DNA from: Desulfuromonadaceae bacterium
GTDB lineage: Bacteria; Desulfobacterota; Desulfuromonadia; Geobacterales; Pseudopelobacteraceae
Direction of reading: 5' to 3'
DNA length: 64,000 nt
Assembly (NCBI GenBank): GCA_028688955.1
Contig: JAQTXD010000001.1
Coordinates: 1-64,000 of the forward strand
This document shows, piece by piece, positions 1-64,000 of the stretch. Within the stretch, counting starts at the first letter, position 1. Each line of letters opens with the position of its first letter. Made by a program: the position numbers and the translations under genes. Below the pieces are notes generated by a model. That model was not told the DNA's origin. It made no database searches and saw only the letters and a program-made list of their open reading frames with translations.

Positions 1-713
1 CGAACCTGCGCATAATCACGCACACGGCGTAGCAGGCGATTGGCATTCCGTGGCGTCCCACGACTGCGGCGTGCCAGTTCAGATGCCCCGAGAGGATCAA
101 TTTCCATTCCGAGAATTCCGGATGACAGGCATATAATTGTGGAAAGCTCATCATATGTGTAAAACTCGAGTCGTGAAATAACACCAAAGCGGTCGCGAAG
201 AGGCGAAGAGAGAAGACCGGCCCGGGTTGTGGCGCCTACCAGAGTAAATCGGGGCAGATCCAGCTTGATAGAACGGGCGCTCGGCCCCTGGCCGATAATG
301 ATATCAAGCTGATAATCCTCCATCGCCGGGTAGAGTATTTCTTCAACAATATGGGATATCCGGTGGATTTCGTCGATAAAAAGAACATCATGCGGTTCAA
401 GGTTGGTAAGAATTGCAGCGAGGTCCCCCGGACGTTCAATTACAGGTCCGGACGTTGACTTGATATTTACCCCCATCTCGCAGGCGATGATGTTTGCCAG
501 TGTCGTTTTGCCGAGTCCGGGAGGACCATACAGAAGCACATGATCAAGAGCTTCCCCTCTCCCCTTGGCGGCATCTATGAACAGTCGCAGATTTCCCTTA
601 ATCTTTTCCTGACCGATATAATCGTCAAAAGAACGGGGGCGGAGCGTCGTATCAAATTGAGAGTCGTCATCCCGTCTTTCCGGGGTAACGGTACGGACAG
701 TCCGCGAGTCCAT
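1..713 (-). CDS. ruvB: Holliday junction branch migration helicase RuvB (3' part beyond window)
   Basis: RuvB is the hexameric AAA+ motor that, with RuvA, drives branch migration of Holliday junctions in recombination and repair. The translated part begins [17 protein letters not shown] and shows the family landmarks in order: the DYIGQ region, Walker [10 protein letters not shown], Walker B FIDEIHR and the sensor-1/arginine region [18 protein letters not shown], followed by [10 protein letters not shown]. About 237 codons are present, so the C-terminal winged-helix part lies to the left of the window. The ATG shares one base with the stop of hisS (TGATG), so translation is probably coupled to it. 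ruvAC are not in the window. The identification is secure; only the end is missing. Confidence 0.97.
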
Positions 714-1969
714 CACCCCTCCGACCTCCTGATAATTGACTGAACACCGGCAACCGACAGGGGAGCCTCAGTCTGACGTCCGTCAATCATTCGCTTTACT
801 GTGGCACGTCCTGATGCCACTTCATTTTCACCTATTACGAGGCTGTAGGACGCCTTGAGTTTGTCAGCTCGGCGCATCTGGCTTTTCAGGCTTTTCCCCT
901 CATAATCCATTTCGACGCGGATTCCGGATTTCAGCAGACCATCAAACAGGGAAAAAGCGGTGTCACGCTCCCCCTCCCCCATAGTCGCAATAAACAGGTC
1001 CGGATGGGTCGTAAAGTCCTGTTCGTTCAGCAGGAGGGCAATTCGCTCCACGCCCATCGCAAAACCGATGCCTGGAATAGCCGGGCCGCCCAACTGGGAG
1101 ATCAGACCGTCATAACGCCCTCCGGCGGCAACGGCAGATTGAGAACCAAGCAGACCGGTAACCATTTCAAATGTTGTACGGGTGTAGTAATCTAGGCCTC
1201 GAACCATACGGGCATTGATACTGTACGGAGTGGACGAAATTTTCAGATAGCGGCACACGCTGGCAAAATGATCGTCACAACCGCTGCAGAGGTGTTCCAG
1301 TACGGAAGGAGCGCCGGCAGTGGCGGCAACACAGCCGGGAACCTTGCAGTCAAGCGTGCGAAGCGGATTGGTGGCAAAACGTCGCCTGCAATCTTCACAG
1401 AGGTGCTCCATGCGCTCATCCAGATAACTTCGTAAGGCCGCACGGTAAGCAGGTCGGCATTCCGGACACCCGAGCGAGTTAATCTGAAGCGTAGGCTCCG
1501 ACAGGCCGATTTCTCGAAAAAACGATGTCAACATATTTAGAACCTGGGCATCGGCCAATGGGTCGTTGACACCGGTGATCTCCGCACCAATCTGATGAAA
1601 CTGTCGATATCGCCCCTTTTGCGGGCGTTCATAGCGAAACATCGGCCCCAGGTAATAGAGCTTTGCTACCGGATCCTGAGTGTACATTTTATGTTCTATG
1701 AATGCACGCATTACTCCGGCGGTTCCTTCCGGTCTGAGGGTCACGCTGTTTTCACCTTTATCAACAAACGTGTACATTTCTTTTTCCACGATATCGGTTG
1801 TATCACCGATAGAGCGGCAGAATAGCTCGGTTTTCTCCAGGACGGGAACCCGGATCTCACCAAAACCGTTCAATTCGAATACCCGTCGGGCTGTCTGTTC
1901 AATATGCTGCCAGCGGCCGGATTCTCCCGGCAGAATATCATTGAATCCCTTGACTGCAGTTAGTGCCAC
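713..1969 (-). CDS. hisS: Histidyl-tRNA synthetase
   Basis: Class II aminoacyl-tRNA synthetase that charges tRNA-His, 418 aa, the usual length. Visible landmarks are the N-terminal GFNDILPG, motif 2 with [16 protein letters not shown], the two histidine-specific motifs ([10 protein letters not shown] and GGRYDGL), motif 3 [15 protein letters not shown], and the C-terminal anticodon-binding domain. The insertion domain has several Cys pairs (CPEC, CEDC, CSGC), as in many bacterial HisRS. The start is GTG, preceded five bases upstream by a clear AGGTG ribosome site; no better start is in frame. It is followed directly by ruvB with a one-base overlap. A terminator-like hairpin lies upstream and belongs to the neighbouring GGDEF gene, so hisS may have its own promoter, but I could not pick one out. 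Confidence 0.97.
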
Positions 1970-1996
1970 AATTCACCTCATGAGTAGTTGAAAAAC

Positions 1997-2040
1997 ACAA
2001 AAGAGCCCGGGCTGCATCTGGTAAATACAGGCCGGACTCT
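1997..2040 (-). terminator. Intrinsic terminator after the GGDEF gene
   Basis: Read on the minus strand, AGAGTCCGG pairs with CCGGGCTCT (one G-T pair) across a 21-base loop and is followed by TTTTGTGTTTTT. It lies 18 bases after the stop of the receiver-GGDEF gene and separates that gene from hisS. Confidence 0.7.
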
Positions 2041-2057
2041 AGCGTTATAGAGAGTTT

Positions 2058-3422
2058 TCAGGAAACGCCGGTTACACGCTGGATTCGGTTTTTCCCGGAT
2101 GTTTTGCCAACATACATGGCCTTGTCGGCCATTTCAAGCAGTACCTCTTTAGATGCAGCATCATCAGGGCAGCAGGCATACCCGATACTGCAGGTCAAAC
2201 GGATTACCTGCCCATCCGGGCCGGAAAATTTATGGGCCTCAACATGTCTGCGAATACGTTCAGCAACTTTTTCAGCGATATCACAGGGGGTTTCGACAAG
2301 AATAGCGGTGTATTCATCGCCGCCATAACGGATCACAATATCAACATCACGCACCGCTTTTTTGATGAGCGACCCGAATTCTGCCAGAACACGGCTGCCA
2401 ATCATATGCCCGTGACTATCGTTAACCTGCTTGAACGAATCAACGTCAATAAAAAGAACCGCCATATGCGAGGCATATCGCTCCACACGTTTCATTTCAC
2501 GTTCCAAGGCAATATCCAGATAGCGATGGTTATAAAGTCCACTTACATCATCAATGAACAGCAGATTCTTCGCATGTGAAAACGTTTCCGCATTTTCGAA
2601 AGCCTGCAGTGATTGTTCTATCAAGAAAAGAACATTTTTTTTGTATTTAGCCATATCCGGAAGAACAGAGGATGGATCGTTCAGTAGCACAATCATACCA
2701 AACGGAACAGAACGCTTGTATATCGGGACCAGTAGGGCGGAGGTAAATCCTTCTGAACTATAGGGTGCAGAAAAATGCAATTGCTGAACGGTAAATTCCT
2801 CAAAGGCCGACAAGTCAAGCCGTGACCGGATCTCCTTGGTAAGGGATCGCCCCAGTTTTGTAGAAATCCCCTTGGCTATTTTGAGCTCCAGCGTATCATC
2901 AATCATAAAAAAACCGAGCGCATTAGTCAGCCCGACTTCACGAGCAATCGCTTCAACACACAAGAGATAGAGGTGTTCGGAGTCCAGACAGCCGGCGATT
3001 GCCTGGCTTGCACGAAACAGTGAAAGCATATTTTTCAGTTCTTCGTTTTCATCAAGAAGACGACGTTGCTGAATACACTGGGCAACAGAATGTTTGAACT
3101 CATCAGGGTTTACCGGTTTGACGAGATAGTCACGCGCCCCACGTTTCAGGGCAAAAATTGCCGATTCCAGATTCGCGTTTCCGGTAACCATTATGACATC
3201 AACAGTAGGGTGACTCTCACGAACACGGGAAAGGATCTCAAGGCCACTGATATCAGGCATGACCAGATCGGTTATGACAAGCGAATACTGACCCTTTGAA
3301 AGCAATTCGAGGCCATCGTTGCCGCAGGAGGCGGTCTCAACACGATACCCTTCAACCTCCAGCAGGTTGGAAAACATCTCTCGAAAAAAACGGTCATCTT
3401 CAACCAGCAGGATTGAGTCCAT
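2058..3422 (-). CDS. Receiver-GAF-GGDEF response regulator with the Hypr (cGAMP synthase) signature
   Basis: 454 aa. Residues 1-120 are a receiver domain (acidic pocket EDD 8-10, phospho-acceptor D52, K102). Residues 130-275 look like a divergent GAF region, and 285-450 are a GGDEF cyclase domain. The metal/guanine region reads FKQVND (N334) and GHMIGS (338-343), so the Asp that normally contacts the second guanine is Ser343. This Asp-to-Ser change is the signature of Hypr GGDEF enzymes, known from Geobacter GacA, which has a receiver plus a GGDEF domain and makes 3',3'-cGAMP along with some c-di-GMP. The active motif is GGDEY rather than GGDEF (367-371), and an RxxD inhibitory site (RDVD 358-361) is kept. 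Phosphorylation of D52 by an unlinked kinase would be expected to switch it on. cGAMP synthesis is inferred from the signature residue, not shown. Only a weak ribosome site (TGGA) precedes the ATG. Confidence 0.85.
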   Translation of the reverse strand: MDSILLVEDDRFFREMFSNLLEVEGYRVETASCGNDGLELLSKGQYSLVITDLVMPDISGLEILSRVRESHPTVDVIMVTGNANLESAIFALKRGARDYLVKPVNPDEFKHSVAQCIQQRRLLDENEELKNMLSLFRASQAIAGCLDSEHLYLLCVEAIAREVGLTNALGFFMIDDTLELKIAKGISTKLGRSLTKEIRSRLDLSAFEEFTVQQLHFSAPYSSEGFTSALLVPIYKRSVPFGMIVLLNDPSSVLPDMAKYKKNVLFLIEQSLQAFENAETFSHAKNLLFIDDVSGLYNHRYLDIALEREMKRVERYASHMAVLFIDVDSFKQVNDSHGHMIGSRVLAEFGSLIKKAVRDVDIVIRYGGDEYTAILVETPCDIAEKVAERIRRHVEAHKFSGPDGQVIRLTCSIGYACCPDDAASKEVLLEMADKAMYVGKTSGKNRIQRVTGVS

Positions 3423-3466
3423 GTATCGTTGTCCAGAAAAAGAAATCGTGCAAAATAAGTACGTCC

Positions 3467-3496
3467 TATGTACTCTATTTTACTGCATTGAGTCAA
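3467..3496 (-). promoter_or_regulatory. Possible sigma70-type promoter of the Hypr GGDEF gene
   Basis: On the minus strand TTGACT is followed after 18 bases by TACATA. The -10 overlaps a small inverted repeat (AGTAC...GTACT, 3458-3474) that could be an operator. The -35 is good and the -10 poor. Confidence 0.35.
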
Positions 3497-3510
3497 CGTC
3501 ATTCCTATAA

Positions 3511-5901
3511 TTAATCAGGTTTATAGGGGGTCGAGACAGCCCAGGTATGGCCATCGGTAACAAGCTCGATCGTTCTGTCCTGATCCGTTCGATACGTACG
3601 AATACCTTTTGAACTCAAAAGATCAATAATGCGCGATGAAGGAAGACCGAATCGGTTCTCCGCAGCGACTGAAATCAGCGCAATTTCCGGATGTACTGAT
3701 TCAATGAATCTCTCTGACGTCGAGTATCGACTGCCGTGGTGCCCGACCTTAATCACGGTTGATTTCAGTTTATTTTGCCCGGCAAGCATCTGCTGTTCAG
3801 CCACAAAGCCGGCATCTGCGCAAAAGATAATACTGAAACTGCCATATTTGAGACGAAATACAAGAGATTGCTCATTGACGCTGTACTCGTCCCCGTGAGT
3901 TGAATACTGCCCTCCCTTTGCCGGTGAAAGGACCGTGATGGTTACCTGTCCCGGCAGTGCAATTTCATCTCCTGCTGCAATCGTGCGCCGTGGTATCACT
4001 CTTTTACCCAGCGCATTCAGAACGTCTGAAGAGACATCTGATCCACTCCAAAATTCACCGACCTCAAAGTTTTTTATGACAAACGGAAGACCTCCGCTAT
4101 GATCCGGATGACTATGAGTAGCGATCATCCGGTCAATTCGTCTGACATGCAAAGCACCGAGCGCCGGTGCAAGGAATCGCTGACCAAAATCGTTGCCTGT
4201 TTCATGGAGATAACCGCCACCATCCACAAGCATGTTGGAACCATCAGGAAACGTCACCAGCATAGATTCACCCTGTCCGACACTGAGCATCGTAATATGT
4301 AGCTGCCCATCAGAATGAGAGGCTGCGTACACGTGGAGAACAATGGCACATATCGGTACCAGCACCCCTGTAATCAGAAGTATAAATCTGCCCCTCAAAA
4401 ATGTCATACCTGCCATAAACATCAGAAAAAAGGATATATCCGACTTTGTGATGCCATAGAACGTAATCACCGGCAGGGAAGTACACCACATCACAAATTT
4501 GTTGGAAATAGCGACGAGTGATGCGGCAGGCCAGAGAAGCAGAGACGCGAGACTCGGAAATATAACAATGAGCGGTAATGCGATAAAACCGGCCAGTACA
4601 GCACCATAGCCTAACAGAGGGACAATAATAAAATTGGTTATAATTCCGTTGAGCGAAGCAATGTTAAAAGTAAACAGCACGGGCAGAAGTGTTACGCACG
4701 ATGCGGCAATTGATACAGCGATAAATTGAACCAAACCTCGTACCACCCGAGATTTGATCGTGGCGGTATTTTTCATGATTACCGGGACAACCAGTAAAAT
4801 TCCCCATAAAGACAGAAAAGAGAGTTGAAATGACACGTCAAACAAGGTAGGCGGATATATGGCGACTAAAGCAAAGGCCGCCAGCAGAAGCGTATTAATT
4901 GCATCATGTTCCCGCTCTACACAGAGAGCTGCCGCAAAAACTGTCAGCATGATCACTGAACGCGCTGTCGCCGGTGCATTGCCAGTCAATTGCAGATAAA
5001 AAAGCATAATCGGAAGAGCAATCAGTATCGCAAGTGGGCGGACATTCCAGTGCAGAAGCAGGTATTCACATCGTGTCAATGTCCAGAGTAACAGTATGCT
5101 GATAGATGCAGCAATGACTCCGATGTGAAATCCGGAAATTGAAAGGATGTGATTCACGCCTGCCCGTGTGTATGCATCGGCCAGATCACGGGGTATTCTT
5201 CTTTGATCACCTATAAGCAGTGCAGTTAATACTGAAGAGTTCCGCTCATCCGGGATTGAGTGACGGATTGAGTCTCCCAGAGCTCGAGCCCATTTATCTA
5301 TGGTACGCTGCGTGGTTTCAACGGCGGCTGCACGAATGAGAACGATATCGTTTTGAGTGTTAACACGACCAATTGCTGATACTCCCCTGTACGCAAGGTA
5401 ACGGGAATAATCAAATTCACCCGGCAGACCGAGTCGATGCGGCACGGTAACCCGGGAGAGAAAGCGGATGCGGTCACCACGTGTCAGCGTTACATCTCCC
5501 TCGCTGACGTGCAGCAGTAAAAGGCCGGTCACCGGTGTAGGACGATCACCGCTGAATAGACGTTCCACTTGGACGGTAACGCGACTTCCATCGGGAGAAA
5601 TTGATGGTCGTTCTGAAATAACCCCTTCAATTACTATTGGACTCTCGGAAAGTGATTTTTGAATTGAGAAGGGAGTCAGTTCAGGAGACACCCAGGGCTG
5701 CAGGGCGTAGTGCCCCCAGAGAAAGTAAAATAACGACGTACAGATGGCAAACAAAGTCAAATTAGACAGGAAGCATGACAGTACCAGACATAAAAAAACG
5801 GCCAGTACAGCGGTGAACCCACAATAGGAGCCGTTGAAGGTAAACAGCAGCATTCCGGCCGTCATACACACAAAAGGTATCAGAAACGGCCAACGCCGCA
5901 T
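3511..5901 (-). CDS. comEC: ComEC/Rec2-family DNA uptake channel
   Basis: Large polytopic inner-membrane protein, about 796 aa, with the three-part ComEC layout: an N-terminal hydrophobic and OB-like region (roughly 1-200), the Competence domain with many membrane segments (about 220-510), and a C-terminal metallo-beta-lactamase-like domain. That last domain carries the metal-binding THSHPDHSGG near residue 595 and GHHGSRYSTS near 720. ComEC moves single-stranded DNA across the inner membrane in competent bacteria, and the lactamase-like domain has been proposed to be the nuclease. Other competence genes are not nearby, so activity here is inferred from family. The start is uncertain: ATG at 5901 begins a natural membrane segment (MRRWPFLIPF), an in-frame TTG lies at 5913, and neither has a clear ribosome site. 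Confidence 0.9.
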   Translation of the reverse strand: MRRWPFLIPFVCMTAGMLLFTFNGSYCGFTAVLAVFLCLVLSCFLSNLTLFAICTSLFYFLWGHYALQPWVSPELTPFSIQKSLSESPIVIEGVISERPSISPDGSRVTVQVERLFSGDRPTPVTGLLLLHVSEGDVTLTRGDRIRFLSRVTVPHRLGLPGEFDYSRYLAYRGVSAIGRVNTQNDIVLIRAAAVETTQRTIDKWARALGDSIRHSIPDERNSSVLTALLIGDQRRIPRDLADAYTRAGVNHILSISGFHIGVIAASISILLLWTLTRCEYLLLHWNVRPLAILIALPIMLFYLQLTGNAPATARSVIMLTVFAAALCVEREHDAINTLLLAAFALVAIYPPTLFDVSFQLSFLSLWGILLVVPVIMKNTATIKSRVVRGLVQFIAVSIAASCVTLLPVLFTFNIASLNGIITNFIIVPLLGYGAVLAGFIALPLIVIFPSLASLLLWPAASLVAISNKFVMWCTSLPVITFYGITKSDISFFLMFMAGMTFLRGRFILLITGVLVPICAIVLHVYAASHSDGQLHITMLSVGQGESMLVTFPDGSNMLVDGGGYLHETGNDFGQRFLAPALGALHVRRIDRMIATHSHPDHSGGLPFVIKNFEVGEFWSGSDVSSDVLNALGKRVIPRRTIAAGDEIALPGQVTITVLSPAKGGQYSTHGDEYSVNEQSLVFRLKYGSFSIIFCADAGFVAEQQMLAGQNKLKSTVIKVGHHGSRYSTSERFIESVHPEIALISVAAENRFGLPSSRIIDLLSSKGIRTYRTDQDRTIELVTDGHTWAVSTPYKPD

Positions 5902-6085
5902 CAAGATTGCCAATTAATCACGAAATGAGAAACTTTTCCGGATGTGCATCAGTAATGCTGCCGCCACATCTAACCTAAGCATATTAAAGAGAAAGAAGAG
6001 AAGCATGAATCCCCCCGACTTACTTAATTTTTGTTTAAAAAGTAAGCATCAAACTTTTTTTCACGTATATCATAGCCCAAGCGAC

Positions 6086-6114
6086 TTGAAAACAGAGCAA
6101 TTGGGTGGTAGAAG
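6086..6114 (+). promoter_or_regulatory. Possible promoter of the HD-GYP gene
   Basis: TTGAAA and TAGAAG are separated by 17 bases, about 75 bases before the ATG at 6191. The rest of the 280-base gap between comEC and this gene is AT-rich. It holds a weak inverted repeat CTTACTT (6019-6025) / AAGTAAG (6040-6046), and I see no gene in it. Confidence 0.4.
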
Positions 6115-6190
6115 ATTAAGGTCTGACAGATTCATCCTTAAATAATTATCTCGCTCAACCGGACCAGACCATGCGCAGGGATCAAAGTAC

Positions 6191-7237
6191 ATGAAAGAGC
6201 ATATTCTTATCGTTGATGATGAAGAGATGATTCGGGATTTGCTTTCCGCTGCCTTAACGCAGGATGGGTATGTTTGTCATCAGTCTTCAAATGTTGATGA
6301 GGCATTTGTATTAATGAGTGAGCAGCCTGTTGACCTCGTCATTTCCGACATCATGATGCCAGGCAGAAGCGGCGTCGAACTCCTGCGTGACCTGAAAAAA
6401 ATAAACCCGGATATTTCTGTGCTGATGATTACCGGACTCTCCGATATGAACACTGCAATGGAGTGCGTACATCTTGGCGCTGATGATTATATCACCAAGC
6501 CGTTTGGAATCAATCGCGTCATATTGACCGTAAAGAACCTCATTGAACGGCGGTGCCTTGCTCTTGAAAAGAAGAATTATCAGGTTAGTCTTGAGTTCAA
6601 GGTAATGGAACAGACATCCCAGATCCGAAAGACCATGGATGAGCTTTCCAACGCATATGACAACACCCTGACAGCATTGGTGAAGGCTCTTGATGCCCGC
6701 GAAAAGGAGGTTGGTTCACATTCGGAACGGGTTATGAATTATGCCTCTTTTCTGGGGGGTAAAGTTGGAATATCCGGCAGGGAACTTCAGGAACTCTCAA
6801 AAGGCGCACTGCTTCACGATATCGGGAAAATCGGTATTTCTGATAATATACTGCTCAAACCAGGTCCGCTTGATGATGACGAATGGGTCGAGATGCGCAA
6901 ACACCCACAGGTTGGATATGCCATTCTATCAGAAATCGACTTCCTGAAAATACCGGCCGATATCATTCTCAGCCACCATGAACGCTTTGATGGATCCGGC
7001 TACCCGAAAAAACTCGTTGGGGAACAGATTCCAATCGGCTCACGGATCTTTGCGCTTGTCGACACTCTCGATGCTATGACGTCTGATCGCCCCTACCGAA
7101 AAGCGCTTCCCTTTTCAGCTGTTGCAGCCGAAGTTCTTAAATACAGGGGAAGTCAATTTGACCCCGCCATCGTTGATCTGTTTCTTGCAATACCCCGTAA
7201 TCACTGGGAAGAATGCGCAGGTAAACATTTTTTATAA
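6191..7237 (+). CDS. Receiver-HD-GYP cyclic dinucleotide phosphodiesterase
   Basis: 348 aa. Receiver domain at 1-120 with acidic residues DDEE (9-12), phospho-acceptor D53 and K103, then a helical linker (130-165) and an HD-GYP domain (165-330). The metal-ligand motif HD is present in LLHDIGKI (209-210), a second His pair in SHHERFDG (262-263), and the GYP motif as GSGYPKKLVGEQIP (268-281). HD-GYP enzymes hydrolyse c-di-GMP, and some prefer 3',3'-cGAMP. The family cannot be told apart by eye at that level. It lies only a few kilobases from a Hypr GGDEF protein, so a cGAMP role is worth considering. AGGGA about 8 bases upstream supports the ATG. The gene is alone on the plus strand, between comEC and the convergent fbp operon. 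Confidence 0.92.
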   Translation: MKEHILIVDDEEMIRDLLSAALTQDGYVCHQSSNVDEAFVLMSEQPVDLVISDIMMPGRSGVELLRDLKKINPDISVLMITGLSDMNTAMECVHLGADDYITKPFGINRVILTVKNLIERRCLALEKKNYQVSLEFKVMEQTSQIRKTMDELSNAYDNTLTALVKALDAREKEVGSHSERVMNYASFLGGKVGISGRELQELSKGALLHDIGKIGISDNILLKPGPLDDDEWVEMRKHPQVGYAILSEIDFLKIPADIILSHHERFDGSGYPKKLVGEQIPIGSRIFALVDTLDAMTSDRPYRKALPFSAVAAEVLKYRGSQFDPAIVDLFLAIPRNHWEECAGKHFL

Positions 7238-7241
7238 CAAT

Positions 7242-7267
7242 CAGGGCTCAGACAAGTCTGAACCCTG
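7242..7267. terminator. Hairpin between convergent genes
   Basis: CAGGGCTCAGAC and GTCTGAACCCTG form a 12-bp stem with one mismatch and a two-base loop, just after the HD-GYP stop. There is no good T-run on either strand directly after it, so termination is likely but not proven. Confidence 0.45.
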
Positions 7268-7308
7268 TGGTAATCCTATCCGCCTAATATTAATCACTGT
7301 CAGTTTTT

Positions 7309-7608
7309 TTACTCGTAATCCTCATCACTATCATCAACGACATCATCCCGCTCTTCATCATATCCGTCGAAGCCGCCACTTTCGTCCGCTTCCCCATCTT
7401 CCTCATCAAGTCTAGAGAGTTCAGGAACCCTGAGTTCAGCTTCTGAAATTTTTTCAAAACTTTCCAGCATCATGGGGTCAGTACAGAAACGACCGTTCCT
7501 GAAGTGGCATGAGTCAAGATCACACAGATCAAAAAGTTGAATTTCACCACAGAGACGTTGAGGCAGTTCGGCTGTCTGGTCGTCTGTTATCTTGCTGGAA
7601 TCTTGCAT
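7309..7608 (-). CDS. Small acidic four-cysteine protein, unknown
   Basis: 99 aa that I cannot assign to a named family. The first half holds four Cys (C20, C29, C34, C42; spacing C-x8-C-x4-C-x7-C) around CGEIQLFDLCDLDSC and GRFCTDP, which could bind metal. The last 30 residues are almost all Asp, Glu, Gly and Ser. No signal peptide or membrane segment. The ATG follows a GAGG ribosome site that lies in the 12-base gap after the stop of fbp, so it is probably the second gene of an fbp operon. The spacing and ribosome site argue that it is real. Confidence 0.72.
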   Translation of the reverse strand: MQDSSKITDDQTAELPQRLCGEIQLFDLCDLDSCHFRNGRFCTDPMMLESFEKISEAELRVPELSRLDEEDGEADESGGFDGYDEERDDVVDDSDEDYE

Positions 7609-7620
7609 AATAGCGCCCTC

Positions 7621-8565
7621 TTAACAGGTACCGTTGAGAAAATCAGCAGCCTTGGCAACATCTTCCTTACAACCGATATAAACCGGGCAACGCTGTTCAA
7701 GACCCTCGGGAACAATATCAAGGATCGGAATTTCACCATTTGTAGCGGCACCACCGGCCTGCTCGATCAAAAATGCCATGGGATTCAGTTCAAACAGCAA
7801 ACGCAGCTTTCCGTTCGGACAATCATTGAGCGCCGGATACATAAACACGCCCTTCCCCTTCATCAGTATTTGATTGAAATCTGGTACAAATCCACCGGAA
7901 TAACGTAGTTTTGCCCCCTTGTTTTCCAAATACTGTATAAAACGTTCATTTCCCTCACTGTACTTTTTCCGCAATCCGCCGGGAGAATAAATGTTTCCTG
8001 AAGGCGACATCTGAATGTTTTCTCTGGTAAGCGTATATTCCATCAACTGATTCATCGTAAATTCGTAAACGCCCTTACCGACGGAGTACACCAAAGATAC
8101 TCGAGGTCCATACAGAATATAGATCGAACCGACCATTTTCCGCCCCGGTTGAAGCAGGTCGTTCCCCTGGTAAATACCGACAATTGTGCCGACAGCCAAA
8201 TTTACATCAACCAGAGAGGAGCCATCCAATGGGTCGTAAGCAACTGAAAACATCCCTTGCGGGTTGCTCGTTACCTGGAATATTTCTTCCATCTCTTCTG
8301 ACGCTATATTGCAGACAACGCCTGAATGTTGCAGGCGCTTGCGCATTATACGGTCAGAAAGGACATCAAGTGCAAGCTGTTCTTCACCGTACAGATTGGA
8401 AGTTCCGGCAACGCCCAGGTCCCCGGTTCGAACAGCATTGATTACATATTTGCTGGCTTCTGCAATTTCACAGATAAGATGCACAAGGTTGCCGCTGATG
8501 TTTTGATCACGCAGATGCTGACGAAGATCAATTTGAAATTTTGTCTTGCCTGCTACGCTGGCCAT
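7621..8565 (-). CDS. fbp: Class I fructose-1,6-bisphosphatase
   Basis: Hydrolyses fructose 1,6-bisphosphate to fructose 6-phosphate, the committed step of gluconeogenesis, needed by organisms growing on acetate or other non-sugars. 314 aa, cytosolic. The metal/phosphate motif YDPLDGSSLVDVN is clear, as are the upstream acidic EEME, the sugar-phosphate region RYSGGFVPDFNQ and the C-terminal GKLRLLFELNPMAFLIEQAGG. A strong GGAGG site precedes the ATG. Promoter-like boxes lie 40-70 bases upstream. A small acidic protein follows in the same operon. Confidence 0.95.
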   Translation of the reverse strand: MASVAGKTKFQIDLRQHLRDQNISGNLVHLICEIAEASKYVINAVRTGDLGVAGTSNLYGEEQLALDVLSDRIMRKRLQHSGVVCNIASEEMEEIFQVTSNPQGMFSVAYDPLDGSSLVDVNLAVGTIVGIYQGNDLLQPGRKMVGSIYILYGPRVSLVYSVGKGVYEFTMNQLMEYTLTRENIQMSPSGNIYSPGGLRKKYSEGNERFIQYLENKGAKLRYSGGFVPDFNQILMKGKGVFMYPALNDCPNGKLRLLFELNPMAFLIEQAGGAATNGEIPILDIVPEGLEQRCPVYIGCKEDVAKAADFLNGTC

Positions 8566-8606
8566 ACTTCCTCCAAGCTGAATGTAATGGGTCTTCCGTT
8601 CCGACG

Positions 8607-8635
8607 AACATACTGAAAAGTGGCATTTTTAGCAA
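8607..8635 (-). promoter_or_regulatory. Likely promoter of fbp
   Basis: On the minus strand TTGCTA and TATGTT are separated by 17 bases, with the -10 about 42 bases before the fbp ATG. The remaining bases up to 8838 are AT-rich and show no gene. Confidence 0.5.
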
Positions 8636-8838
8636 GATTAAAAAAATATATTTATTACTGATGCCAGCACCTTTAATTTGGTACCATACAATATAACAAC
8701 ATGAATTTGTAACATCTTATAATTTTTTTCAGGGACAGGATCAAGAGTAGAATGCCGTTTAATAACGCTTGAGATATACTTTAATTCTGCTACCCTTGCA
8801 CAATGTTCATTTCCAACCCTGATAAACAGGATCATGCC

Positions 8839-11139
8839 ATGCAACAGGAAACCAATGTATTACGGCAACAGCTTGAATATCGCAAGCGGTTGATGGACAA
8901 AATCAATGAAATCCACTCCGCTGAGAACCTCAACACCATCTTGATACATATTAAAGATAGTATTGCCGGATTGTTCAATGCTGAACGCATAACTATCTAC
9001 CTCGCAGATACTAAACGTAATTTGCTGATATCAAAAGTTAAAAGTGGCGCAGAGTTTCAGCAGATTATCGTACCAATCAGCGATACAAGCCTTGCCGGCA
9101 GTTGCGCAATTACCGGGACCATTATCAATATTAAAAATGCATATGACATTAATGAATTGAAAATGGTCGGGAGTAACCTCACCTTTGACGATAGTTGGGA
9201 TAAAAAATCGGGGTTCATTACCAGACAGGTATTATGCGTACCGATGAAATTCCAGAAAACTCTTATCGGTGTAATCCAGATTATCAATAACAAGGGGGAT
9301 ATCCCCTACGACACTACTGACATAAGCTACGCTCTGGAATTGGCGACGTCGCTCTCAATCGCCATCCATAATATCTACCGGCTCTCGTTAACCACAAAAG
9401 TAATTCGTCACAAAGCGCGATACAATTACCTGTTGGATAAAAATCTGGTAGATGACAAGCTCCTTGAAAAAGCTTCAACCCATCCCGAAGTTGTAAAAAT
9501 TGGAATGGATACGGTTTTAATGCGCGAATTCGGAATCAGCAGGGATGATATGGCAAAAAATCTCTCCTTCTATTTCGGTGTGGAATTTATCGGATATGAT
9601 CCAACAGTTCCCCCACTGGAAGATGAACTGCTTAATCGGGTCAAACCGGATCGATTGAACAAGGAGTGGTGGGTTCCTTTCAAGATAGAGAACAGCGTAC
9701 TGCACATTGTAATGGATGATCCGGCTGACCTTGGACGCCAGGATATGCTTAAGTTCGTATATCCTGAATACAAACGCATCAGCTTTATTGGCGCTTTTCG
9801 AGATGACATCCTCAACTACATCAATCTGTTCTACTATCATGGTGCGTCAAGTGCCTCCAGTGGCAGCATAGATGACATATTGAATAAGCTTGATTCAAGC
9901 GAGGATCCGGAAGTTGAATCCGAATCACAGCGGGTGTCTGAACAGGACAGCGTTATAGTCCAGCTGGTAAATAAAATCATCATTGATGCAGTAAATAACA
10001 AGGTATCAGACATCCATATCGAGCCATTCCCCGGCAAGGAGGATGTGCAGGTCAGGATGAGAGTTGATGGACGCTGCAAGATCTATCAGAAAATTCCCTA
10101 CAGATATAAATATGCAATTCCATCGCGCATCAAGATTATGTCTAACCTTGATATATCTGAACGTCGCAAACCTCAGGACGGTAAGATTGATTTTAAAAAA
10201 TTCGGACCACTTAATATAGAGCTGCGCGTCGCAACAGTACCGACAGCCGGGCAGCTTGAAGATGTCGTATTGCGTGTACTGGCATCAGGGGAGCCTATTC
10301 CCTACGACAAGTTAGGTCTGACCGATCGTAATTCCCGCGTATTGGATGCTTGCGTCAAACAACCGTACGGACTGGTATTGGTCGTTGGTCCAACCGGGTC
10401 TGGCAAAACGACGACGCTTCATTCTGCAATATCAGTTATCAACACAGTTGACACAAAGATCTGGACTGCCGAAGACCCGGTTGAAATTACTCAGCGTGGT
10501 CTGCGCCAGGTCCAGGTGCATCCAAAAATCGGTTTTACATTCGCCGCTGCCCTCCGTTCGTTTCTGCGTGCCGACCCTGATGTAATCATGGTTGGGGAGA
10601 TGCGTGACCAGGAAACGGCTGAAATTGCTGTTGAATGTTCTCTAACCGGTCACCTGGTGTTCTCAACCCTGCACACAAATTCAGCACCGGAAACGATTAC
10701 ACGCCTGCTCGACATGGAACTTGATCCGTTCAGCTTTTCGGACGCGATTCTCTGTATCCTTGCCCAGAGACTGGCGCGGCGTCTATGCTCATGCAAAGAG
10801 GAGTACATCCCCTCTCAGAGTGAAATTGATGAAATTATTCTTGAATACGGGGAGGAACATTTTGCCAAGGCCGGGATTGTCGCTGCTGATATTAAGCTTT
10901 ACCGCTCGGTTGGCTGTCCAAAATGCGGGGATACCGGATACAAGGGACGATTAGGACTTCATGAATTACTTGAAGGAACTGATGCTATAAAGTCGTTAGT
11001 AAAACGAAAATCTGAGGTTGAATTCATTCGAAAACAGGCGATTGAAGATGGCATGACGACACTGAAACAGGACGGGATCCTGAAATGTTTTCAAGGCCTT
11101 ACCGATTTGAAGGAAGTACGTAAAGTTTGTATTAAATAG
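8839..11139 (+). CDS. GAF-fused GspE/PilB-type secretion ATPase
   Basis: 766 aa. The order is an N-terminal coiled region, a GAF domain (about 20-185), a GspE N-terminal domain (about 190-340) and a type II/IV secretion ATPase domain. The ATPase shows SDIHIEPF, Walker A GPTGSGKTTT near residue 516, the Asp box around EDPVEI, Walker B IMVGEMRDQETA, a His box (STLHTNSA) and a four-Cys zinc site (CSC and CPKC). Such ATPases power pilus or type II secretion assembly. The GAF domain suggests control by a small molecule or a partner protein. No pilus or secretion genes adjoin it, so its machine is unknown. I chose the ATG at 8839 because AGGA lies 7 bases upstream; the in-frame ATG at 8803 has no ribosome site. 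Its 3' end overlaps the next gene, on the opposite strand, by 8 bases. Confidence 0.9.
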   Translation: MQQETNVLRQQLEYRKRLMDKINEIHSAENLNTILIHIKDSIAGLFNAERITIYLADTKRNLLISKVKSGAEFQQIIVPISDTSLAGSCAITGTIINIKNAYDINELKMVGSNLTFDDSWDKKSGFITRQVLCVPMKFQKTLIGVIQIINNKGDIPYDTTDISYALELATSLSIAIHNIYRLSLTTKVIRHKARYNYLLDKNLVDDKLLEKASTHPEVVKIGMDTVLMREFGISRDDMAKNLSFYFGVEFIGYDPTVPPLEDELLNRVKPDRLNKEWWVPFKIENSVLHIVMDDPADLGRQDMLKFVYPEYKRISFIGAFRDDILNYINLFYYHGASSASSGSIDDILNKLDSSEDPEVESESQRVSEQDSVIVQLVNKIIIDAVNNKVSDIHIEPFPGKEDVQVRMRVDGRCKIYQKIPYRYKYAIPSRIKIMSNLDISERRKPQDGKIDFKKFGPLNIELRVATVPTAGQLEDVVLRVLASGEPIPYDKLGLTDRNSRVLDACVKQPYGLVLVVGPTGSGKTTTLHSAISVINTVDTKIWTAEDPVEITQRGLRQVQVHPKIGFTFAAALRSFLRADPDVIMVGEMRDQETAEIAVECSLTGHLVFSTLHTNSAPETITRLLDMELDPFSFSDAILCILAQRLARRLCSCKEEYIPSQSEIDEIILEYGEEHFAKAGIVAADIKLYRSVGCPKCGDTGYKGRLGLHELLEGTDAIKSLVKRKSEVEFIRKQAIEDGMTTLKQDGILKCFQGLTDLKEVRKVCIK

Positions 11140-11383
11140 GGGTACCACAGTATTTGCAGGTAGTATCCTTCCAGGGAAACGTTCTCTCACATTTACTGCA
11201 CTTCCGAAAATGCCCACGAATTTCATGAGTGGGTCTATGAAAATGCAGAACAAGCAGAAAAAAGGGGAAAACACCTGACAACATCCCCCATAGTAACGGG
11301 TTTTTACCACGGGAAGTGGCGAGCTTAAACCCAATGGCAGCCGGAAGCCCAAAAAGCAATAACAGGAATATCATTTCATTCAT
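11132..11383 (-). CDS. Small membrane protein with C-terminal zinc ribbon
   Basis: 83 aa. Two hydrophobic segments (about 3-20 and 31-50) are followed by a short basic stretch and a zinc-ribbon tail with two CxxC pairs (CSKC and CKYC). The topology suggests an inner-membrane protein with a soluble metal-binding tail. I do not recognise a named family. It is convergent with the secretion ATPase, overlapping its last 8 bases, and has the same orientation as the LysR gene upstream, from which it is separated by about 77 bases. Confidence 0.68.
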   Translation of the reverse strand: MNEMIFLLLLFGLPAAIGFKLATSRGKNPLLWGMLSGVFPFFLLVLHFHRPTHEIRGHFRKCSKCERTFPWKDTTCKYCGTPI

Positions 11384-11460
11384 TTTTCAGCTCCAATAGC
11401 TCGATCTATCTATGTACGCGCGACACGGCCGGGAAAAACACATACATCCTTACTGTCGTT

Positions 11461-12354
11461 TTATCTCCACTGATGGAGCATTAAAGTCAAAAACTCTTTT
11501 GCTGCAGGAGATAACTCACGTCCTTCTCGCCTGACGGCGAAATATTTTCTCGTAATCTGTACGCCCGGAATCCGTACAGTCATTAATTGACCATTTGCCA
11601 GATCTTCTGAAATGACTCGTTCTGAAATAAACGCATACCCGGCACCATTCACAAGCGCACGCCGAATCGCGTCACTGCTGCCAAGTCGGGCAACTATTGC
11701 CAGAGAATCTTTATTGATCCAGGTGCGCGCCAATGCCTCATAGACCGATTTTTGAGTACCTGAACCATCTTCCCTAACAATGAACGGAACTTTGCAAAGT
11801 TGGGCCTGACTCAGGCTTTCTTTGTTGCCTGCATTCAACTCTGGTGAGACTGCACAGACCAGAGTATCCTCACCCATCTGCTCAAACGAAAGCCGGTCAT
11901 CCTCAAACCTTCCGCTTATAAATCCCAGTTCAATTTCTTCATCAACAAGCTTGCGCAATAGTGAACGACTGTTCCCTTGATACACTTCAATTTGTACTTT
12001 TGGTCGCTCTTTTTGGAATTTCGACAGCGTTAACGGTATAGCCCACGAGCCGGCAATATCGCTTCCACCAACCCGCACAATAACACCATCCATACCGAGG
12101 AAACGTCGTATGGCAGATCGGGACCCGTTGCAATCTGACAGAATTTTTCCGGCCCGACTGTAAAAAAGCTTGCCGGCCTCCGTCAGCAGTGCCCCGTCCC
12201 TGCCCCGATCAAATAACCTCAAACCCAATTCTTTTTCCAGGCCAATAATATGCTGACTGGCTGTTGACTGGGTTATCCCGGATTTGTCGGCACCTTTTGA
12301 AAAGCTCCCGGTCTCGGCAATTGAAACAAACACTTCAAGTTGCTTTAACGTCAT
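11461..12354 (-). CDS. LysR-family transcriptional regulator
   Basis: 297 aa, standard LysR length. The N-terminal winged helix-turn-helix (1-60) reads LKQLEVFVSIAETGSFSKGA then TASQHIIGLEKELG and LFDRG. A linker helix and a periplasmic-binding-like effector domain (about 90-295) follow. Target and ligand cannot be told from the sequence. LysR regulators often act on a divergent neighbour, but the gene upstream here (the FadL-like protein) lies on the same strand beyond a strong terminator, so its target may be itself or a distant locus. Confidence 0.9.
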   Translation of the reverse strand: MTLKQLEVFVSIAETGSFSKGADKSGITQSTASQHIIGLEKELGLRLFDRGRDGALLTEAGKLFYSRAGKILSDCNGSRSAIRRFLGMDGVIVRVGGSDIAGSWAIPLTLSKFQKERPKVQIEVYQGNSRSLLRKLVDEEIELGFISGRFEDDRLSFEQMGEDTLVCAVSPELNAGNKESLSQAQLCKVPFIVREDGSGTQKSVYEALARTWINKDSLAIVARLGSSDAIRRALVNGAGYAFISERVISEDLANGQLMTVRIPGVQITRKYFAVRREGRELSPAAKEFLTLMLHQWR

Positions 12355-12427
12355 AGAATTAAACCTTTATCTGTATATACGATTGATAGCATCCATAACA
12401 TATTAACATATCATTATTCCATAAATA

Positions 12428-12458
12428 AGTGCCCATCAGGAACTTCAGGATGGGCACT
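12428..12458 (-). terminator. Terminator of the surface-protein operon
   Basis: A perfect 10-bp stem (AGTGCCCATC / GATGGGCACT) with an 11-base loop, followed on the minus strand by TTATTTAT. It lies about 40 bases after the stop of the FadL-like gene and ends the operon that starts near 18.7 kb. Confidence 0.75.
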
Positions 12459-12496
12459 GTTAAAAAGAGACGCTACCATTCAACCATGTTTCAGAA

Positions 12497-13738
12497 TCAA
12501 TATGAATAGGATGAAGAAACAAACAGTGTCCAGTTACTGGCATCAACATTTTGAATTGATACACTATCTTTAAAAAGCTGTGTTTTACCACTACCAAATT
12601 TATAGCTTCCACCACAGGAAAGTGACGTATTCTTTGTAAAGTGGCTTACTGTTAAACTCCCGCCAAACATATCGATATGCTCCCTCTGATTTACGTAACC
12701 TTCGGTAATTGAAGGAGTATTTGAAAAATCAGTAAAAAGTCCACTCCGAACTGCCCAGTTTTTGTTTAGAAAATACTCCGTACCGAGCGCACCGTTCAAG
12801 ACTGCATTACGTTTCTCCGTACCGTTAACCCAAGTATAGTCAAAAGATGAATAATAACTCAATTCGCCTGTTAGCAATAATGAACTATTTGGGAAACAAG
12901 CTACTCCAGCGGCGATCTGGTAGGGATATTCACGTTTGTAATTATACGACTCGTATATCCTTGCAGGGTTATTAGCGGTACTTGTCTCCTGCTTGAGTAT
13001 GTCAGAAGTCAATATGATTGTTTTTGAAACGGTCACCCCCAAAGAGACCTTTTCAATCGGTGACCACATAACACCGAGAATCGGCTTCAAACCCCATTCA
13101 TCTGTTTCTATGTAACTATTTGCCCAAGACGCGAGATTACCTAAGTCAGCTGCAGCAGACCCGGCTCCGTAGAGATTTGATGCGTTAAGAATAGCCTCCG
13201 TGCTACGTTTATGAACATAAAGTGTTGCGCCAATTGAAAATGAATCATTTAATTGAAGCGCAGCAGATGGTCCAAAAAGGTTTGTATCATTTTTATTATT
13301 AAAATTTATGACGGTGGTTTCTGTCGAGCCAGAATATGTAAACAACTGATCCTGATCCTCCTGATTGCTGTCAGGTACAGCGTACGAAAATCCAAGTTTT
13401 AATTTTCCAACAGGTTGAATGATGCCAAAGTAATTCGGTAATAATGTCGATGATGTTCTTTTCCAGTCCTGCCCTCCAACAGCGGATTTATACGTTCTGT
13501 TAGACACACTATAGGCATTCACGCTTGCCGAGAGATTCTTGCCTGTTGAATAAGCAATCCCTGCAGGATTGTAGTACATTCCTCCCGGGTCGTCAGAAAC
13601 TGCTGTATATGCGCCACCCATACCAGAAGCACGATCTCCAATCAGAATGTTGTTGTAATGGAACTCGTCCGCCCCGCACACTGCTGAGATAGAGAGTAAA
13701 ACAAATAATGTCGTACACGGTAGATGATTTTTACTCAT
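12497..13738 (-). CDS. FadL/OMPP1-like outer membrane protein
   Basis: 413 aa with a signal peptide (about 1-22, ending VCGA). The start of the mature part, GDRASGMGGAYTAVSDDPGGMYYNPAGIA, is the classic opening of the FadL/TodX/PorV family of outer-membrane beta-barrels. Alternating beta-strand patterns continue to the end, which closes with an aromatic (SSSYSY) as barrels do. FadL proteins import hydrophobic compounds; relatives help export or anchor surface proteins. Its place as last gene of an operon with two proteases would fit either a surface-protein role or uptake. Its ATG overlaps the stop of the M48 gene by four bases. Confidence 0.82.
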   Translation of the reverse strand: MSKNHLPCTTLFVLLSISAVCGADEFHYNNILIGDRASGMGGAYTAVSDDPGGMYYNPAGIAYSTGKNLSASVNAYSVSNRTYKSAVGGQDWKRTSSTLLPNYFGIIQPVGKLKLGFSYAVPDSNQEDQDQLFTYSGSTETTVINFNNKNDTNLFGPSAALQLNDSFSIGATLYVHKRSTEAILNASNLYGAGSAAADLGNLASWANSYIETDEWGLKPILGVMWSPIEKVSLGVTVSKTIILTSDILKQETSTANNPARIYESYNYKREYPYQIAAGVACFPNSSLLLTGELSYYSSFDYTWVNGTEKRNAVLNGALGTEYFLNKNWAVRSGLFTDFSNTPSITEGYVNQREHIDMFGGSLTVSHFTKNTSLSCGGSYKFGSGKTQLFKDSVSIQNVDASNWTLFVSSSYSY

Positions 13739-14628
13739 GGGGTACCTCCTGGAATAACATTACGAATCATGTCAATTGGACTACTACCCTGCTCGGCTTT
13801 CTTCAAAGTTGCTGCAAAGCGTTCTGAATTCACAGCCAACTTGACTCCGGCGATTCCTTGTTCTGACACTGCACGTTGAAGAGTCGCCAAGCGCAGATCG
13901 TACTTTGGATACGTCTTTCCAACACCGCTCTTGACTTTGCTGATTTTGTCAAGAAAAGTTATAAGTCCAGAGGTATCATATCCGGATAGGGCGCAAAGCA
14001 GAACAGCAGTGGCATCGGCCTGAATTTCATCTTCTTTTTTATAACCATCCCTCAATAACAGATCAACCGCCTTATCAACCGCTTGAGAAAATGCAATACT
14101 TGCTGTTTTTGAAGCACCCCCTATCAATGCAGATATTGAAGCTAATCCGGTCTGTTCTGCACCACGCAAACTTAATTCTTTTACAATATGCCGCTCGGTA
14201 ATATGGGCAATTTCATGGGCAAGCACCCCTGCAAGTTCAGCTTCGTTATCCATTTTTGCCAAAACTGAAGTGGTTATAAAGACATAGCCGCCCGGCGTTG
14301 AGTAGGCATTGATTTCACTGCTTTCAATTACAACAAAATGAAAAACAAGCTCTGGCCTGCTGCAATTCCAGGCAAGAGTTGATCCGACAAGATTGACATA
14401 TTTCTGAAGTTTCTTGTTTGCTGACATCTTGAACTGGCCGAGCAGACGAGCAGAGACTTCGCGCCCAAACGTAATTTCTTCATCTAAATCAGTTTCAGAA
14501 AAGGTGTCACGATCCGTAACTGAAAGTCGTGTGCGCCATTCATGACCGATATTATCGGCCGCATAAAGATAGTTTGATTGATTGATACAGAGGAAAACAA
14601 AGGAAATAATGAGGATTAAAGGTTTCAT
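13735..14628 (-). CDS. M48-family periplasmic zinc metallopeptidase
   Basis: 297 aa with an N-terminal signal peptide (about 1-24). The catalytic HEIAHITERH (HExxH) sits near residue 140, and the third ligand Glu is probably in KKEDEIQADATAV near 200. This is the BepA/LoiP type of M48 peptidase, which works in the periplasm on misfolded outer-membrane proteins or as a lipoprotein. There is no lipobox Cys here. It overlaps its neighbours on both sides by four bases (ATGA), so it is translationally coupled to the SH3 protein before it and the FadL-like barrel after it. A role in assembly or quality control of that barrel is an inference from position. Confidence 0.88.
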   Translation of the reverse strand: MKPLILIISFVFLCINQSNYLYAADNIGHEWRTRLSVTDRDTFSETDLDEEITFGREVSARLLGQFKMSANKKLQKYVNLVGSTLAWNCSRPELVFHFVVIESSEINAYSTPGGYVFITTSVLAKMDNEAELAGVLAHEIAHITERHIVKELSLRGAEQTGLASISALIGGASKTASIAFSQAVDKAVDLLLRDGYKKEDEIQADATAVLLCALSGYDTSGLITFLDKISKVKSGVGKTYPKYDLRLATLQRAVSEQGIAGVKLAVNSERFAATLKKAEQGSSPIDMIRNVIPGGTP

Positions 14629-15116
14629 TGCAGGCCTCCCTCAAGCTTGAATGTTTTGAGTTCATCCGGCGTAATCTGCTGCGCATCAATTTTATCCAGT
14701 GTATCGTAATCACTCCGTTCACCCTTTGTAACACGTGCCCGGTCTTCATAGGTAAGCCCCTTCATACCTGCAACAACTGCCGATGAAGAAGATACACGTG
14801 CCCGCGCTCCAAGTTTGGGAGATATTTCATCACTCTGAACAATACTTTTACCAAGCGGTGGAGAATGTGCTGTTTGAACCGCTGGTATGAAGCCTTGTTT
14901 GCCGTTAAATACCAACGATATCCAACTTCGTTCCCTTCCCGTTGAGATAAATTTAAATCCAGAATCAACAATTCCAAAGACTTCAGAGGCAATTGTCGGT
15001 TTCGAATATATTTTAGCTTTGAATGGTTGGACGTAGAGAACATCTGCAAGGGCAAACGTGGAAGATAAACAACAAAGTGTACAAAATGCCAAAATAAGCA
15101 ATGAAGTCTTCTTCAT
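14625..15116 (-). CDS. Secreted bacterial SH3-domain protein
   Basis: 163 aa from the ATG at 15116, which has GAGGT 8 bases upstream; a longer in-frame start has no ribosome site. Signal peptide MKKTSLLILAFCTLCC followed by an Ala-rich cleavage site (FALA). Residues 27-85 match a bacterial SH3 domain (VLYVQPFKAKIYSKPTIASE, then G-x-x-G-FIP), which usually binds peptidoglycan or cell-wall peptides. The rest is low in recognisable structure. It overlaps the M48 gene by four bases, suggesting a shared periplasmic function. Confidence 0.78.
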   Translation of the reverse strand: MKKTSLLILAFCTLCCLSSTFALADVLYVQPFKAKIYSKPTIASEVFGIVDSGFKFISTGRERSWISLVFNGKQGFIPAVQTAHSPPLGKSIVQSDEISPKLGARARVSSSSAVVAGMKGLTYEDRARVTKGERSDYDTLDKIDAQQITPDELKTFKLEGGLQ

Positions 15117-15193
15117 AATAAATACCTCGACAGTTAACAGGTAAACAAACATTTCAATAGTATCATGCGAACATCTCATGTCAAATATGAGAG

Positions 15194-16552
15194 TCACTGG
15201 GCATGATTTAGTAAGGGAATTCCAAGTAATGCGTCCTTTACACGGTTCATGAGTTCACTCCAGCCTGCAGGATTCTTTTGTCTAAAAAGTCGAATGTTCT
15301 TGTACCACAAACAAGTGTCACCGGCAGTTCCCCATCGCCAGTCAGGTACAAACGGGAGTAATACCCACGTACGTTTGCCTAGTGCACCTGCCAGATGCGC
15401 CACAGCAGTATCTATGCTGATTACAAGATCTAGTTGGTCTATCAAGGCAGCTGTATCGGAAAAATCATGAATCAGAGGGGTCAGATCAACCATTCTCGTT
15501 TTATTTTGTTTTGATGCGTTACCAAACTGCAATGAGAAGAAATTAATACCATCGATTTCTAAAAGACATTGAATATATTCAAATGGACAACTTCTGTTTG
15601 GATCAGGGAATTGATTGCCGCTCCAGCAAATTCCTACATTCAGATATTTGTTTTTTTGATCACATAATCTATTCCAATCATTATATTTCATGTTAGGTGA
15701 ACGCAAATAACCCTCTGGAAACGGAATATTTTCCACTGTCGTTTTAAATAATGACGGAAGTGATAGCAGAGAAATATAGTAATCGAAAGTAGCTTGATTC
15801 TTGTTTGGTTCGGTCAGGATGAGTTCAGAATTCATGATGGATAAAAGTGAATGTAGTGACGGATGACATGCGACAACTAAGCGGGCTCTGCTTACAACTG
15901 AAACAGTATGAAGGTATCTTGAAAACTGTATGGTGTCTCCCAGACCCTGCTCGCAATGAATCAAAAGACGTAACCCCGGAATTGGACAACCCGTCCAGGC
16001 AGGCTTACTAAATTCTCTTTTTATAAACGGGTGACGATTGGTTTCCCAGCGCCATTCATATTCTTTCCACCCTTCCACATATTTTCCTTGAAGAAGCAGT
16101 AGGAGGGATAAATTGTGATGCGCTTCAGCAAAGTGCGGGAATTTTCCGATTGTATGGCGACAAACCTTTTCTGCTTCTTGAATTTTATTCATGCGATGCA
16201 GCGCAGTTGCCATTGCAGCAAGCGGAATTGGCGAATTAGGCAACAGACTTGAAGATTTTTCAAAAGCTACCACAGCTTTAGAATTATCCCCCATTTCAAG
16301 ATAAAGTTTTCCCAGGTTATTATATGCATCTCCTGGGGATGGTGAGCAGGAAATTGATTTTATATAGAAACGCTCGGCATCATCCAACCGCGTCATCAAA
16401 TGAAACGCAATCCCGATTCTCAGCAGGATCAGTGGATGATCCGGGCTGATTTTCAATGCTTTCCAGAGATGTTCTAATGCTTCACGAGGAGCTGAACGAT
16501 CGAAAGCTTTATTTGCCTTCTGCAAAATAATTTCAAGATCAGGTTGCTTCAT
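15194..16552 (-). CDS. TPR protein with glycosyltransferase-family-9-like domain
   Basis: 452 aa. Residues 5-150 are tetratricopeptide repeats (for example [20 protein letters not shown]). The C-terminal half resembles the GT-B fold of family 9 (heptosyltransferase-like) enzymes: [16 protein letters not shown] near 205, VGICWSGN near 305 and the nucleotide-sugar region [13 protein letters not shown] near 390. Fused TPR-GT proteins of this type are common near surface polysaccharide or glycoprotein genes; the donor and acceptor are unknown. It overlaps the protease gene upstream by 14 bases, so it may modify a product of this operon, which is an inference. Confidence 0.82.
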
Positions 16553-18689
16553 CAGTCCTCAACACCTGCTTACAAACAACTCTTCGGTAATACCCATATA
16601 TCACGGCGATACACCCTATGATAACAATGAGTATCGAAATGAGAGGATATATGAGAGAAAAAACGAAAGGCGTCAGAATTGCCCTGAATATAATGCGTAG
16701 TGATTCATGCTTTGCTATGAAATGTGCAATTGGAGGACTCAACCGGTAGTACAGTCGGACAAAAGACTGCCCAATTCGATTTGTAAGTAGCTGTTGGTCT
16801 CTAAAGTCACGAAGGAGATGAACATGGGGATGCAGATAGCTCCCGTAGGCAGCAGTTGCAATGAAGCATCCACTGCCATTACCTGTTGATGTTAATGGGG
16901 CAACCGTAATAGTGATACTTCCAATCCCGGTATCACCGGCGTTATCGACAGTTCTCACCCTCACGACATACGTATCCGCTGTATCAAATGTATGTGTGGC
17001 ATATGAAGAAACACCTTGTAACTCTCTGAATACACCATCTCCAAAATCCCATTCATATTTCAAAATAGAGGCATCTGATTGTACCGTTGCATTAAGTTCA
17101 ACTGTCAGTGGAGCAACACCTGAAACAGTCGAGCTTGAAATGGTAATATTTTGCATGATGGAAAGCGGAAATCCATTACCACGACCGTTTACCAGGACAA
17201 TTCCACCGCTGGAGTTTTGCGGGATCAGTGCTGATATTTCCGTATCAGTCCATGAGGTTGCAGTAAGATTTTTATTTCCAAGAGTAATAGCTCCAGGCCC
17301 CGTTCCAAAGTTCACACCTTTAACAGTGATTATTCCACCGTTCAAATTCAACTGATACGGCAGAACATCAAATACGGCTGGTAGATCCAATGAATTAAGC
17401 GTCTTATCAAGATTCAACCTGCCACCGGTTATGGTATTATCAGCAAATGCAGAGATATGATCTACTCCGTTCAGAATTCGTGCCTTAACCTGTAAAGCCG
17501 AAAGAAGGGGGGTTTTATTCCATACAAGTGCCGCTGCCCCGGTCACATGAGGAACAGCCATGGATGTACCTGCCGTTGTTCTGTAAAGTATGGAGCCATT
17601 GGTGCCCAACCACACGGTGCTTAAAACCCCATCTGGACTCCCGGTTGAGACACCACCCGGAGCGGCAAGTTCTACTGTGTGACGACCATAGTCAGAATAA
17701 GATGGTCGGCCATCTGATGGGCTTGACGCTGCAACTGCGATATTGTTGGAGGAACGGATTGAGGCAGGGAAAACCGAATACTCATCTAAATTTTTTCCAG
17801 TATTACCGGCAGCAGATATCATGAGCGCACCGGCATCCTCAACAGCCTTTGCAGCATCGCGAAGAGATTGTGAGTCTTCGTCAACCTCGAAACTCATGTT
17901 GATGATTTTCGCTCCCTTTGAAATCGCATATTCTACACCACGAAGTGCGTCAATCAGTTCCCCCATTCCTTCAGGCCCATGGAGGAATTTTACCGCCATT
18001 ATTCTTGTTGCCCAATTAACCCCCGTAATCCCCAGACCATTATTTCCTACAGCCCCAATAATTCCTGCAACGTGGGTTCCATGACTGTCAGCTGTATCAT
18101 CATCCCATGGATCGCCTGGCGTGAAACCTCCAAAATTTGCCCCATAACAGTCATCAATAATGCCATTGTTATCATTATCCAGGCCGTCACCGCAAATCTC
18201 ACCAGGATTCGTCCAAAGATTTGCCACAAGGTCCGGGTGATAGTACGCAATTCCCGTATCCAGAACCGCTACCAGCACCGATTCACTCATCCTGCTTCCA
18301 GTAAACAGGTCCCACGCTGAAGGTGCCGAAATAACAGGCAAGTTCCACTGTCTTACAAATTCAGTATCATTTGGAATGGAGGATTTGCGTATGATGTAAT
18401 TGGGTTCAGCGTAAAGCACATTCGGATCTTTCCTGTAGTCTGCCAATATATCTTGTAGTTGCGCTCCACCAGGGATCTTGATGTGATGAATGGGAAGATA
18501 CTTGAGTTTTTTTATGAGTGATGACCTGTGGTCAGAAATACTCTTGGAAATTTTTTTCTGATCTTTAAACCGTACAATCAGTTCGCCCTGCTTATAGGAT
18601 GAAAAGGAGATTGATGCATAAGCAACTGATGAAACATCCACTAAGCTTTGAAACAAATACATAGTTACCAACAGTACTAAAATTTTCAC
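16539..18689 (-). CDS. Secreted subtilisin-like (S8) protease with PKD domain and CFI-box C-terminus
   Basis: About 716 aa. Signal peptide (1-26), an I9-type propeptide (GELIVRF ... VLYAEPNY, about 35-100), and a subtilase domain with the triad Asp144 (VLDTG), His203 (DSHGTHVAG) and Ser376 (GTSMAVPH), plus oxyanion Asn296. A Ca-binding loop [13 protein letters not shown] lies at about 168-180. Then follow an IPT-like stretch (about 450-515), a PKD domain (515-597), and a tail beginning [10 protein letters not shown] at 607 with a conserved-looking [10 protein letters not shown] and a hydrophobic segment. That tail matches the CFI-box C-terminal domain, of unknown sorting or processing function. 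GTG at 18689 has a GGGG ribosome site 6-7 bases upstream and starts the signal peptide cleanly; a TTG at 18701 is less likely. First gene of the operon. Confidence 0.88.
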
Positions 18690-18740
18690 AATATACCCCA
18701 ATCATAGAATCCCGTGCATGCTTGTTATCACAGTATATTT

Positions 18741-18771
18741 AAAAATGGAAAGGGGCAGCTTTCGCCACCCC
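18741..18771 (-). terminator. Terminator after the tandem lipoprotein genes
   Basis: On the minus strand GGGTGGC, a GAAA tetraloop and GCTGCCC form a 7-bp stem with two G-U pairs, followed by TTTCCATTTTT. It lies 33 bases after the stop of the downstream lipoprotein paralogue. Confidence 0.65.
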
Positions 18772-18804
18772 CCCCTCACAATCAGTCGTTTCTTAGTACG
18801 GCTC

Positions 18805-20448
18805 CTATTTTGCGGGAGTAATTGTCGTATTACCCTTTGCTCTGAAAGGATAAATATATGCGGTACCTGTCTGGGTAGATTCACCCCAGAAATTAAATTT
18901 GAAAGAACCATAGTTAATTGTTGTTTTAGTGGCACTCTTCAAGGCCATAAAATTCCAGGGTTCGTATAGTGGTATATCTGGAGTCTTTATTTTGCAGGCT
19001 TTGTTATAGTTCGGATTCGGAGTAGTGTAGGATGGGTTTGTTACCTGGTCGTAAGGAAGATACATATCCATATCCCACTGATAACAGTAATCTCCGAGAT
19101 TATTCACATCTGCAGGCACCAGTCCATAGGAGTAATCACCGGGATCTCTGACATACTGATAGGGTGGTGTGGAACTCGGCTGGCCACTTAGATAGGGGCT
19201 GTTCGTGTAGCAAACTCTGTTACCCAGCACCACTTTCCCGGCAGAAGTATTGTTAGCAAAGGTCCAGGTACCGCGATTCTGGGGGTTAGAACCCGAGCAG
19301 ACAATTGTTTCGTAGTTTTTTACCGTAAGGTTCGCATATGGGGTATTGGCCGACTGGGCCTTTATTGCCAATACACTTTTTGCAGTTTTGGCCACCGAGG
19401 TAGCAAGAGTAGTAGTTCGGTTTGTAGACGGTTTCCATTCAATAATTCCGCCAGTGATAATGGTTCCTCCAGTAACACTTGTATCGGGTATAGCAGCAGA
19501 AAGATCAAGTGGGGTACCATTCTGGGTAAATGAAGTTTGCCCACCACCGGGAAGAAGAGTTTCAGCTGACCCATAGAGAATATTACTTTCATAAGACCCG
19601 CCACTCTGATACCCGCTGCTGCCAGTATCTTTACTGCTTATCATTACCATCTGATCTCCCGCCATTTCATCGCAGGGAAGACCATAATATGAACTAAAAC
19701 CGCACTTTTTCGTAAGATTGTAACTGTCACTGCTTAAAATATTACTGTTAGAGGTACCAATAAATTGAGTTGCCATCCATCCGTCAGTTCTGGCACTGGT
19801 ATTGTTGTTAAAACGAAGTCGAACAACACCACTACCGCCTCCAACAGGTGAACTATAGTTTATAGAGCTTTTACTGGCCTTATACATCGGCGATGCACTA
19901 CCACCCCCCGCTTCTACAATAAAATCGTTGAGTTGGGTCGTGCCGTCGCTCAAGACAATAGGAGTTGCAACATCACTGGCATTGACAATAGTCCACAAGC
20001 CATCGAGAAATGTGAGTATGATTGTATTCGACTGCCCGGATTTGACTTCACCTCCCGTACTGGTTTGACCAACAATAGTGCGTGAAGTGACATCAGCTGT
20101 ATCATACGCAATGGCGTACACCATATAATTACCAGGTGTAATCTGCACGGTCTTGCTCTGTTCTGTGGGGCTAAGAGTTGCAATCAGGGTCCCATTTGGA
20201 TTGTTCGGGTCATACGTATACGGCATTGTCTGTGCGTAAACTTCTATTACCTGGGCACCAGCCGGAATCAGGCTTTTGACAGCACCATCCGCTGAAGGAA
20301 ATTTCGCTGCGATCGTCACATTCGCCTTGGCAGCCTGGCTCTGATTCTGTGTGGAAGTGCTATTACTGCCAGAACCGCATCCGGCAAGAGACCCAGCGGC
20401 AACAAACATGGCAAAAGCAAGCAGAACTGCATATTTTCTCCGTGTCAT
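18805..20448 (-). CDS. Lipoprotein, paralogue A of a tandem pair, unknown function
   Basis: 547 aa. Lipoprotein signal peptide with lipobox LAGC (Cys24) and a Ser/Thr/Gln linker. No family is recognised. Residues about 40-160 look like a beta-rich domain (GQTSTGGEV, TFLDGLWTIVN), and the rest is rich in Gly, Asn and Thr, with Cys pairs in CGFSSYYGLPC and CSGSNPQNRG, suggesting disulphides outside the cytoplasm. The C-terminus ends with GTAYIYPFRAKG. It is clearly homologous over its whole length to the gene directly upstream, with long identical stretches in protein and DNA, so the pair arose by tandem duplication. Thirty-two bases separate the two, and they share an operon. Localisation in the outer membrane is inferred. 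Confidence 0.8.
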   Translation of the reverse strand: MTRRKYAVLLAFAMFVAAGSLAGCGSGSNSTSTQNQSQAAKANVTIAAKFPSADGAVKSLIPAGAQVIEVYAQTMPYTYDPNNPNGTLIATLSPTEQSKTVQITPGNYMVYAIAYDTADVTSRTIVGQTSTGGEVKSGQSNTIILTFLDGLWTIVNASDVATPIVLSDGTTQLNDFIVEAGGGSASPMYKASKSSINYSSPVGGGSGVVRLRFNNNTSARTDGWMATQFIGTSNSNILSSDSYNLTKKCGFSSYYGLPCDEMAGDQMVMISSKDTGSSGYQSGGSYESNILYGSAETLLPGGGQTSFTQNGTPLDLSAAIPDTSVTGGTIITGGIIEWKPSTNRTTTLATSVAKTAKSVLAIKAQSANTPYANLTVKNYETIVCSGSNPQNRGTWTFANNTSAGKVVLGNRVCYTNSPYLSGQPSSTPPYQYVRDPGDYSYGLVPADVNNLGDYCYQWDMDMYLPYDQVTNPSYTTPNPNYNKACKIKTPDIPLYEPWNFMALKSATKTTINYGSFKFNFWGESTQTGTAYIYPFRAKGNTTITPAK

Positions 20449-20480
20449 GGAGTGCTCCTCCTATTATCTTATTTTGTCGA

Positions 20481-22343
20481 TTACTGAATCACAACACTTG
20501 TGCCATCAGATACAGACAAGGTTCTATTCAAAGCAGTTGTTTTTGAACCATCTGATGCAGTGAACCTCAGGATAACTGACGCAGAGGTTGTTGGCGGTGT
20601 ATAGGTACAGGTGCTGCTGACAGGTCCCGCACCAGAACCACTACATCCCTGCCCCAATGTGCCGCCGCCACTGACAATAGACCAACTCCAGGTGATGGGG
20701 TCCCCGTTTGGATCAAACGCGGATGCGGTCAAGGTTGAAGTGGCAGTACCGGTAGGTACAGACGCAGGTACCCCGATGCTCGTAATGACTGGCGCAGCAG
20801 GTGCCGCTTTAACTGATGTACTTCCCTTTGCTCTGAATGGATAAATATATGCGGTACCTGTCTGGGTAGTTTCTCCCCAGAAATTAAATTTGAATGAACC
20901 ATAGTTAATTGTTGTTTTAGAAGCACTTTTTACTGCCTTGAAATTCCATGGGTTATAAACATCTCCTGATGACGGGGCCTGTTGGCTGCATGTGTTGTTA
21001 TAATAATCCCACTGATGGCAGTAATCGCCAAGATCGGTAGTTGCAGGGAGCAGACCATAGGAATAATCACCGGCATCAACTCCGTATTGGTACGTGACAG
21101 GATTATAACTGTTTAAGTACGGATAGTTCGTATAGCACACTCTGTTGCCAAGCAGAACTTTACCGGCCGAAGTATTATTGGCAAAGGTCCAGGTACCACG
21201 ATTCTGGGGATTCGACCCTGAACAGACAATTGTTTGTGATTCTTTAACGGAAAGGTTTGGGTAGGCAGTATTTGACGATTGGGCCTTTATAGCCAGTGCC
21301 GGGATATTTTTTACCGACTTGGCAACTATTGGCGTACCTAAGGTAGTAATCTTGTTAGTGGCGGGCTTCCATTCTACAATACCGCCGGTGATTAAATTCC
21401 CTCCGGATATGGTTGTATCGGGTATGGCACTCATGAGATCAAGACTTGTGCCGTTCTGAGTAAACATTGTTATTCCACCGCCCGGCAGGAGGCTTTCAGC
21501 TGACCCTGTGAGAATATTCCCATTATATGATCCACCACTCTGATAATCGCCTCCGTTATCCTTACCACTTATCATCACCATCTGATCCCCTGCATTTTCA
21601 ACACAAGGAATGCCGTAATAGCTATCGTAACCACATTGCTTGGTCAGATTATAACTTTCACTGTTCAAAAACGTACTCGCTGCGGTACCCACAAACTGTG
21701 ATGCAAAATAACCACGTGTACGCGCACTGGTGTTATTATCGAAGCGAAGCCGCACATCACCTGAACCGCCTCCAACCGGCTTGGTGTAATCAATAGAGGC
21801 TTTTGCAGCATACCCCTTCTGGGATCCAATAATAAAGTCAATGAGTTGGGTACCATTGCTCAGTACAAGCGGGGTTGGTGAGTCTGATGAATTAACGAGC
21901 GTCCACTGGCCATCCATAAAGGTAAGGTTTACGTTATTGACAACACCAACCTGAACCTCGCCACCAGTACTGGTTTGTCCAAGCATTATACGGGTGGCGC
22001 TATCTGCTGAGTCGTAAGCATAAGCGTAAATGAAGTACATTCCAGAGCCCATTTTCACTGACTTGGTTGGTGCTGATGGGGTTAATGTAGCTATGAGTGT
22101 AGAAGGATTTTGAGAGTCCTGCTGATATGCAAAGACCTCTATGACCTGTGTACCAGCCGGTAACAGACTTTTTGCAGCCTCTCCGGAAGAGGGGAAACGA
22201 GCCGAGACGGTAACATCAGCCTTGGCTGCCTGACTCTGTTCCATCAAGGCACCATTCGAACCCGTAGACCCGCATCCTGAAAGAGATGCTGCAGCTACTG
22301 TCATGGCTACTGCTATTTTTATCGCATAATTCTTCTGTATCAT
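20481..22343 (-). CDS. Lipoprotein, paralogue B with added Ig-like C-terminal domain
   Basis: 620 aa with lipobox LSGC (Cys24). The first 520 residues are homologous to paralogue A, including CGYDSYYGIPC, LLPGGG, CSGSNPQNRG and GTAYIYPFRAKG. It then continues with an extra domain of about 95 residues (APVITSIGVPAS ... LSVSDGT) that has the pattern of an Ig-like/PKD surface module and is absent from A. It also lacks several short stretches present in A. A GGAGG-like site precedes the ATG. The two copies have therefore diverged by gain or loss of an end module. Function unknown; an extracellular lipoprotein is likely. Confidence 0.8.
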   Translation of the reverse strand: MIQKNYAIKIAVAMTVAAASLSGCGSTGSNGALMEQSQAAKADVTVSARFPSSGEAAKSLLPAGTQVIEVFAYQQDSQNPSTLIATLTPSAPTKSVKMGSGMYFIYAYAYDSADSATRIMLGQTSTGGEVQVGVVNNVNLTFMDGQWTLVNSSDSPTPLVLSNGTQLIDFIIGSQKGYAAKASIDYTKPVGGGSGDVRLRFDNNTSARTRGYFASQFVGTAASTFLNSESYNLTKQCGYDSYYGIPCVENAGDQMVMISGKDNGGDYQSGGSYNGNILTGSAESLLPGGGITMFTQNGTSLDLMSAIPDTTISGGNLITGGIVEWKPATNKITTLGTPIVAKSVKNIPALAIKAQSSNTAYPNLSVKESQTIVCSGSNPQNRGTWTFANNTSAGKVLLGNRVCYTNYPYLNSYNPVTYQYGVDAGDYSYGLLPATTDLGDYCHQWDYYNNTCSQQAPSSGDVYNPWNFKAVKSASKTTINYGSFKFNFWGETTQTGTAYIYPFRAKGSTSVKAAPAAPVITSIGVPASVPTGTATSTLTASAFDPNGDPITWSWSIVSGGGTLGQGCSGSGAGPVSSTCTYTPPTTSASVILRFTASDGSKTTALNRTLSVSDGTSVVIQ

Positions 22344-22379
22344 GGAGTGTTCCTCCTATTTCTCGTTAATGTTTTTCTT

Positions 22380-24998
22380 TTACTGAACAACAATGTTCAC
22401 ATCTGCCAGATTTCCGTATGTAACAGTAGTTGCACGACTGCCCGTTTTTCCGCAGCCAGTAGCAGTGAAACTGAACGTAAACTTATCACCCGCTGTTGCC
22501 GTACTTGGAATCGAGTACGTACACGTTTGGCTTGCACCGCTTGAAAAAGAGGTCACGTCAGGGCAACTGCTTATCGGATTATTATTCAACAGCCATATTC
22601 CGCTCAGACTAATTCCGTCTGAATGATTTGCAACTGCAGTAACCGTAATATCCCTCGCAGTTCCGGTTGCACCTTCCGGGACAAGTGATGGCGAAGCGGT
22701 CAAACTTGATACCCATGGTGATGAAGAGTATGTAGATACAAGTACGTCCCGGCTGGCACTTTTAGGTGTTGGAGTGCTATTGTCTGTAACAGTATATGTA
22801 TATGTCGTGTTCCCGGTTACAGTCACATCGCAAGATGATGTAATGAAGCCGTTGGCACTACTATTGCCCGTACAAGTAACACCTGTCCCACTCCACAATG
22901 CAGTCAGAGAATCGCCATCCGGATCATATGCTGACCCATTCAGCGTGATCGTATTATTACTTCCACAGGAATTAACATATAACTGACTTGCATACGCTGT
23001 AACAACGGGAGGACGTGAGCCGTCGGAGACGCTTATACTGCCGGCATTGATAATACGTTTAGCTCCCTTGCTGTCAGTAAGTTCCAGTGAAACAGTATGT
23101 TCTCCAACAGCAAGTCCGGTGATAGCGTGGGTTGCCGAAAATGTAGTGGTACCGTTTATTGAACCGCTGGCAGCACTGTTCCCGCTGATTTTCAAGACAT
23201 AATTTACCGGATAGTTGCCATCTTCATCATATGCAGAGATGTCAGCCGTGATTGTACCGGAATTCTTGATTGAACGCTGTGACAAATTGACATAACCGGA
23301 TGGCGGTATATTTGGCACGACAAGATCCTTCAGAGCTACTTTTACTGCATCATCAGTAATTTCGTCCGTGTTTCCAGATGTCGTTCCGTTTACATTGAAA
23401 GCACCAACTTTATTCGAACCGCCCATGTACAGTGAAATGTCCGTGTTGCAAGCGACAAGACTGGTAAATGCACCAGTGCTGTCACTGTTTACACCGCGAT
23501 AAAAGTTGTTCCCCTGAAAATTGAGCCAGCGATATGGAACTCCGGTTCCAGCGTCATCAACCAGCTTGCCACTCACCTCACATGGTTTTGTAAAATCCGA
23601 TTTAGTGTATGCCCCACACGTTGGCGGGGCGGCAAGTGTGACATCAACCCCCGTGTAATTTCCGTTTTCATCCAAATACGTCAACCGACCAGTTCTGTCA
23701 GTACTGTTTTTATTGAGAAGAACGGTCGATAGCGTAAATTCACCTGTTGTTGAATCTGTCATGCCCCATTTGTAGTCGATATTTGATCCACTCAACGAAA
23801 GGTAGAGGTTTTTAAGCGGATCACCGTTACTGTATGAAAATTTCCCCTTCAAACAAACCTCAGTAGGCGTATCAAAGACAATGTGGTCTAGGTTCCACCA
23901 GCTTTTGGCAAATTCTGAATTTGAAACCATTATTTTTAACCGATATACACCGCTTTTGCACCCGGAAGCATTATCACCAAGAACAGGGGTTGCTATAACG
24001 TCACCATTGCTATCTACAATGGTTCCTTCGCCAATGAATATCCATTTTCCGGTTGATGGATTGAGTGACCAGACCGGTACTTGATGCCCTGGTGCGGTTT
24101 TATTGTAGTCCTCTATAAAAAGATTTTCGCAGCTAGAAGAATAGATGGAACGAGTCACCGTTGTAGCGCTATCAGCCGCTTTCCGAACTCCTGATTTAAC
24201 GAGTTTTTTAGCTACCTCCCCTAAATTCTCCCCGGTGTCTGCATTTGAAATTTTCATATAGTCAAATGCGAGGGAAACCATCTTCCCTTCCTTACCGCCA
24301 ACAATACCAGTATATGATCCTGGAAAACGATCAGACGCTGTAGCAGGATCAAATGTCTCAAGTTCACCTTTGAGTTTTTTGACACCCGGCAGAGATGAAG
24401 CGGGTATATTTATTTCCAGCTCAGACGAACCGCCGGCAGCTTTTGCAGCTCTGATCGATTTACCCGCCAGTGCCTTTTTAACGCCGTTGGGAAATTTCAC
24501 TACGGCGAAACTGAAAGACGGCTCAGAAGATTTACCAACTCCAGCGGCGAGAGCACCACCGGAAGAAATATTGGCAAATGTAACATTCAGGCCCTGAAGT
24601 ATGGCCTTGAGTTCAATGGTACCAGGAGAAGTATAGTCAACTCTTTTTTGGAACTGGCTAAACCCTTCCTTAGTCGCAGTTACCATTATATAGCCGCCAG
24701 TATCCAACATCGGTACCTGGGCTGCGAAGCCGCCGGCATTATCAGTTGTCACGGCTGCACGGCCTAGTTCTTTGTCATTTTTATCGAAAGAGCTGATTTC
24801 GATTGATGCACCGTCAAGCTTCGCAGCTGATTTGCTCACCAACGCCGAAAGTGAAATTACAGCTGAACCGCTGACAGTTGACAAACTGGACTTTGCCACC
24901 GGCGGTGGAGTCGAAGATCCTCCCCCACCACCGCCGCAGGCAGTTAGCATTAAAAATGATACCAATGAACACAAAAAACCGACCATCATTTTTTTCAT
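22380..24998 (-). CDS. Large Ig-like/carboxypeptidase-regulatory-type surface lipoprotein
   Basis: 872 aa. Lipobox LTAC (Cys21) followed by a Gly7 run and a Pro-rich linker. The order is an N-terminal regulatory-like beta domain (about 40-130), a charged region, two carboxypeptidase-regulatory-like repeats around 400-530 (VCLKGKFSYSNGDPL and PCEVSGKLVDDAGTGVPY), then three or more Ig/cadherin-like repeats (about 570-870; VSDGSRPPVVTAYASQLYV and related). This is a modular outer-surface lipoprotein of unknown ligand. GGAGG precedes the ATG. It is 36 bases upstream of paralogue B and on the same strand, so all three lipoproteins are probably cotranscribed. A perfect TATAAT -10 lies at 25075-25080 on the minus strand but has no good -35. 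Confidence 0.8.
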   Translation of the reverse strand: MKKMMVGFLCSLVSFLMLTACGGGGGGSSTPPPVAKSSLSTVSGSAVISLSALVSKSAAKLDGASIEISSFDKNDKELGRAAVTTDNAGGFAAQVPMLDTGGYIMVTATKEGFSQFQKRVDYTSPGTIELKAILQGLNVTFANISSGGALAAGVGKSSEPSFSFAVVKFPNGVKKALAGKSIRAAKAAGGSSELEINIPASSLPGVKKLKGELETFDPATASDRFPGSYTGIVGGKEGKMVSLAFDYMKISNADTGENLGEVAKKLVKSGVRKAADSATTVTRSIYSSSCENLFIEDYNKTAPGHQVPVWSLNPSTGKWIFIGEGTIVDSNGDVIATPVLGDNASGCKSGVYRLKIMVSNSEFAKSWWNLDHIVFDTPTEVCLKGKFSYSNGDPLKNLYLSLSGSNIDYKWGMTDSTTGEFTLSTVLLNKNSTDRTGRLTYLDENGNYTGVDVTLAAPPTCGAYTKSDFTKPCEVSGKLVDDAGTGVPYRWLNFQGNNFYRGVNSDSTGAFTSLVACNTDISLYMGGSNKVGAFNVNGTTSGNTDEITDDAVKVALKDLVVPNIPPSGYVNLSQRSIKNSGTITADISAYDEDGNYPVNYVLKISGNSAASGSINGTTTFSATHAITGLAVGEHTVSLELTDSKGAKRIINAGSISVSDGSRPPVVTAYASQLYVNSCGSNNTITLNGSAYDPDGDSLTALWSGTGVTCTGNSSANGFITSSCDVTVTGNTTYTYTVTDNSTPTPKSASRDVLVSTYSSSPWVSSLTASPSLVPEGATGTARDITVTAVANHSDGISLSGIWLLNNNPISSCPDVTSFSSGASQTCTYSIPSTATAGDKFTFSFTATGCGKTGSRATTVTYGNLADVNIVVQ

Positions 24999-25139
24999 AC
25001 TTTCCTCCCTTTTGATACCGAAGTCTTACGTGCGACATGAATTACCGCTACAATTTCGACCCACTAAAACAAAAATTATAATTGCGTTTTCAGTGTAATA
25101 CCGATCAGAAAATCTTCAAGCAACTTTTTTGCATTTTCT

Positions 25140-27230
25140 TCATTTTGTTTTCGCAATAAAAACTCCATCCCAGTCCGGCGGTGGTGGTGAAACGATATAT
25201 TCACGACATCGGGAGGCATATACACCTGAAATCTGGTCTTGGTGCCGCACTTCCAGATCTTCAAATATCCGCAGTGCAGACTGAAAATCACCGGATCTGT
25301 AGCAACTGATTGCATCAGTAAAAAAAGTTGTCAGTGCACTATTACCGGCACTCATCAATTCGTAAATAGGAACCGGCAACAGTTTGCCTTTCACGGCAAC
25401 CAGATCAATTTCACGGAAGTTCAGATCACTTTCTGCTGACTGCCTGGTTGATTCACTGACTATGATATGAGTGCCATACATTTTATTAAGGCCTTCTAGT
25501 CTTGACGCCAGGTTTACACTGTCTCCTATGGCAGTATAGTCGAAATGCATTGCCGATCCCATGTTACCGACAACTGCTTCCCCCGTATTGATGCCGATGC
25601 CAATATCAATTGGTTTAATACCGCGTTCTATAAATGATCGATTTATCATTTCAAGCCTGTCTATCATTTTCAACGCTGAACGGCAGGCATGGTCCGCATG
25701 TCCGGCAACATCAAGTGGTGCATTGTAGAGCGCCATAACCGCATCGCCGATATACTTATCCAGCGTGCCTTTTTCCTCCAGGACAATTTGAGTCATGGGA
25801 TTGAGATACTCGTTCAGGAGCTGGACTAAATCTTCCGGTGAGAGCTGTTCTGACAGGGTTGTAAACCCGCGGATATCTGAAAAAAGGATCGTGATTTCTC
25901 GTTTTTCACCTCCCAGCTTAAGATTATCAGGATTCTTCATTATCCGGTTCACCAGGTCCGGTGAAACGTAATTGCTGAACGCTTTCTTCATGTAGCGACC
26001 TTTACGATCGATGACAAGACTGCGATAAATTTCTGAACCAAGTGTTGTAGTTCCCAGGGCAACCAGAGGCGGAAGTATTGATAAATCGATTAAATATCTG
26101 CTGTACAGCAGGTAGTTAGCGGCACAGTAGAGCATACTGAAAACGCATCCGGACAGAAAACCTATGGAAGCACTTGGAGCTGAACAGAGAAGCAGGGATA
26201 AGACAAACGGTAACAGAAGCAGAATAACTCTCTCGGCAAAAATAGTACTGTTGTTGTGAATTATAAAGCGTCGCTCAAGCGCATTGGCAGCAGCGGATGC
26301 ATGTATTTCAACGCCGGGAAGAATTGAGTCGAAGGGGGTCGGGCGAACGTCATAAATACCCATTTCGGTAAACCCTACAAACGCCAGTTTCCCTTGCAAC
26401 GCATTGGGTTGAAGCCTCTTTTTAATGATATCAACTGCCGAGTATGTTTTGATGGTACCACCGGGACCGTAAAAATTGACCGACAGCGAACCTTCCTGGT
26501 TTGACGGAATGGACTCTCCCCCCACACGGATTTCGCGAACACCGGATTTTCCGATACTGACCTGTGCAGTTTCATGCGTAAAGTGTTTTAGTGCCTGCAG
26601 TACCATCGACGGGTAAATATCCCCGTTGTACAGCATAAGCAGTGGTAACTGTCTGAATAACCCGTCAGAATCCGAGATTACATTAAAAAAACCGTAGGTC
26701 AGGGCACCTTGACCGATTGCAGCAATATTTGCATCAAGGTTTGCGTACGAGATAAGAGGAACAGAGGTGACTCCTGGATCTATGTGAAGGTGCCGAATTT
26801 TCGAGGATTGAATCTGGGCTAAAACGTCAGGATCAATTGGGTGCATCTCGTCCCTGAAGAAATGCCCCGCAACTACATTACCGGACAATGCAATATTTTC
26901 GGCGAGAGCATGGTCTGCAGCAGAATTCTGAGTCTCGGAAAAGACCATATCGAGTGCGGTAATCTTGACACCATACTCTGCCATCCCGGAAATAAGTTCA
27001 CCGATTATTTGACGGGACCAGGGCCACCTCCCGATCTCTTTCACACTCTTATTGTCAATGGCTACAATTACAACTGAAGAGGGCGGTTTGAGCGGTCCCC
27101 GTGTCAGCAGGCGCACGTCCTTCATTTTAAGATCAACATTATGGAAAAACGGAGGGGATAAGACGTCAATCCAGAGGACCGCAAGAGAAGAAACCAATGC
27201 CAGCAGGATAAACACGACATATTTGTGCAT
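25140..27230 (-). CDS. CHASE2-domain class III adenylate/guanylate cyclase
   Basis: 696 aa. An N-terminal membrane segment, a periplasmic CHASE2 sensor domain (about 30-320), three closely spaced membrane segments (330-420) and a class III cyclase domain (about 445-640). The two metal-binding Asp motifs are FSDIRGFTT and DKYIGDAVMALYNAP, and the nucleotide site YTAIGDSVNLASRLEG is present, with Lys in KREITILF. These are the residues of active adenylate cyclases; cAMP is the probable product. CHASE2 is a periplasmic sensor whose ligands are unknown. A C-terminal extension (about 640-696) has a TPR-like look. The gene is 140 bases upstream of the lipoprotein genes and on the same strand; a shared transcript is possible. 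Confidence 0.92.
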   Translation of the reverse strand: MHKYVVFILLALVSSLAVLWIDVLSPPFFHNVDLKMKDVRLLTRGPLKPPSSVVIVAIDNKSVKEIGRWPWSRQIIGELISGMAEYGVKITALDMVFSETQNSAADHALAENIALSGNVVAGHFFRDEMHPIDPDVLAQIQSSKIRHLHIDPGVTSVPLISYANLDANIAAIGQGALTYGFFNVISDSDGLFRQLPLLMLYNGDIYPSMVLQALKHFTHETAQVSIGKSGVREIRVGGESIPSNQEGSLSVNFYGPGGTIKTYSAVDIIKKRLQPNALQGKLAFVGFTEMGIYDVRPTPFDSILPGVEIHASAAANALERRFIIHNNSTIFAERVILLLLPFVLSLLLCSAPSASIGFLSGCVFSMLYCAANYLLYSRYLIDLSILPPLVALGTTTLGSEIYRSLVIDRKGRYMKKAFSNYVSPDLVNRIMKNPDNLKLGGEKREITILFSDIRGFTTLSEQLSPEDLVQLLNEYLNPMTQIVLEEKGTLDKYIGDAVMALYNAPLDVAGHADHACRSALKMIDRLEMINRSFIERGIKPIDIGIGINTGEAVVGNMGSAMHFDYTAIGDSVNLASRLEGLNKMYGTHIIVSESTRQSAESDLNFREIDLVAVKGKLLPVPIYELMSAGNSALTTFFTDAISCYRSGDFQSALRIFEDLEVRHQDQISGVYASRCREYIVSPPPPDWDGVFIAKTK

Positions 27231-27256
27231 ACGTACTCCACGCCATCAATCTATGA

Positions 27257-27299
27257 GTACAAAAAAAAGGTTGAGCTATTGCCCAACCTTTTTTTGTAC
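27257..27299 (-). terminator. Terminator containing the stop codon of the VOC gene
   Basis: A long inverted repeat (AAAAAAAGGTTG / CAACCTTTTTTT) flanked by GTAC on both sides. On the minus strand the TAG of the VOC gene falls in the loop and a run of eight T follows the stem. It separates this gene from the CHASE2 cyclase. Confidence 0.8.
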
Positions 27300-27707
27300 C
27301 GGCATCAATTCATCTAGTACGATCAGATATCCATCCGGATCAAAACACCACATTTCTTTAACACCATATGGTCGGATATCAAGCGGGTAAAGAATCTCAA
27401 GACCTTCCTCCATGATGGCATCACGGATATCCTCAATTTCGGTGACCTCAAAATGGAGCGTAACTCCGATACCGCGTGGAAACATGCTGAAGCGTGGCTC
27501 CAGCAGAGGATGAGCCTTAATAACATCAGCCTCTTCTACAAACACAATCGCCATACCATCCATATCGATTACCAGATGGTCCGGTGCACCCTTTGATGTG
27601 AATGAACGCCGGACCGGCAGTTCCAGAATGCCGGCATAAAAGGCTTCTGTCACAACCAGTTGAGAAACGGTCAACTGTATTGAATGAGGAGCGCGATGTG
27701 CTTTCAC
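27276..27707 (-). CDS. VOC-superfamily (glyoxalase/dioxygenase-like) protein
   Basis: 143 aa with the two beta-alpha-beta-beta-beta modules of the vicinal oxygen chelate fold: an N-terminal module beginning SIQLTVSQLVVTEAFYAGILELPV and a C-terminal one ending MWCFDPDGYLIVLDEL. Members are glyoxalases, dioxygenases or antibiotic-binding proteins, and the substrate cannot be told here. The expected metal residues are only partly visible (a Glu in the last strand). It begins with GTG that overlaps the stop of ccdA by four bases (GTGA), so it is coupled to it. Confidence 0.8.
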   Translation of the reverse strand: MKAHRAPHSIQLTVSQLVVTEAFYAGILELPVRRSFTSKGAPDHLVIDMDGMAIVFVEEADVIKAHPLLEPRFSMFPRGIGVTLHFEVTEIEDIRDAIMEEGLEILYPLDIRPYGVKEMWCFDPDGYLIVLDELMPVQKKVGQ

Positions 27708-28435
27708 TCGAAGCCCTTATAAATAAGTGACACATAACCGGAAAGTCGGGAAAGCCAGTTACTGTAAATCAGCACGCCGATCACTATCAGGAAGATTCCC
27801 GAAATAATTTCAAAAATATGGATGTATTTTTTAAAGCGGTTGAATACGAGCAGAAAGCGGTGCATAGCGAGTGCCGAAAGAAAGAACGGAACACCCAACC
27901 CTAAGGAGTAGAGGAGCAGAAGGATAATTCCCTGATAAACACTTTCCTCAGTTGCAGCTACTGCAAGAATTGCAGCCAGGATAGGTCCGATGCAGGGTGT
28001 CCAGCCTGCGGCGAAGGCGATTCCGACCAGAAAGCTTCCCGCATAGCCGGCTGGTTTATGCTTTATAGAAACTCTTTTTTCGCCAAGGAGAAAATTAAGA
28101 TGTAGAACGCCCGTAACATGGACACCGAGAAATACCAGAAGAACTCCACCTACTTTTCTGATAATCGTAGCATTTTCATGCAGAAAGGAACCGATATATG
28201 TGGCAGACGCACCTAACAGTACAAATACAACGGTAAAACCGCAGATAAAACATAACGAATGAAAAATTGATTTTTGCCGAATAATGTGTGACGGATGCTC
28301 CGCCTGCAGATCAGCGAAGGAAATACCGGTAATATAAGTTATATATGATGGAATGAGTGGAAACACGCATGGCGACAAAAATGACAGCAAGCCTGCAACA
28401 AAGGCCCCGATATAGGTGACTTCATGACCAATCAT
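27704..28435 (-). CDS. ccdA: CcdA-type thiol-disulphide transmembrane protein
   Basis: 243 aa with six membrane segments. The two functional Cys motifs are present: LSFLSPCVFPLIPS near residue 22 and AAGWTPCIGPIL near 140. CcdA carries reducing equivalents from cytoplasmic thioredoxin to periplasmic thioredoxin-like proteins, for cytochrome c maturation or other periplasmic reduction. The neighbouring TlpA-like gene, just upstream on the same strand, is a natural partner. Organisms rich in c-type cytochromes need this, which fits the Geobacter-like setting. Confidence 0.93.
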   Translation of the reverse strand: MIGHEVTYIGAFVAGLLSFLSPCVFPLIPSYITYITGISFADLQAEHPSHIIRQKSIFHSLCFICGFTVVFVLLGASATYIGSFLHENATIIRKVGGVLLVFLGVHVTGVLHLNFLLGEKRVSIKHKPAGYAGSFLVGIAFAAGWTPCIGPILAAILAVAATEESVYQGIILLLLYSLGLGVPFFLSALAMHRFLLVFNRFKKYIHIFEIISGIFLIVIGVLIYSNWLSRLSGYVSLIYKGFE

Positions 28436-28443
28436 GGGGATTC

Positions 28444-28980
28444 CTATTTCATCAACCCTTCAATGAATGCGACCGCTTCCGGAGAATCCCACGCGAACCC
28501 GCCAATAATTTTTTTAACCAGTACTCCCTGCTTGTCGATTATAAATGATTCCGGAACTCCGGTAATGCCGTACGCTTTTGACGAAATACCACTTTCATCC
28601 AGGTACGTCGGGAGTGAGAAACCGGTCTCTTTGAAAAATGACTCAATTGCAGGCTTGCCGCCTTCATCTATAGAAACAGCAACCATCTGAAACGGCTTGC
28701 CTGCCATAAATGTATTCAGCTTCATCATGGAGGGGATTTCCTCACGACAGGGCGGGCACCAGGTCGCCCAGAAGTTCAGAAGAACTACCTTGCCTTTCAG
28801 ATCAGAAAGTTTCAATGTACTACCGTTGGCAAGTGATTTAACCGTAACATCCGGTGCCGGGCTTTTTTCAGCGGCTACAGAGGATTCATTGCTGACACTC
28901 TTTTTTGGGGCCTCCTGCTTGGTACACGCTGTCAGGGAAACGATCAGACACATAAGTAATAAATAGAAACTTCTCTGCAT
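28444..28980 (-). CDS. TlpA/ResA-like thioredoxin lipoprotein
   Basis: 178 aa. Lipoprotein signal peptide with lipobox LTAC (Cys19). The redoxin domain has the active site WATWCPPCREE and the cis-Pro region ITGVPESFIID, typical of TlpA/ResA proteins that reduce disulphides in the periplasm, for example in apocytochrome c. It is eight bases upstream of ccdA on the same strand, forming a periplasmic reduction module. Confidence 0.92.
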   Translation of the reverse strand: MQRSFYLLLMCLIVSLTACTKQEAPKKSVSNESSVAAEKSPAPDVTVKSLANGSTLKLSDLKGKVVLLNFWATWCPPCREEIPSMMKLNTFMAGKPFQMVAVSIDEGGKPAIESFFKETGFSLPTYLDESGISSKAYGITGVPESFIIDKQGVLVKKIIGGFAWDSPEAVAFIEGLMK

Positions 28981-29044
28981 GAAACCTCCGGAAATCTGTT
29001 CATTAGGATTAGTAACAAAAGGGGAAAGTGCGGTCGGCGCGCAG

Positions 29045-30013
29045 TTATTTACTGCGGGTTACTACATATTCTGACAGACTGATCAGTGCATCTCTGACTG
29101 GTGATGGAGAAAACTGGGCCAGATGGTTTTTACAACTGTCAATATAGGTGTTGGCAACGGTGATAGTATAATCAATGCCGCCATACTTTTTGACAAAGCC
29201 GGAAACCGCCCGGAAATCCTCCAGCGACATTTCATCCTGTTCAATTACAGCCGCTATCACTGCACGCTCGGCATCGCTGCAGTGACGCAGGGTGTGGATA
29301 AGTGGCAGGGTAATTTTCCCCTCTTCAAGATCATGTCCGATACTCTTGCCGAACTCTTCTTCAGTAGCAACATAGTCCAGAATATCATCCATCAGCTGGA
29401 AGGCAATCCCCAAATCCATACCGAAATCCGCCAACGCGCGCTGCTGATGGTGTGGAACGGCTCCAAGAAGAGCCCCAGCCTCACAGGCAGCAGACATGAG
29501 GATGGCAGTCTTTGAACGAACAACTTCCGTATATTTTTCCTCGGTAAGATCAAGTTCTCCGGTGCAGAGCAACTGCATGACCTCACCTTCGGCAATCACG
29601 GTAGTAGCATCCGACAGCGTACGCAGGATTTCAAGGCTGCCGACATCAACCATAAGTGAAAATGATTTTGAAAAAAGAAAATCACCCACGAGCACTGACG
29701 CTTCATTTCCCCAGAGGGTATTTGCAGATGCGATACCTCGACGCAGTGTTGCGCTGTCAACAACATCGTCGTGCAACAATGTTGCCGTGTGAATAAACTC
29801 GATGACACTCGCCAACGGAATGGCTTTGTCAGCAGTATAACCACTCAAGCGGGCAGAAAGTAGAAGCAGAGCCGGCCGGACACGCTTGCCACCGCTGGAC
29901 AGAACGTACTCACCGACTTTACGTATCAGGGGGACGTCTGACTGCAGATCTTTACGGAACTGTTGTTCGACGAGCTTAAGATCTTCACCAATTATATTGA
30001 GTGCTTCCTGCAT
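29045..30013 (-). CDS. Long-chain trans-polyprenyl diphosphate synthase
   Basis: 322 aa, IspB/HepT-like, adding isopentenyl units to an allylic diphosphate to make the side chain of menaquinone. The first Asp-rich motif is LLHDDVVDSATLRRG and the second is FQLMDDILDYV, with the upstream GGKRVRPALLLLSARL. The residues that set chain length are small, consistent with a long product, but the exact length is not readable. It has its own promoter and does not seem cotranscribed with the TlpA gene 65 bases downstream. Confidence 0.93.
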   Translation of the reverse strand: MQEALNIIGEDLKLVEQQFRKDLQSDVPLIRKVGEYVLSSGGKRVRPALLLLSARLSGYTADKAIPLASVIEFIHTATLLHDDVVDSATLRRGIASANTLWGNEASVLVGDFLFSKSFSLMVDVGSLEILRTLSDATTVIAEGEVMQLLCTGELDLTEEKYTEVVRSKTAILMSAACEAGALLGAVPHHQQRALADFGMDLGIAFQLMDDILDYVATEEEFGKSIGHDLEEGKITLPLIHTLRHCSDAERAVIAAVIEQDEMSLEDFRAVSGFVKKYGGIDYTITVANTYIDSCKNHLAQFSPSPVRDALISLSEYVVTRSK

Positions 30014-30044
30014 TATGATAGTTTCCTTTGAGAAAATTCGGCCA

Positions 30045-30074
30045 ATAGTAAAGGAATGGCTTCCGGTTTGTCAA
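30045..30074 (-). promoter_or_regulatory. Promoter of the polyprenyl synthase
   Basis: On the minus strand a perfect TTGACA is followed after 18 bases by TACTAT, about 32 bases before the start codon. Confidence 0.6.
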
Positions 30075-30201
30075 AGCATTTTTGGCAAGGATTTATGCAG
30101 GTTTGCAGGCAGACCGGCATCATCTTTCGGTTGCCAGACGTAACTCCACAGTATATGGTGTTTTACTATATGCAACCATGTGGCACAAAAAGGATCTTTG
30201 T

Positions 30202-31581
30202 ATGAAATTCGATGAACTCCCGATTCCGGAACAGGTGCTTCGCGGCATAGCTGAAACCGGCTTTACGGTCTGCACACCCATCCAGGAACAAACTCTGCCG
30301 ATAACTCTCAACGGAACTGATATTGCCGGCCAAGCGCAAACCGGTACCGGAAAAACAGCTGCATTTCTCATTTCACTTTTCACACGACTGCTTGCACAAA
30401 AAAAACCCGGCGGAAGACCACGGGCTTTGATTCTTGCACCGACACGAGAACTGGTTGTGCAAATTGAGGCCGACGCCAAACAGCTGGGAGTCCACTGCGG
30501 CTTTGCCGTTCAGGCAATTTATGGCGGCGTGGATTACATGAAACAGAAAAATGCACTTCTGGATGGAGCAGATATAATCGTCGGCACTCCGGGACGTTTG
30601 ATCGATTACCTCAAGCAGAAGATATATAGTTTGAAGGATATCGAGGTTCTGGTGATTGACGAGGCTGACCGCATGTTCGATCTTGGCTTCATCGCAGACC
30701 TCCGCTTTATTCTACGTAAATTGCCTCCCTTTGAAAAACGCCAGAACCTGATGTTTTCCGCGACACTCAACCCACGCGTCATGGAACTGGCATATGAGTT
30801 CATGAACTCACCGACAAAAGTTTCAGTAACACCAAAAACAATGACTGCAGAGCGGGTTGAGCAATTGCTGTTTCACTGTTCGAGAAAAGAAAAATTTTCA
30901 CTGCTTTTGGGCCTGCTCCGACGCGATGGCATGGCACGTACCATGATATTCATCAATACAAAGCGGGAAGCAGAGCACCTGCATAACCTCCTTAATGCAA
31001 ACGGATTCCCCTGCAAGGTTATCTCCGGTGATGTCGAACAGCGCAAGCGGATGAAGATTCTTGATGACTTCAAGGATGGAACACTGCCGATTCTGATTGC
31101 GACGGATGTTGCATCACGCGGATTGCATATTGATGGTGTTTCCCATGTTATCAATTATGATCTGCCCCAGGATTGCGAGGATTATGTTCACCGCATCGGT
31201 CGAACCGCCCGTGCCGGTGCCGAAGGAAAAGCCATATCCCTGGCTGACGAAGATGGGGCTTTCTTTCTGGAGGCAATTGAAGAATATATTAAAACGAAAA
31301 TTCCTACAGAGTGGGCTGACGATGATCTGTATGTGCTCGATTATGTTCGAACTTCTCGACCAAAGCGGACGCAGGATATAAAACGGGACAAAGCGTCACC
31401 CGCCAGAACTTCGGACCGGGGAGGTAAAAAGCCTGCTCCCCGGGCCAAACTTCCTACGGCAAAACCTGCAGCAGTAAATGCTGTGTCAGAAACCGGGGAT
31501 GGCGGCGAAAAGAAAAAACGCAAACGAAGAAAGAAAAAACCGGTTGGAGAAAAAATTGTTACTGTTTCAGGTGCGGAGTAG
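30202..31581 (+). CDS. DEAD-box RNA helicase, RhlB/RhlE type
   Basis: 459 aa. It carries all the family motifs: the Q motif (FTVCTPIQEQTLP), motif I AQTGTGKT, Ia PTRELVVQ, Ib TPGRLIDY, II VIDEADRM, III SAT, IV IFINTKREAE, V ATDVASRGLHI and VI HRIGRTARAG. The core is closest in feel to RhlB, which helps RNA decay. A Lys/Arg-rich, low-complexity tail (from about 390, ending KKKRKRRKKKP) probably binds RNA. The start at 30202 has AGGAT seven bases upstream; a longer in-frame start at 30082 has none and reads through non-coding-looking sequence. Confidence 0.93.
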   Translation: MKFDELPIPEQVLRGIAETGFTVCTPIQEQTLPITLNGTDIAGQAQTGTGKTAAFLISLFTRLLAQKKPGGRPRALILAPTRELVVQIEADAKQLGVHCGFAVQAIYGGVDYMKQKNALLDGADIIVGTPGRLIDYLKQKIYSLKDIEVLVIDEADRMFDLGFIADLRFILRKLPPFEKRQNLMFSATLNPRVMELAYEFMNSPTKVSVTPKTMTAERVEQLLFHCSRKEKFSLLLGLLRRDGMARTMIFINTKREAEHLHNLLNANGFPCKVISGDVEQRKRMKILDDFKDGTLPILIATDVASRGLHIDGVSHVINYDLPQDCEDYVHRIGRTARAGAEGKAISLADEDGAFFLEAIEEYIKTKIPTEWADDDLYVLDYVRTSRPKRTQDIKRDKASPARTSDRGGKKPAPRAKLPTAKPAAVNAVSETGDGGEKKKRKRRKKKPVGEKIVTVSGAE

Positions 31582-31595
31582 TTTGGTTTGATTAC

Positions 31596-31624
31596 GGGGG
31601 GCAGGAACAGGCCCCTCTTTTTTT
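31596..31624 (+). terminator. Terminator of the helicase gene
   Basis: GGGGGGC and GCCCC form a GC-rich stem with an eight-base loop, followed by CTCTTTTTTT. It abuts the 3' end of the convergent dehydrogenase gene. Confidence 0.75.
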
Positions 31625-31626
31625 AC

Positions 31627-32607
31627 TTACAGGTACTGAGCATTAACCACATTGATAGGTGTTCCTGCAAGATAGGATGTCACGTTAGCAGTCACTGTTG
31701 CCATCAAACGCTTCCGGGCTGCTAATGAAGCCCATGCGATGTGTGGAGTAAATATACAGTTTGGAGCATTCAGCAGCGGGTTGTCAGCCTGCATAGGTTC
31801 ATGAGCGATGACGTCCAAACCTGCACCAGCGAGTGTGCCGGTACGGAGGGCATGAGCAAGATCCGCCTCATTCACCAATCCGCCACGGGCCAGATTAAGG
31901 AGAAACGCACTCGGTTTCATCAACCCAAGAAGGCGGGCATTGACAAAACCTCCATTTTCAGGTGTCTGTGGGCAATTGAGGCTGATGACATCAGCCGATT
32001 CAAACAACTCTTCTAGCGATACAAAGCGTACTGAATCACCATCACAAACCTGCGGTATGCGCGGAGCATAAGCAATTATGCTCATACCGAAGGCTACTCC
32101 GATACGAGCCACAGCCCGCCCGATTGATCCGTAGCCGACAATCCCAAGGGTCAATCCATCCAGTTCAAGCAGCGGCGTCTTCCAGTAAGAATGATCCGGG
32201 CATTTGATCCATTCCCCCGCTTTCACAGAGGCATCGTGAAGGCCCACGTGCAGAGCCAACTCAAGCAGCAGAGCAAAGGTAGTCTGAGCGACTGATGCGG
32301 TTGAATATGCCGGAACGTTTGAAACAGGAATGCCGAGTCTTCCAGCAGTGATAATATCCACGTTATTGTAGCCGGTTGCCAGCATCGAGATGAATTTAAG
32401 ATTCGGCAACTGTTCGAGCGCTGCTTGATCAAGTTTGACCTTGCTGAGCAGGACTATTTCCGCATCACGAGCCCGCTCCAACTTATTTTCCGGTGACGTA
32501 CGATCATAGATCGTACAACTTCCTACAGTTTCAAGCGATTCCCAGGGATTATCTCCCGGATTGATTGTATAGCCATCAAGAATTACAATTTTTGCCATAT
32601 CTGTCAT
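31627..32607 (-). CDS. D-2-hydroxyacid (glycerate/hydroxypyruvate-type) dehydrogenase
   Basis: 326 aa. NAD-binding motif GYGSIGRAVARIG near residue 155, the catalytic Arg in NLARGGLVNE, the Glu in DVIAHEPM and the His in TPHIAWAS, all as in the D-isomer 2-hydroxyacid dehydrogenase family. The spacing and LAGAGLDV region resemble glycerate dehydrogenase/hydroxypyruvate reductase. Exact substrate unproven. An AGGT site about nine bases upstream supports the ATG at 32607; a second ATG nine bases later has no site of its own. Confidence 0.9.
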   Translation of the reverse strand: MTDMAKIVILDGYTINPGDNPWESLETVGSCTIYDRTSPENKLERARDAEIVLLSKVKLDQAALEQLPNLKFISMLATGYNNVDIITAGRLGIPVSNVPAYSTASVAQTTFALLLELALHVGLHDASVKAGEWIKCPDHSYWKTPLLELDGLTLGIVGYGSIGRAVARIGVAFGMSIIAYAPRIPQVCDGDSVRFVSLEELFESADVISLNCPQTPENGGFVNARLLGLMKPSAFLLNLARGGLVNEADLAHALRTGTLAGAGLDVIAHEPMQADNPLLNAPNCIFTPHIAWASLAARKRLMATVTANVTSYLAGTPINVVNAQYL

Positions 32608-32631
32608 ATGATCTCTACCTGGAAAAATCTG

Positions 32632-32796
32632 TTACACAGCTGCTACTGAAGCTTCTGCGGATTCAGTCTCTGCTTCAACTTCCTGCTCGGAACCGTCACT
32701 GTTCTGCTCACCCTTGCGGGCTTTTTTTTCATCCTTCTTTTTCTGCCGATCCAATTCCTTCTTGCGCTTTTCAAACGAATAATTCGGTTTGGCCAT
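32632..32796 (-). CDS. Small basic-to-acidic conserved protein (MAKPNYSFEKR type)
   Basis: 54 aa from the ATG at 32796, with GGGAG upstream. The sequence starts MAKPNYSFEKRKKELDRQKK, a strongly basic helix seen in many short bacterial proteins of unknown function, and ends in an acidic, Ala/Glu-rich tail. Probably a small nucleic-acid- or ribosome-associated protein, but this is a guess. It sits 24 bases before the dehydrogenase and is probably cotranscribed with it. Confidence 0.7.
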   Translation of the reverse strand: MAKPNYSFEKRKKELDRQKKKDEKKARKGEQNSDGSEQEVEAETESAEASVAAV

Positions 32797-33190
32797 GATA
32801 TCATTTCTCCCGGTTAATAATCTGTCCCTACATTCATCTGCACATTGGTTTTTAACGTACAACCATTATTAAGTGACTTATAACGCACAAATAACATACG
32901 TACTGATTTTAAGTTTTTTTACCTTAGGCAGGAGAAAGGCAGGATCTGGCAGGACACGCAATCTGCATCGCTCAAAACAGTCGTTGCAAGGTAACACCCT
33001 GAGAGGTATCCGGTCAACAGCATTACTAATCCGACAGGCTTTTCTTGCAAACTTGTATGCACTCTTACTGTTTGTGTCCAATTTATCGTCGCAGCGGTCT
33101 TGTTATTTTGGTTAATATTTAGTATGGTCAATCGTCATCCCAATGCCATTTACATTGGAAAATTACATTGACGTGCAACAGGAGTCATGT
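32797..33190. other. 394-base intergenic gap without a recognised gene
   Basis: Between the small basic gene (minus) and the lipoprotein-like gene (plus), so it holds two divergent promoters. I see no convincing ORF, tRNA or riboswitch. It contains a triple direct repeat (32927-32954) and a 6-bp inverted repeat CCAATG...CATTGG (33140-33158) about 30 bases before the next start. A structured leader RNA cannot be excluded. Confidence 0.5.
32927..32954. repeat. Three direct repeats of GGCAGGA
   Basis: GGCAGGA occurs at 32927, 32938 and 32948, i.e. at 11- and 10-base steps, about one DNA turn each. Such phasing is seen in binding sites for regulators, but the same could arise by slippage. Confidence 0.5.
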
Positions 33191-33811
33191 GTGAAGTCAC
33201 TATTTATCGGCATTGTTCTATTGCTATCCTGTTCTCAGGCCTTTGCTAACACTCCATCAGAATTAGATACATACTACCCATTGGAAGTCGGGAGTAATTG
33301 GATATATTCCTACCGGTTGCTCGGGCTGCAGCAACAGAGTGTTAAATCGTATGATGAAGTCCATAAAGGGTATGTATTGGAAACCAAAAGTCGGGCCGGC
33401 GGGAAACATCTCACTGTAGTTCAAAAGAATGAAAAAAGTGTTGATAGAGTTGCTGACATCGGACAGAACGGCGCTTATGTGCCATTAGCCACTGTGCAGG
33501 CCATACTGTCAACTCCTCTTAAAAAGGGTACAACATGGGAATACAGTGACAACGCATCATACAAGCAGGAATTTAAAGTTGTCGGATTTGTAAAAATGAC
33601 TGTTAACGCGGGCAGGTTTTCAAAGGTTTTGAAAATTGAAAAAAGAATTGTCAACCTTAAAGACAAAAACAAAAACAGTGGGAAGTACTTCCTGTATTAT
33701 GCTCCGAACGTCGGGTTAATCAAAGAAGAGTTTTTAGTAAAAGAAGGTGAACGGAGTGCATTGGTAATGGAACTCGCTAGTTTTCATCCTGCAAATAAAC
33801 GGAAAAAATAA
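33191..33811 (+). CDS. Secreted protein of unknown function
   Basis: 206 aa from GTG at 33191, which has CAGGAG six bases upstream; the ATG at 33143 has no site. Signal peptide MKSLFIGIVLLLSCSQAFA with cleavage before Asn20. The mature part is beta-rich (YYPLEVGSNWIYSY, GTTWEYSDN, YFLYYAPNVGLIKEEF). This pattern of a repeated G-x-x-W-x-Y is common in periplasmic proteins that follow the text 'length/weight of input' type, but I cannot name the family. It stands alone between two minus-strand operons. Confidence 0.75.
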   Translation: MKSLFIGIVLLLSCSQAFANTPSELDTYYPLEVGSNWIYSYRLLGLQQQSVKSYDEVHKGYVLETKSRAGGKHLTVVQKNEKSVDRVADIGQNGAYVPLATVQAILSTPLKKGTTWEYSDNASYKQEFKVVGFVKMTVNAGRFSKVLKIEKRIVNLKDKNKNSGKYFLYYAPNVGLIKEEFLVKEGERSALVMELASFHPANKRKK

Positions 33812-33813
33812 CC

Positions 33814-33841
33814 ACGTCGCCCTTATTATCAGAAGCGACGT
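33814..33841. terminator. Hairpin between convergent genes
   Basis: ACGTCGC and GCGACGT form a 7-bp stem with a 14-base loop. On the minus strand it is followed by GGTTATTTTTT. It probably serves the ABC-F gene ending at 33879. Confidence 0.5.
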
Positions 33842-33878
33842 AATAATTCATTTAAATCGGGATGTGGAGTATGCCTTT

Positions 33879-35504
33879 CTATCCGGTGTGATGTGTCTTC
33901 GACAAGTAATAATCATAGTTCCCTTCGTACACTCTCATTTCACCATGATCAATCTCAAAAACCCGATCAACCAGCAATCGTAAAAAATGGCGGTCATGGC
34001 TGACCAGAACAATTGTTCCGCCAAAGTTTTTCAATGTTTCCAGCAGCATCTCACGAGAACGGATATCCAGATGGTTGGTCGGTTCGTCAAGAATGAGAAA
34101 ATTGACCGGACGGGCCAGAATTGTCGCCAAGACCACCCTGCTCTTCTCTCCACCCGATATATTTTCTATTCGTTTGTCAACCGTATCCCCGGAAAAAAGG
34201 AAAGCTCCGAGCAGATTTCGAATCTGGCCGATAGTGGCAAGCGGCATGCAGTCCTGCATGGTTTCAAAGATGGTTTTCTTTGGATCGAGCAAATCCATGG
34301 CGTGTTGGCTGAAATAGCCGACCTCCACGTTAGCTCCAATCGTCACGCATCCATCCGTTGCTTCGGTTTGACCTGCCAGGATTTTAAGAAACGTTGACTT
34401 ACCCGCACCATTGACACCAACAACGGCAACCTTGTTGAGTCGTTTTACCATACCGGTAACGCCATGGAAAACCGGCTTTTCATGGCCATCAGGCGTTATC
34501 CAGACCTTTCCTAAATTTTCAAATGCAGCTACGTCATCACCACTGCGCGGAGGATCGGCAAACCCAAAACGAACGGTGCGCTCTTCAGCCGGAATTTCAA
34601 TCCGCTCGATTTTTTCAAGTTTTTTAACACGGGATTGCACCTGGGCCGCGTGGGAAGCACGGGCGGCAAAGCGGGCGATAAACTCTTCTTCCTTGGCGAG
34701 CATATCCTGCTGCCGCTTGTGCGAAGCAATCAACTGTTCAAGACGGATATCCCGCTCACGTTCATAAAAATCATAATTGCCGCCATAGGTTGTGAGAGTG
34801 GCGTTGTTCACCTCTATAACCCGGGACACAACCCGGTTCATGAAGTCACGGTCATGGCTGGTCATCAGCAGTGCCCCGTTAAATTCGTTAGCAAGCCATT
34901 CCTCAAGCCAGATGATCGATTCAACATCGAGATGGTTAGTCGGTTCGTCAAGCAGCAGGACGTCGGGTTTAAGAGTCAATATACTCGCCAGAGCGATACG
35001 CATTTTCCAACCGCCACTGAACGATTCTACCGGATGATTGTAGCGGTCAGGCCCGATGCCAAGACCGGTGAGAACCGCCTGAGCCCGGGAGTCAAGGTCA
35101 TACCCTTCCATATGCTCAAATTCTTCAACTGCATTTCCGTAGCGTTCCAGAAGCGCGGCCATGTCATCATCGGACTGAGGCTTGCACATGGCAGCCTCCA
35201 TTTCCTTCATCTCCGCCGCCAGTTGCACCGTAGGTCCGCACGTTGCCATAACTTCCTCGAGCGCCGACCGCCCGGACATTTCACCCACATCCTGAGAAAA
35301 ATAGCCGATCGTTGTTTTTTTAGGGAGTATCACCTCGCCCGCATCCGGCTCTTCCTGTCCGGCAATAATGCGAAAAATCGTAGTTTTTCCGGCACCGTTT
35401 GGACCGACCAGGCCGGTATGGGTACCAGGCAGTATCTGACAGGATGCATCCCTAAACAGAATCTGCGAACCATGCTGCCTGGATATATTTGACAATTGAA
35501 TCAT
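33879..35504 (-). CDS. ABC-F family ATPase (ribosome-associated type)
   Basis: 541 aa, two ATP-binding domains in one chain and no membrane segment. Domain 1: Walker A GPNGAGKTT (about 34), signature SFSGGWKMR, Walker B LLLDEPTNHLD. A charged linker (about 245-320, the P-site tRNA interaction motif region). Domain 2: Walker A GVNGAGKST, signature ISGGEKSR, Walker B LILDEPTNHLD. Both sites look intact. ABC-F proteins act on stalled or antibiotic-bound ribosomes. Its ribosome site AGGGAG is good. It follows a 145-aa unknown gene by 36 bases and is part of the same minus-strand run as the YbiT-like ABC-F. Confidence 0.92.
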   Translation of the reverse strand: MIQLSNISRQHGSQILFRDASCQILPGTHTGLVGPNGAGKTTIFRIIAGQEEPDAGEVILPKKTTIGYFSQDVGEMSGRSALEEVMATCGPTVQLAAEMKEMEAAMCKPQSDDDMAALLERYGNAVEEFEHMEGYDLDSRAQAVLTGLGIGPDRYNHPVESFSGGWKMRIALASILTLKPDVLLLDEPTNHLDVESIIWLEEWLANEFNGALLMTSHDRDFMNRVVSRVIEVNNATLTTYGGNYDFYERERDIRLEQLIASHKRQQDMLAKEEEFIARFAARASHAAQVQSRVKKLEKIERIEIPAEERTVRFGFADPPRSGDDVAAFENLGKVWITPDGHEKPVFHGVTGMVKRLNKVAVVGVNGAGKSTFLKILAGQTEATDGCVTIGANVEVGYFSQHAMDLLDPKKTIFETMQDCMPLATIGQIRNLLGAFLFSGDTVDKRIENISGGEKSRVVLATILARPVNFLILDEPTNHLDIRSREMLLETLKNFGGTIVLVSHDRHFLRLLVDRVFEIDHGEMRVYEGNYDYYLSKTHHTG

Positions 35505-35540
35505 TGGTAGAACTCCCTGTTAATTAATGTAGAACAGATG

Positions 35541-35978
35541 TTACCCGAGAGATACCAGCCACACGTAGGGCACCATACCGTAATTCCACGCGAGACAAAG
35601 CCTCCGGTAACCGGAGAAGAGCAATCCTTCCCCGTTGAAGCATATAATTATCGGCGCTTTCAGAACAAGCGAACCGGCACACTGCAATGCATCTTCCATC
35701 CGCGAGTAGTTTTTCCGGTAGCCGCGTTTTGCCCGGGCGCAATAAGTCTGATACTCTTTGAAGGAATGATAGGAAAGCGCTACCGGTATATCACCGATGA
35801 ATCCTCCGCGGGGGTAGGGAACCAGAGTGCCGTATTCAAACCGGGACAGCAGTTGTTCCCAGGATACGGAATGGCTTCCGTACCACTCCTGTTTTGCGGG
35901 ATGGTTGAAAAACTCCCACCGTTCCTCTTCGAGATCAGGCGGCAGCCAGGTAATACCGAGTGTTGAGGATGAAAACAT
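35541..35978 (-). CDS. 145-aa protein of unknown function between two ABC-F genes
   Basis: No family is recognised with confidence. It is aromatic-rich (many Trp, Tyr, Phe) and ends with FSGYRRLCLAWNYGMVPYVW, which has the feel of the ParB/sulfiredoxin-like fold (a Gly-Tyr-Arg-Arg motif in a small domain). There is no signal peptide. A GGAGA site lies seven bases before the ATG, and the gene shares strand and spacing with the ABC-F gene after it. An opposite-strand reading frame of nearly equal length covers the same DNA; I chose this one because of its ribosome site and context. Confidence 0.62.
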   Translation of the reverse strand: MFSSSTLGITWLPPDLEEERWEFFNHPAKQEWYGSHSVSWEQLLSRFEYGTLVPYPRGGFIGDIPVALSYHSFKEYQTYCARAKRGYRKNYSRMEDALQCAGSLVLKAPIIICFNGEGLLFSGYRRLCLAWNYGMVPYVWLVSLG

Positions 35979-35998
35979 TGCATCTCCACGATATACAT

Positions 35999-36030
35999 AA
36001 AGCCACAGAGAATGAGATCTCTGTGGCTTT
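35999..36030 (-). terminator. Perfect-stem terminator after the YbiT-like gene
   Basis: AAAGCCACAGAGA and TCTCTGTGGCTTT form a perfect 13-bp stem with a six-base loop. The stem itself supplies a short A/T run on both strands, so it may work in either direction. It lies between the YbiT-like gene and the 145-aa gene. Confidence 0.8.
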
Positions 36031-36054
36031 AACCATTCATTGGAATAACAGCTC

Positions 36055-37692
36055 TTACAGACTCAGATCGGCATGACCATGATAGAAATTATCCCGCTCC
36101 TTGGACACGTCTTCACTTTCCAGATACTCTTCAAAACCCATGGTTCGATCAATGACACCACCAGGGGTGATTTCGATGATCCGGTTGGCAACGGTTGAGA
36201 CAAATTCATGGTCGTGTGAAGCAAACAGAATCACCTCAGAAAAGGCAATCAGCCCATCATTAAGTGCGGTTATTGATTCCAGATCCAGATGGTTGGTCGG
36301 TTCATCAAGGATTATCACATTTGCCGCGGTCAACATCATGCGCGACAACATGCAACGGACTTTCTCGCCACCGGAAAGGACCGTTGTTTTTTTCATCGCC
36401 TCTTCACCGGAGAAAAGCATGCGACCCAGGAAACCGCGTGCAAACGTTTCACCCTCAGTAGGAGGCGAATACTGACCCAGCCATTCGATCAGGGTCATTT
36501 CGCGTTCGAAGTACTGGCTGTTCTCTTTTGGAAAATATGCGCTTGTGATAGTGATACCCCAGCGAAAACTGCCGCTGTCAGGTTCCAGTTCACCTGCCAG
36601 TATTTGAAAAAGAGTTGTTCGTGCAAGCACATTCCCGCCGACAAAAGCAATTTTGTCCCCTTTGCGTACAATCAGGTCAAAATTGTTCAATACCTTGACA
36701 CCCTCAATCTCTTTGGTCAGCCCCTGAATTTCCAGAATTATATCGCCGCACGCTCTTTCCGGCTTAAACACGACGTGTGGATATTTTCGAGATGACGTCG
36801 GCATATCCTCCAGCGTTAGTTTATCAAGCAGTTTCCTGCGCGATGTTGCCTGTTTTGCCTTGGATGCATTTGAACTGAAACGTTGGATAAACGCTTTAAG
36901 TTCATCAGCCCGCTCAGATACTTTGCGGTTTTCATTCTGCTTTTGCTTTAAGTTCAGCTGACTTGCGTGATACCAGAAATCGTAGTTGCCGACATAAATC
37001 TGAATACGTCCGAAATCGATATCAGCGGTATGGGTACAGACCTGATTGAGAAAATGACGGTCATGGGACACCACGATAACTGTATTGGGAAAACGAAAGA
37101 GAAACTCCTCCAGCCATTTTATGGATTTCAGGTCGAGATTGTTGGTCGGTTCGTCCAGCAACAGTACATCAGGATTGCCGAAGAGGGCCTGTGCCAGCAG
37201 CACACGTACTTTATCCCCCGGTTCAAGTTCTTTCATCTGCTTTGTCCGTAGCTCCTCAGGAATGCCGAGCCCGTTCAAGAGCACTGCGGCTTCTGATTCT
37301 GCCTCGTAGCCGTTCATTTCTGCGAAATCACTCTCGAGTTCAGCAGATCGAACGCCGTCTTCTTCAGTAAATTCCCCCTTGGAGTAGATTGCTTCCCGCT
37401 CCGTCATAACATCGTATAACAGTTTATGCCCCATGATCACCGTGTTGAATACAGTTTCATCGTCAAAGGCAAACTGATCCTGACGGAGAACGGCGATTCG
37501 CTCCCGAGGCCCGACGATAACCTCTCCTTTGTCGGCATCAAGTTCTCCGGAAAGAATTTTGAGAAAAGTAGATTTCCCCGCGCCGTTCGCACCAATCAGA
37601 CCATAGCAGTTACCGGGGGTAAACTTGATATTGACATCTTTAAAAAGAACGCGCTTTCCGTAAGAAAGGGTAATATTCGATGCAGCGATCAT
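36055..37692 (-). CDS. YbiT-family ABC-F ATPase with a degenerate second ATP-binding site
   Basis: 545 aa, closely resembling E. coli YbiT in order and length. Domain 1 has Walker A GANGAGKST (34-42) and Walker B LLLDEPTNNLD. Its signature reads LEPGDKVR (156-163) instead of LSGGxxxR, as is normal for YbiT. The linker (245-300) is basic. Domain 2 has an intact signature LSGGEKVR (439-446) and Walker B IILDEPTNHLD, but its Walker A is GGNVLARTT (352-360), lacking the Gly-Lys of GxxxxGK[ST]. In a head-to-tail ABC dimer both faults lie in the same composite site, so one site would be normal and the other probably catalytically weak. YbiT-type proteins act in translation. AAGGAG precedes the ATG. 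The leader carries a terminator hairpin. Confidence 0.9.
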   Translation of the reverse strand: MIAASNITLSYGKRVLFKDVNIKFTPGNCYGLIGANGAGKSTFLKILSGELDADKGEVIVGPRERIAVLRQDQFAFDDETVFNTVIMGHKLLYDVMTEREAIYSKGEFTEEDGVRSAELESDFAEMNGYEAESEAAVLLNGLGIPEELRTKQMKELEPGDKVRVLLAQALFGNPDVLLLDEPTNNLDLKSIKWLEEFLFRFPNTVIVVSHDRHFLNQVCTHTADIDFGRIQIYVGNYDFWYHASQLNLKQKQNENRKVSERADELKAFIQRFSSNASKAKQATSRRKLLDKLTLEDMPTSSRKYPHVVFKPERACGDIILEIQGLTKEIEGVKVLNNFDLIVRKGDKIAFVGGNVLARTTLFQILAGELEPDSGSFRWGITITSAYFPKENSQYFEREMTLIEWLGQYSPPTEGETFARGFLGRMLFSGEEAMKKTTVLSGGEKVRCMLSRMMLTAANVIILDEPTNHLDLESITALNDGLIAFSEVILFASHDHEFVSTVANRIIEITPGGVIDRTMGFEEYLESEDVSKERDNFYHGHADLSL

Positions 37693-37714
37693 GCGGTGAT
37701 GCTCCTTGAATAGA

Positions 37715-37750
37715 AATAAAAAACCACAGGGCTTGGTGACCTCTGTGGTT
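37715..37750 (-). terminator. Terminator hairpin in the leader of the YbiT-like gene (possible attenuator)
   Basis: On the minus strand AACCACAG and CTGTGGTT form an 8-bp stem with a 13-base loop, followed by TTTTTT. It lies 23 bases before the ATG. The only gene upstream is divergent, so it is not a normal end-of-operon terminator. ABC-F genes for ribosome protection are often controlled by such attenuation. Confidence 0.65.
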
Positions 37751-37763
37751 CACGAACAGGAGA

Positions 37764-37793
37764 CACATAGCACACTCTGGCACTGCTGAGCAA
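37764..37793 (-). promoter_or_regulatory. Possible promoter of the YbiT-like gene
   Basis: On the minus strand TTGCTC and TATGTG are separated by 18 bases. A start about eight bases after the -10 would put the leader hairpin almost at the 5' end of the transcript. Confidence 0.35.
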
Positions 37794-37847
37794 TATCTTT
37801 TGCCATGCCCGCACTAAATGATGCCTTCAACTAACGTCCCCGCTGCA

Positions 37848-37877
37848 TTGACTTTTCATCTCTTCCGATGCTATTCA
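37848..37877 (+). promoter_or_regulatory. Likely promoter of the MMPL gene
   Basis: TTGACT and TATTCA are separated by 18 bases; the predicted transcript starts about 25 bases before the GTG at 37908. This fits the GTG start and rules out the ATG at 37818. Confidence 0.5.
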
Positions 37878-37907
37878 ACGGAGTATATTCAACGCAAAGG
37901 AGCATCC

Positions 37908-40574
37908 GTGTCTCACAAACATAGCCGCCTGTTTACATTCATACTGCGATATCCACGCCTGATTTTGACTCTGGCTCTGTTGCTATCTGCCTTTTCAGTT
38001 CTGTACACGGTCAGGAATATGTCATTCCTGACCGGACGTGATGACCTGATGCCGCGAAACGCCCCGTTCCAGATCGATTACCGCACCTACCGAGCCGAAT
38101 TCGGCGACCAGGAAGAGATAGTTGCAGTTATTGAATCCGATGACGCGGAACGTTCAACCAGAGCTGCCGACGCGTTATATGCTGCACTGTGTAAAAGGCA
38201 GGATTCCTTCCGTGATATTTTCTATCCCGGCGGACTTCCTTTTTTCAGGTCTAATGGCCTGTTGTTTATGCCTTTGGAAGACATTAAGAACCTGCGGCGG
38301 ACTCTCACCATGGCAGCTCCGGTGTTGAAAGAGCTGGCAGAAGCCCCTTCGGTACAAACTCTTTTCACCAGTTTGACCGGTCAGATCGATGCGTATCTGA
38401 AATCGGAAAGTACAACATCCCTTGCCAGTCTGACTTTTATGTTGTCAACACTGGATGCGGGATTTAAGGCATTTGACGGAAAGTCGAGCGGGCTCTCCAT
38501 GGATTCATTCCTGAAAGGTGGGGGCGACGGTAAGCCATCAATGCTGGAGAATGTCGGAAAACAGCAGGTCATTACCATGCTGCCGGTCAAGGATGAGGGG
38601 AGCTTTGTTGCTTCGGAGCGGTCGATTCAGGCCGCCCGGGCCGTTCTGACCGACACATTGAAACGGCCTGAATTCAAGGGAGTCCGGGGTGGCCTGACCG
38701 GGGTGCCGGTGCTGGAATATGAAGAAATGGCCACCAGTAAAAATGATATCAGCATCGCTACGGTCCTGTCCCTTTCGCTAACCGTCATCCTGCTGCTGTT
38801 TGCCTTCCGTGGCCTACTGAATGTAATTGCCGCCATGGTCTCACTGATTGTGGGTATTTGCCTCTCTTTCGCTTTTGCAACACTGGCCGTCGGGCATCTC
38901 AACATTCTCTCCATGGTATTCGCCATTATGCTGATTGGCCTGGGGATTGAGTACGGAATCCAGGTTGTACTGCGCTATCAGGAAGAACTCAAAATCGGTG
39001 CCGACGGTCTGGAAGCAATCGAGACCGGGCTTACATCCAACTTTCGCTCCATCTTCATGGCTGCCGCCACCGTTGCCCTGGCCTTTGCCACCTTCGCCTT
39101 CACCGACTTCAAGGGAATTGCCGAACTGGGCATCATTGCCGCTGGTGGTGTATTTATCTGTGTTCTCACCACGTTCACTGTTCTGCCGGCCATGCTGATA
39201 CTGCTGGATCGATTCAGAACAACTTCACTTATTTCTGCCCGGAAGTATGAGGAAAACCCGGGCATCCATGAGCGACCGTTTTTTCGGGCCATCTTTACCA
39301 ACCCGCGCATGATAATCGCCGCTGCCACCGCCCTGTCTATTATCAGCCTCTACCCGGCCCTGACAATGCGATTTGACTACAACCTGATGAACATGCAGGC
39401 AAAAGGGCTGCAATCGGTCGAATATGCCTACAAGCTGATGCGCAGCAAAGAAAATTCCGGATATTGTGCCGTTGTAACCGCCAGGGATGAGGCAGAAGCA
39501 CGTGTCCTTACGGCACGGCTTGAAAAGCTGCCTGCTGTTGACCATGTTGTCAGCAGGCTGTCTTTTGTACCGGATCAGCAGCGGGAAAAACTGGCTGAAT
39601 TGGCCGCACTCCGTCAGGTAATGGACCAGATCAAGCCGGTCCCCTACGAGGAAAACCTGCAGATCATGGCCCTCCCTACGGTATTTGAAAATTTCCGTGA
39701 CCGGGTAGAGAAACTTAAAATTGATCTTGAGGCGCACAAAAAACCGGAAGCGCTCCCGGTAGCGGCTTTTTTGAAGACACTTGACAGTTTTTTCAAAACA
39801 TTGGAAGCGGAGAAAGACAGGAATGCGCTGGGAATGCTGCGGGAATTTCAGGGAGGAATGTTTGCCGAATTGCCGGATAAGCTGCGTATGCTGAAAGAAA
39901 GTATGGAAGCAGCCCCGATAGCCGAAACCGATATTCCCCGGCAGCTGTTGCAGCGGTTTGTTGGTAAGAATGGTCAACTTCTTCTGCAGGTGGCAGCAAA
40001 AAAAGAGATTTTCGAACGGGAACCGCTTCAGGAGTTTGTCGATCAGGTAAAGAGTGTTTTCCCCCATGCCACCGGCGAACCGGTCATGGTGTTCGAATCA
40101 CTCTCGGTTCTGAGAAGCGCCTACCTTACGGCTTTCGTGTATGCCTTCATAGGTATAGGTGTACTTTTGCTTATTAATTTCAGAAGCGTTCGCTATGCAC
40201 TATTGGGGACTGTTCCACTCGTAGTCGGACTGCTGCTGATGGTCGGTGGTATGCGTCTTATCGGGATCAGTTTCAATTCTGCTAATATTATTGTTCTGCC
40301 GCTGCTCCTGGGTGTCGGCATTGATTCGGCAATTTATATTCTTAATCGCTATCGACAGGGAAGCGAGCTGCCCGGGCAGGTAGTTACCAGTAGTACCGGT
40401 GTCGGGGTTTTCCTGAATGCCCTGACCATTCTGTTCAGCTTCGGTGCTCTGACCGTGGCGCACCATCAGGGAGTATTCAGTATCGGCGCGGTCATGTCCC
40501 TGGGGATGATCGCCAGCGTTGCGGCGTTTCTGATGTTTCTGCCGGCACTGCTGACACTGTGGGGAAAGCGTTAG
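37908..40574 (+). CDS. MMPL/RND-superfamily lipid or hopanoid-type exporter
   Basis: 888 aa. GTG start with AAAGGAG seven bases upstream; the in-frame ATG at 37818 is upstream of the predicted promoter. Two copies of the RND pattern, each a membrane helix, a large periplasmic loop and five helices. The MMPL motif FAIMLIGLGIEYGIQVVLRYQ is near residue 345 and its copy GVGIDSAIYILNRYRQG near 805. This is the shape of HpnN/MMPL exporters, which move hopanoids or other lipids across the inner membrane. The cargo is not visible. It converges with the envelope operon with a gap of three bases. Confidence 0.88.
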   Translation: MSHKHSRLFTFILRYPRLILTLALLLSAFSVLYTVRNMSFLTGRDDLMPRNAPFQIDYRTYRAEFGDQEEIVAVIESDDAERSTRAADALYAALCKRQDSFRDIFYPGGLPFFRSNGLLFMPLEDIKNLRRTLTMAAPVLKELAEAPSVQTLFTSLTGQIDAYLKSESTTSLASLTFMLSTLDAGFKAFDGKSSGLSMDSFLKGGGDGKPSMLENVGKQQVITMLPVKDEGSFVASERSIQAARAVLTDTLKRPEFKGVRGGLTGVPVLEYEEMATSKNDISIATVLSLSLTVILLLFAFRGLLNVIAAMVSLIVGICLSFAFATLAVGHLNILSMVFAIMLIGLGIEYGIQVVLRYQEELKIGADGLEAIETGLTSNFRSIFMAAATVALAFATFAFTDFKGIAELGIIAAGGVFICVLTTFTVLPAMLILLDRFRTTSLISARKYEENPGIHERPFFRAIFTNPRMIIAAATALSIISLYPALTMRFDYNLMNMQAKGLQSVEYAYKLMRSKENSGYCAVVTARDEAEARVLTARLEKLPAVDHVVSRLSFVPDQQREKLAELAALRQVMDQIKPVPYEENLQIMALPTVFENFRDRVEKLKIDLEAHKKPEALPVAAFLKTLDSFFKTLEAEKDRNALGMLREFQGGMFAELPDKLRMLKESMEAAPIAETDIPRQLLQRFVGKNGQLLLQVAAKKEIFEREPLQEFVDQVKSVFPHATGEPVMVFESLSVLRSAYLTAFVYAFIGIGVLLLINFRSVRYALLGTVPLVVGLLLMVGGMRLIGISFNSANIIVLPLLLGVGIDSAIYILNRYRQGSELPGQVVTSSTGVGVFLNALTILFSFGALTVAHHQGVFSIGAVMSLGMIASVAAFLMFLPALLTLWGKR

Positions 40575-40577
40575 CCA

Positions 40578-42494
40578 TCAGGGACTGTTTTTCAAGCGGT
40601 TCAATCGATTCTTGTACACATAATTCATACCCTGAAAATACCCTAACCCATCCATCAGCAAGTCCTCCTGCGGCTTTATAACAGTTGTCTCACCGTCTTT
40701 CCGGATAAAGCTGAAGTAATCTGCCGCTTTTTTCGGGCCGAGAACCAGCAGTTTATTATCCTTGATGTACCCCAACTTTTGATACGTTGAGATAAACGCC
40801 CGCTCGGTCCAGGCATCAGTCGTCATTATGTTTTTGCCGATAAAAGCGCTGGTATATTTGAAGTTGAGCAATCCCAGCAGGGTCGGAGCCACGTCAATCT
40901 GGCTCATCATCCGGTCAACAATGTGCGGTTTTATATGTGCAGGTGCATAGATAAAGAGCGGGATCTCATAGTTTTTGATCGGCAACGCAAGCTTTGCGGC
41001 ACTGCCGGCACAATGGTCGGCCACAATGACAAAAATGGTATCATTAAACCAGGGCTTCTTTTTTGACTCAGCAAGCAGGCGACCGATAGCATAATCAGAG
41101 TATTTAACACCGCCGTCACGACCGCTCTTCGAGGGTATGTCAATTTTGCCGTCCGGGTAGGTAAAAGGACGATGATTCGATGTAGTCATAACAACACTGA
41201 AAAAGTGTTTTTTACTATTGTAGGAGAGATCCGCCTCTTTGACCACCTTCATGAACAGATCTTCGTCACAGACCCCCCATGCGTTGGTAAAGGTGACTTC
41301 ATCCGAGGAAAAATTGGTTCTGTCTATCGTTGAAAATCCATTATTTGCATAGAAATAGTTCATGTTGTCAAAGTAGCCGTGACCTGCATAAATGAACTTG
41401 TTGTCATACCCTTTTTCCTTCATGACCGAGCCAAACGAAACAAAATTTTCGTTTTTTGGACGTTTCACAACCGACGTTCCCGGGAGCGGCGGCATGGAAA
41501 GAGTAATCGCTTCAAGGCCGCGCACGGTTCGGGTACCGGTTGCGTACAGATGGGTGAAAAAGAGTGATTCTGTAGCAAGTTTATCCAGGTTTGGTGTGAT
41601 CCCCTTCGTGTTTCCAAAAGACGTCAAAAATTCCGCACTCAGGCTTTCCTCAATGACAAGCACAATATTCAGGTGTTTTTCTGCCCCGCCCGGTTGTATG
41701 ACGCGGGAAATCGAGGGGCCTTCCTGCGAAACGAAGCGACTGTTCTTCTCCTGCAACATCGCTTTCAAATGGGCAATAACCGCCGATTCTGGCTTGTTTG
41801 CATAGAACTTGTTGAAATCCAGTTCGTTGTTCCTGAATGCGGCAAAAAGGCAATAGATGCCGTTGCCGGCCAGTTCATCCGCGTAATTATTCGGCGATAT
41901 TTGAGTCAGTGACAGGTCTACCGCAATGAAAGAGAGAATCGGCAGCACAAGAAAGACAGCACCTGTCTTCACGCGATTGCCTATACGCGATGTATAGGAA
42001 AATGAACGGGACAGATGTCTTTGAACCGGGATAAACAGACCCGCACTCAGAATCAGCAACCCGGCAAGTATTCCATTAACCGGGTAAGACTCCCTGATAT
42101 TGCTGATAACTTCGTTCGTATAAATCAGATAATCGACCGCGATAAAATTGAAACGGGTAGCGAATTCATCAAAGAACGTATATTCGGCGACGACATTAAA
42201 CAGCATCAGGTAGGTGAGTGCAAAACCTGTGATAGAGGCACATAATTTGAAAATTGTACTATTGAACATCCTGTCAGGCAGAAGAACCGCAACCAATACA
42301 AATGGAATGGCAAAATAGGAAAAGGTCACACAATCAAAGAAGAACCCTACCGCATATATTTTACCCCACAGGAGCGGATTCAGGCCGACTTGAGGCAGAG
42401 ACACCGCGAGAAGTATTGTTCGGGTGATGAGCGAAAATACAACAATGACCAACCAGAGCGTATATAACGAATGAAATCTGTTTTTTACCTGCAT
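40578..42494 (-). CDS. LtaS/MdoB-like phosphoglycerol-transferase-type membrane sulfatase
   Basis: 638 aa. Five N-terminal membrane helices (about 10-200) and a large periplasmic alkaline-phosphatase/sulfatase domain (about 270-600). The metal and nucleophile motifs are VIEESLSAE, GTRTVRGLEA (Thr nucleophile), AGHGYFD and VADHCAGS. LtaS enzymes make polyglycerol-phosphate in Gram-positives; in Gram-negatives relatives such as MdoB or phosphoethanolamine transferases decorate glucans or LPS. Position after lptFG suggests LPS or periplasmic glucan modification, an inference. ATG at 42494 is used; a TTG two codons upstream fits the AAGGA site slightly better. Confidence 0.85.
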   Translation of the reverse strand: MQVKNRFHSLYTLWLVIVVFSLITRTILLAVSLPQVGLNPLLWGKIYAVGFFFDCVTFSYFAIPFVLVAVLLPDRMFNSTIFKLCASITGFALTYLMLFNVVAEYTFFDEFATRFNFIAVDYLIYTNEVISNIRESYPVNGILAGLLILSAGLFIPVQRHLSRSFSYTSRIGNRVKTGAVFLVLPILSFIAVDLSLTQISPNNYADELAGNGIYCLFAAFRNNELDFNKFYANKPESAVIAHLKAMLQEKNSRFVSQEGPSISRVIQPGGAEKHLNIVLVIEESLSAEFLTSFGNTKGITPNLDKLATESLFFTHLYATGTRTVRGLEAITLSMPPLPGTSVVKRPKNENFVSFGSVMKEKGYDNKFIYAGHGYFDNMNYFYANNGFSTIDRTNFSSDEVTFTNAWGVCDEDLFMKVVKEADLSYNSKKHFFSVVMTTSNHRPFTYPDGKIDIPSKSGRDGGVKYSDYAIGRLLAESKKKPWFNDTIFVIVADHCAGSAAKLALPIKNYEIPLFIYAPAHIKPHIVDRMMSQIDVAPTLLGLLNFKYTSAFIGKNIMTTDAWTERAFISTYQKLGYIKDNKLLVLGPKKAADYFSFIRKDGETTVIKPQEDLLMDGLGYFQGMNYVYKNRLNRLKNSP

Positions 42495-42528
42495 GTTCAA
42501 TAATATCCTTTTATGTTTCGTGAGTTCA

Positions 42529-43452
42529 TCAGGGAGCCGTTACGGTAATAACCTGGCTCCCCTCGCCACCCGGATTTACGACCTGGAGTCGAAAGTCCTT
42601 GTTTACCGGTGAAAAGGGATGTCGCTGATAGATCAGTTTTGTGCAGTCAATATAGATCAGCTTTTCCCGTTCAGCCATTTCCTGACCACCCCGACCGCCT
42701 ATCTGTGTACCGTCAACATAGAGTGATGAATTCTGCTGAAAATTCCTGCCGCTGACAACCAATTCATAATAATTGACATGTTCGTTCCCGATCATGACCT
42801 GACCGATTTCCGGTTTGGTTTCCACTGCGAGAACCAGCGGCACGGAAGCATTGTCAGGTGCATTCTTCACTTGTACCTGATGCAGTCCGCCCGACACATT
42901 CGGCACAGAAAATGATATGGACTCGGGCGAGTGGCGCACACTTGTCAAAACGGCACCATCAAAAAACAACATCGAAGCATCACTGAAATTAGCCCCGACG
43001 GCGGTTACTTCGCGATCACCGCCAACTGCACAGGAACTGATCAGCGCCGGCTGCAACGTACTTAACACGGGGCGAAGCGGAAGCACCGAAAAATTGTACG
43101 TTCTACCGAGAGTGCCATCAGAGCGTTTTACATAGAGGGCATAGAGCCCGGCTTCCATCTGTTGCGGTATGGTAAACTCCGCCTGTTTGGCATCACTGAC
43201 CAGCGCAGCAATTTCGACACTTCCCAAAAAAACTGATGCGGTTTCACCAAAACCGGAACCGGATAACATCACTTTTGCACCCGGTTCCGCCTGAGCCGGA
43301 ATAATGCTGAGAACAGTAATCGGCACAGGCGTCGGGGCAGGTAGTGGTGCTGATACGCTTTTTGTGCGTTTGGGCCGTTCCGCTGCGTAACCTCCGCAGG
43401 CAAGGGAAATAAAACAGCTACATAACAGTATCAGTATCGTTGCTCGTTTCAT
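42529..43452 (-). CDS. IPT/TIG-domain lipoprotein
   Basis: 307 aa. Lipobox SLAC with Cys at residue 19, a Pro/Thr linker, then three IPT/TIG-type Ig domains (about 48-125, 130-210, 215-307; for example PGAKVMLSGSGFGE). IPT lipoproteins are surface or periplasmic adhesion-like proteins of unknown ligand. It sits between lptG (16 bases upstream) and the sulfatase-like gene, so it is part of the envelope operon. Confidence 0.82.
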   Translation of the reverse strand: MKRATILILLCSCFISLACGGYAAERPKRTKSVSAPLPAPTPVPITVLSIIPAQAEPGAKVMLSGSGFGETASVFLGSVEIAALVSDAKQAEFTIPQQMEAGLYALYVKRSDGTLGRTYNFSVLPLRPVLSTLQPALISSCAVGGDREVTAVGANFSDASMLFFDGAVLTSVRHSPESISFSVPNVSGGLHQVQVKNAPDNASVPLVLAVETKPEIGQVMIGNEHVNYYELVVSGRNFQQNSSLYVDGTQIGGRGGQEMAEREKLIYIDCTKLIYQRHPFSPVNKDFRLQVVNPGGEGSQVITVTAP

Positions 43453-43468
43453 TTAAAATCTCCTCCAT

Positions 43469-44548
43469 TTACCCTTTGACCGTCATCGATAACCAGACTC
43501 CACTCACCATGAAAAGACCATTCGCTCCCCATGCGGCGGCAATCGGGGGCAGAACACCGCTCCGTCCATAGGAGAGCAGTACCGCATTGACAATAAAATA
43601 CGCAAAACCTATCGCAACACCAGCACCAATGCCCATGGCGATACCGCTGGAACGATTGTTTCTGAGGGCGAAAGGAATTCCGAGCAGCACCATTATCAGA
43701 GCTGCAAACGGTGATGCAATTTTTGTATGCATCAAGGTCAGATAGCGATAGGCCTTATAGCCGCCGCGCTGCAGATTATCAGCGTACTCCCTCAGTGTCC
43801 GGATACTCATATTGTCAGCGTCACTATCCAGAACCTGTAAATCTTCGACTTTAAGTTTGATATCCAGCGGCATGGTTTGCGCGGACTTCGGCGCATACCC
43901 GCCTGCCGTCAGAAAATTTCTGGTTGTAGTTCCCTGCAGTTGCCACCGTCCGTCACGGTACACGGCGCTATCGGCATCAATCCTGCTGACCGGATTCATG
44001 GCGTCATCGACACTCCAGACGACGACGCCTTTCAATGTATTGGATTTCGGTTCAAATAGACGGGCCTGTAGGATCATTGATGAAGAGCGAAACCAGATAT
44101 TATTACGTTTGAATGTTACCCGCTCTCCTTTTTTCTTGATTTTTACACGGTCGATCAGTTCGGTACGAGCATAACTGACCGGCAGGACCAATTCGGCATT
44201 GATCAATAACAGAAGACTGGCACCGAGGCCGAGAGCCAGCATCGGCAGCGATATCCTCAATAGACTGACACCACAGCTGCGCATGGCAATAATTTCACTG
44301 TCCCGTGAAAGCACTCCAAGCGTCAGCAGTGTTGCCATCAAAATTGAAAACGTGGCGGTGCGACTGATCATTTCAGGAAATTTCCAGATAAAATACTGAA
44401 CAATATCTCCGAAGACTCCGCCTGCGCGCAGAAAGCGTGGAATTTTTTCAATGAGGTCAATCACCAGATAGAGCCCGACAAAACCGCCAAGGCAGAGCAT
44501 GAGCAAACGTACCCAGGTTCGGGCTATGTAGCGGGCAAGGATACCCAT
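43469..44548 (-). CDS. lptG: LPS export ABC permease LptG
   Basis: 359 aa of the YjgP/YjgQ family: three membrane helices, a periplasmic beta-jellyroll domain (about 140-255) and three more helices. LptF and LptG form the membrane part of LptB2FG, which extracts LPS from the inner membrane and loads the LptC-A-D bridge. The N-terminus ILARYIARTWVRLLMLCL and the segment SRDSEIIAMRSCGVSLLRIS are typical. Two bases follow lptF. lptB is not adjacent; the ABC ATPase here is an ABC-2 type and unlikely to be LptB. The LptF/LptG assignment follows the usual order. Confidence 0.93.
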   Translation of the reverse strand: MGILARYIARTWVRLLMLCLGGFVGLYLVIDLIEKIPRFLRAGGVFGDIVQYFIWKFPEMISRTATFSILMATLLTLGVLSRDSEIIAMRSCGVSLLRISLPMLALGLGASLLLLINAELVLPVSYARTELIDRVKIKKKGERVTFKRNNIWFRSSSMILQARLFEPKSNTLKGVVVWSVDDAMNPVSRIDADSAVYRDGRWQLQGTTTRNFLTAGGYAPKSAQTMPLDIKLKVEDLQVLDSDADNMSIRTLREYADNLQRGGYKAYRYLTLMHTKIASPFAALIMVLLGIPFALRNNRSSGIAMGIGAGVAIGFAYFIVNAVLLSYGRSGVLPPIAAAWGANGLFMVSGVWLSMTVKG

Positions 44549-44549
44549 C

Positions 44550-45752
44550 TCAGAAGGATCTCCGAAAAAAATTAATTATTTTCTTCAGCGGAAACTGGGG
44601 AAGGTTCTGTTCCGATGATGCCAGGCGCAGAAAATACCATCCAATCCCCAAAAAAATCACATTGGGAATCCAGAGTGCAATTACCGGCGGGATAGTCCCT
44701 TTCTCCGCCAGGGTTCGTCCAACCGACATCAGGACGTAATATGACAGAATTATCACGATACTGATTGTAAAACCGCCCGATTTACCCGATCGTCGGTTTT
44801 GTATGCCCAACGGAACAGCCAGTATGGCGAAAACCAATGATGCACAGGGAAAAGTAAAACGACTGTGAAATTCGGCCTGCAACTTCAGACGGTTTTTTTC
44901 GGAAGTACCCGGATCATCAATCTGATGCTGAAGTTCTGAGAGCCACATATCCGGTTCATTCCGGGATACCGACGTACTGCTGCCCTTTTCTCCGACGGTC
45001 ATAACATATTCACCATAATGAACAAGACGGTACAGACCGCCGGTACCCGCCATATGGATCGATCCGCCATACAGTGACAACTGCAGCGCCTGACTGCCGG
45101 GCGCAGTTGAGACAACTCCGTCTCTTGCAAAGATCGTCATGGGCTGGTCCTGATTACGACCATCATGGATAATAACCCCCTTCAATGCATGGGTTCCCTC
45201 ATCATAATGATCGGTATACATGACAACACCCGGGATATCGTCCCAGAAAATTTTCTCCCGTATGGTGGCGGTAATATTCTGCTTCACAACCTGAATACTC
45301 AAATCCCTGAATGCGCTGTTGCCCCAGGGCACGCCGATTGTACTCGCGCCCAACGCCAACAGGACGGCAACAAGGGCGCAGGCGATTACCGGCGGCATTA
45401 TCTGCAGAAGACTGACCCCGCTGGCCTTGATGACGACAATCTCGTTATCGGCTGAAAACCGTCCAAATGACAGCAATACCGCCAGCAAAAACGCCATGGG
45501 GATCGTAAACACCAGAAAAGAGGGGATTAGATACATGATCATCCTGCTGACATCCGCCAATGGCACACCGCGTGAGACGACAAGATCGGTCAGTGTGATC
45601 AAGCGGCCCATCAGCAGAACCATGGTAAAAATGACGATACCCAGCAGGAAGAGGGAAGAAATTTCACGAATTATGTAGAAGGATAAGATACGTTTCACGG
45701 TGGAGATGATACATGAGTGGCTGTAAAGAGTAAAGCGGCGAGCAACAATCAC
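44550..45752 (-). CDS. lptF: LPS export ABC permease LptF
   Basis: About 400 aa, YjgP/YjgQ family, same six-helix plus jellyroll layout as LptG. Key stretches are ADNEIVVIKASGVSLLQIMP and the last helices FAILAVPLGIQNRRSGK. The start is uncertain. GTG at 45752 has a weak GGGATGA upstream but adds about 18 residues before the usual N-terminus KRILSFYIIREISS; GTG at 45698 would start there but has no ribosome site. Confidence 0.92.
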   Translation of the reverse strand: MIVARRFTLYSHSCIISTVKRILSFYIIREISSLFLLGIVIFTMVLLMGRLITLTDLVVSRGVPLADVSRMIMYLIPSFLVFTIPMAFLLAVLLSFGRFSADNEIVVIKASGVSLLQIMPPVIACALVAVLLALGASTIGVPWGNSAFRDLSIQVVKQNITATIREKIFWDDIPGVVMYTDHYDEGTHALKGVIIHDGRNQDQPMTIFARDGVVSTAPGSQALQLSLYGGSIHMAGTGGLYRLVHYGEYVMTVGEKGSSTSVSRNEPDMWLSELQHQIDDPGTSEKNRLKLQAEFHSRFTFPCASLVFAILAVPLGIQNRRSGKSGGFTISIVIILSYYVLMSVGRTLAEKGTIPPVIALWIPNVIFLGIGWYFLRLASSEQNLPQFPLKKIINFFRRSF

Positions 45753-45768
45753 TACTCATCCCGCAAAG

Positions 45769-46614
45769 CTAGACAATATCCTCATTTCTGAATTGCTTGA
45801 AAAGCAATGCACCAAGCATGAGGCAATAGATAAGAACATTGATGAATGGATAGAGAGTGCCGAATCCATGACTTGATGTGCTCTCAGTCAATGAAGACGC
45901 CGTCTGCTGAACCCCCAGGAGCTTCGGCCAGAAAAGATACACGACCTTCCACCAGGTAACGTCCGACTGTGAATGGCCGGCAGTTTGCCGGACTATCGCC
46001 TGCGCTATCTGACTTTGGCTGGCGGCAGCGATGCCATCTGCTATGAATCCGACGATACCGATGCCGAGAACACACAGAAAAGCGACAATGTCGGGCATCA
46101 GAAGAGAAAAAAGAAGCACTGCAACAACCACAAAGAGCAGGTTGACAGAACAGAGCAGAGAGGCGAGAAGATATTCCGGCATAATAACCTTCAAATTGAC
46201 GGATGTGATCAGGAATACAATGCTGTGCAGGACAAACATGAACAGTGCCGACAAAACCCATACTCCGAGAATCTTTCCCATAACATACTGCCACCGGGCG
46301 ACCGCTTTGGACAAAATACCAGATTGCACCCCCTCATTCCGGTCGCGCGTGAATATTCGCATCGAGAGTAAGGCCGCTATGACCATCACACCGGCACCAA
46401 TAACATGGAATGTCGCTTTCGATAACGTCCTGACGACGGTTCCGGCATCAAGAGATTGTCCGTTCACCATGTAATTACCCTGATAACAGCCGCGGAGAAG
46501 AAATACGCAGAGTGCGCAGACAACGAACATGATGACGAAACTTCTCTGCTGCACCTCGTCAATAAACGTATATTTTGTAATTTTTAGTATGGGGGATAAT
46601 TTTGACGTTTCCAT
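45769..46614 (-). CDS. ABC-2 type transporter permease
   Basis: 281 aa with six membrane segments and no large soluble domain. The partner ATPase is encoded one base upstream. This permease type (NosY/GldA-like) exports or remodels unknown substrates. Its place before lptF suggests an envelope-related substrate. RNEGVQSGILSKAVARWQYVMGKILG is a recognisable coupling-region-like stretch. Confidence 0.85.
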   Translation of the reverse strand: METSKLSPILKITKYTFIDEVQQRSFVIMFVVCALCVFLLRGCYQGNYMVNGQSLDAGTVVRTLSKATFHVIGAGVMVIAALLSMRIFTRDRNEGVQSGILSKAVARWQYVMGKILGVWVLSALFMFVLHSIVFLITSVNLKVIMPEYLLASLLCSVNLLFVVVAVLLFSLLMPDIVAFLCVLGIGIVGFIADGIAAASQSQIAQAIVRQTAGHSQSDVTWWKVVYLFWPKLLGVQQTASSLTESTSSHGFGTLYPFINVLIYCLMLGALLFKQFRNEDIV

Positions 46615-46615
46615 G

Positions 46616-47320
46616 TCAACCTTTCACCAGTCTTACAAATACATCTTCGAGCGTCTCACCGTCTTCAACAATGGCGGAAACTGCATCTTTTATCAATAGT
46701 CTGCCACGGTTGATTATTGCTGCGGTATCGCAGATTTTTTCGACTTCCGACAGCAGGTGTGAATTCAGGAAGATAGTCTTGCCTTGAGCTTTAAGCGACT
46801 CTAAAAGCTGGCGTATCTCCCTGATACCGATGGGATCCAGACCGGAGGTGGGCTCATCCAGTATTAACAGTTTGGGATCTCCCATGAGTGCTGCACCTAA
46901 TCCGAACCGTTGAACCATGCCTTTGGAATATGTGCAGACCTTTGTGTTTTCCCTGCCTTGCATTCCGATCTGTTCAACAATGTGCCTGCATTGATCGGTA
47001 GCTTCAGACCCGGTTATATCCAATAATTCAGCACAGCGCAGAAGGTAGTTCCACCCTGAAAGGGTTGGAGGAATACGGTGGTTCTCGGCAAGATAACCGA
47101 TTGACTGTCGGCATTCTGCGTGTGTACTTGGGATTCCGTATAACGATACATTTCCCGACGTCGGTCGGGTAAAATCGAGCAGCATTTTTACGATTGTCGT
47201 CTTCCCGGCACCATTGGGTCCAAGCAGAGCAAAGCACTCGCCTGGCTTGACAGAGAAAGAGACATCGTCAACAGCTGTAAGCAATCCGTACCGTTTGGTA
47301 ACGTTTTTCAGTTCAATCAT
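46616..47320 (-). CDS. ABC-2 type transporter ATPase
   Basis: 234 aa. Walker A LLGPNGAGKTT (about 33-43), a YSKGMVQR signature (an accepted ABC-2 variant) and Walker B LLILDEPTSGLDP, then H-loop NSHLLSEVEK. It energises the permease encoded directly downstream. First gene of the six-gene envelope operon (ATPase, permease, lptF, lptG, IPT lipoprotein, LtaS-like). The 213 bases upstream, to the hybrid-kinase gene, show nothing recognisable. Confidence 0.9.
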   Translation of the reverse strand: MIELKNVTKRYGLLTAVDDVSFSVKPGECFALLGPNGAGKTTIVKMLLDFTRPTSGNVSLYGIPSTHAECRQSIGYLAENHRIPPTLSGWNYLLRCAELLDITGSEATDQCRHIVEQIGMQGRENTKVCTYSKGMVQRFGLGAALMGDPKLLILDEPTSGLDPIGIREIRQLLESLKAQGKTIFLNSHLLSEVEKICDTAAIINRGRLLIKDAVSAIVEDGETLEDVFVRLVKG

Positions 47321-47532
47321 TTAGTGGACTCGTACAACAGAAGAGACAAAACACCACATACTGCGTGTTTGCAAGATCCTGCGTTCAATGAATTTTCAAT
47401 GGTACACAATATCAACAAACAGACACCGTTCCAATTCGGACATCGCTGATGCAAGCTACGCTACAAATGCGCATATGCCAACTGATACCTGCCGATTTCA
47501 GCAGATATGGTTATTTTCATCGTCTTACCTTT

Positions 47533-50500
47533 TCACTCCGGCAGGTCTGTTTTCCACCGTAAATCGCGGCAGAGATCCAGCGCTGATGAAAAATCAAGCC
47601 GTTCCATGGCCTCATTCAGTGCGGCACTCTGCTCATGCAGTTCATCACCAAATTGAAGAGACATCTCGCTACATAGCTGCACGGCCCTGAGATTCCCTGA
47701 TGTAAGCAAGTTTTCCAGCTCCAGCAATTGGACATGCAGCATCTCCCGATCAGACACGAGTGCCGTTCCAGAGTTGATTATGACGGGATCAAGCTGGTTT
47801 GCCACTTCCCGCAACCGCGCACATGCCTCTTTGAACAATAATTCAAGGGTACTCATGACAACTTTAACCCCGTCCATATCATCAGAATCCTTCAGAGCTG
47901 TTTCTCCATCAGCAGCGGCACGGGCGAGGGCCGCAGCCCCCAGTGACCCCGCTACCCCTTTCAGAGTATGGAGCTGGTGTCTGGTCTCTGTAACATCACC
48001 TTCAACAATATTGTGGCGCAATAGTTCCATGATCACACCCTGATCCTGCTCAAATAATCGTGCAAGCCGGGCATACAATCGGGTGTTATTCAAACGTCTG
48101 AGTGCAGAATCAACTTCAAAACCGGGGGTATCAAATACCTGCCCCCTACCCGCAGTCGGAACGATCGACTCACCTGACGTCACGCCACAGCAGTGCTTCA
48201 GTACCGCTACCAGTCTATCAATATCAATCGGTTTGCCCACATGGTCATTCATTCCTGAGGCCAGGCAAAGATCGCGGTCTGTGGTAAGCGCATTGGCAGT
48301 CATGGCAATAATCGGCAGATCAGTAAGTTTCAGCTTTTCACGAATCAGCCGGGTTGCTTCGTGGCCATCCATACCCGGCATCTGGATATCCATGAGTACC
48401 GCATTGAACGGGTCGGAATTCAAGAGCAGTTCGATTGCCTCTTGACCGGATGAGGCGACAGCGACAACAGCACCTTCCTGTGAAAGGATTTCCTGCGCCA
48501 CCTGCTGGTTGGTCAGATTGTCTTCGACCACCAGCAACTGCAAACCGGACAACCTCTCACGTACCATGGCAGTATCACCAACAATCTGTGACAGCTCATC
48601 ATCGAGAGTATGCCTGCCTTCATCTGCATCATGCTCAGGATTCAGTTTGAAGGTAAGTGTGAAATAAAATTTACTGCCACGCCCCGGTTCACTTTCAACT
48701 GCCAACACACCACCCATCAGAGCTACCAGCTTTCTGCTGATCGCCAATCCGAGTCCTGTTCCACCAAAACGTCGGGTTGTAGAAGACTCTGCCTGCACAA
48801 AGTCGGAAAATATATGTTCAAGCATATGAGGTTCTATGCCGATACCGCTGTCCCTGACGCTGAATTCAAGTGTCACTTCGTCGGCTGTTAACGCTGTCTG
48901 ACGTACGGTTACGACAACCTTACCCTGCTCGGTAAACTTGATGGCGTTACCGGCAAGATTGAGCAATACCTGCTGCAGTCGCACCCCATCACCATGCAGG
49001 ACAGACGGGATCTTATCGTTGATATCAAAAAGCACATCCACCGATTTGCTCTGAACACCAGCAGAGAGAATCACCGAAAGACTGCGGAGCAGATCAGCAA
49101 GCGAGAACGGCGTTTCGTCCATCTCCAGTCTGCCAGCCTCGATCTTGGAAAAATCGAGTATATCGTTCAGGATCGTCAACAACGACCGGGAGGCCACCTG
49201 TACTTTGGCCACATAATCCTGCTGTCTTGGAGACAGTTCAGTTCGTTTGAGCAGGTGCAACATCCCGATAACGGCATTCATGGGCGTGCGTATTTCATGG
49301 CTCATATTTGCAAGAAACTGGCTTTTGGCTATACTGGCAGCTTCAGCAGCCTCTTTAGCCAGTCGTAACTCCTTATCAGAATCAATGCGTTCAACAATCC
49401 TCCAGACTGCATCCATCAAGAGCATCAGTTGAAGCACATCGGTTTCATCATACGGCTGCTCTTTATTGGCCACGGCGACAACCCCGACAATGCTCTCATT
49501 GGAAAAGACCGGCAGGGTCAGATACCTGAGGAGCGGGGCATGACCCTCCGGATACCCTTTATTAAGTGGATGTTCTGCTTGAAAATCATTAAGCACGATC
49601 GGTATGCGCTGCCTTACCGCCTCCCCCCAGATGCCGGTATTCGAAAGTTCATAGCAATTTTTAATTCCGGATTCAACCGAGCATTCTTTCATGACACCGG
49701 TGGAATAGCTGTTCAGAGTAAACTGCTGGTTTTCTTCATTATAGTGGTAAATGTAGCCGATCCTGCTGCCGGTTATATCAATCGCTTCTGCCAATGCCAT
49801 ATCAAGCAGATTCTGCGTATCATCGGTCTGTAGTTGAGCAATCCTGACCAGACTTTCCATGCGTTTCTGATTCTGTTTCAGCTGAATTTCCGTCAGTTTG
49901 CTCTCGGTAATATCTCTGTTGCTGCCGCGACTGCCAAGGAAACAGCCCGAATCATCAAAAATCGGCTTACATACATGAGCCAGCCAGCGCACACTGCCGT
50001 CTGCACAGACAACCCTGAGTACCAGCTCAGCCCCAGCATCATTGAGAACACTATGTACGGCTTCGTGGCGATGTTCACGGAACATGGCACGATCATCCGG
50101 ATAAACGATACGCTCCAGCAACGTATGGTCTGCTTCAAACTCCGCCGCCGCATACCCGGTAATTTTCTGACAGGATGGCGAGGTATAAATAAATCTGCCA
50201 TCCGGAGCCAGCCAGAACTCCCAGGCCAGGGTGTTTTCAGCAACAATGCGGTACTGCTCTTCCTGTTGAGCTATTCTGTCGTTGTTTTTAAACTCACGAA
50301 GTTTTGACCGGTATAGAAACCTGCTCAGAACAACGGTTATGACTATCGAGAACAGCAGCAGAAGTGACAATCGCTCTGCCTCATTGTACCAATCCGCCAG
50401 AAACACATCTCGGGAAATACCGACAATGATGAAGAGCGGGAACGCTCCGACCTTTCGAAAGCTCACCAACCTGGCAACATTGTCAGATCCGGTCGGGGTA

Positions 50501-51276
50501 AAATAAGATGCCTCGGTGCGCCCCTCGGCCAGTAGCTGTTGCAGTTGTTTCGAAACCGGCCTGGTACCGTACGCCCGGCCGGATGGGTCGGTCTCCGGAT
50601 AGCGGGCAACTAATCCCATTCGCATATTACGCAGCGAGATGACACTATTTTCGCCAAGATTTATCGTGGCAAATAACTTAGTGAAGTTTTCCAGCGGCAG
50701 GGAGGCGATGACGACACCGGCGCCGCTGCCATCCGGGTTATTAAGGCGACGAGCTAAAATTATAATCCATTTCTTTGACACGTGCCCGACTACCGGGTCA
50801 GAAATGAGCAGGCCAGCCTCGGGGTCAGTGCGGAGACGTTCCAATAATTCCGGTTGCAGGGCAATTTTAGTGACCGTGGTACCATTCAGAGTCCCATGTC
50901 CGTAAAGCACAGTCCCGCTTAAGTCGGCAATCCGGTAGGCAACAACCTGTGGCGAATGACCGTTCAAACTCCGGATTGTAGCATTCAATCGATCTTTATT
51001 GATGCCGCCATCGACCAGTTGATGTTCATACTCATCCTTGAGTGCCATCAACCCCAGATTGCTCTCCTTGATAGTTCCGGCAATGTTCTGCTCCAGAATT
51101 TTACAGATATTGCTGATAGTAGTCCTGACATCTGCTTCATCCTGGCTGCGCTGATGGAGAAGAGTAATGCAAACCAGCCCGCCAAACAGCAGATTAAACA
51201 GCATGGCGCCCAAGATCAGGCGCCAGATGTATGCTTGAGGTCGTTCTCTCTTTGAAACTGATGCGGTATGCGGCAT
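47533..51276 (-). CDS. Hybrid sensor histidine kinase (dCACHE-like, PAS, GAF, REC, HPt)
   Basis: 1247 aa. Order: membrane helix (about 18-40), periplasmic dCACHE-like sensor (45-300), second helix (about 305-325), PAS/PAC (340-470), GAF (490-640), dimerisation/phospho-His domain (MSHEIRTPMNAVIGM, His near 659), ATPase domain (DSGIGIEPHM, GTGLGLAISRKL), receiver domain (Asp near 959 in LMDIQMPGMDG) and an HPt domain (His near 1102 in HQLHTLKG). All phosphorelay steps are in one chain, so it can pass phosphate to an external regulator. The diguanylate cyclase encoded 28 bases upstream is the natural candidate. AGGGT seven bases before the ATG. Ligand unknown. Confidence 0.93.
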   Translation of the reverse strand: MPHTASVSKRERPQAYIWRLILGAMLFNLLFGGLVCITLLHQRSQDEADVRTTISNICKILEQNIAGTIKESNLGLMALKDEYEHQLVDGGINKDRLNATIRSLNGHSPQVVAYRIADLSGTVLYGHGTLNGTTVTKIALQPELLERLRTDPEAGLLISDPVVGHVSKKWIIILARRLNNPDGSGAGVVIASLPLENFTKLFATINLGENSVISLRNMRMGLVARYPETDPSGRAYGTRPVSKQLQQLLAEGRTEASYFTPTGSDNVARLVSFRKVGAFPLFIIVGISRDVFLADWYNEAERLSLLLLFSIVITVVLSRFLYRSKLREFKNNDRIAQQEEQYRIVAENTLAWEFWLAPDGRFIYTSPSCQKITGYAAAEFEADHTLLERIVYPDDRAMFREHRHEAVHSVLNDAGAELVLRVVCADGSVRWLAHVCKPIFDDSGCFLGSRGSNRDITESKLTEIQLKQNQKRMESLVRIAQLQTDDTQNLLDMALAEAIDITGSRIGYIYHYNEENQQFTLNSYSTGVMKECSVESGIKNCYELSNTGIWGEAVRQRIPIVLNDFQAEHPLNKGYPEGHAPLLRYLTLPVFSNESIVGVVAVANKEQPYDETDVLQLMLLMDAVWRIVERIDSDKELRLAKEAAEAASIAKSQFLANMSHEIRTPMNAVIGMLHLLKRTELSPRQQDYVAKVQVASRSLLTILNDILDFSKIEAGRLEMDETPFSLADLLRSLSVILSAGVQSKSVDVLFDINDKIPSVLHGDGVRLQQVLLNLAGNAIKFTEQGKVVVTVRQTALTADEVTLEFSVRDSGIGIEPHMLEHIFSDFVQAESSTTRRFGGTGLGLAISRKLVALMGGVLAVESEPGRGSKFYFTLTFKLNPEHDADEGRHTLDDELSQIVGDTAMVRERLSGLQLLVVEDNLTNQQVAQEILSQEGAVVAVASSGQEAIELLLNSDPFNAVLMDIQMPGMDGHEATRLIREKLKLTDLPIIAMTANALTTDRDLCLASGMNDHVGKPIDIDRLVAVLKHCCGVTSGESIVPTAGRGQVFDTPGFEVDSALRRLNNTRLYARLARLFEQDQGVIMELLRHNIVEGDVTETRHQLHTLKGVAGSLGAAALARAAADGETALKDSDDMDGVKVVMSTLELLFKEACARLREVANQLDPVIINSGTALVSDREMLHVQLLELENLLTSGNLRAVQLCSEMSLQFGDELHEQSAALNEAMERLDFSSALDLCRDLRWKTDLPE

Positions 51277-51304
51277 AGTTTACCCTGTTAAAATGCCAAA
51301 TGTT

Positions 51305-52258
51305 TCAAGTCAGATTCCGGCTGCTGATCTGATTTCTCCCATTTTGTTTTGCACTATATAACGCTGCATCGGCTGCAGCTACCAACTCTTCCGGCAGCCT
51401 GTTTTGAGCGGGAAACGTAACTGCCACTCCCAGACTGATTGTAACAACTGATGCGGAATCTGAAGCAGCATGCGGCAGGGCGCACTCGTAAAGTGCCTTA
51501 ACCATCTGGCGCGCTTTGCTCATCGCATTTTCCATGGAAATTCCCGGGAAAAGGCAGACAAACTCCTCGCCACCGTAGCGTGCAACCAGATTATACGACC
51601 GTCCCACCTGCGAACTCAGAATCTCTGCCACTTTCTGCAGACAGACATCACCCGCTTGATGACCGTAGAGATCGTTATATTTTTTAAAATGATCAATATC
51701 GATCATAAACAGTCCGAGTGACTTGTTGTGGCGACAACAGCGGTTCCATTCAATGTTGAGACATTCATCAAAACGCCGCCGGTTGGCCACGCCGGTTAGA
51801 CCATCGACGAAAACCATGGATTTTAATTGCTCCGTCTGGTGCTTGAGAGTCAGGTGCGTTTTCACCCTGGCACGAACAACCGCCGGGTTGACCGGTTTGG
51901 TGATGAAATCAACCGCTCCTGCTTCCAGTCCAATTGTTTCATCCTCAGGGCTGTCCTGACCAGTGACAAAGATGATCGGAATATCCCGTGTTTCCGGATC
52001 ACTCGTCAGCTGACGGCACACTTCCAGCCCTCCCATTTCGGGCATGACAACATCAAGCAGTATCAAATCCGGCAGGCATGTATGAGCCATCTTGATGGCC
52101 TGCCTGCCGTTGGTTGCGAAAAAAACTTCGTGGTCGTTGCTGAACACGCCATGCAACACCTGGATGTTGACCGGTTGGTCGTCGACCAGCAGCAGTCGTG
52201 GGCGTTCACTTTCCGGAAGTAGTTGCATATCGTATGTACGTTTCTCAGCAATCTTCAT
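51305..52258 (-). CDS. Receiver-GGDEF diguanylate cyclase
   Basis: 317 aa. Receiver domain (about 19-135; VDDQ, phospho-acceptor Asp in LILLDVVMPEMGG, Lys in TKPVNP) and a canonical GGDEF domain (about 150-315). The guanine-contact residues are FKKYND and GHQAGD, so the Asp that is Ser in the Hypr protein is kept, and the motif is GGEEF. It should make c-di-GMP. The RxxD inhibitory site is absent (RSYN at that position). GGAG lies nine bases before the ATG. It is directly upstream of the hybrid kinase and probably its partner. Confidence 0.93.
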   Translation of the reverse strand: MKIAEKRTYDMQLLPESERPRLLLVDDQPVNIQVLHGVFSNDHEVFFATNGRQAIKMAHTCLPDLILLDVVMPEMGGLEVCRQLTSDPETRDIPIIFVTGQDSPEDETIGLEAGAVDFITKPVNPAVVRARVKTHLTLKHQTEQLKSMVFVDGLTGVANRRRFDECLNIEWNRCCRHNKSLGLFMIDIDHFKKYNDLYGHQAGDVCLQKVAEILSSQVGRSYNLVARYGGEEFVCLFPGISMENAMSKARQMVKALYECALPHAASDSASVVTISLGVAVTFPAQNRLPEELVAAADAALYSAKQNGRNQISSRNLT

Positions 52259-52469
52259 CTGCTGTTACTCCAATATTTGAAATACGAAACAGAAACCGAC
52301 AGCGGCAAATATAAGGAGGCTACCGGCTGTGCAAATTCGCTGCAACTTTTCTGGCATTCCTGAAACCGGATATTATTGCCCGATTATATCGTTGTTCCAG
52401 AGTATTTCAATCAGTACTGCGAATAAAAGGATAAGCGCCACATAGAACAGAATACTCCCCGTTCCGTTT

Positions 52470-52522
52470 CAGTAACAACAAAATGGCCCTCCGAAATCCG
52501 GAGGGCCATTTTGTTGTTACTG
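52470..52522 (-). terminator. 24-bp perfect inverted repeat, terminator of the dfx gene
   Basis: Two 24-base arms (52470-52493 and 52499-52522) match without a mismatch around a five-base loop. The stem contains GGCCCTCC/GGAGGGCC and ends in TTTTGTTGTTAC. It lies 17 bases after the stop of the desulfoferrodoxin gene. The 210 bases further left hold no gene. Confidence 0.85.
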
Positions 52523-52539
52523 AATGTAAAATGTATCAA

Positions 52540-52920
52540 CTAGCCTTGTGCAGACCACTGTCCGTGCAGGTTGCACAGTTCGCGGGCAGTTACTGTTGTA
52601 GCAGTTACGCAGAAGAATGCTTCTGCAACTTCTCCCGGCTTAAGAAACTGGCGATAGGCCTTACCGTCGGCAAGCAGTTCGATCCATTCGATGTAGTGTT
52701 TTTCCTCCATCGGATGAGCGACACTGCCTACAGTCACTTTGTAGCCGCCATCAACTTTTTCAACAACAGGCACATGCTTCTCTTTGGCAGCATCGACGGT
52801 GTTTTCAGTCAGCAGGACCATTTCTTCACCACAGCAGGTAAGTGCACCGGCACCGGCATGGATGGTTTCAACGATATTCCCGCAGAGGTTACATTTATAC
52901 ACTTCAAGTACATTTGCCAT
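52540..52920 (-). CDS. dfx: Desulfoferrodoxin (class I superoxide reductase)
   Basis: 126 aa. The N-terminal rubredoxin-like centre has four Cys (C10, C13, C29, C30: CNLC ... TCC). The C-terminal neelaredoxin-like centre has the His-rich set ([18 protein letters not shown]) and CNLHG. It reduces superoxide to peroxide without making oxygen, a standard anaerobe defence. Start at 52920 with GGAG about 10 bases upstream; a longer in-frame start gives a tail with no family match. It follows rubrerythrin, which removes the peroxide formed. Confidence 0.95.
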
Positions 52921-52970
52921 TTTTTCATATCTCCTTTTTAATATTAGTAGCCCTGTTAAGGGTTCTGAAA

Positions 52971-53549
52971 TTACCAATTCTCGCCGAGCAGCTCAAAAAA
53001 AGCTTTGGGGTGAAGGCAGGCGAGACAAACTTCCGGCGCCTCTTTGCCAGTATGAAGATATCCGCAGTTTCGGCAGCGCCAGACAACATCCCCATCACGG
53101 GTAAAGACCCGGCCGGCATCAATATTTGCCAACAGATCTCGATAGCGTTTTTCATGTTGTTTTTCCGCTACAGAAATTGCGGTCCAAGCTGCAGCTATTG
53201 CGGGAAAACCTTCTTCTTTGGCTGTTGCAGCAAAGGAGGGGTAGAGAAGCGTGTGTTCTTCATGTTCACCATTTGCAGCAGCAAGAAGATTTTCTGCCGT
53301 TGTCGCAATTTTTCCAGCCGGAAAACAAGCGGTTATTTCCAGATCACCACCCTCCAGAAATTTAAAAAAACGCTTTGCGTGCTCTTTTTCCTGATTTGCT
53401 GTTTCTTCAAATATATCAGCGATTTGAACAAAACCTTCCTGTTTGGCTACTCCAGCGAAATAGGTATATCGGTTACGCGCCTGACTTTCACCGGCAAATG
53501 ATTTGAGCAGATTCTGCTCTGTTTTTGTTCCCTTAATTGAAGCGGCCAT
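52971..53549 (-). CDS. rbr: Rubrerythrin
   Basis: 192 aa. A four-helix di-iron domain with the Glu/His ligand sets ([31 protein letters not shown] and EKQHEKRY) and a C-terminal rubredoxin-like domain with CRNCG and CLACLHP. It reduces hydrogen peroxide in anaerobes. First gene of a two-gene oxygen-defence operon with desulfoferrodoxin. A strong AAAGGAGG site precedes the ATG and a good promoter lies 45-75 bases upstream. Confidence 0.95.
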
Positions 53550-53592
53550 TGTGCCTCCTTTTGTGCAGATTTAAACACGACGAATGTAGTCC

Positions 53593-53620
53593 TTTATACC
53601 GTACTTACTTTTTTTTGCAA
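53593..53620 (-). promoter_or_regulatory. Promoter of the rubrerythrin-desulfoferrodoxin operon
   Basis: On the minus strand TTGCAA and TATAAA are separated by 16 bases, 45 bases before the ATG. The citrate synthase promoter has the same TTGCAA. Confidence 0.6.
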
Positions 53621-53632
53621 ACAGGAAAATGA

Positions 53633-53659
53633 AATGGGGGCGCATTTCTGCGTCCCCAT
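53633..53659 (-). terminator. Terminator of citrate synthase
   Basis: On the minus strand AATGGGG-A-CGC and GCG-C-CCCCATT form a stem with one mismatch, followed by TTTCATTTTCC. It lies about 38 bases after the gltA stop. Confidence 0.65.
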
Positions 53660-53696
53660 TGTTTGAAACTGAAGCTTTACAATTTATTTTTTATAA

Positions 53697-55019
53697 TTAC
53701 TTGCGACCACCTGCGGCAGCCCACTCTTCAAGCATTGCAGTTGTAACCGATTTGGGACGCTCGATAGCAAAGCCAAGGCCGCGATCCCAGGTGATGTTAG
53801 CCATGCAACCAAGTGCACGGCCGACACCGAACAGAACGGTGTAGAAATCGAATTCAGTCAGACCGTAGTACATCTGGATAACGCCGGACTGTGCATCAAC
53901 GTTTGGCCATGGGTTCTTGGTCTTTCCGTGCTCGGTGAGAACGCCAGGAGCAACTTCAAAAATCATGGAAACAACTTTGAACAGTGGATCATCCTTGAGT
54001 CCGGGGGTGTTGAGGCAGAATTCACGCTGTGACATGTAGCGTGGATCTGTCTTGCGCAGAACTGCGTGGCCATAACCAGGGATAACCTGCCCGGCGTTGA
54101 GCGTATCCCAAAGTGCGGCAGCTATCAGTTCTTTGGTAGGCTCGACATCTTTGCAATATTTTTCCTGGAACTTCAGAGTCCAGGCAAGAACTTCCTGGTT
54201 GGCAAGGCCGTGCAGTGGGCCTGCAAGGCCGTTCAGACCTGCAGAGTATGCGTAGTACGGGTCGGACAGTGCGGAGTGAACAAGGTGTGTCGTGTGTGCA
54301 GAAACGTTGCCGGACTCATGATCTGAATGAAGGATGAAGTACATACGGGCAACGTCTTTGTACTCTTCTTTCTGGCCGATCATGTGCGCAAAGTTGGCAC
54401 CCATATCGAGGGTCGGATCAATGGCAATCTGCTTGTCGTTGCGATATTTCAGGTTGTAAATAAATGCGGCAATAACCGGAATACGGGCAACGATATCGCT
54501 GGCATCTTCATAGACAGATTCCCATGCGGTCATTTTATTGAACGAGCCGGAGTTGTAGCAGGCTGCAAATTTGGAGTCCTTCTGCAGTGTCAACATGGCA
54601 ACAGACAGCATTACCATTGGATGACTGTCACGTGGTAGTGCACGGACAGCATCAAATACGTACTGTGGGACGACCTGTCGAGTTTTCCATTCGGCAACAA
54701 CTTCAGCAACCTGTGCATCAGTCGGGACATCGCCGGTCAGCAGGAAGTACCAGAAGGACTCAACGGTCGGATATGCTGAACCGGCAGCCTTTGGCAGCGC
54801 AGCAAATGTTTCGGGGATGTTCTTGCCACGGAAACGGATACCTTCCTGTGGGTCCAGATAGGAGATGTCAGTGACGAGGCTGTGAATATCACGGGCACCA
54901 CCGATACACTGGTCGATGTTAACCTGATCAATGATGACTTTGCCAAATTCTTTAACGAGTTTGGTGATACGGGGACGGTGTTCCTCGATCTTCAGCTTGA
55001 GCGTGTCTTTGAGGGCCAT
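53697..55019 (-). CDS. gltA: Citrate synthase, eukaryote-like type
   Basis: 440 aa, condensing acetyl-CoA with oxaloacetate, the entry of the TCA cycle. The active-site His and Asp are visible in SDHESGNVSAHT, GPLHGLANQEV, PGYGHAVLRKTDPR and NVDAQSG. The length and the N-terminus LVKEFGKVIIDQVNIDQCIGG fit the eukaryote-like citrate synthase described in Geobacteraceae rather than the usual bacterial form. No close gene partner. Its promoter region carries an inverted repeat that may be an operator. In Geobacter gltA is repressed by HgtR (known); whether the repeat here is that site is unknown. Confidence 0.95.
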   Translation of the reverse strand: MALKDTLKLKIEEHRPRITKLVKEFGKVIIDQVNIDQCIGGARDIHSLVTDISYLDPQEGIRFRGKNIPETFAALPKAAGSAYPTVESFWYFLLTGDVPTDAQVAEVVAEWKTRQVVPQYVFDAVRALPRDSHPMVMLSVAMLTLQKDSKFAACYNSGSFNKMTAWESVYEDASDIVARIPVIAAFIYNLKYRNDKQIAIDPTLDMGANFAHMIGQKEEYKDVARMYFILHSDHESGNVSAHTTHLVHSALSDPYYAYSAGLNGLAGPLHGLANQEVLAWTLKFQEKYCKDVEPTKELIAAALWDTLNAGQVIPGYGHAVLRKTDPRYMSQREFCLNTPGLKDDPLFKVVSMIFEVAPGVLTEHGKTKNPWPNVDAQSGVIQMYYGLTEFDFYTVLFGVGRALGCMANITWDRGLGFAIERPKSVTTAMLEEWAAAGGRK

Positions 55020-55131
55020 GTTTTACTCTCCTTTGCGTGGTGTGGGGTTAAACCCGGATAAAAAGCATGCAGCTTCCTAACATCTAGTTTATCGGCTCTG
55101 ACGGGGAGAAACGGACTCATTTTCAGCATAC

Positions 55132-55182
55132 TGTATACGATACTGTGCGGCTGTTATACTCGACCGTATACAAAAATTGCAA
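55132..55182 (-). promoter_or_regulatory. gltA promoter with an inverted repeat straddling it
   Basis: On the minus strand TTGCAA (55177-55182) and TATAAC (55153-55158) are separated by 18 bases. CGTATACA (55165-55172) lies inside the spacer and its exact inverted partner TGTATACG (55132-55139) just after the expected start point, 25 bases apart. A protein bound to both halves would block RNA polymerase. Confidence 0.55.
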
Positions 55183-55203
55183 CAAAAATTTTGCCTCGTG
55201 AAA

Positions 55204-56397
55204 TTAATCCAGCAACACCAGCTCATCACTTGAGTGTGTCAAGCGTTTAAGCCCTTCATTACTGAGATAAAAGGTATTTTCGATACCTATTGCGCCTTCG
55301 CCGGGAAAGACGACTTTCGGCTCAAACGCGAACGCCATTCCCACCTCCAGTGACATGTCAGAAAAACCACGGGCAATAAATGGATATTCGTCAAGTTCTA
55401 TACCGATCCCATGGCCGATGAACGATACCTGAGCCCCTTTTGCTCCCATAAAATTATCACCATACCCCATGTCAATGGCACTCTTCAGGCAGACGTCATA
55501 CAAACCTCCCCAACTCATGCCGACTTCAACGGTACGAATCATCAATGCCTGAATTTTCAGCATATCATCGTACGCTTTCTTCAAACGGTCTGATGGTGCT
55601 CCGACGGAAAAGACCCTGGTCTGATCGCTCAAATAACCGTCAACACATCCCGCGAAATCAATAATAACCGGCTCATGAGGTTCTATAATTTTCAAACCTG
55701 CCCCCTGGCCGAATGACGGGTTAAGTCCCATACCACCGAGCGGAGTATCGGCGTAGGCCGGTACGGCGCTGTCAACACCGGAAAAAACCTGGCCGTAACA
55801 GCCGTCGCAATTAAACCCCCGCATGCGAACCAACCCCTGATGGCCGTTTTTGCGGGCGGTATACTCCAGCTCTGCCGCGATATCGAGGTCTGTCATGCCG
55901 ACGCGTATGACTTCACGGGCCCGCTGGTATACCCGGTCAACCTGATCAGCCGCGTCCTTCATAATATGAATTTCGTAATGGGATTTGATCATCCGAACCG
56001 AGCGGATCAATGGCGCAGCATCGGAAAAAACGGCATTAGTGAAGAGTGTGCGGTAGCGCTCAAAGAAATTAACCGGTAGGACATCCAGCTCCAATCCGAT
56101 CCGCTTTGGTTCGGGATAGCCGAACCGGGACAGTATGGCAGGGATATCCTTCACGGAAGTAAATGGCAGCACCTCCTTGAGTCCGGACTCCATACGTGCC
56201 CTCCCCTGGTCCTTGCGCACCAGGTACAGCGGCTGACCTGAAGAAGGGACATACAGATTGCCGCTCTGGACCGTTCCGGTAAAGTAAAACAGGTCGGCAC
56301 TCTGGACGATGATAACAGCATCCAGGGAATTCAAGAGCATCAGATCCTGAAGTTTCTTGCAGCGATATTCAAGTTCAGCAGCGGGTGTCAGGCGCAT
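55204..56397 (-). CDS. M24-family (Xaa-Pro-type) peptidase
   Basis: 397 aa. The pita-bread domain has the five metal ligands: two Asp in VIIDFAGCVDGYLSDQTRVF, His in GHGIGIELDEYPF and Glu in AFEPKVV and IGIENTFYL. The N-terminal domain (about 1-160) is typical of Xaa-Pro aminopeptidases and related dipeptidases. Substrate not certain; creatinase-like hydrolysis is also seen in this fold. Downstream of it on the same strand is citrate synthase, with its own promoter, so they are not in one operon. Confidence 0.9.
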   Translation of the reverse strand: MRLTPAAELEYRCKKLQDLMLLNSLDAVIIVQSADLFYFTGTVQSGNLYVPSSGQPLYLVRKDQGRARMESGLKEVLPFTSVKDIPAILSRFGYPEPKRIGLELDVLPVNFFERYRTLFTNAVFSDAAPLIRSVRMIKSHYEIHIMKDAADQVDRVYQRAREVIRVGMTDLDIAAELEYTARKNGHQGLVRMRGFNCDGCYGQVFSGVDSAVPAYADTPLGGMGLNPSFGQGAGLKIIEPHEPVIIDFAGCVDGYLSDQTRVFSVGAPSDRLKKAYDDMLKIQALMIRTVEVGMSWGGLYDVCLKSAIDMGYGDNFMGAKGAQVSFIGHGIGIELDEYPFIARGFSDMSLEVGMAFAFEPKVVFPGEGAIGIENTFYLSNEGLKRLTHSSDELVLLD

Positions 56398-56591
56398 GAC
56401 AGCCTCCAGTTTGTAAATTGATGGTCCGGATTATAGCCATGTTACTCCAGTATGCAAGGACTGGCTTGGAATGGTGGCAATTTTAACAGTTACAGCAAAC
56501 GGTTGACCGGTCACCTCAAATTGTCTAGTATCGTTCCCGGCTTTTTGTTCGGCCGACTCCAACTTACGTTCTTACGGTGGTATCTCATTAC

Positions 56592-57989
56592 ATGCATGCC
56601 TATCCCTACACAATAACCATCTCATCCGAAAAAGGCGGCGTCGGCAAGACGACTCTCGCTACCAATCTTGCCATCTACCTGAAAGCGATGCGCGAGGACC
56701 TGCCGGTTACGCTCTTCTCTTTTGATAATCATTTCACCATTGATAAAATGTTTGAACTGCAGAAACGTACCGATGACACCGCTGATGTCCACGCATTGCT
56801 GATGGGGGCAAAAGCCGGCGAAGTTGTGCAGACAGGACAGTATGGAGTCGGCTTTATCCGCTCCTCGACCGAGTTGGGAGATATCCATGAGCGTTTCAAA
56901 GGGCCGATGACACTGACACGGATGCTGGCTGAATCCGGCATTTCCGGCATTGTTATTATCGACACCCGTCCTGATCTGAACATCCTGACACAGAACGCCC
57001 TGTATGCTGCCGACAGGGTTCTGATTCCGGTAAAAGATCTTCCCAGCCTCGAAAATTGCAAGAATATCTTTGCACTGTTTGACCAGCGGGGTATCGATAA
57101 AAAGTCTCTGGCGCTGATTCCCTGCCTGATTGATTCACGCATTAAATTTGAAGGGATTTTCAAGGATCAGAAGACACTCCTGCGTGCAATCGCAGTCAAT
57201 CGCGGCTACCGTTGCCTGGATACGTATATTTCAAAAAGTCCGAAAGTTGAGAGTTTGAACACCAATCCGGAGGGGAAGATATATCCGATCCTTACCCATG
57301 CACGAGGAACTGAAGTGCATGGTCAGTTTATGGAAATAGCCCGCGATATATTCAGAAGTGTGGATTCAACCAGGGAAACCAGAGCGTGTCTCTATCATAC
57401 CTGGCTGCTTGAAAAAGAGGCGGGGAAAAAGGAAGCATATCTGGCACGTCTGGAAGGGCTTGCGGAGCGATGCCTTGTCTGTGGTGCACTGCTGGCAGAC
57501 CATCCTGGTGACCGCAGTTTTTATTTTGAAACATCCGATCGATCCGCACGAGGTTTTCTGCATGGCAGCTGCGTCAGCGGCATGCTCTGTTCTACATTGT
57601 ACGGGATGCAGGAGCATGAACCGGCATTTGGAGCCGCACGCGCCCTTGTTGCCGATAAGGCGGCACGGGGTGTTTCTCTACTGATGCCGCAGATCAGCGC
57701 TGATGCGTGCACGCTTGATTACCGCCAGTTCAGCATGGCGGGTGAACAGCTGCTTCAGAAGAATGTCGAAATGCCGGGATTTGAAGAGGGGGCATTCAAT
57801 GGCGTACATGATCGGCTCTATCTGCTGCTCAACGAAGCATTAGCCGGATTTGAGGGTGCACTGAGGAAAGACAGCTGGTTGTCGGTCTACCCGGTGGATC
57901 CGAACAATCCCGAAGCGGTGTTGCATGAAGAATCGTACAAGGCCATTCACCGGCTGCAAAAACACTTCGGAGAGCTGCTTTCGGCGTAG
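56592..57989 (+). CDS. ParA/MinD-like ATPase with unknown 200-residue C-terminal domain
   Basis: 465 aa from the ATG at 56592 (a GGTGG site 10 bases upstream; an in-frame GTG at 56577 has none). N-terminal ATPase domain with deviant Walker A EKGGVGKTTLATN (about 14-26), a Walker A' like Asp in VTLFSFDN, Walker B-like VIIDTRPD and the switch region IPVKDLPS. This resembles ParA/MinD/Soj proteins. From about 280 on, the sequence is unlike any domain I know, with paired Cys CLVCG and an Asp/Leu-rich C-terminus. No parB-like gene or DNA site is nearby. The only plus-strand gene in this section; it converges with the YibQ-like gene. Confidence 0.82.
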   Translation: MHAYPYTITISSEKGGVGKTTLATNLAIYLKAMREDLPVTLFSFDNHFTIDKMFELQKRTDDTADVHALLMGAKAGEVVQTGQYGVGFIRSSTELGDIHERFKGPMTLTRMLAESGISGIVIIDTRPDLNILTQNALYAADRVLIPVKDLPSLENCKNIFALFDQRGIDKKSLALIPCLIDSRIKFEGIFKDQKTLLRAIAVNRGYRCLDTYISKSPKVESLNTNPEGKIYPILTHARGTEVHGQFMEIARDIFRSVDSTRETRACLYHTWLLEKEAGKKEAYLARLEGLAERCLVCGALLADHPGDRSFYFETSDRSARGFLHGSCVSGMLCSTLYGMQEHEPAFGAARALVADKAARGVSLLMPQISADACTLDYRQFSMAGEQLLQKNVEMPGFEEGAFNGVHDRLYLLLNEALAGFEGALRKDSWLSVYPVDPNNPEAVLHEESYKAIHRLQKHFGELLSA

Positions 57990-57998
57990 AGTTGATGT

Positions 57999-58973
57999 TT
58001 ACTTCACAAGTTGTGACACCGGAACAAGTTGTATCCCCTGTCCGGCAAGCTCTGGCAATGCTGCAGAAAGGGCTGCTATTGTAGCCGGATGGGGGTGACA
58101 GATCGCAATTGCAGATCCGTTTTTCCTGGCCAGTCTGATCGCCTGATTAAGTTGGCCGCGGATGTAGACGCCGTTCTGTTCATTATCAAGAAATACCTGC
58201 CGCCGTGCCGTTCTCATTCCTAATTGCTGTGCGACCCGTGCCCCGCAACTGCCGGGGGAAGTTACACTGTCGATAAAAAACAGATCATGTTTGTGTAATA
58301 TCTTCAGCACGACTGTCATCAATTCTTCCCGTTCCGTAAATTCCGACCCCATATGATTATTTGCTCCGACCGCTCCGGGAAACTGCTGTATAAACGCGGA
58401 TACACGTTCCTGCAACTGACCCGCATCCATGGCAACAAGCAGGCCATTTGCCTCCAGTCGCTGCGCCGGCCACCCTTTTGACTGCATCGGAATATGAATC
58501 ATCGTCTCAATACTGTTGGACGCGGCAAAAGACGCCACTCCCTTATCGGAACGCAGACCGGGAATGATTGCAAACGTCAATGGGACTTTTATCGCCGCCA
58601 GCGAACGGGCCTCTGACAGACTGCTCCCCATATCATCGATGATAATCGCCAATCGCGCAGTCGACCCATCTCTGGCTACTGGTTTCTCAGTTTCCGGTAC
58701 AGGTGCAGCAGGAACATATTCGCGTTGTTCTCTCAGCTGTGGATTTGGAAGTGTTGGAACCGGCGGGGTCGGAACACGCGTGACTGGTGTAGCAGGGGTA
58801 ACAGACGTAGTGTGGGAACGATCGGTTTTTTTTGACGTAACAGCTGTTTTCTTCTCTGGGGACAAAAAATAATATCCGGCAATTACACAAACTATCAAAA
58901 CAAGGATTACCAAAGCAGCAACTCGGGATCCTGGTGACTTTTTAGACGTTTTTCTTCTGGGTGAAGCAGCCAT
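57999..58973 (-). CDS. Divergent polysaccharide deacetylase, YibQ family
   Basis: 324 aa. A basic N-terminus and one membrane helix (about 18-36), then a Thr/Pro linker and a periplasmic domain (about 105-324) of the divergent polysaccharide deacetylase family: AIIIDDMGSS, IHIPMQSKGWP, GANNHMGSEFT, FFIDSVTSP and ICHPHP. YibQ-type genes commonly follow envC and ctpA. It is last in this envelope operon. Its substrate (possibly a peptidoglycan-derived sugar) is unproven. The gene ends 10 bases from the convergent ParA-like gene. Confidence 0.9.
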   Translation of the reverse strand: MAASPRRKTSKKSPGSRVAALVILVLIVCVIAGYYFLSPEKKTAVTSKKTDRSHTTSVTPATPVTRVPTPPVPTLPNPQLREQREYVPAAPVPETEKPVARDGSTARLAIIIDDMGSSLSEARSLAAIKVPLTFAIIPGLRSDKGVASFAASNSIETMIHIPMQSKGWPAQRLEANGLLVAMDAGQLQERVSAFIQQFPGAVGANNHMGSEFTEREELMTVVLKILHKHDLFFIDSVTSPGSCGARVAQQLGMRTARRQVFLDNEQNGVYIRGQLNQAIRLARKNGSAIAICHPHPATIAALSAALPELAGQGIQLVPVSQLVK

Positions 58974-59023
58974 TAATTACCGTCAGCAGCCTTTTTGTGT
59001 GCAGTTTCGAGTATCACGAGATG

Positions 59024-59057
59024 TGCTGCCGCCTCACGATTTCCGGAGGCGGCAGCA
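59024..59057. other. Strong hairpin between ctpA and the YibQ gene
   Basis: A perfect 12-bp stem (TGCTGCCGCCTC / GAGGCGGCAGCA) with a 10-base loop and no T-run on the minus strand. It sits in the 135-base gap inside an operon, so it may set the ratio of the two products by stability or partial termination. Confidence 0.55.
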
Positions 59058-59108
59058 AGAATCAATAGTAGAAAAATAACTGAACAATCATTTACTTAAC
59101 GTACCAAC

Positions 59109-60482
59109 TCACTTGTCAATACCCATGGTCTTTATCAAATCCCAACCTTTAAGGAGATCGAGCGCCCTGAGTACCTGATAATCATTTTTCAGCGCATCTT
59201 CGAGTTTATTTGACACTTTTTCGGTTTTATCATCTTTCTTGTCGGTCTTTTTCAACTCTTTTTTTGTATCGCCGGAACCGGACTTGTCTTCGGTTTCAAA
59301 ATGGTTCTCAAGATCTTTTTCGCGCAGATGCATCGAGTCTTTTTTTGCTGTCGTTTTCGGGAGTTCAACAGCTTCGACAACGATATCCGGCGTTATTCCC
59401 TTGGCCTGGATGGAGCGCCCTTTTGGCGTATAGTAGCGGGCGGTTGTCAATCGAAGGCCGGAATCATCTGACAGTGGGATGATCGTCTGAACAGACCCTT
59501 TACCAAAGCTCTGGGTTCCAAGTATGATCGCCCGTTTATGATCCTGCAATGCTCCGGCAACGATCTCTGATGCGCTGGCACTGCCGCCGTTGATCAGGAC
59601 AACAATCGGGAAATTAGGTTCTTTGCCGCCCTTCTTGGCGGTAAACTGCATTTTTGAATCTTTTTCTCTCCCTTCCGTATAGACGATCATCTGACCTTCC
59701 GGCACAAAATGATCTGCGACTCTGACGGCCTGGTCAAGAAGACCGCCGGGATCATTACGCATATCAAGAACCAATCCCTTGAGTTCCCCTTTGTTCTCTT
59801 CCTTCATGGACAAAAGCGCCTTTGAAAGATCATCATCGGTTTTTTCCTGAAACTGGGCAATACGAACATATCCGTAACCGCCGTCCATCAGATTGGAGCG
59901 GACACTTTTAACCTGGATAACGTCGCGTACCAACGGGAATTCAGTCGGCTTTTCGAATCCCTCGCGCATAATTGTCAGAATAACCTTGGTGCCCTTAACA
60001 CCCCGCATGCGCTTTACTGCATCGTTGATATTAAGGTCCTTGGTAAATTTGTCATCAATTTTAAGTATCATATCACCGGACTTGATACCGGCTTTAAACG
60101 CAGGAGTGTCTTCTATCGGTGAAATTACGGTGAGAACACCATCCTTGATGGATATTTCAATACCCAGGCCGCCAAAGGCACCCTTGGTATCTATTTTCAT
60201 CTCTTTATAGGTATCAGGAGGCATAAATGAACTATGAGGATCAAGGGATGAAAGCATACCGTTGATTGCTCCGTACACCAGTTTTTTGGTGTCAACCTCT
60301 TCAACGTAGCTCTTCTTGATAATAGCCATAACATCCGTAAAAAGTTCTATAGATTCGTAATCACTTCCCTTTCCTTCTGCAGAACTGTGACGCTGGGAAC
60401 TGATGATAAAGATGGATAAAAATGCAACTACAACCGCAAAACCTGCAACCATCTTTGTTCTTTTACTTCCTGGTACACTCAT
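59109..60482 (-). CDS. ctpA: C-terminal processing periplasmic protease (S41)
   Basis: 457 aa. N-terminal signal anchor (about 11-30), a PDZ domain (about 95-185) and the S41 protease domain with catalytic Ser303 in GGSASASEI and Lys328 in FGKGSVQ. A charged Lys/Asp tail follows (about 380-440). CtpA/Prc proteases trim or degrade periplasmic proteins, including murein hydrolases and their regulators. It follows envC by 42 bases, so it may control EnvC-dependent hydrolases. The identification is secure. Confidence 0.95.
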   Translation of the reverse strand: MSVPGSKRTKMVAGFAVVVAFLSIFIISSQRHSSAEGKGSDYESIELFTDVMAIIKKSYVEEVDTKKLVYGAINGMLSSLDPHSSFMPPDTYKEMKIDTKGAFGGLGIEISIKDGVLTVISPIEDTPAFKAGIKSGDMILKIDDKFTKDLNINDAVKRMRGVKGTKVILTIMREGFEKPTEFPLVRDVIQVKSVRSNLMDGGYGYVRIAQFQEKTDDDLSKALLSMKEENKGELKGLVLDMRNDPGGLLDQAVRVADHFVPEGQMIVYTEGREKDSKMQFTAKKGGKEPNFPIVVLINGGSASASEIVAGALQDHKRAIILGTQSFGKGSVQTIIPLSDDSGLRLTTARYYTPKGRSIQAKGITPDIVVEAVELPKTTAKKDSMHLREKDLENHFETEDKSGSGDTKKELKKTDKKDDKTEKVSNKLEDALKNDYQVLRALDLLKGWDLIKTMGIDK

Positions 60483-60524
60483 TTGTTTCCTCCATATATT
60501 TGTGGTGCTTCTCGATATATCGTT

Positions 60525-61712
60525 TCAGCGAACCCAACCGGAGGGGTCAACTGGTTTGCCCTGATGGCGGATTTCAAAATACAGCAAGCTGCCCTTACTT
60601 GAATCAACATCACCGACCGAACCGATAGTCTCCTGTCGTGACACTTCCGCCCCAACTTTTTTTGACAAGCGGGACGCATGTGCATAGAGGCTGAAATAAC
60701 CTCCTCCGTGGTCGACTACCATCATATTACCAAAACCTTTGAAGTAGTCAGCAAAAATAACCGTTCCTTCATATATTACTTTGATATCGGCTCCAACCGG
60801 AGCTGATATTGATAACCCCTTGCTGAAGGTATAGGAATTGAATTCCGGATGTTTATGCTGCCCATATGATTCTACAATTTCACCACGTACAGGAAGAGCC
60901 ATGCGCCCTTTCTGGGAGGCAAAGCCACGGTCCGGCACCGGTGGCAATTCAGCAAGCGGTTTCTGCCTTGACCCCGGTTTTTCATGACGTGATGATAACT
61001 TGCGGCGACTCAATGCATCCAACCTGGTTATCATAGCCTGCAATCTGGAAGCGTTGGCCTGCAGTTCCTTCAAGGAAACTTCATAACTCTTGCGATCAAG
61101 ACGCACCTTACCGAGATAGGCTGCTTTCTTGCTTTTTTTTTCTTCTATCTCACGTTTTTTTTGCTCAATACCGGATTTAATGTGTTCTTTTTTGACTGCA
61201 TCTCGCTCAAGATCGGCCTTGAGGACCTTAAGCTGGTCAATCTTGCGGGAATACTCTACAAAAATACGCTTGTCATTCTCAAGAACAGACCGCATGTAAC
61301 GTATATTTTCAGCAAGTTGCGGGAACGATTCCGCAGAGAAAAACATCCTGAGCGTACCGAATTCACCCGCCTTATATACTGACGACAGGCGCTTATCAAT
61401 TTCACGTTTTTTTAGATTTGCTTCCCCTGTCACCTTTTGGATTTCACGACCTGTTCGATCGAGACTCGATTCGACACTATGCAGGTCACGATTCAATCGA
61501 CCGAGATCAGCCTCTTTCTGATCAAGTACCCGCAGGATTTCCCGAAGTTCGGTAGAAATAGACGCTTCTACTTTGCGAGTTTTGGTAATAAGCTGTTTTT
61601 TGGCTTTTATATCCCGTTTGACGCCGCTCAACTCATCTTTGGGATTTTGTGCAGCTGCAGACGATATGAAGATCATCAACAGCGCACATATACCGGTAAT
61701 TTGCCTCATCAT
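60525..61712 (-). CDS. envC: EnvC-like murein hydrolase activator
   Basis: 395 aa. Signal peptide (1-21, SSAAA), a long coiled coil (about 25-250) and a C-terminal LytM (M23) domain. The catalytic HxxxD and HxH residues are altered (TFSKGLSI, SKGSLLYFEIR), so it cannot be a metallopeptidase itself. This is as expected for EnvC, which binds FtsX and activates amidases. It overlaps ftsX by one base (TAATG). Confidence 0.92.
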   Translation of the reverse strand: MMRQITGICALLMIFISSAAAQNPKDELSGVKRDIKAKKQLITKTRKVEASISTELREILRVLDQKEADLGRLNRDLHSVESSLDRTGREIQKVTGEANLKKREIDKRLSSVYKAGEFGTLRMFFSAESFPQLAENIRYMRSVLENDKRIFVEYSRKIDQLKVLKADLERDAVKKEHIKSGIEQKKREIEEKKSKKAAYLGKVRLDRKSYEVSLKELQANASRLQAMITRLDALSRRKLSSRHEKPGSRQKPLAELPPVPDRGFASQKGRMALPVRGEIVESYGQHKHPEFNSYTFSKGLSISAPVGADIKVIYEGTVIFADYFKGFGNMMVVDHGGGYFSLYAHASRLSKKVGAEVSRQETIGSVGDVDSSKGSLLYFEIRHQGKPVDPSGWVR

Positions 61713-62680
61713 TAAATGCTGATAAAGCGCTTCAATGAAGTGAGACTGCCGATAAATCCGAGAACAGCACCTGCCAGTAGCAACCCTCCTATGTACTCTA
61801 TCGGGAGGAAACGTATTCCGGAAGTAATGGGATTGAGGGTAAGATAATTTACCGCGTTATACAGAAAACCTTCAAACAAACCAAACAGCAAGACAACAGA
61901 GAGAACGGAGCCAGCCATCCCCTGTATCAATCCTTCGAGAAGAAATGGTGCCTTGATGAAAAAACGGGTTGCTCCGACAAGAGACATGACTTCCAACTCA
62001 TCACGCCGGGAATAAATTGTCAGTTTAATCGTATTTGAAACTATGAAAATAACAGTAATCACCAAAAACCCGCCGAGCAACGCACCGAGCAAACGCATAA
62101 GGTTTAAAAAAGAATTAAAACGGCGTACCCATTCTTCACCATATTGGACCTCGGAGATACCGGGGATGCGCTTGAGGGCGGAGACAACGGCTTCAACAGA
62201 GGCAGTATCACGATGAGAACTTTTCAGCGCAATTTCAAATGAGGTTGGCAGGACATCGGCCCCAACGCCATCCAGAAGTGTTTCCTGACCGCGCAAGCGA
62301 TTTTTAAAACGCTTGAGGGCTTCTTCCCGTGTTACATAACTTACTTTGGATATACCCGATAATGCTGAGATTTTTTCACGGAAACCCGATTGTTCCTGAC
62401 TTGTCAGCTCCTTATCGAAATAAACCGTTACCTGAACACGTTCACTCCAGTTATCGGCTGCGCTTTCAAGGTTCACAAAGACGAGCAGAAACAAGGATAC
62501 GATCAGCAGCGCAAGCGTGATCGTTCCAATAGTGACAACGTTGACAAAAACATTCTGGCGAATATTGGTGAGTGCACGGGAAACAAAGAACCCGGTCCTG
62601 CCACCGAAACCGTCTCCAGAACGCGTGGGACGCTTAAAGGGTTTGACTTTCGTCGTCGGTTGTTTTTTCCACTTGTTCAA
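61712..62680 (-). CDS. ftsX: Cell-division ABC permease FtsX
   Basis: 322 aa. A cytoplasmic basic N-terminus, a first helix, a large periplasmic domain (about 70-200) and three further helices. It forms FtsEX with FtsE, and through EnvC activates septal amidases. Begins with TTG, with an AAGGGG site six bases upstream. Its first 16 codons overlap the end of ftsE by 47 bases in another frame, a common ftsEX arrangement. Confidence 0.93.
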   Translation of the reverse strand: MNKWKKQPTTKVKPFKRPTRSGDGFGGRTGFFVSRALTNIRQNVFVNVVTIGTITLALLIVSLFLLVFVNLESAADNWSERVQVTVYFDKELTSQEQSGFREKISALSGISKVSYVTREEALKRFKNRLRGQETLLDGVGADVLPTSFEIALKSSHRDTASVEAVVSALKRIPGISEVQYGEEWVRRFNSFLNLMRLLGALLGGFLVITVIFIVSNTIKLTIYSRRDELEVMSLVGATRFFIKAPFLLEGLIQGMAGSVLSVVLLFGLFEGFLYNAVNYLTLNPITSGIRFLPIEYIGGLLLAGAVLGFIGSLTSLKRFISI

Positions 62681-63326
62681 CGATTTCCCCTTTGTTTAAC
62701 GTTACAAGCCGTTTATGTCCCTGTTCGATCAGACGGCGATCATGAGTGGCAATAATTACCGTTGTACCGCGAATATTCGCCTCTTTGAAAATAGCCAGAA
62801 TCTGGTTTTTGTTTGCATCATCGAGGTTACCGGTCGGCTCATCCGCCAGCAGTATTTTCGGATCATTCACCAAGGCCCTGGACAGTGCAACCCGCTGCTG
62901 TTCGCCACCGGAAAGTCGTTGAACGATGAGATTATATTTTGACTCTATACCCATCTGTTTCAGAATATGCATGGTCTTTTTGCCGATATCAGCCCTGCCC
63001 CAGCCTAAGACTTCCAATGTAATAGCAACATTTTCAAATACTGTACGGTTTTGCAGAAGTTTAAAATCCTGAAAAACAACCCCTATAGACCTCCGCAGCA
63101 GCGGTATCTGTGATGGAGCCAGACGGGTAATGTTCTGGCCATCAATAACAACCTGGCCGCGATTCGGGGTAAGCGCCCCGTACAGCAGACGCAGCAGAGT
63201 CGTTTTTCCGGCACCGGATGGACCGGTCAGAAAAACAAACTCCCCTTTGCCGATTTTAAGGTCAATGTTGTGCAGAGCTGAAGCATCCTGCTGGTAGGCA
63301 AGCGACACGTTATGCAGCTGAATCAT
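62634..63326 (-). CDS. ftsE: Cell-division ABC ATPase FtsE
   Basis: 230 aa. Walker A TGPSGAGKTT, signature LSGGEQQRV, Walker B LLADEPTGNLD and H-loop THDRRL. Partner of FtsX in septum formation. The pilin gene ends four bases upstream, so the operon appears to start with the pseudopilins. Confidence 0.95.
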   Translation of the reverse strand: MIQLHNVSLAYQQDASALHNIDLKIGKGEFVFLTGPSGAGKTTLLRLLYGALTPNRGQVVIDGQNITRLAPSQIPLLRRSIGVVFQDFKLLQNRTVFENVAITLEVLGWGRADIGKKTMHILKQMGIESKYNLIVQRLSGGEQQRVALSRALVNDPKILLADEPTGNLDDANKNQILAIFKEANIRGTTVIIATHDRRLIEQGHKRLVTLNKGEIVEQVEKTTDDESQTL

Positions 63327-63330
63327 AACG

Positions 63331-63825
63331 TTACCACTCTCTATACGGCGTGTTATTCGTCGAACTTATCTTGTCGGATCCGCTTTTAACATCATACACT
63401 TTGCCAATATCCACACTGGTTGTCGGTGAACTTGAGGATCCTCCGCCTGATGGCGCGGGAGTACTCGGGGCGGGCGGTTCAACGGTTTCCCATGTCGTAT
63501 TACTGTTGGTGAAGGGATCTTTAGGAATTTCACGCATGTATTGTTTCTGTTTCAAATCATCTATCGAATCCGGGTATTTACCCTGATCAGCATAGTACTG
63601 GTCAATCGTGTTTCTAAAATTGTACAGGGTTTCCCGCAGTACCGCCTCCCGCGCTTTAATAATACCCCACTGGTAGTTGGGTACAGCGATGGCGGCAAGG
63701 ATACCGATAATAGAAACGACAATCATCAGCTCAATCAAAGTAAAACCGCGACAATCACGTTTGAATTGAACAGGTGGCACTGTTGATATATCTAATTTGG
63801 AAGAGTTCACATTATTACCATTCAT
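63331..63825 (-). CDS. Type IV pilin/GspG-like pseudopilin (second of two)
   Basis: 164 aa. A class III signal with cleavage after Gly27 (CRG), then FTLIELMIVVSIIGILAAIAVPNY with the required Glu5. The mature part is pseudopilin-like (REAVLRETLYNFRNTIDQYYADQGKYP), then a Pro/Ser/Gly-rich insert near 100-130 (PPAPSTPAPSGGGSSSSP) and VDIGKVYDVKS. The signature is that of GspG-like pseudopilins, including OxpG in Geobacter. The start is uncertain: ATG 63825 (11-base overlap with the preceding gene) or GTG 63810, and neither has a clear ribosome site. Translational coupling with the preceding gene is likely. Confidence 0.85.
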   Translation of the reverse strand: MNGNNVNSSKLDISTVPPVQFKRDCRGFTLIELMIVVSIIGILAAIAVPNYQWGIIKAREAVLRETLYNFRNTIDQYYADQGKYPDSIDDLKQKQYMREIPKDPFTNSNTTWETVEPPAPSTPAPSGGGSSSSPTTSVDIGKVYDVKSGSDKISSTNNTPYREW

Positions 63826-64000
63826 TATACTTAGTGCCATCAATAGCGGTTCCAGTTTGTGGTGCAAAGACATCATAGACATCATCACCACACCACGATG
63901 ACGCGGTCGGTTCATCCTTATAACAGCGGATTTCCCAGCCCCATTTGTCATCAGTTGAACTTTTCGGATCCATCGGGTTGAGGACCGGTCTCCTCAGAAA
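63815..64000 (-). CDS. C-terminal end of another pseudopilin (5' part beyond window)
   Basis: Only 61 codons are present. The end reads WGWEIRCYKDEP, GDDVYDVFAP and GTKYNEW before TAA, which has the C-terminal pattern of GspG-type pseudopilins (DP...W...YDV.S...G.KY..W) and resembles the end of the next gene (NTPYREW). It is in the same orientation and overlaps the next gene by 11 bases. The N-terminus lies to the right. Confidence 0.75.
   Translation of the reverse strand, partial: FLRRPVLNPMDPKSSTDDKWGWEIRCYKDEPTASSWCGDDVYDVFAPQTGTAIDGTKYNEW

Follow-up and report, generated by a model that had tools for sequence, protein, structure and literature searches.

The closest described relatives of the protein analysed here are the GacA enzymes of Geobacter, Hypr GGDEF proteins with a Ser at the position that is occupied by Asp in diguanylate cyclases. 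Changing this Ser to Asp turns GacA of G. sulfurreducens (GsGacA) into a diguanylate cyclase (PMC6456294, PMC9140294), Thr is also known as a Hypr residue (PMC9140294), and, in the available text of Hallberg et al. 2019 (PMC6456294), the natural enzymes with Ser or Thr are described as exclusively having the GGDE[F/Y] motif. On the receptor side, a class I aptamer with the G20A change binds cGAMP (PMC6274999), and 13 GEMM-Ib riboswitches were reported in G. sulfurreducens (Tan et al., PMC8835794), whose cGAMP regulon includes cytochromes and the transpeptidases GSU0181-0183 (PMC6456294).

The window is the whole 64,000-nucleotide stretch of DNA that we analysed, and the gene in question, its neighbours and its key codons are listed in Table 1. 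The original prediction had placed this gene next to hisS and comEC, and both indeed flank it on the same strand. Pfam assigned residues 4-113 of the encoded protein, which we call the window protein, to Response_reg and residues 290-446 to GGDEF. The part between them, from about 115 to 285, had no Pfam match and may be GAF-like, solely by analogy with GacA. The receiver Asp is residue 52. Among the NCBIfam matches listed (25 of 116 families), TIGR00254, a general domain model, was the only one above its cut-off. The AlphaFold model had a mean pLDDT of 87.2 and a pTM of 0.52, the latter leaving the domain arrangement unsure; when the protein was searched with Foldseek, the ten best matches were PleD chains, and the GacA structure 6d9m ranked 18th. 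A search of the window against Rfam, run at gathering thresholds, yielded 0 matches. Promoter-like sites were no more frequent than in shuffled sequence (6 observed versus 6.6 expected), and 6 terminator-like sites were observed versus 4.1 expected (sd 1.8).

Table 1. Genes and codons around the gacA orthologue, in window coordinates
Feature	Position	Strand	Remark
gacA orthologue	2058..3422	minus	ORF with ATG start, 454 aa
hisS	713..1969	minus	downstream neighbour of gacA, conserved
comEC	3511..5913	minus	upstream neighbour of gacA, conserved
Receiver-HD-GYP protein	6191..7237	plus	divergent from comEC
GGDEY active-site motif, residues 367-371	2310..2324	minus	
Ser343 codon	2394..2396	minus	Hypr specificity residue
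His299 codon	2526..2528	minus	cross-dimer position (Tyr in GmGacA, Arg in PleD)

The central claim made for this protein was that its Ser343, the last residue of a GHMIGS motif beginning at residue 338, stands where diguanylate cyclases have Asp. Among 302 PDB sequence matches, the best was 6d9m (6.2e-59), a fusion of T4 lysozyme with the GGDEF domain from GacA of G. metallireducens (GmGacA). The GGDEF domain of the window protein was identical to that of GmGacA at 97 of 165 aligned residues and to that of PleD at 58 of 157 (37%). In these alignments Ser343 falls on the Ser of GmGacA and on the Asp of the PleD motif GHDIGD, so that it does occupy the guanine-contact position, where the Asp meets the Watson-Crick face of guanine. 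The genome that carries the window has 33 GGDEF matches, and we read the specificity residue in 30 of them; the other three comprise two weak matches and one that belongs, as its second part, to the domain of L044, which is among the 30. The residue was Asp in 28 domains, Asn in one and Ser in the window protein alone. Since it is the only Ser among these domains and is Ser in 124/124 orthologues, Ser343 is not there by chance. The domain with Asn (L041, contig C74:3113-3568) has the sequence GHSAGN at this site and an intact GGDEF motif.

The remaining active-site residues were tabulated from aligned columns, not with a loose regular expression. N334, S343, R358, D361, G367-G368-D369-E370 and R389 were identical in all 124 orthologues, three of which are fragments shorter than 430 residues; the count is partly preselected, because the orthologue ORFs had been chosen for GG[DE][DE][FY], although no locus failed this filter. 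An intact GGDE(F/Y), the invariant Asn and the conserved I-site residues (R358, D361 and R389), together with the Ser position, support the Hypr reading at the level of sequence. The suggestion that GGDEY instead of GGDEF may alter activity did not hold up: Tyr is the majority residue of GacA at the last motif position (112/124, with Phe in 12), GGDE[F/Y] being the natural form in the source cited above, and we discarded it as a mark of altered activity. Position 52 was Asp in 117 orthologues, Glu in four, Ala in one and a gap in two. The D52A mutant of GsGacA is reported to give a cGAMP level comparable to the wild type (PMC6456294), suggesting that phosphorylation of D52 may matter little here and that a phospho-mimic at this site is probably not the key test.

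To our reading the protein is not only Hypr-like but GacA itself. At E<=1e-60 it was present in 124 of the 141 genomes of the order, its own genome counted. We built a tree of 62 rows, containing the window protein, GmGacA, 25 of the 123 other orthologues, 28 other GGDEF domains of the same genome, six GAF-type proteins and PleD. In this tree the window protein lies inside a 27-row GacA group with GmGacA (support 100/99), apart from the 28 other GGDEF domains of its own genome. Gene order points the same way: among the 124 orthologues, hisS was adjacent in 122, comEC in 117 and both in 115, and the nine exceptions include three in which the contig ends on the side of the absent neighbour. The order comEC-gacA-hisS as a feature of gacA was derived here, not from the literature. 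Because the sequence match, the tree group and the gene order agree, the window protein is, on these grounds, GacA. It looks like the standard GacA of its family, so the original observation and the Hypr reading drawn from it hold, for an enzyme type that is already known.

The genome of the window (3.95 Mb in 212 contigs, 98.98% complete) also carries the expected kind of receptor. We found 15 GEMM-I aptamers and read the specificity base in all of them, the 10 best matches also as alignments. This base, model position 11, presumably corresponds to G20 of Vc2, by our own reading of the Vc2 sequence. It was A in 13 aptamers and G in two (L001 and L002), and judged by this base the 13 A20 aptamers are cGAMP-type GEMM-I riboswitches. 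A strict GEMM-Ib pattern built from these aptamers, which demands a C beside the specificity base as well as its G partner, gave 13 matches in this genome and 0 in the reversed control. Some of the riboswitches could be foreign, given the 212 contigs and the estimated contamination of 5.91%.

The 13 switches are spread over nine sites, of which four are tandem pairs. Downstream of the tandem pairs are genes for an RCC1-repeat protein and a 3-CxxCH protein (L242), a DUF5666 protein (L245), an L,D-transpeptidase (YkuD) with SPOR followed by an alanine-zipper lipoprotein and a second transpeptidase (YkuD) (L246), and a one-CxxCH protein with an outer-membrane efflux protein (L248). The single switches precede a 493-aa ORF followed by proteins with 5, 8 and 16 CxxCH motifs (L241), a DUF4382 protein (L243), a beta-barrel protein (L244) and a protein without a Pfam match (L249), and one is at a contig end (L247). 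The 493-aa ORF reads by eye as an outer-membrane porin, its Pfam beta-barrel match being sub-threshold (E 0.022). The multiheme cytochromes and the transpeptidase cluster appear to be of the same kind as genes in the cGAMP regulon published for G. sulfurreducens. Cytochromes follow only some of the switches, and the DUF4382, DUF5666 and RCC1 targets have no evident link to electron transfer.

Across the order, the strict pattern was found in 123 of the 141 genomes, with one match in the reversed control over all 141. Both gacA and the pattern were present in 113 genomes, gacA alone in 11, the pattern alone in 10 and neither in seven. This association is loose (Fisher P 0.0015, relatedness not corrected), and other enzymes with Ser or Thr may be part of the cause. 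Seven of the 17 genomes without a gacA match have a GAF-GGDEF-like protein carrying Ser; for two of these proteins the GAF domain was checked with Pfam. We rejected a simple joint loss of GacA and GEMM-Ib, as the GacA-less genomes G106 and G108 of the window's genus keep GEMM-I aptamers, including A20 forms. The strict pattern misses A20 aptamers with G beside the specificity base, as found in these two genomes. Since it demands a C beside the specificity base, and the aptamers of G106 and G108 carry A, G, C or T at the specificity base itself, a genome that lacks the pattern does not necessarily lack A20 aptamers. The specificity base (L332-L357) was A in 7, G in 5, C in 5 and T in 1 of 18 aptamers of G108, and A in 5, G in 2 and C in 1 of 8 aptamers of G106; aptamers with C or T may differ in the ligand that they prefer. 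Four further genomes of the same genus, G102, G109, G110 and G112, have gacA without the strict pattern and contain 4, 7, 11 and 3 GEMM-I aptamers, respectively. The specificity bases read there were G 4, C 2 and A 1 for G109 (7 of 7), G 5 and A 1 for G110 (6 of 11), and G for G102 (1 of 4).

Two other GGDEF families of the order came up in this survey. The first is a GAF-GGDE[Y/F] family with frames of about 350-390 aa, found in 44/141 genomes at E<=1e-80. All 20 proteins fetched (L282-L301, from 20 of the 44 genomes) carry the Hypr Ser and, at the cross-dimer site, Ala or Ser. Of the 7 genomes in genus g7 without a gacA match, 6 contain the family. The second has Thr at the specificity position, Met at the cross-dimer site and an N-terminal part that looks hydrophobic by eye, and was found in 61/141 genomes at E<=1e-70; Thr and GGDE[F/Y] were present in all 20 proteins fetched (L410-L429, from 20 of the 61 genomes). 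Members of this family (L384 and L406) are the sole Ser/Thr domains seen in G106 (13 domains read) and G108 (24 of 25 read). As Thr is a known Hypr residue (PMC9140294), the family is a candidate further cGAMP synthase.

With a probability of about 0.92, we read the window protein as a Hypr homodimer that takes GTP and ATP, has 3',3'-cGAMP as its main product in the cell and thereby turns on the GEMM-Ib switches. The residues, the orthology, the gene order and the riboswitches with their neighbours form the direct basis of this reading; catalysis, product, ligand binding and regulation are taken over from characterised orthologues. By analogy with these, each subunit would bind one NTP, and Ser343, which replaces the guanine-enforcing Asp, would let either purine be accepted, so that GTP and ATP are both used. 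Asp369 would hold Mg and Glu370 would act as the cross-dimer base, as described for GacA (PMC6456294). The 3',3'-cGAMP formed in this way is predicted to bind the GEMM-Ib riboswitches of the genome and to switch on genes for surface contact and extracellular electron transfer, and c-di-GMP bound at the I-site probably damps the enzyme.

The one place where the window protein departs from what has been described is the cross-dimer site. Tyr304 of GmGacA may stack on the substrate held by the other subunit, at a position that is Arg in the majority of diguanylate cyclases; when it is Tyr, Ser, Ala or Gln, the enzymes make mostly cGAMP, two enzymes with Arg make more c-di-GMP, and the mutation Y304R shifts GacA towards c-di-GMP (Hallberg et al. 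2019, PMC6456294). In the aligned column the window protein has His299. A non-Arg residue at this site is usual for Hypr enzymes, not strictly defining, as the two with Arg illustrate, and His is absent from the residues (Tyr, Ser, Ala, Gln, Arg) named for characterised enzymes in the available text of PMC6456294. Of the 124 orthologues, 73 have Tyr at this site, 47 have His and four have Gln, and all 47 His-type proteins belong to the window's own family, 34 of them to its genus. The cross-dimer residue is thus the variable point of GacA, and His299 is the sole feature of the window protein outside the coverage of the literature examined, as far as the available text of these papers goes. One interpretation, which we consider unlikely, is that GacA of this family changed its cross-dimer Tyr to His and thereby acquired a choice of nucleotide that depends on pH or on which nucleotide binds first, with the ratio of cGAMP to c-di-GMP retuned and the type of riboswitch kept.

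The same residue gives rise to the alternative that survives best, namely that the protein is a promiscuous Hypr enzyme but makes chiefly c-di-GMP in the cell, because His299 favours guanine as Arg does. His is basic and lies outside the natural residues listed, and both Y304R and the two natural Arg enzymes move in this direction. Against this, the strict cGAMP-switch pattern was found in 43/47 genomes with His-type GacA, a share close to that of the Tyr type (66/73; Gln type, 4/4). Nor did the window's genome offer another source of the signal: the 30 GGDEF domains read of its 33 include no second one with Ser or Thr, and neither the GAF-Ser family (E<=1e-80) nor the Thr family (E<=1e-70) had a match. 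The window protein is therefore the only candidate source that we see for the 13 cGAMP-type switches, and we regard a c-di-GMP maker as improbable. Still less credible is a degenerate GGDEF domain that only binds a nucleotide, as a receptor or scaffold; GGDEY in place of GGDEF could be taken to hint at it, but the catalytic residues are the same in 124/124 orthologues, Tyr is their prevailing last residue and GGDE[F/Y] is treated as active by Hallberg et al. 2019 (PMC6456294), and we rejected this explanation. That the protein is an ordinary diguanylate cyclase with a neutral change at Ser343, as its 37% identity to PleD might suggest, can practically be dismissed in view of the Ser in every orthologue, the GEMM-Ib switches in the genome and the conversion of GsGacA by Ser-to-Asp. 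The reading as a cGAMP-forming GacA is the one that we retain.

Beyond comEC lies the receiver-HD-GYP gene, divergent from comEC. Upstream sequence of at least 5.9 kb was available for 36 named loci, and 19 of these have a homologue of the gene upstream, in the opposite direction. PmxA, an HD-GYP enzyme of Myxococcus, degrades cGAMP (PMC8844925). The neighbour is a possible cyclic-dinucleotide phosphodiesterase, perhaps for the signal made next door.

These results extend the GacA/cGAMP/GEMM-Ib system over most of the order searched, many of the genomes that have it being metagenome-assembled, and the gene order together with Ser343 makes a good tag for gacA. The Hypr idea from which we started holds and is not new; what is added is a member with His at the cross-dimer site. 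This residue is a natural variable, through which one could test in a simple way how an enzyme that is symmetric comes to favour an asymmetric product.

Compared with known systems, the window protein is closest to GacA (GSU1658 in G. sulfurreducens; Gmet_1914 in G. metallireducens, 6d9m), with which it shares the receiver and GGDEF domains, the Ser, the Asn, GGDE(F/Y) and the I-site residues, and, as in Geobacter, GEMM-Ib riboswitches are present in the genome. It differs from GmGacA, of which the GGDEF domain alone was compared, in having His299 instead of Tyr304 and GGDEY instead of GGDEF. GSU1937, the second Hypr enzyme of G. sulfurreducens, likewise has Ser at the specificity position but is a transmembrane HAMP protein with a GGDDF motif (PMC8835794), and the 30 domains read in the window's genome include no second one with Ser. 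Bd0367 of Bdellovibrio bacteriovorus, likened here by its description, is also a Hypr GGDEF protein with Ser (S214); it makes cGAMP and also c-di-GMP and c-di-AMP, belongs to another bacterial group and has its phenotype in the gliding exit from prey (PMC9140294). PleD of Caulobacter has the receiver-GGDEF fold in common with the window protein, whereas its specificity residue is Asp, its cross-dimer residue Arg and its active-site motif GGEEF.
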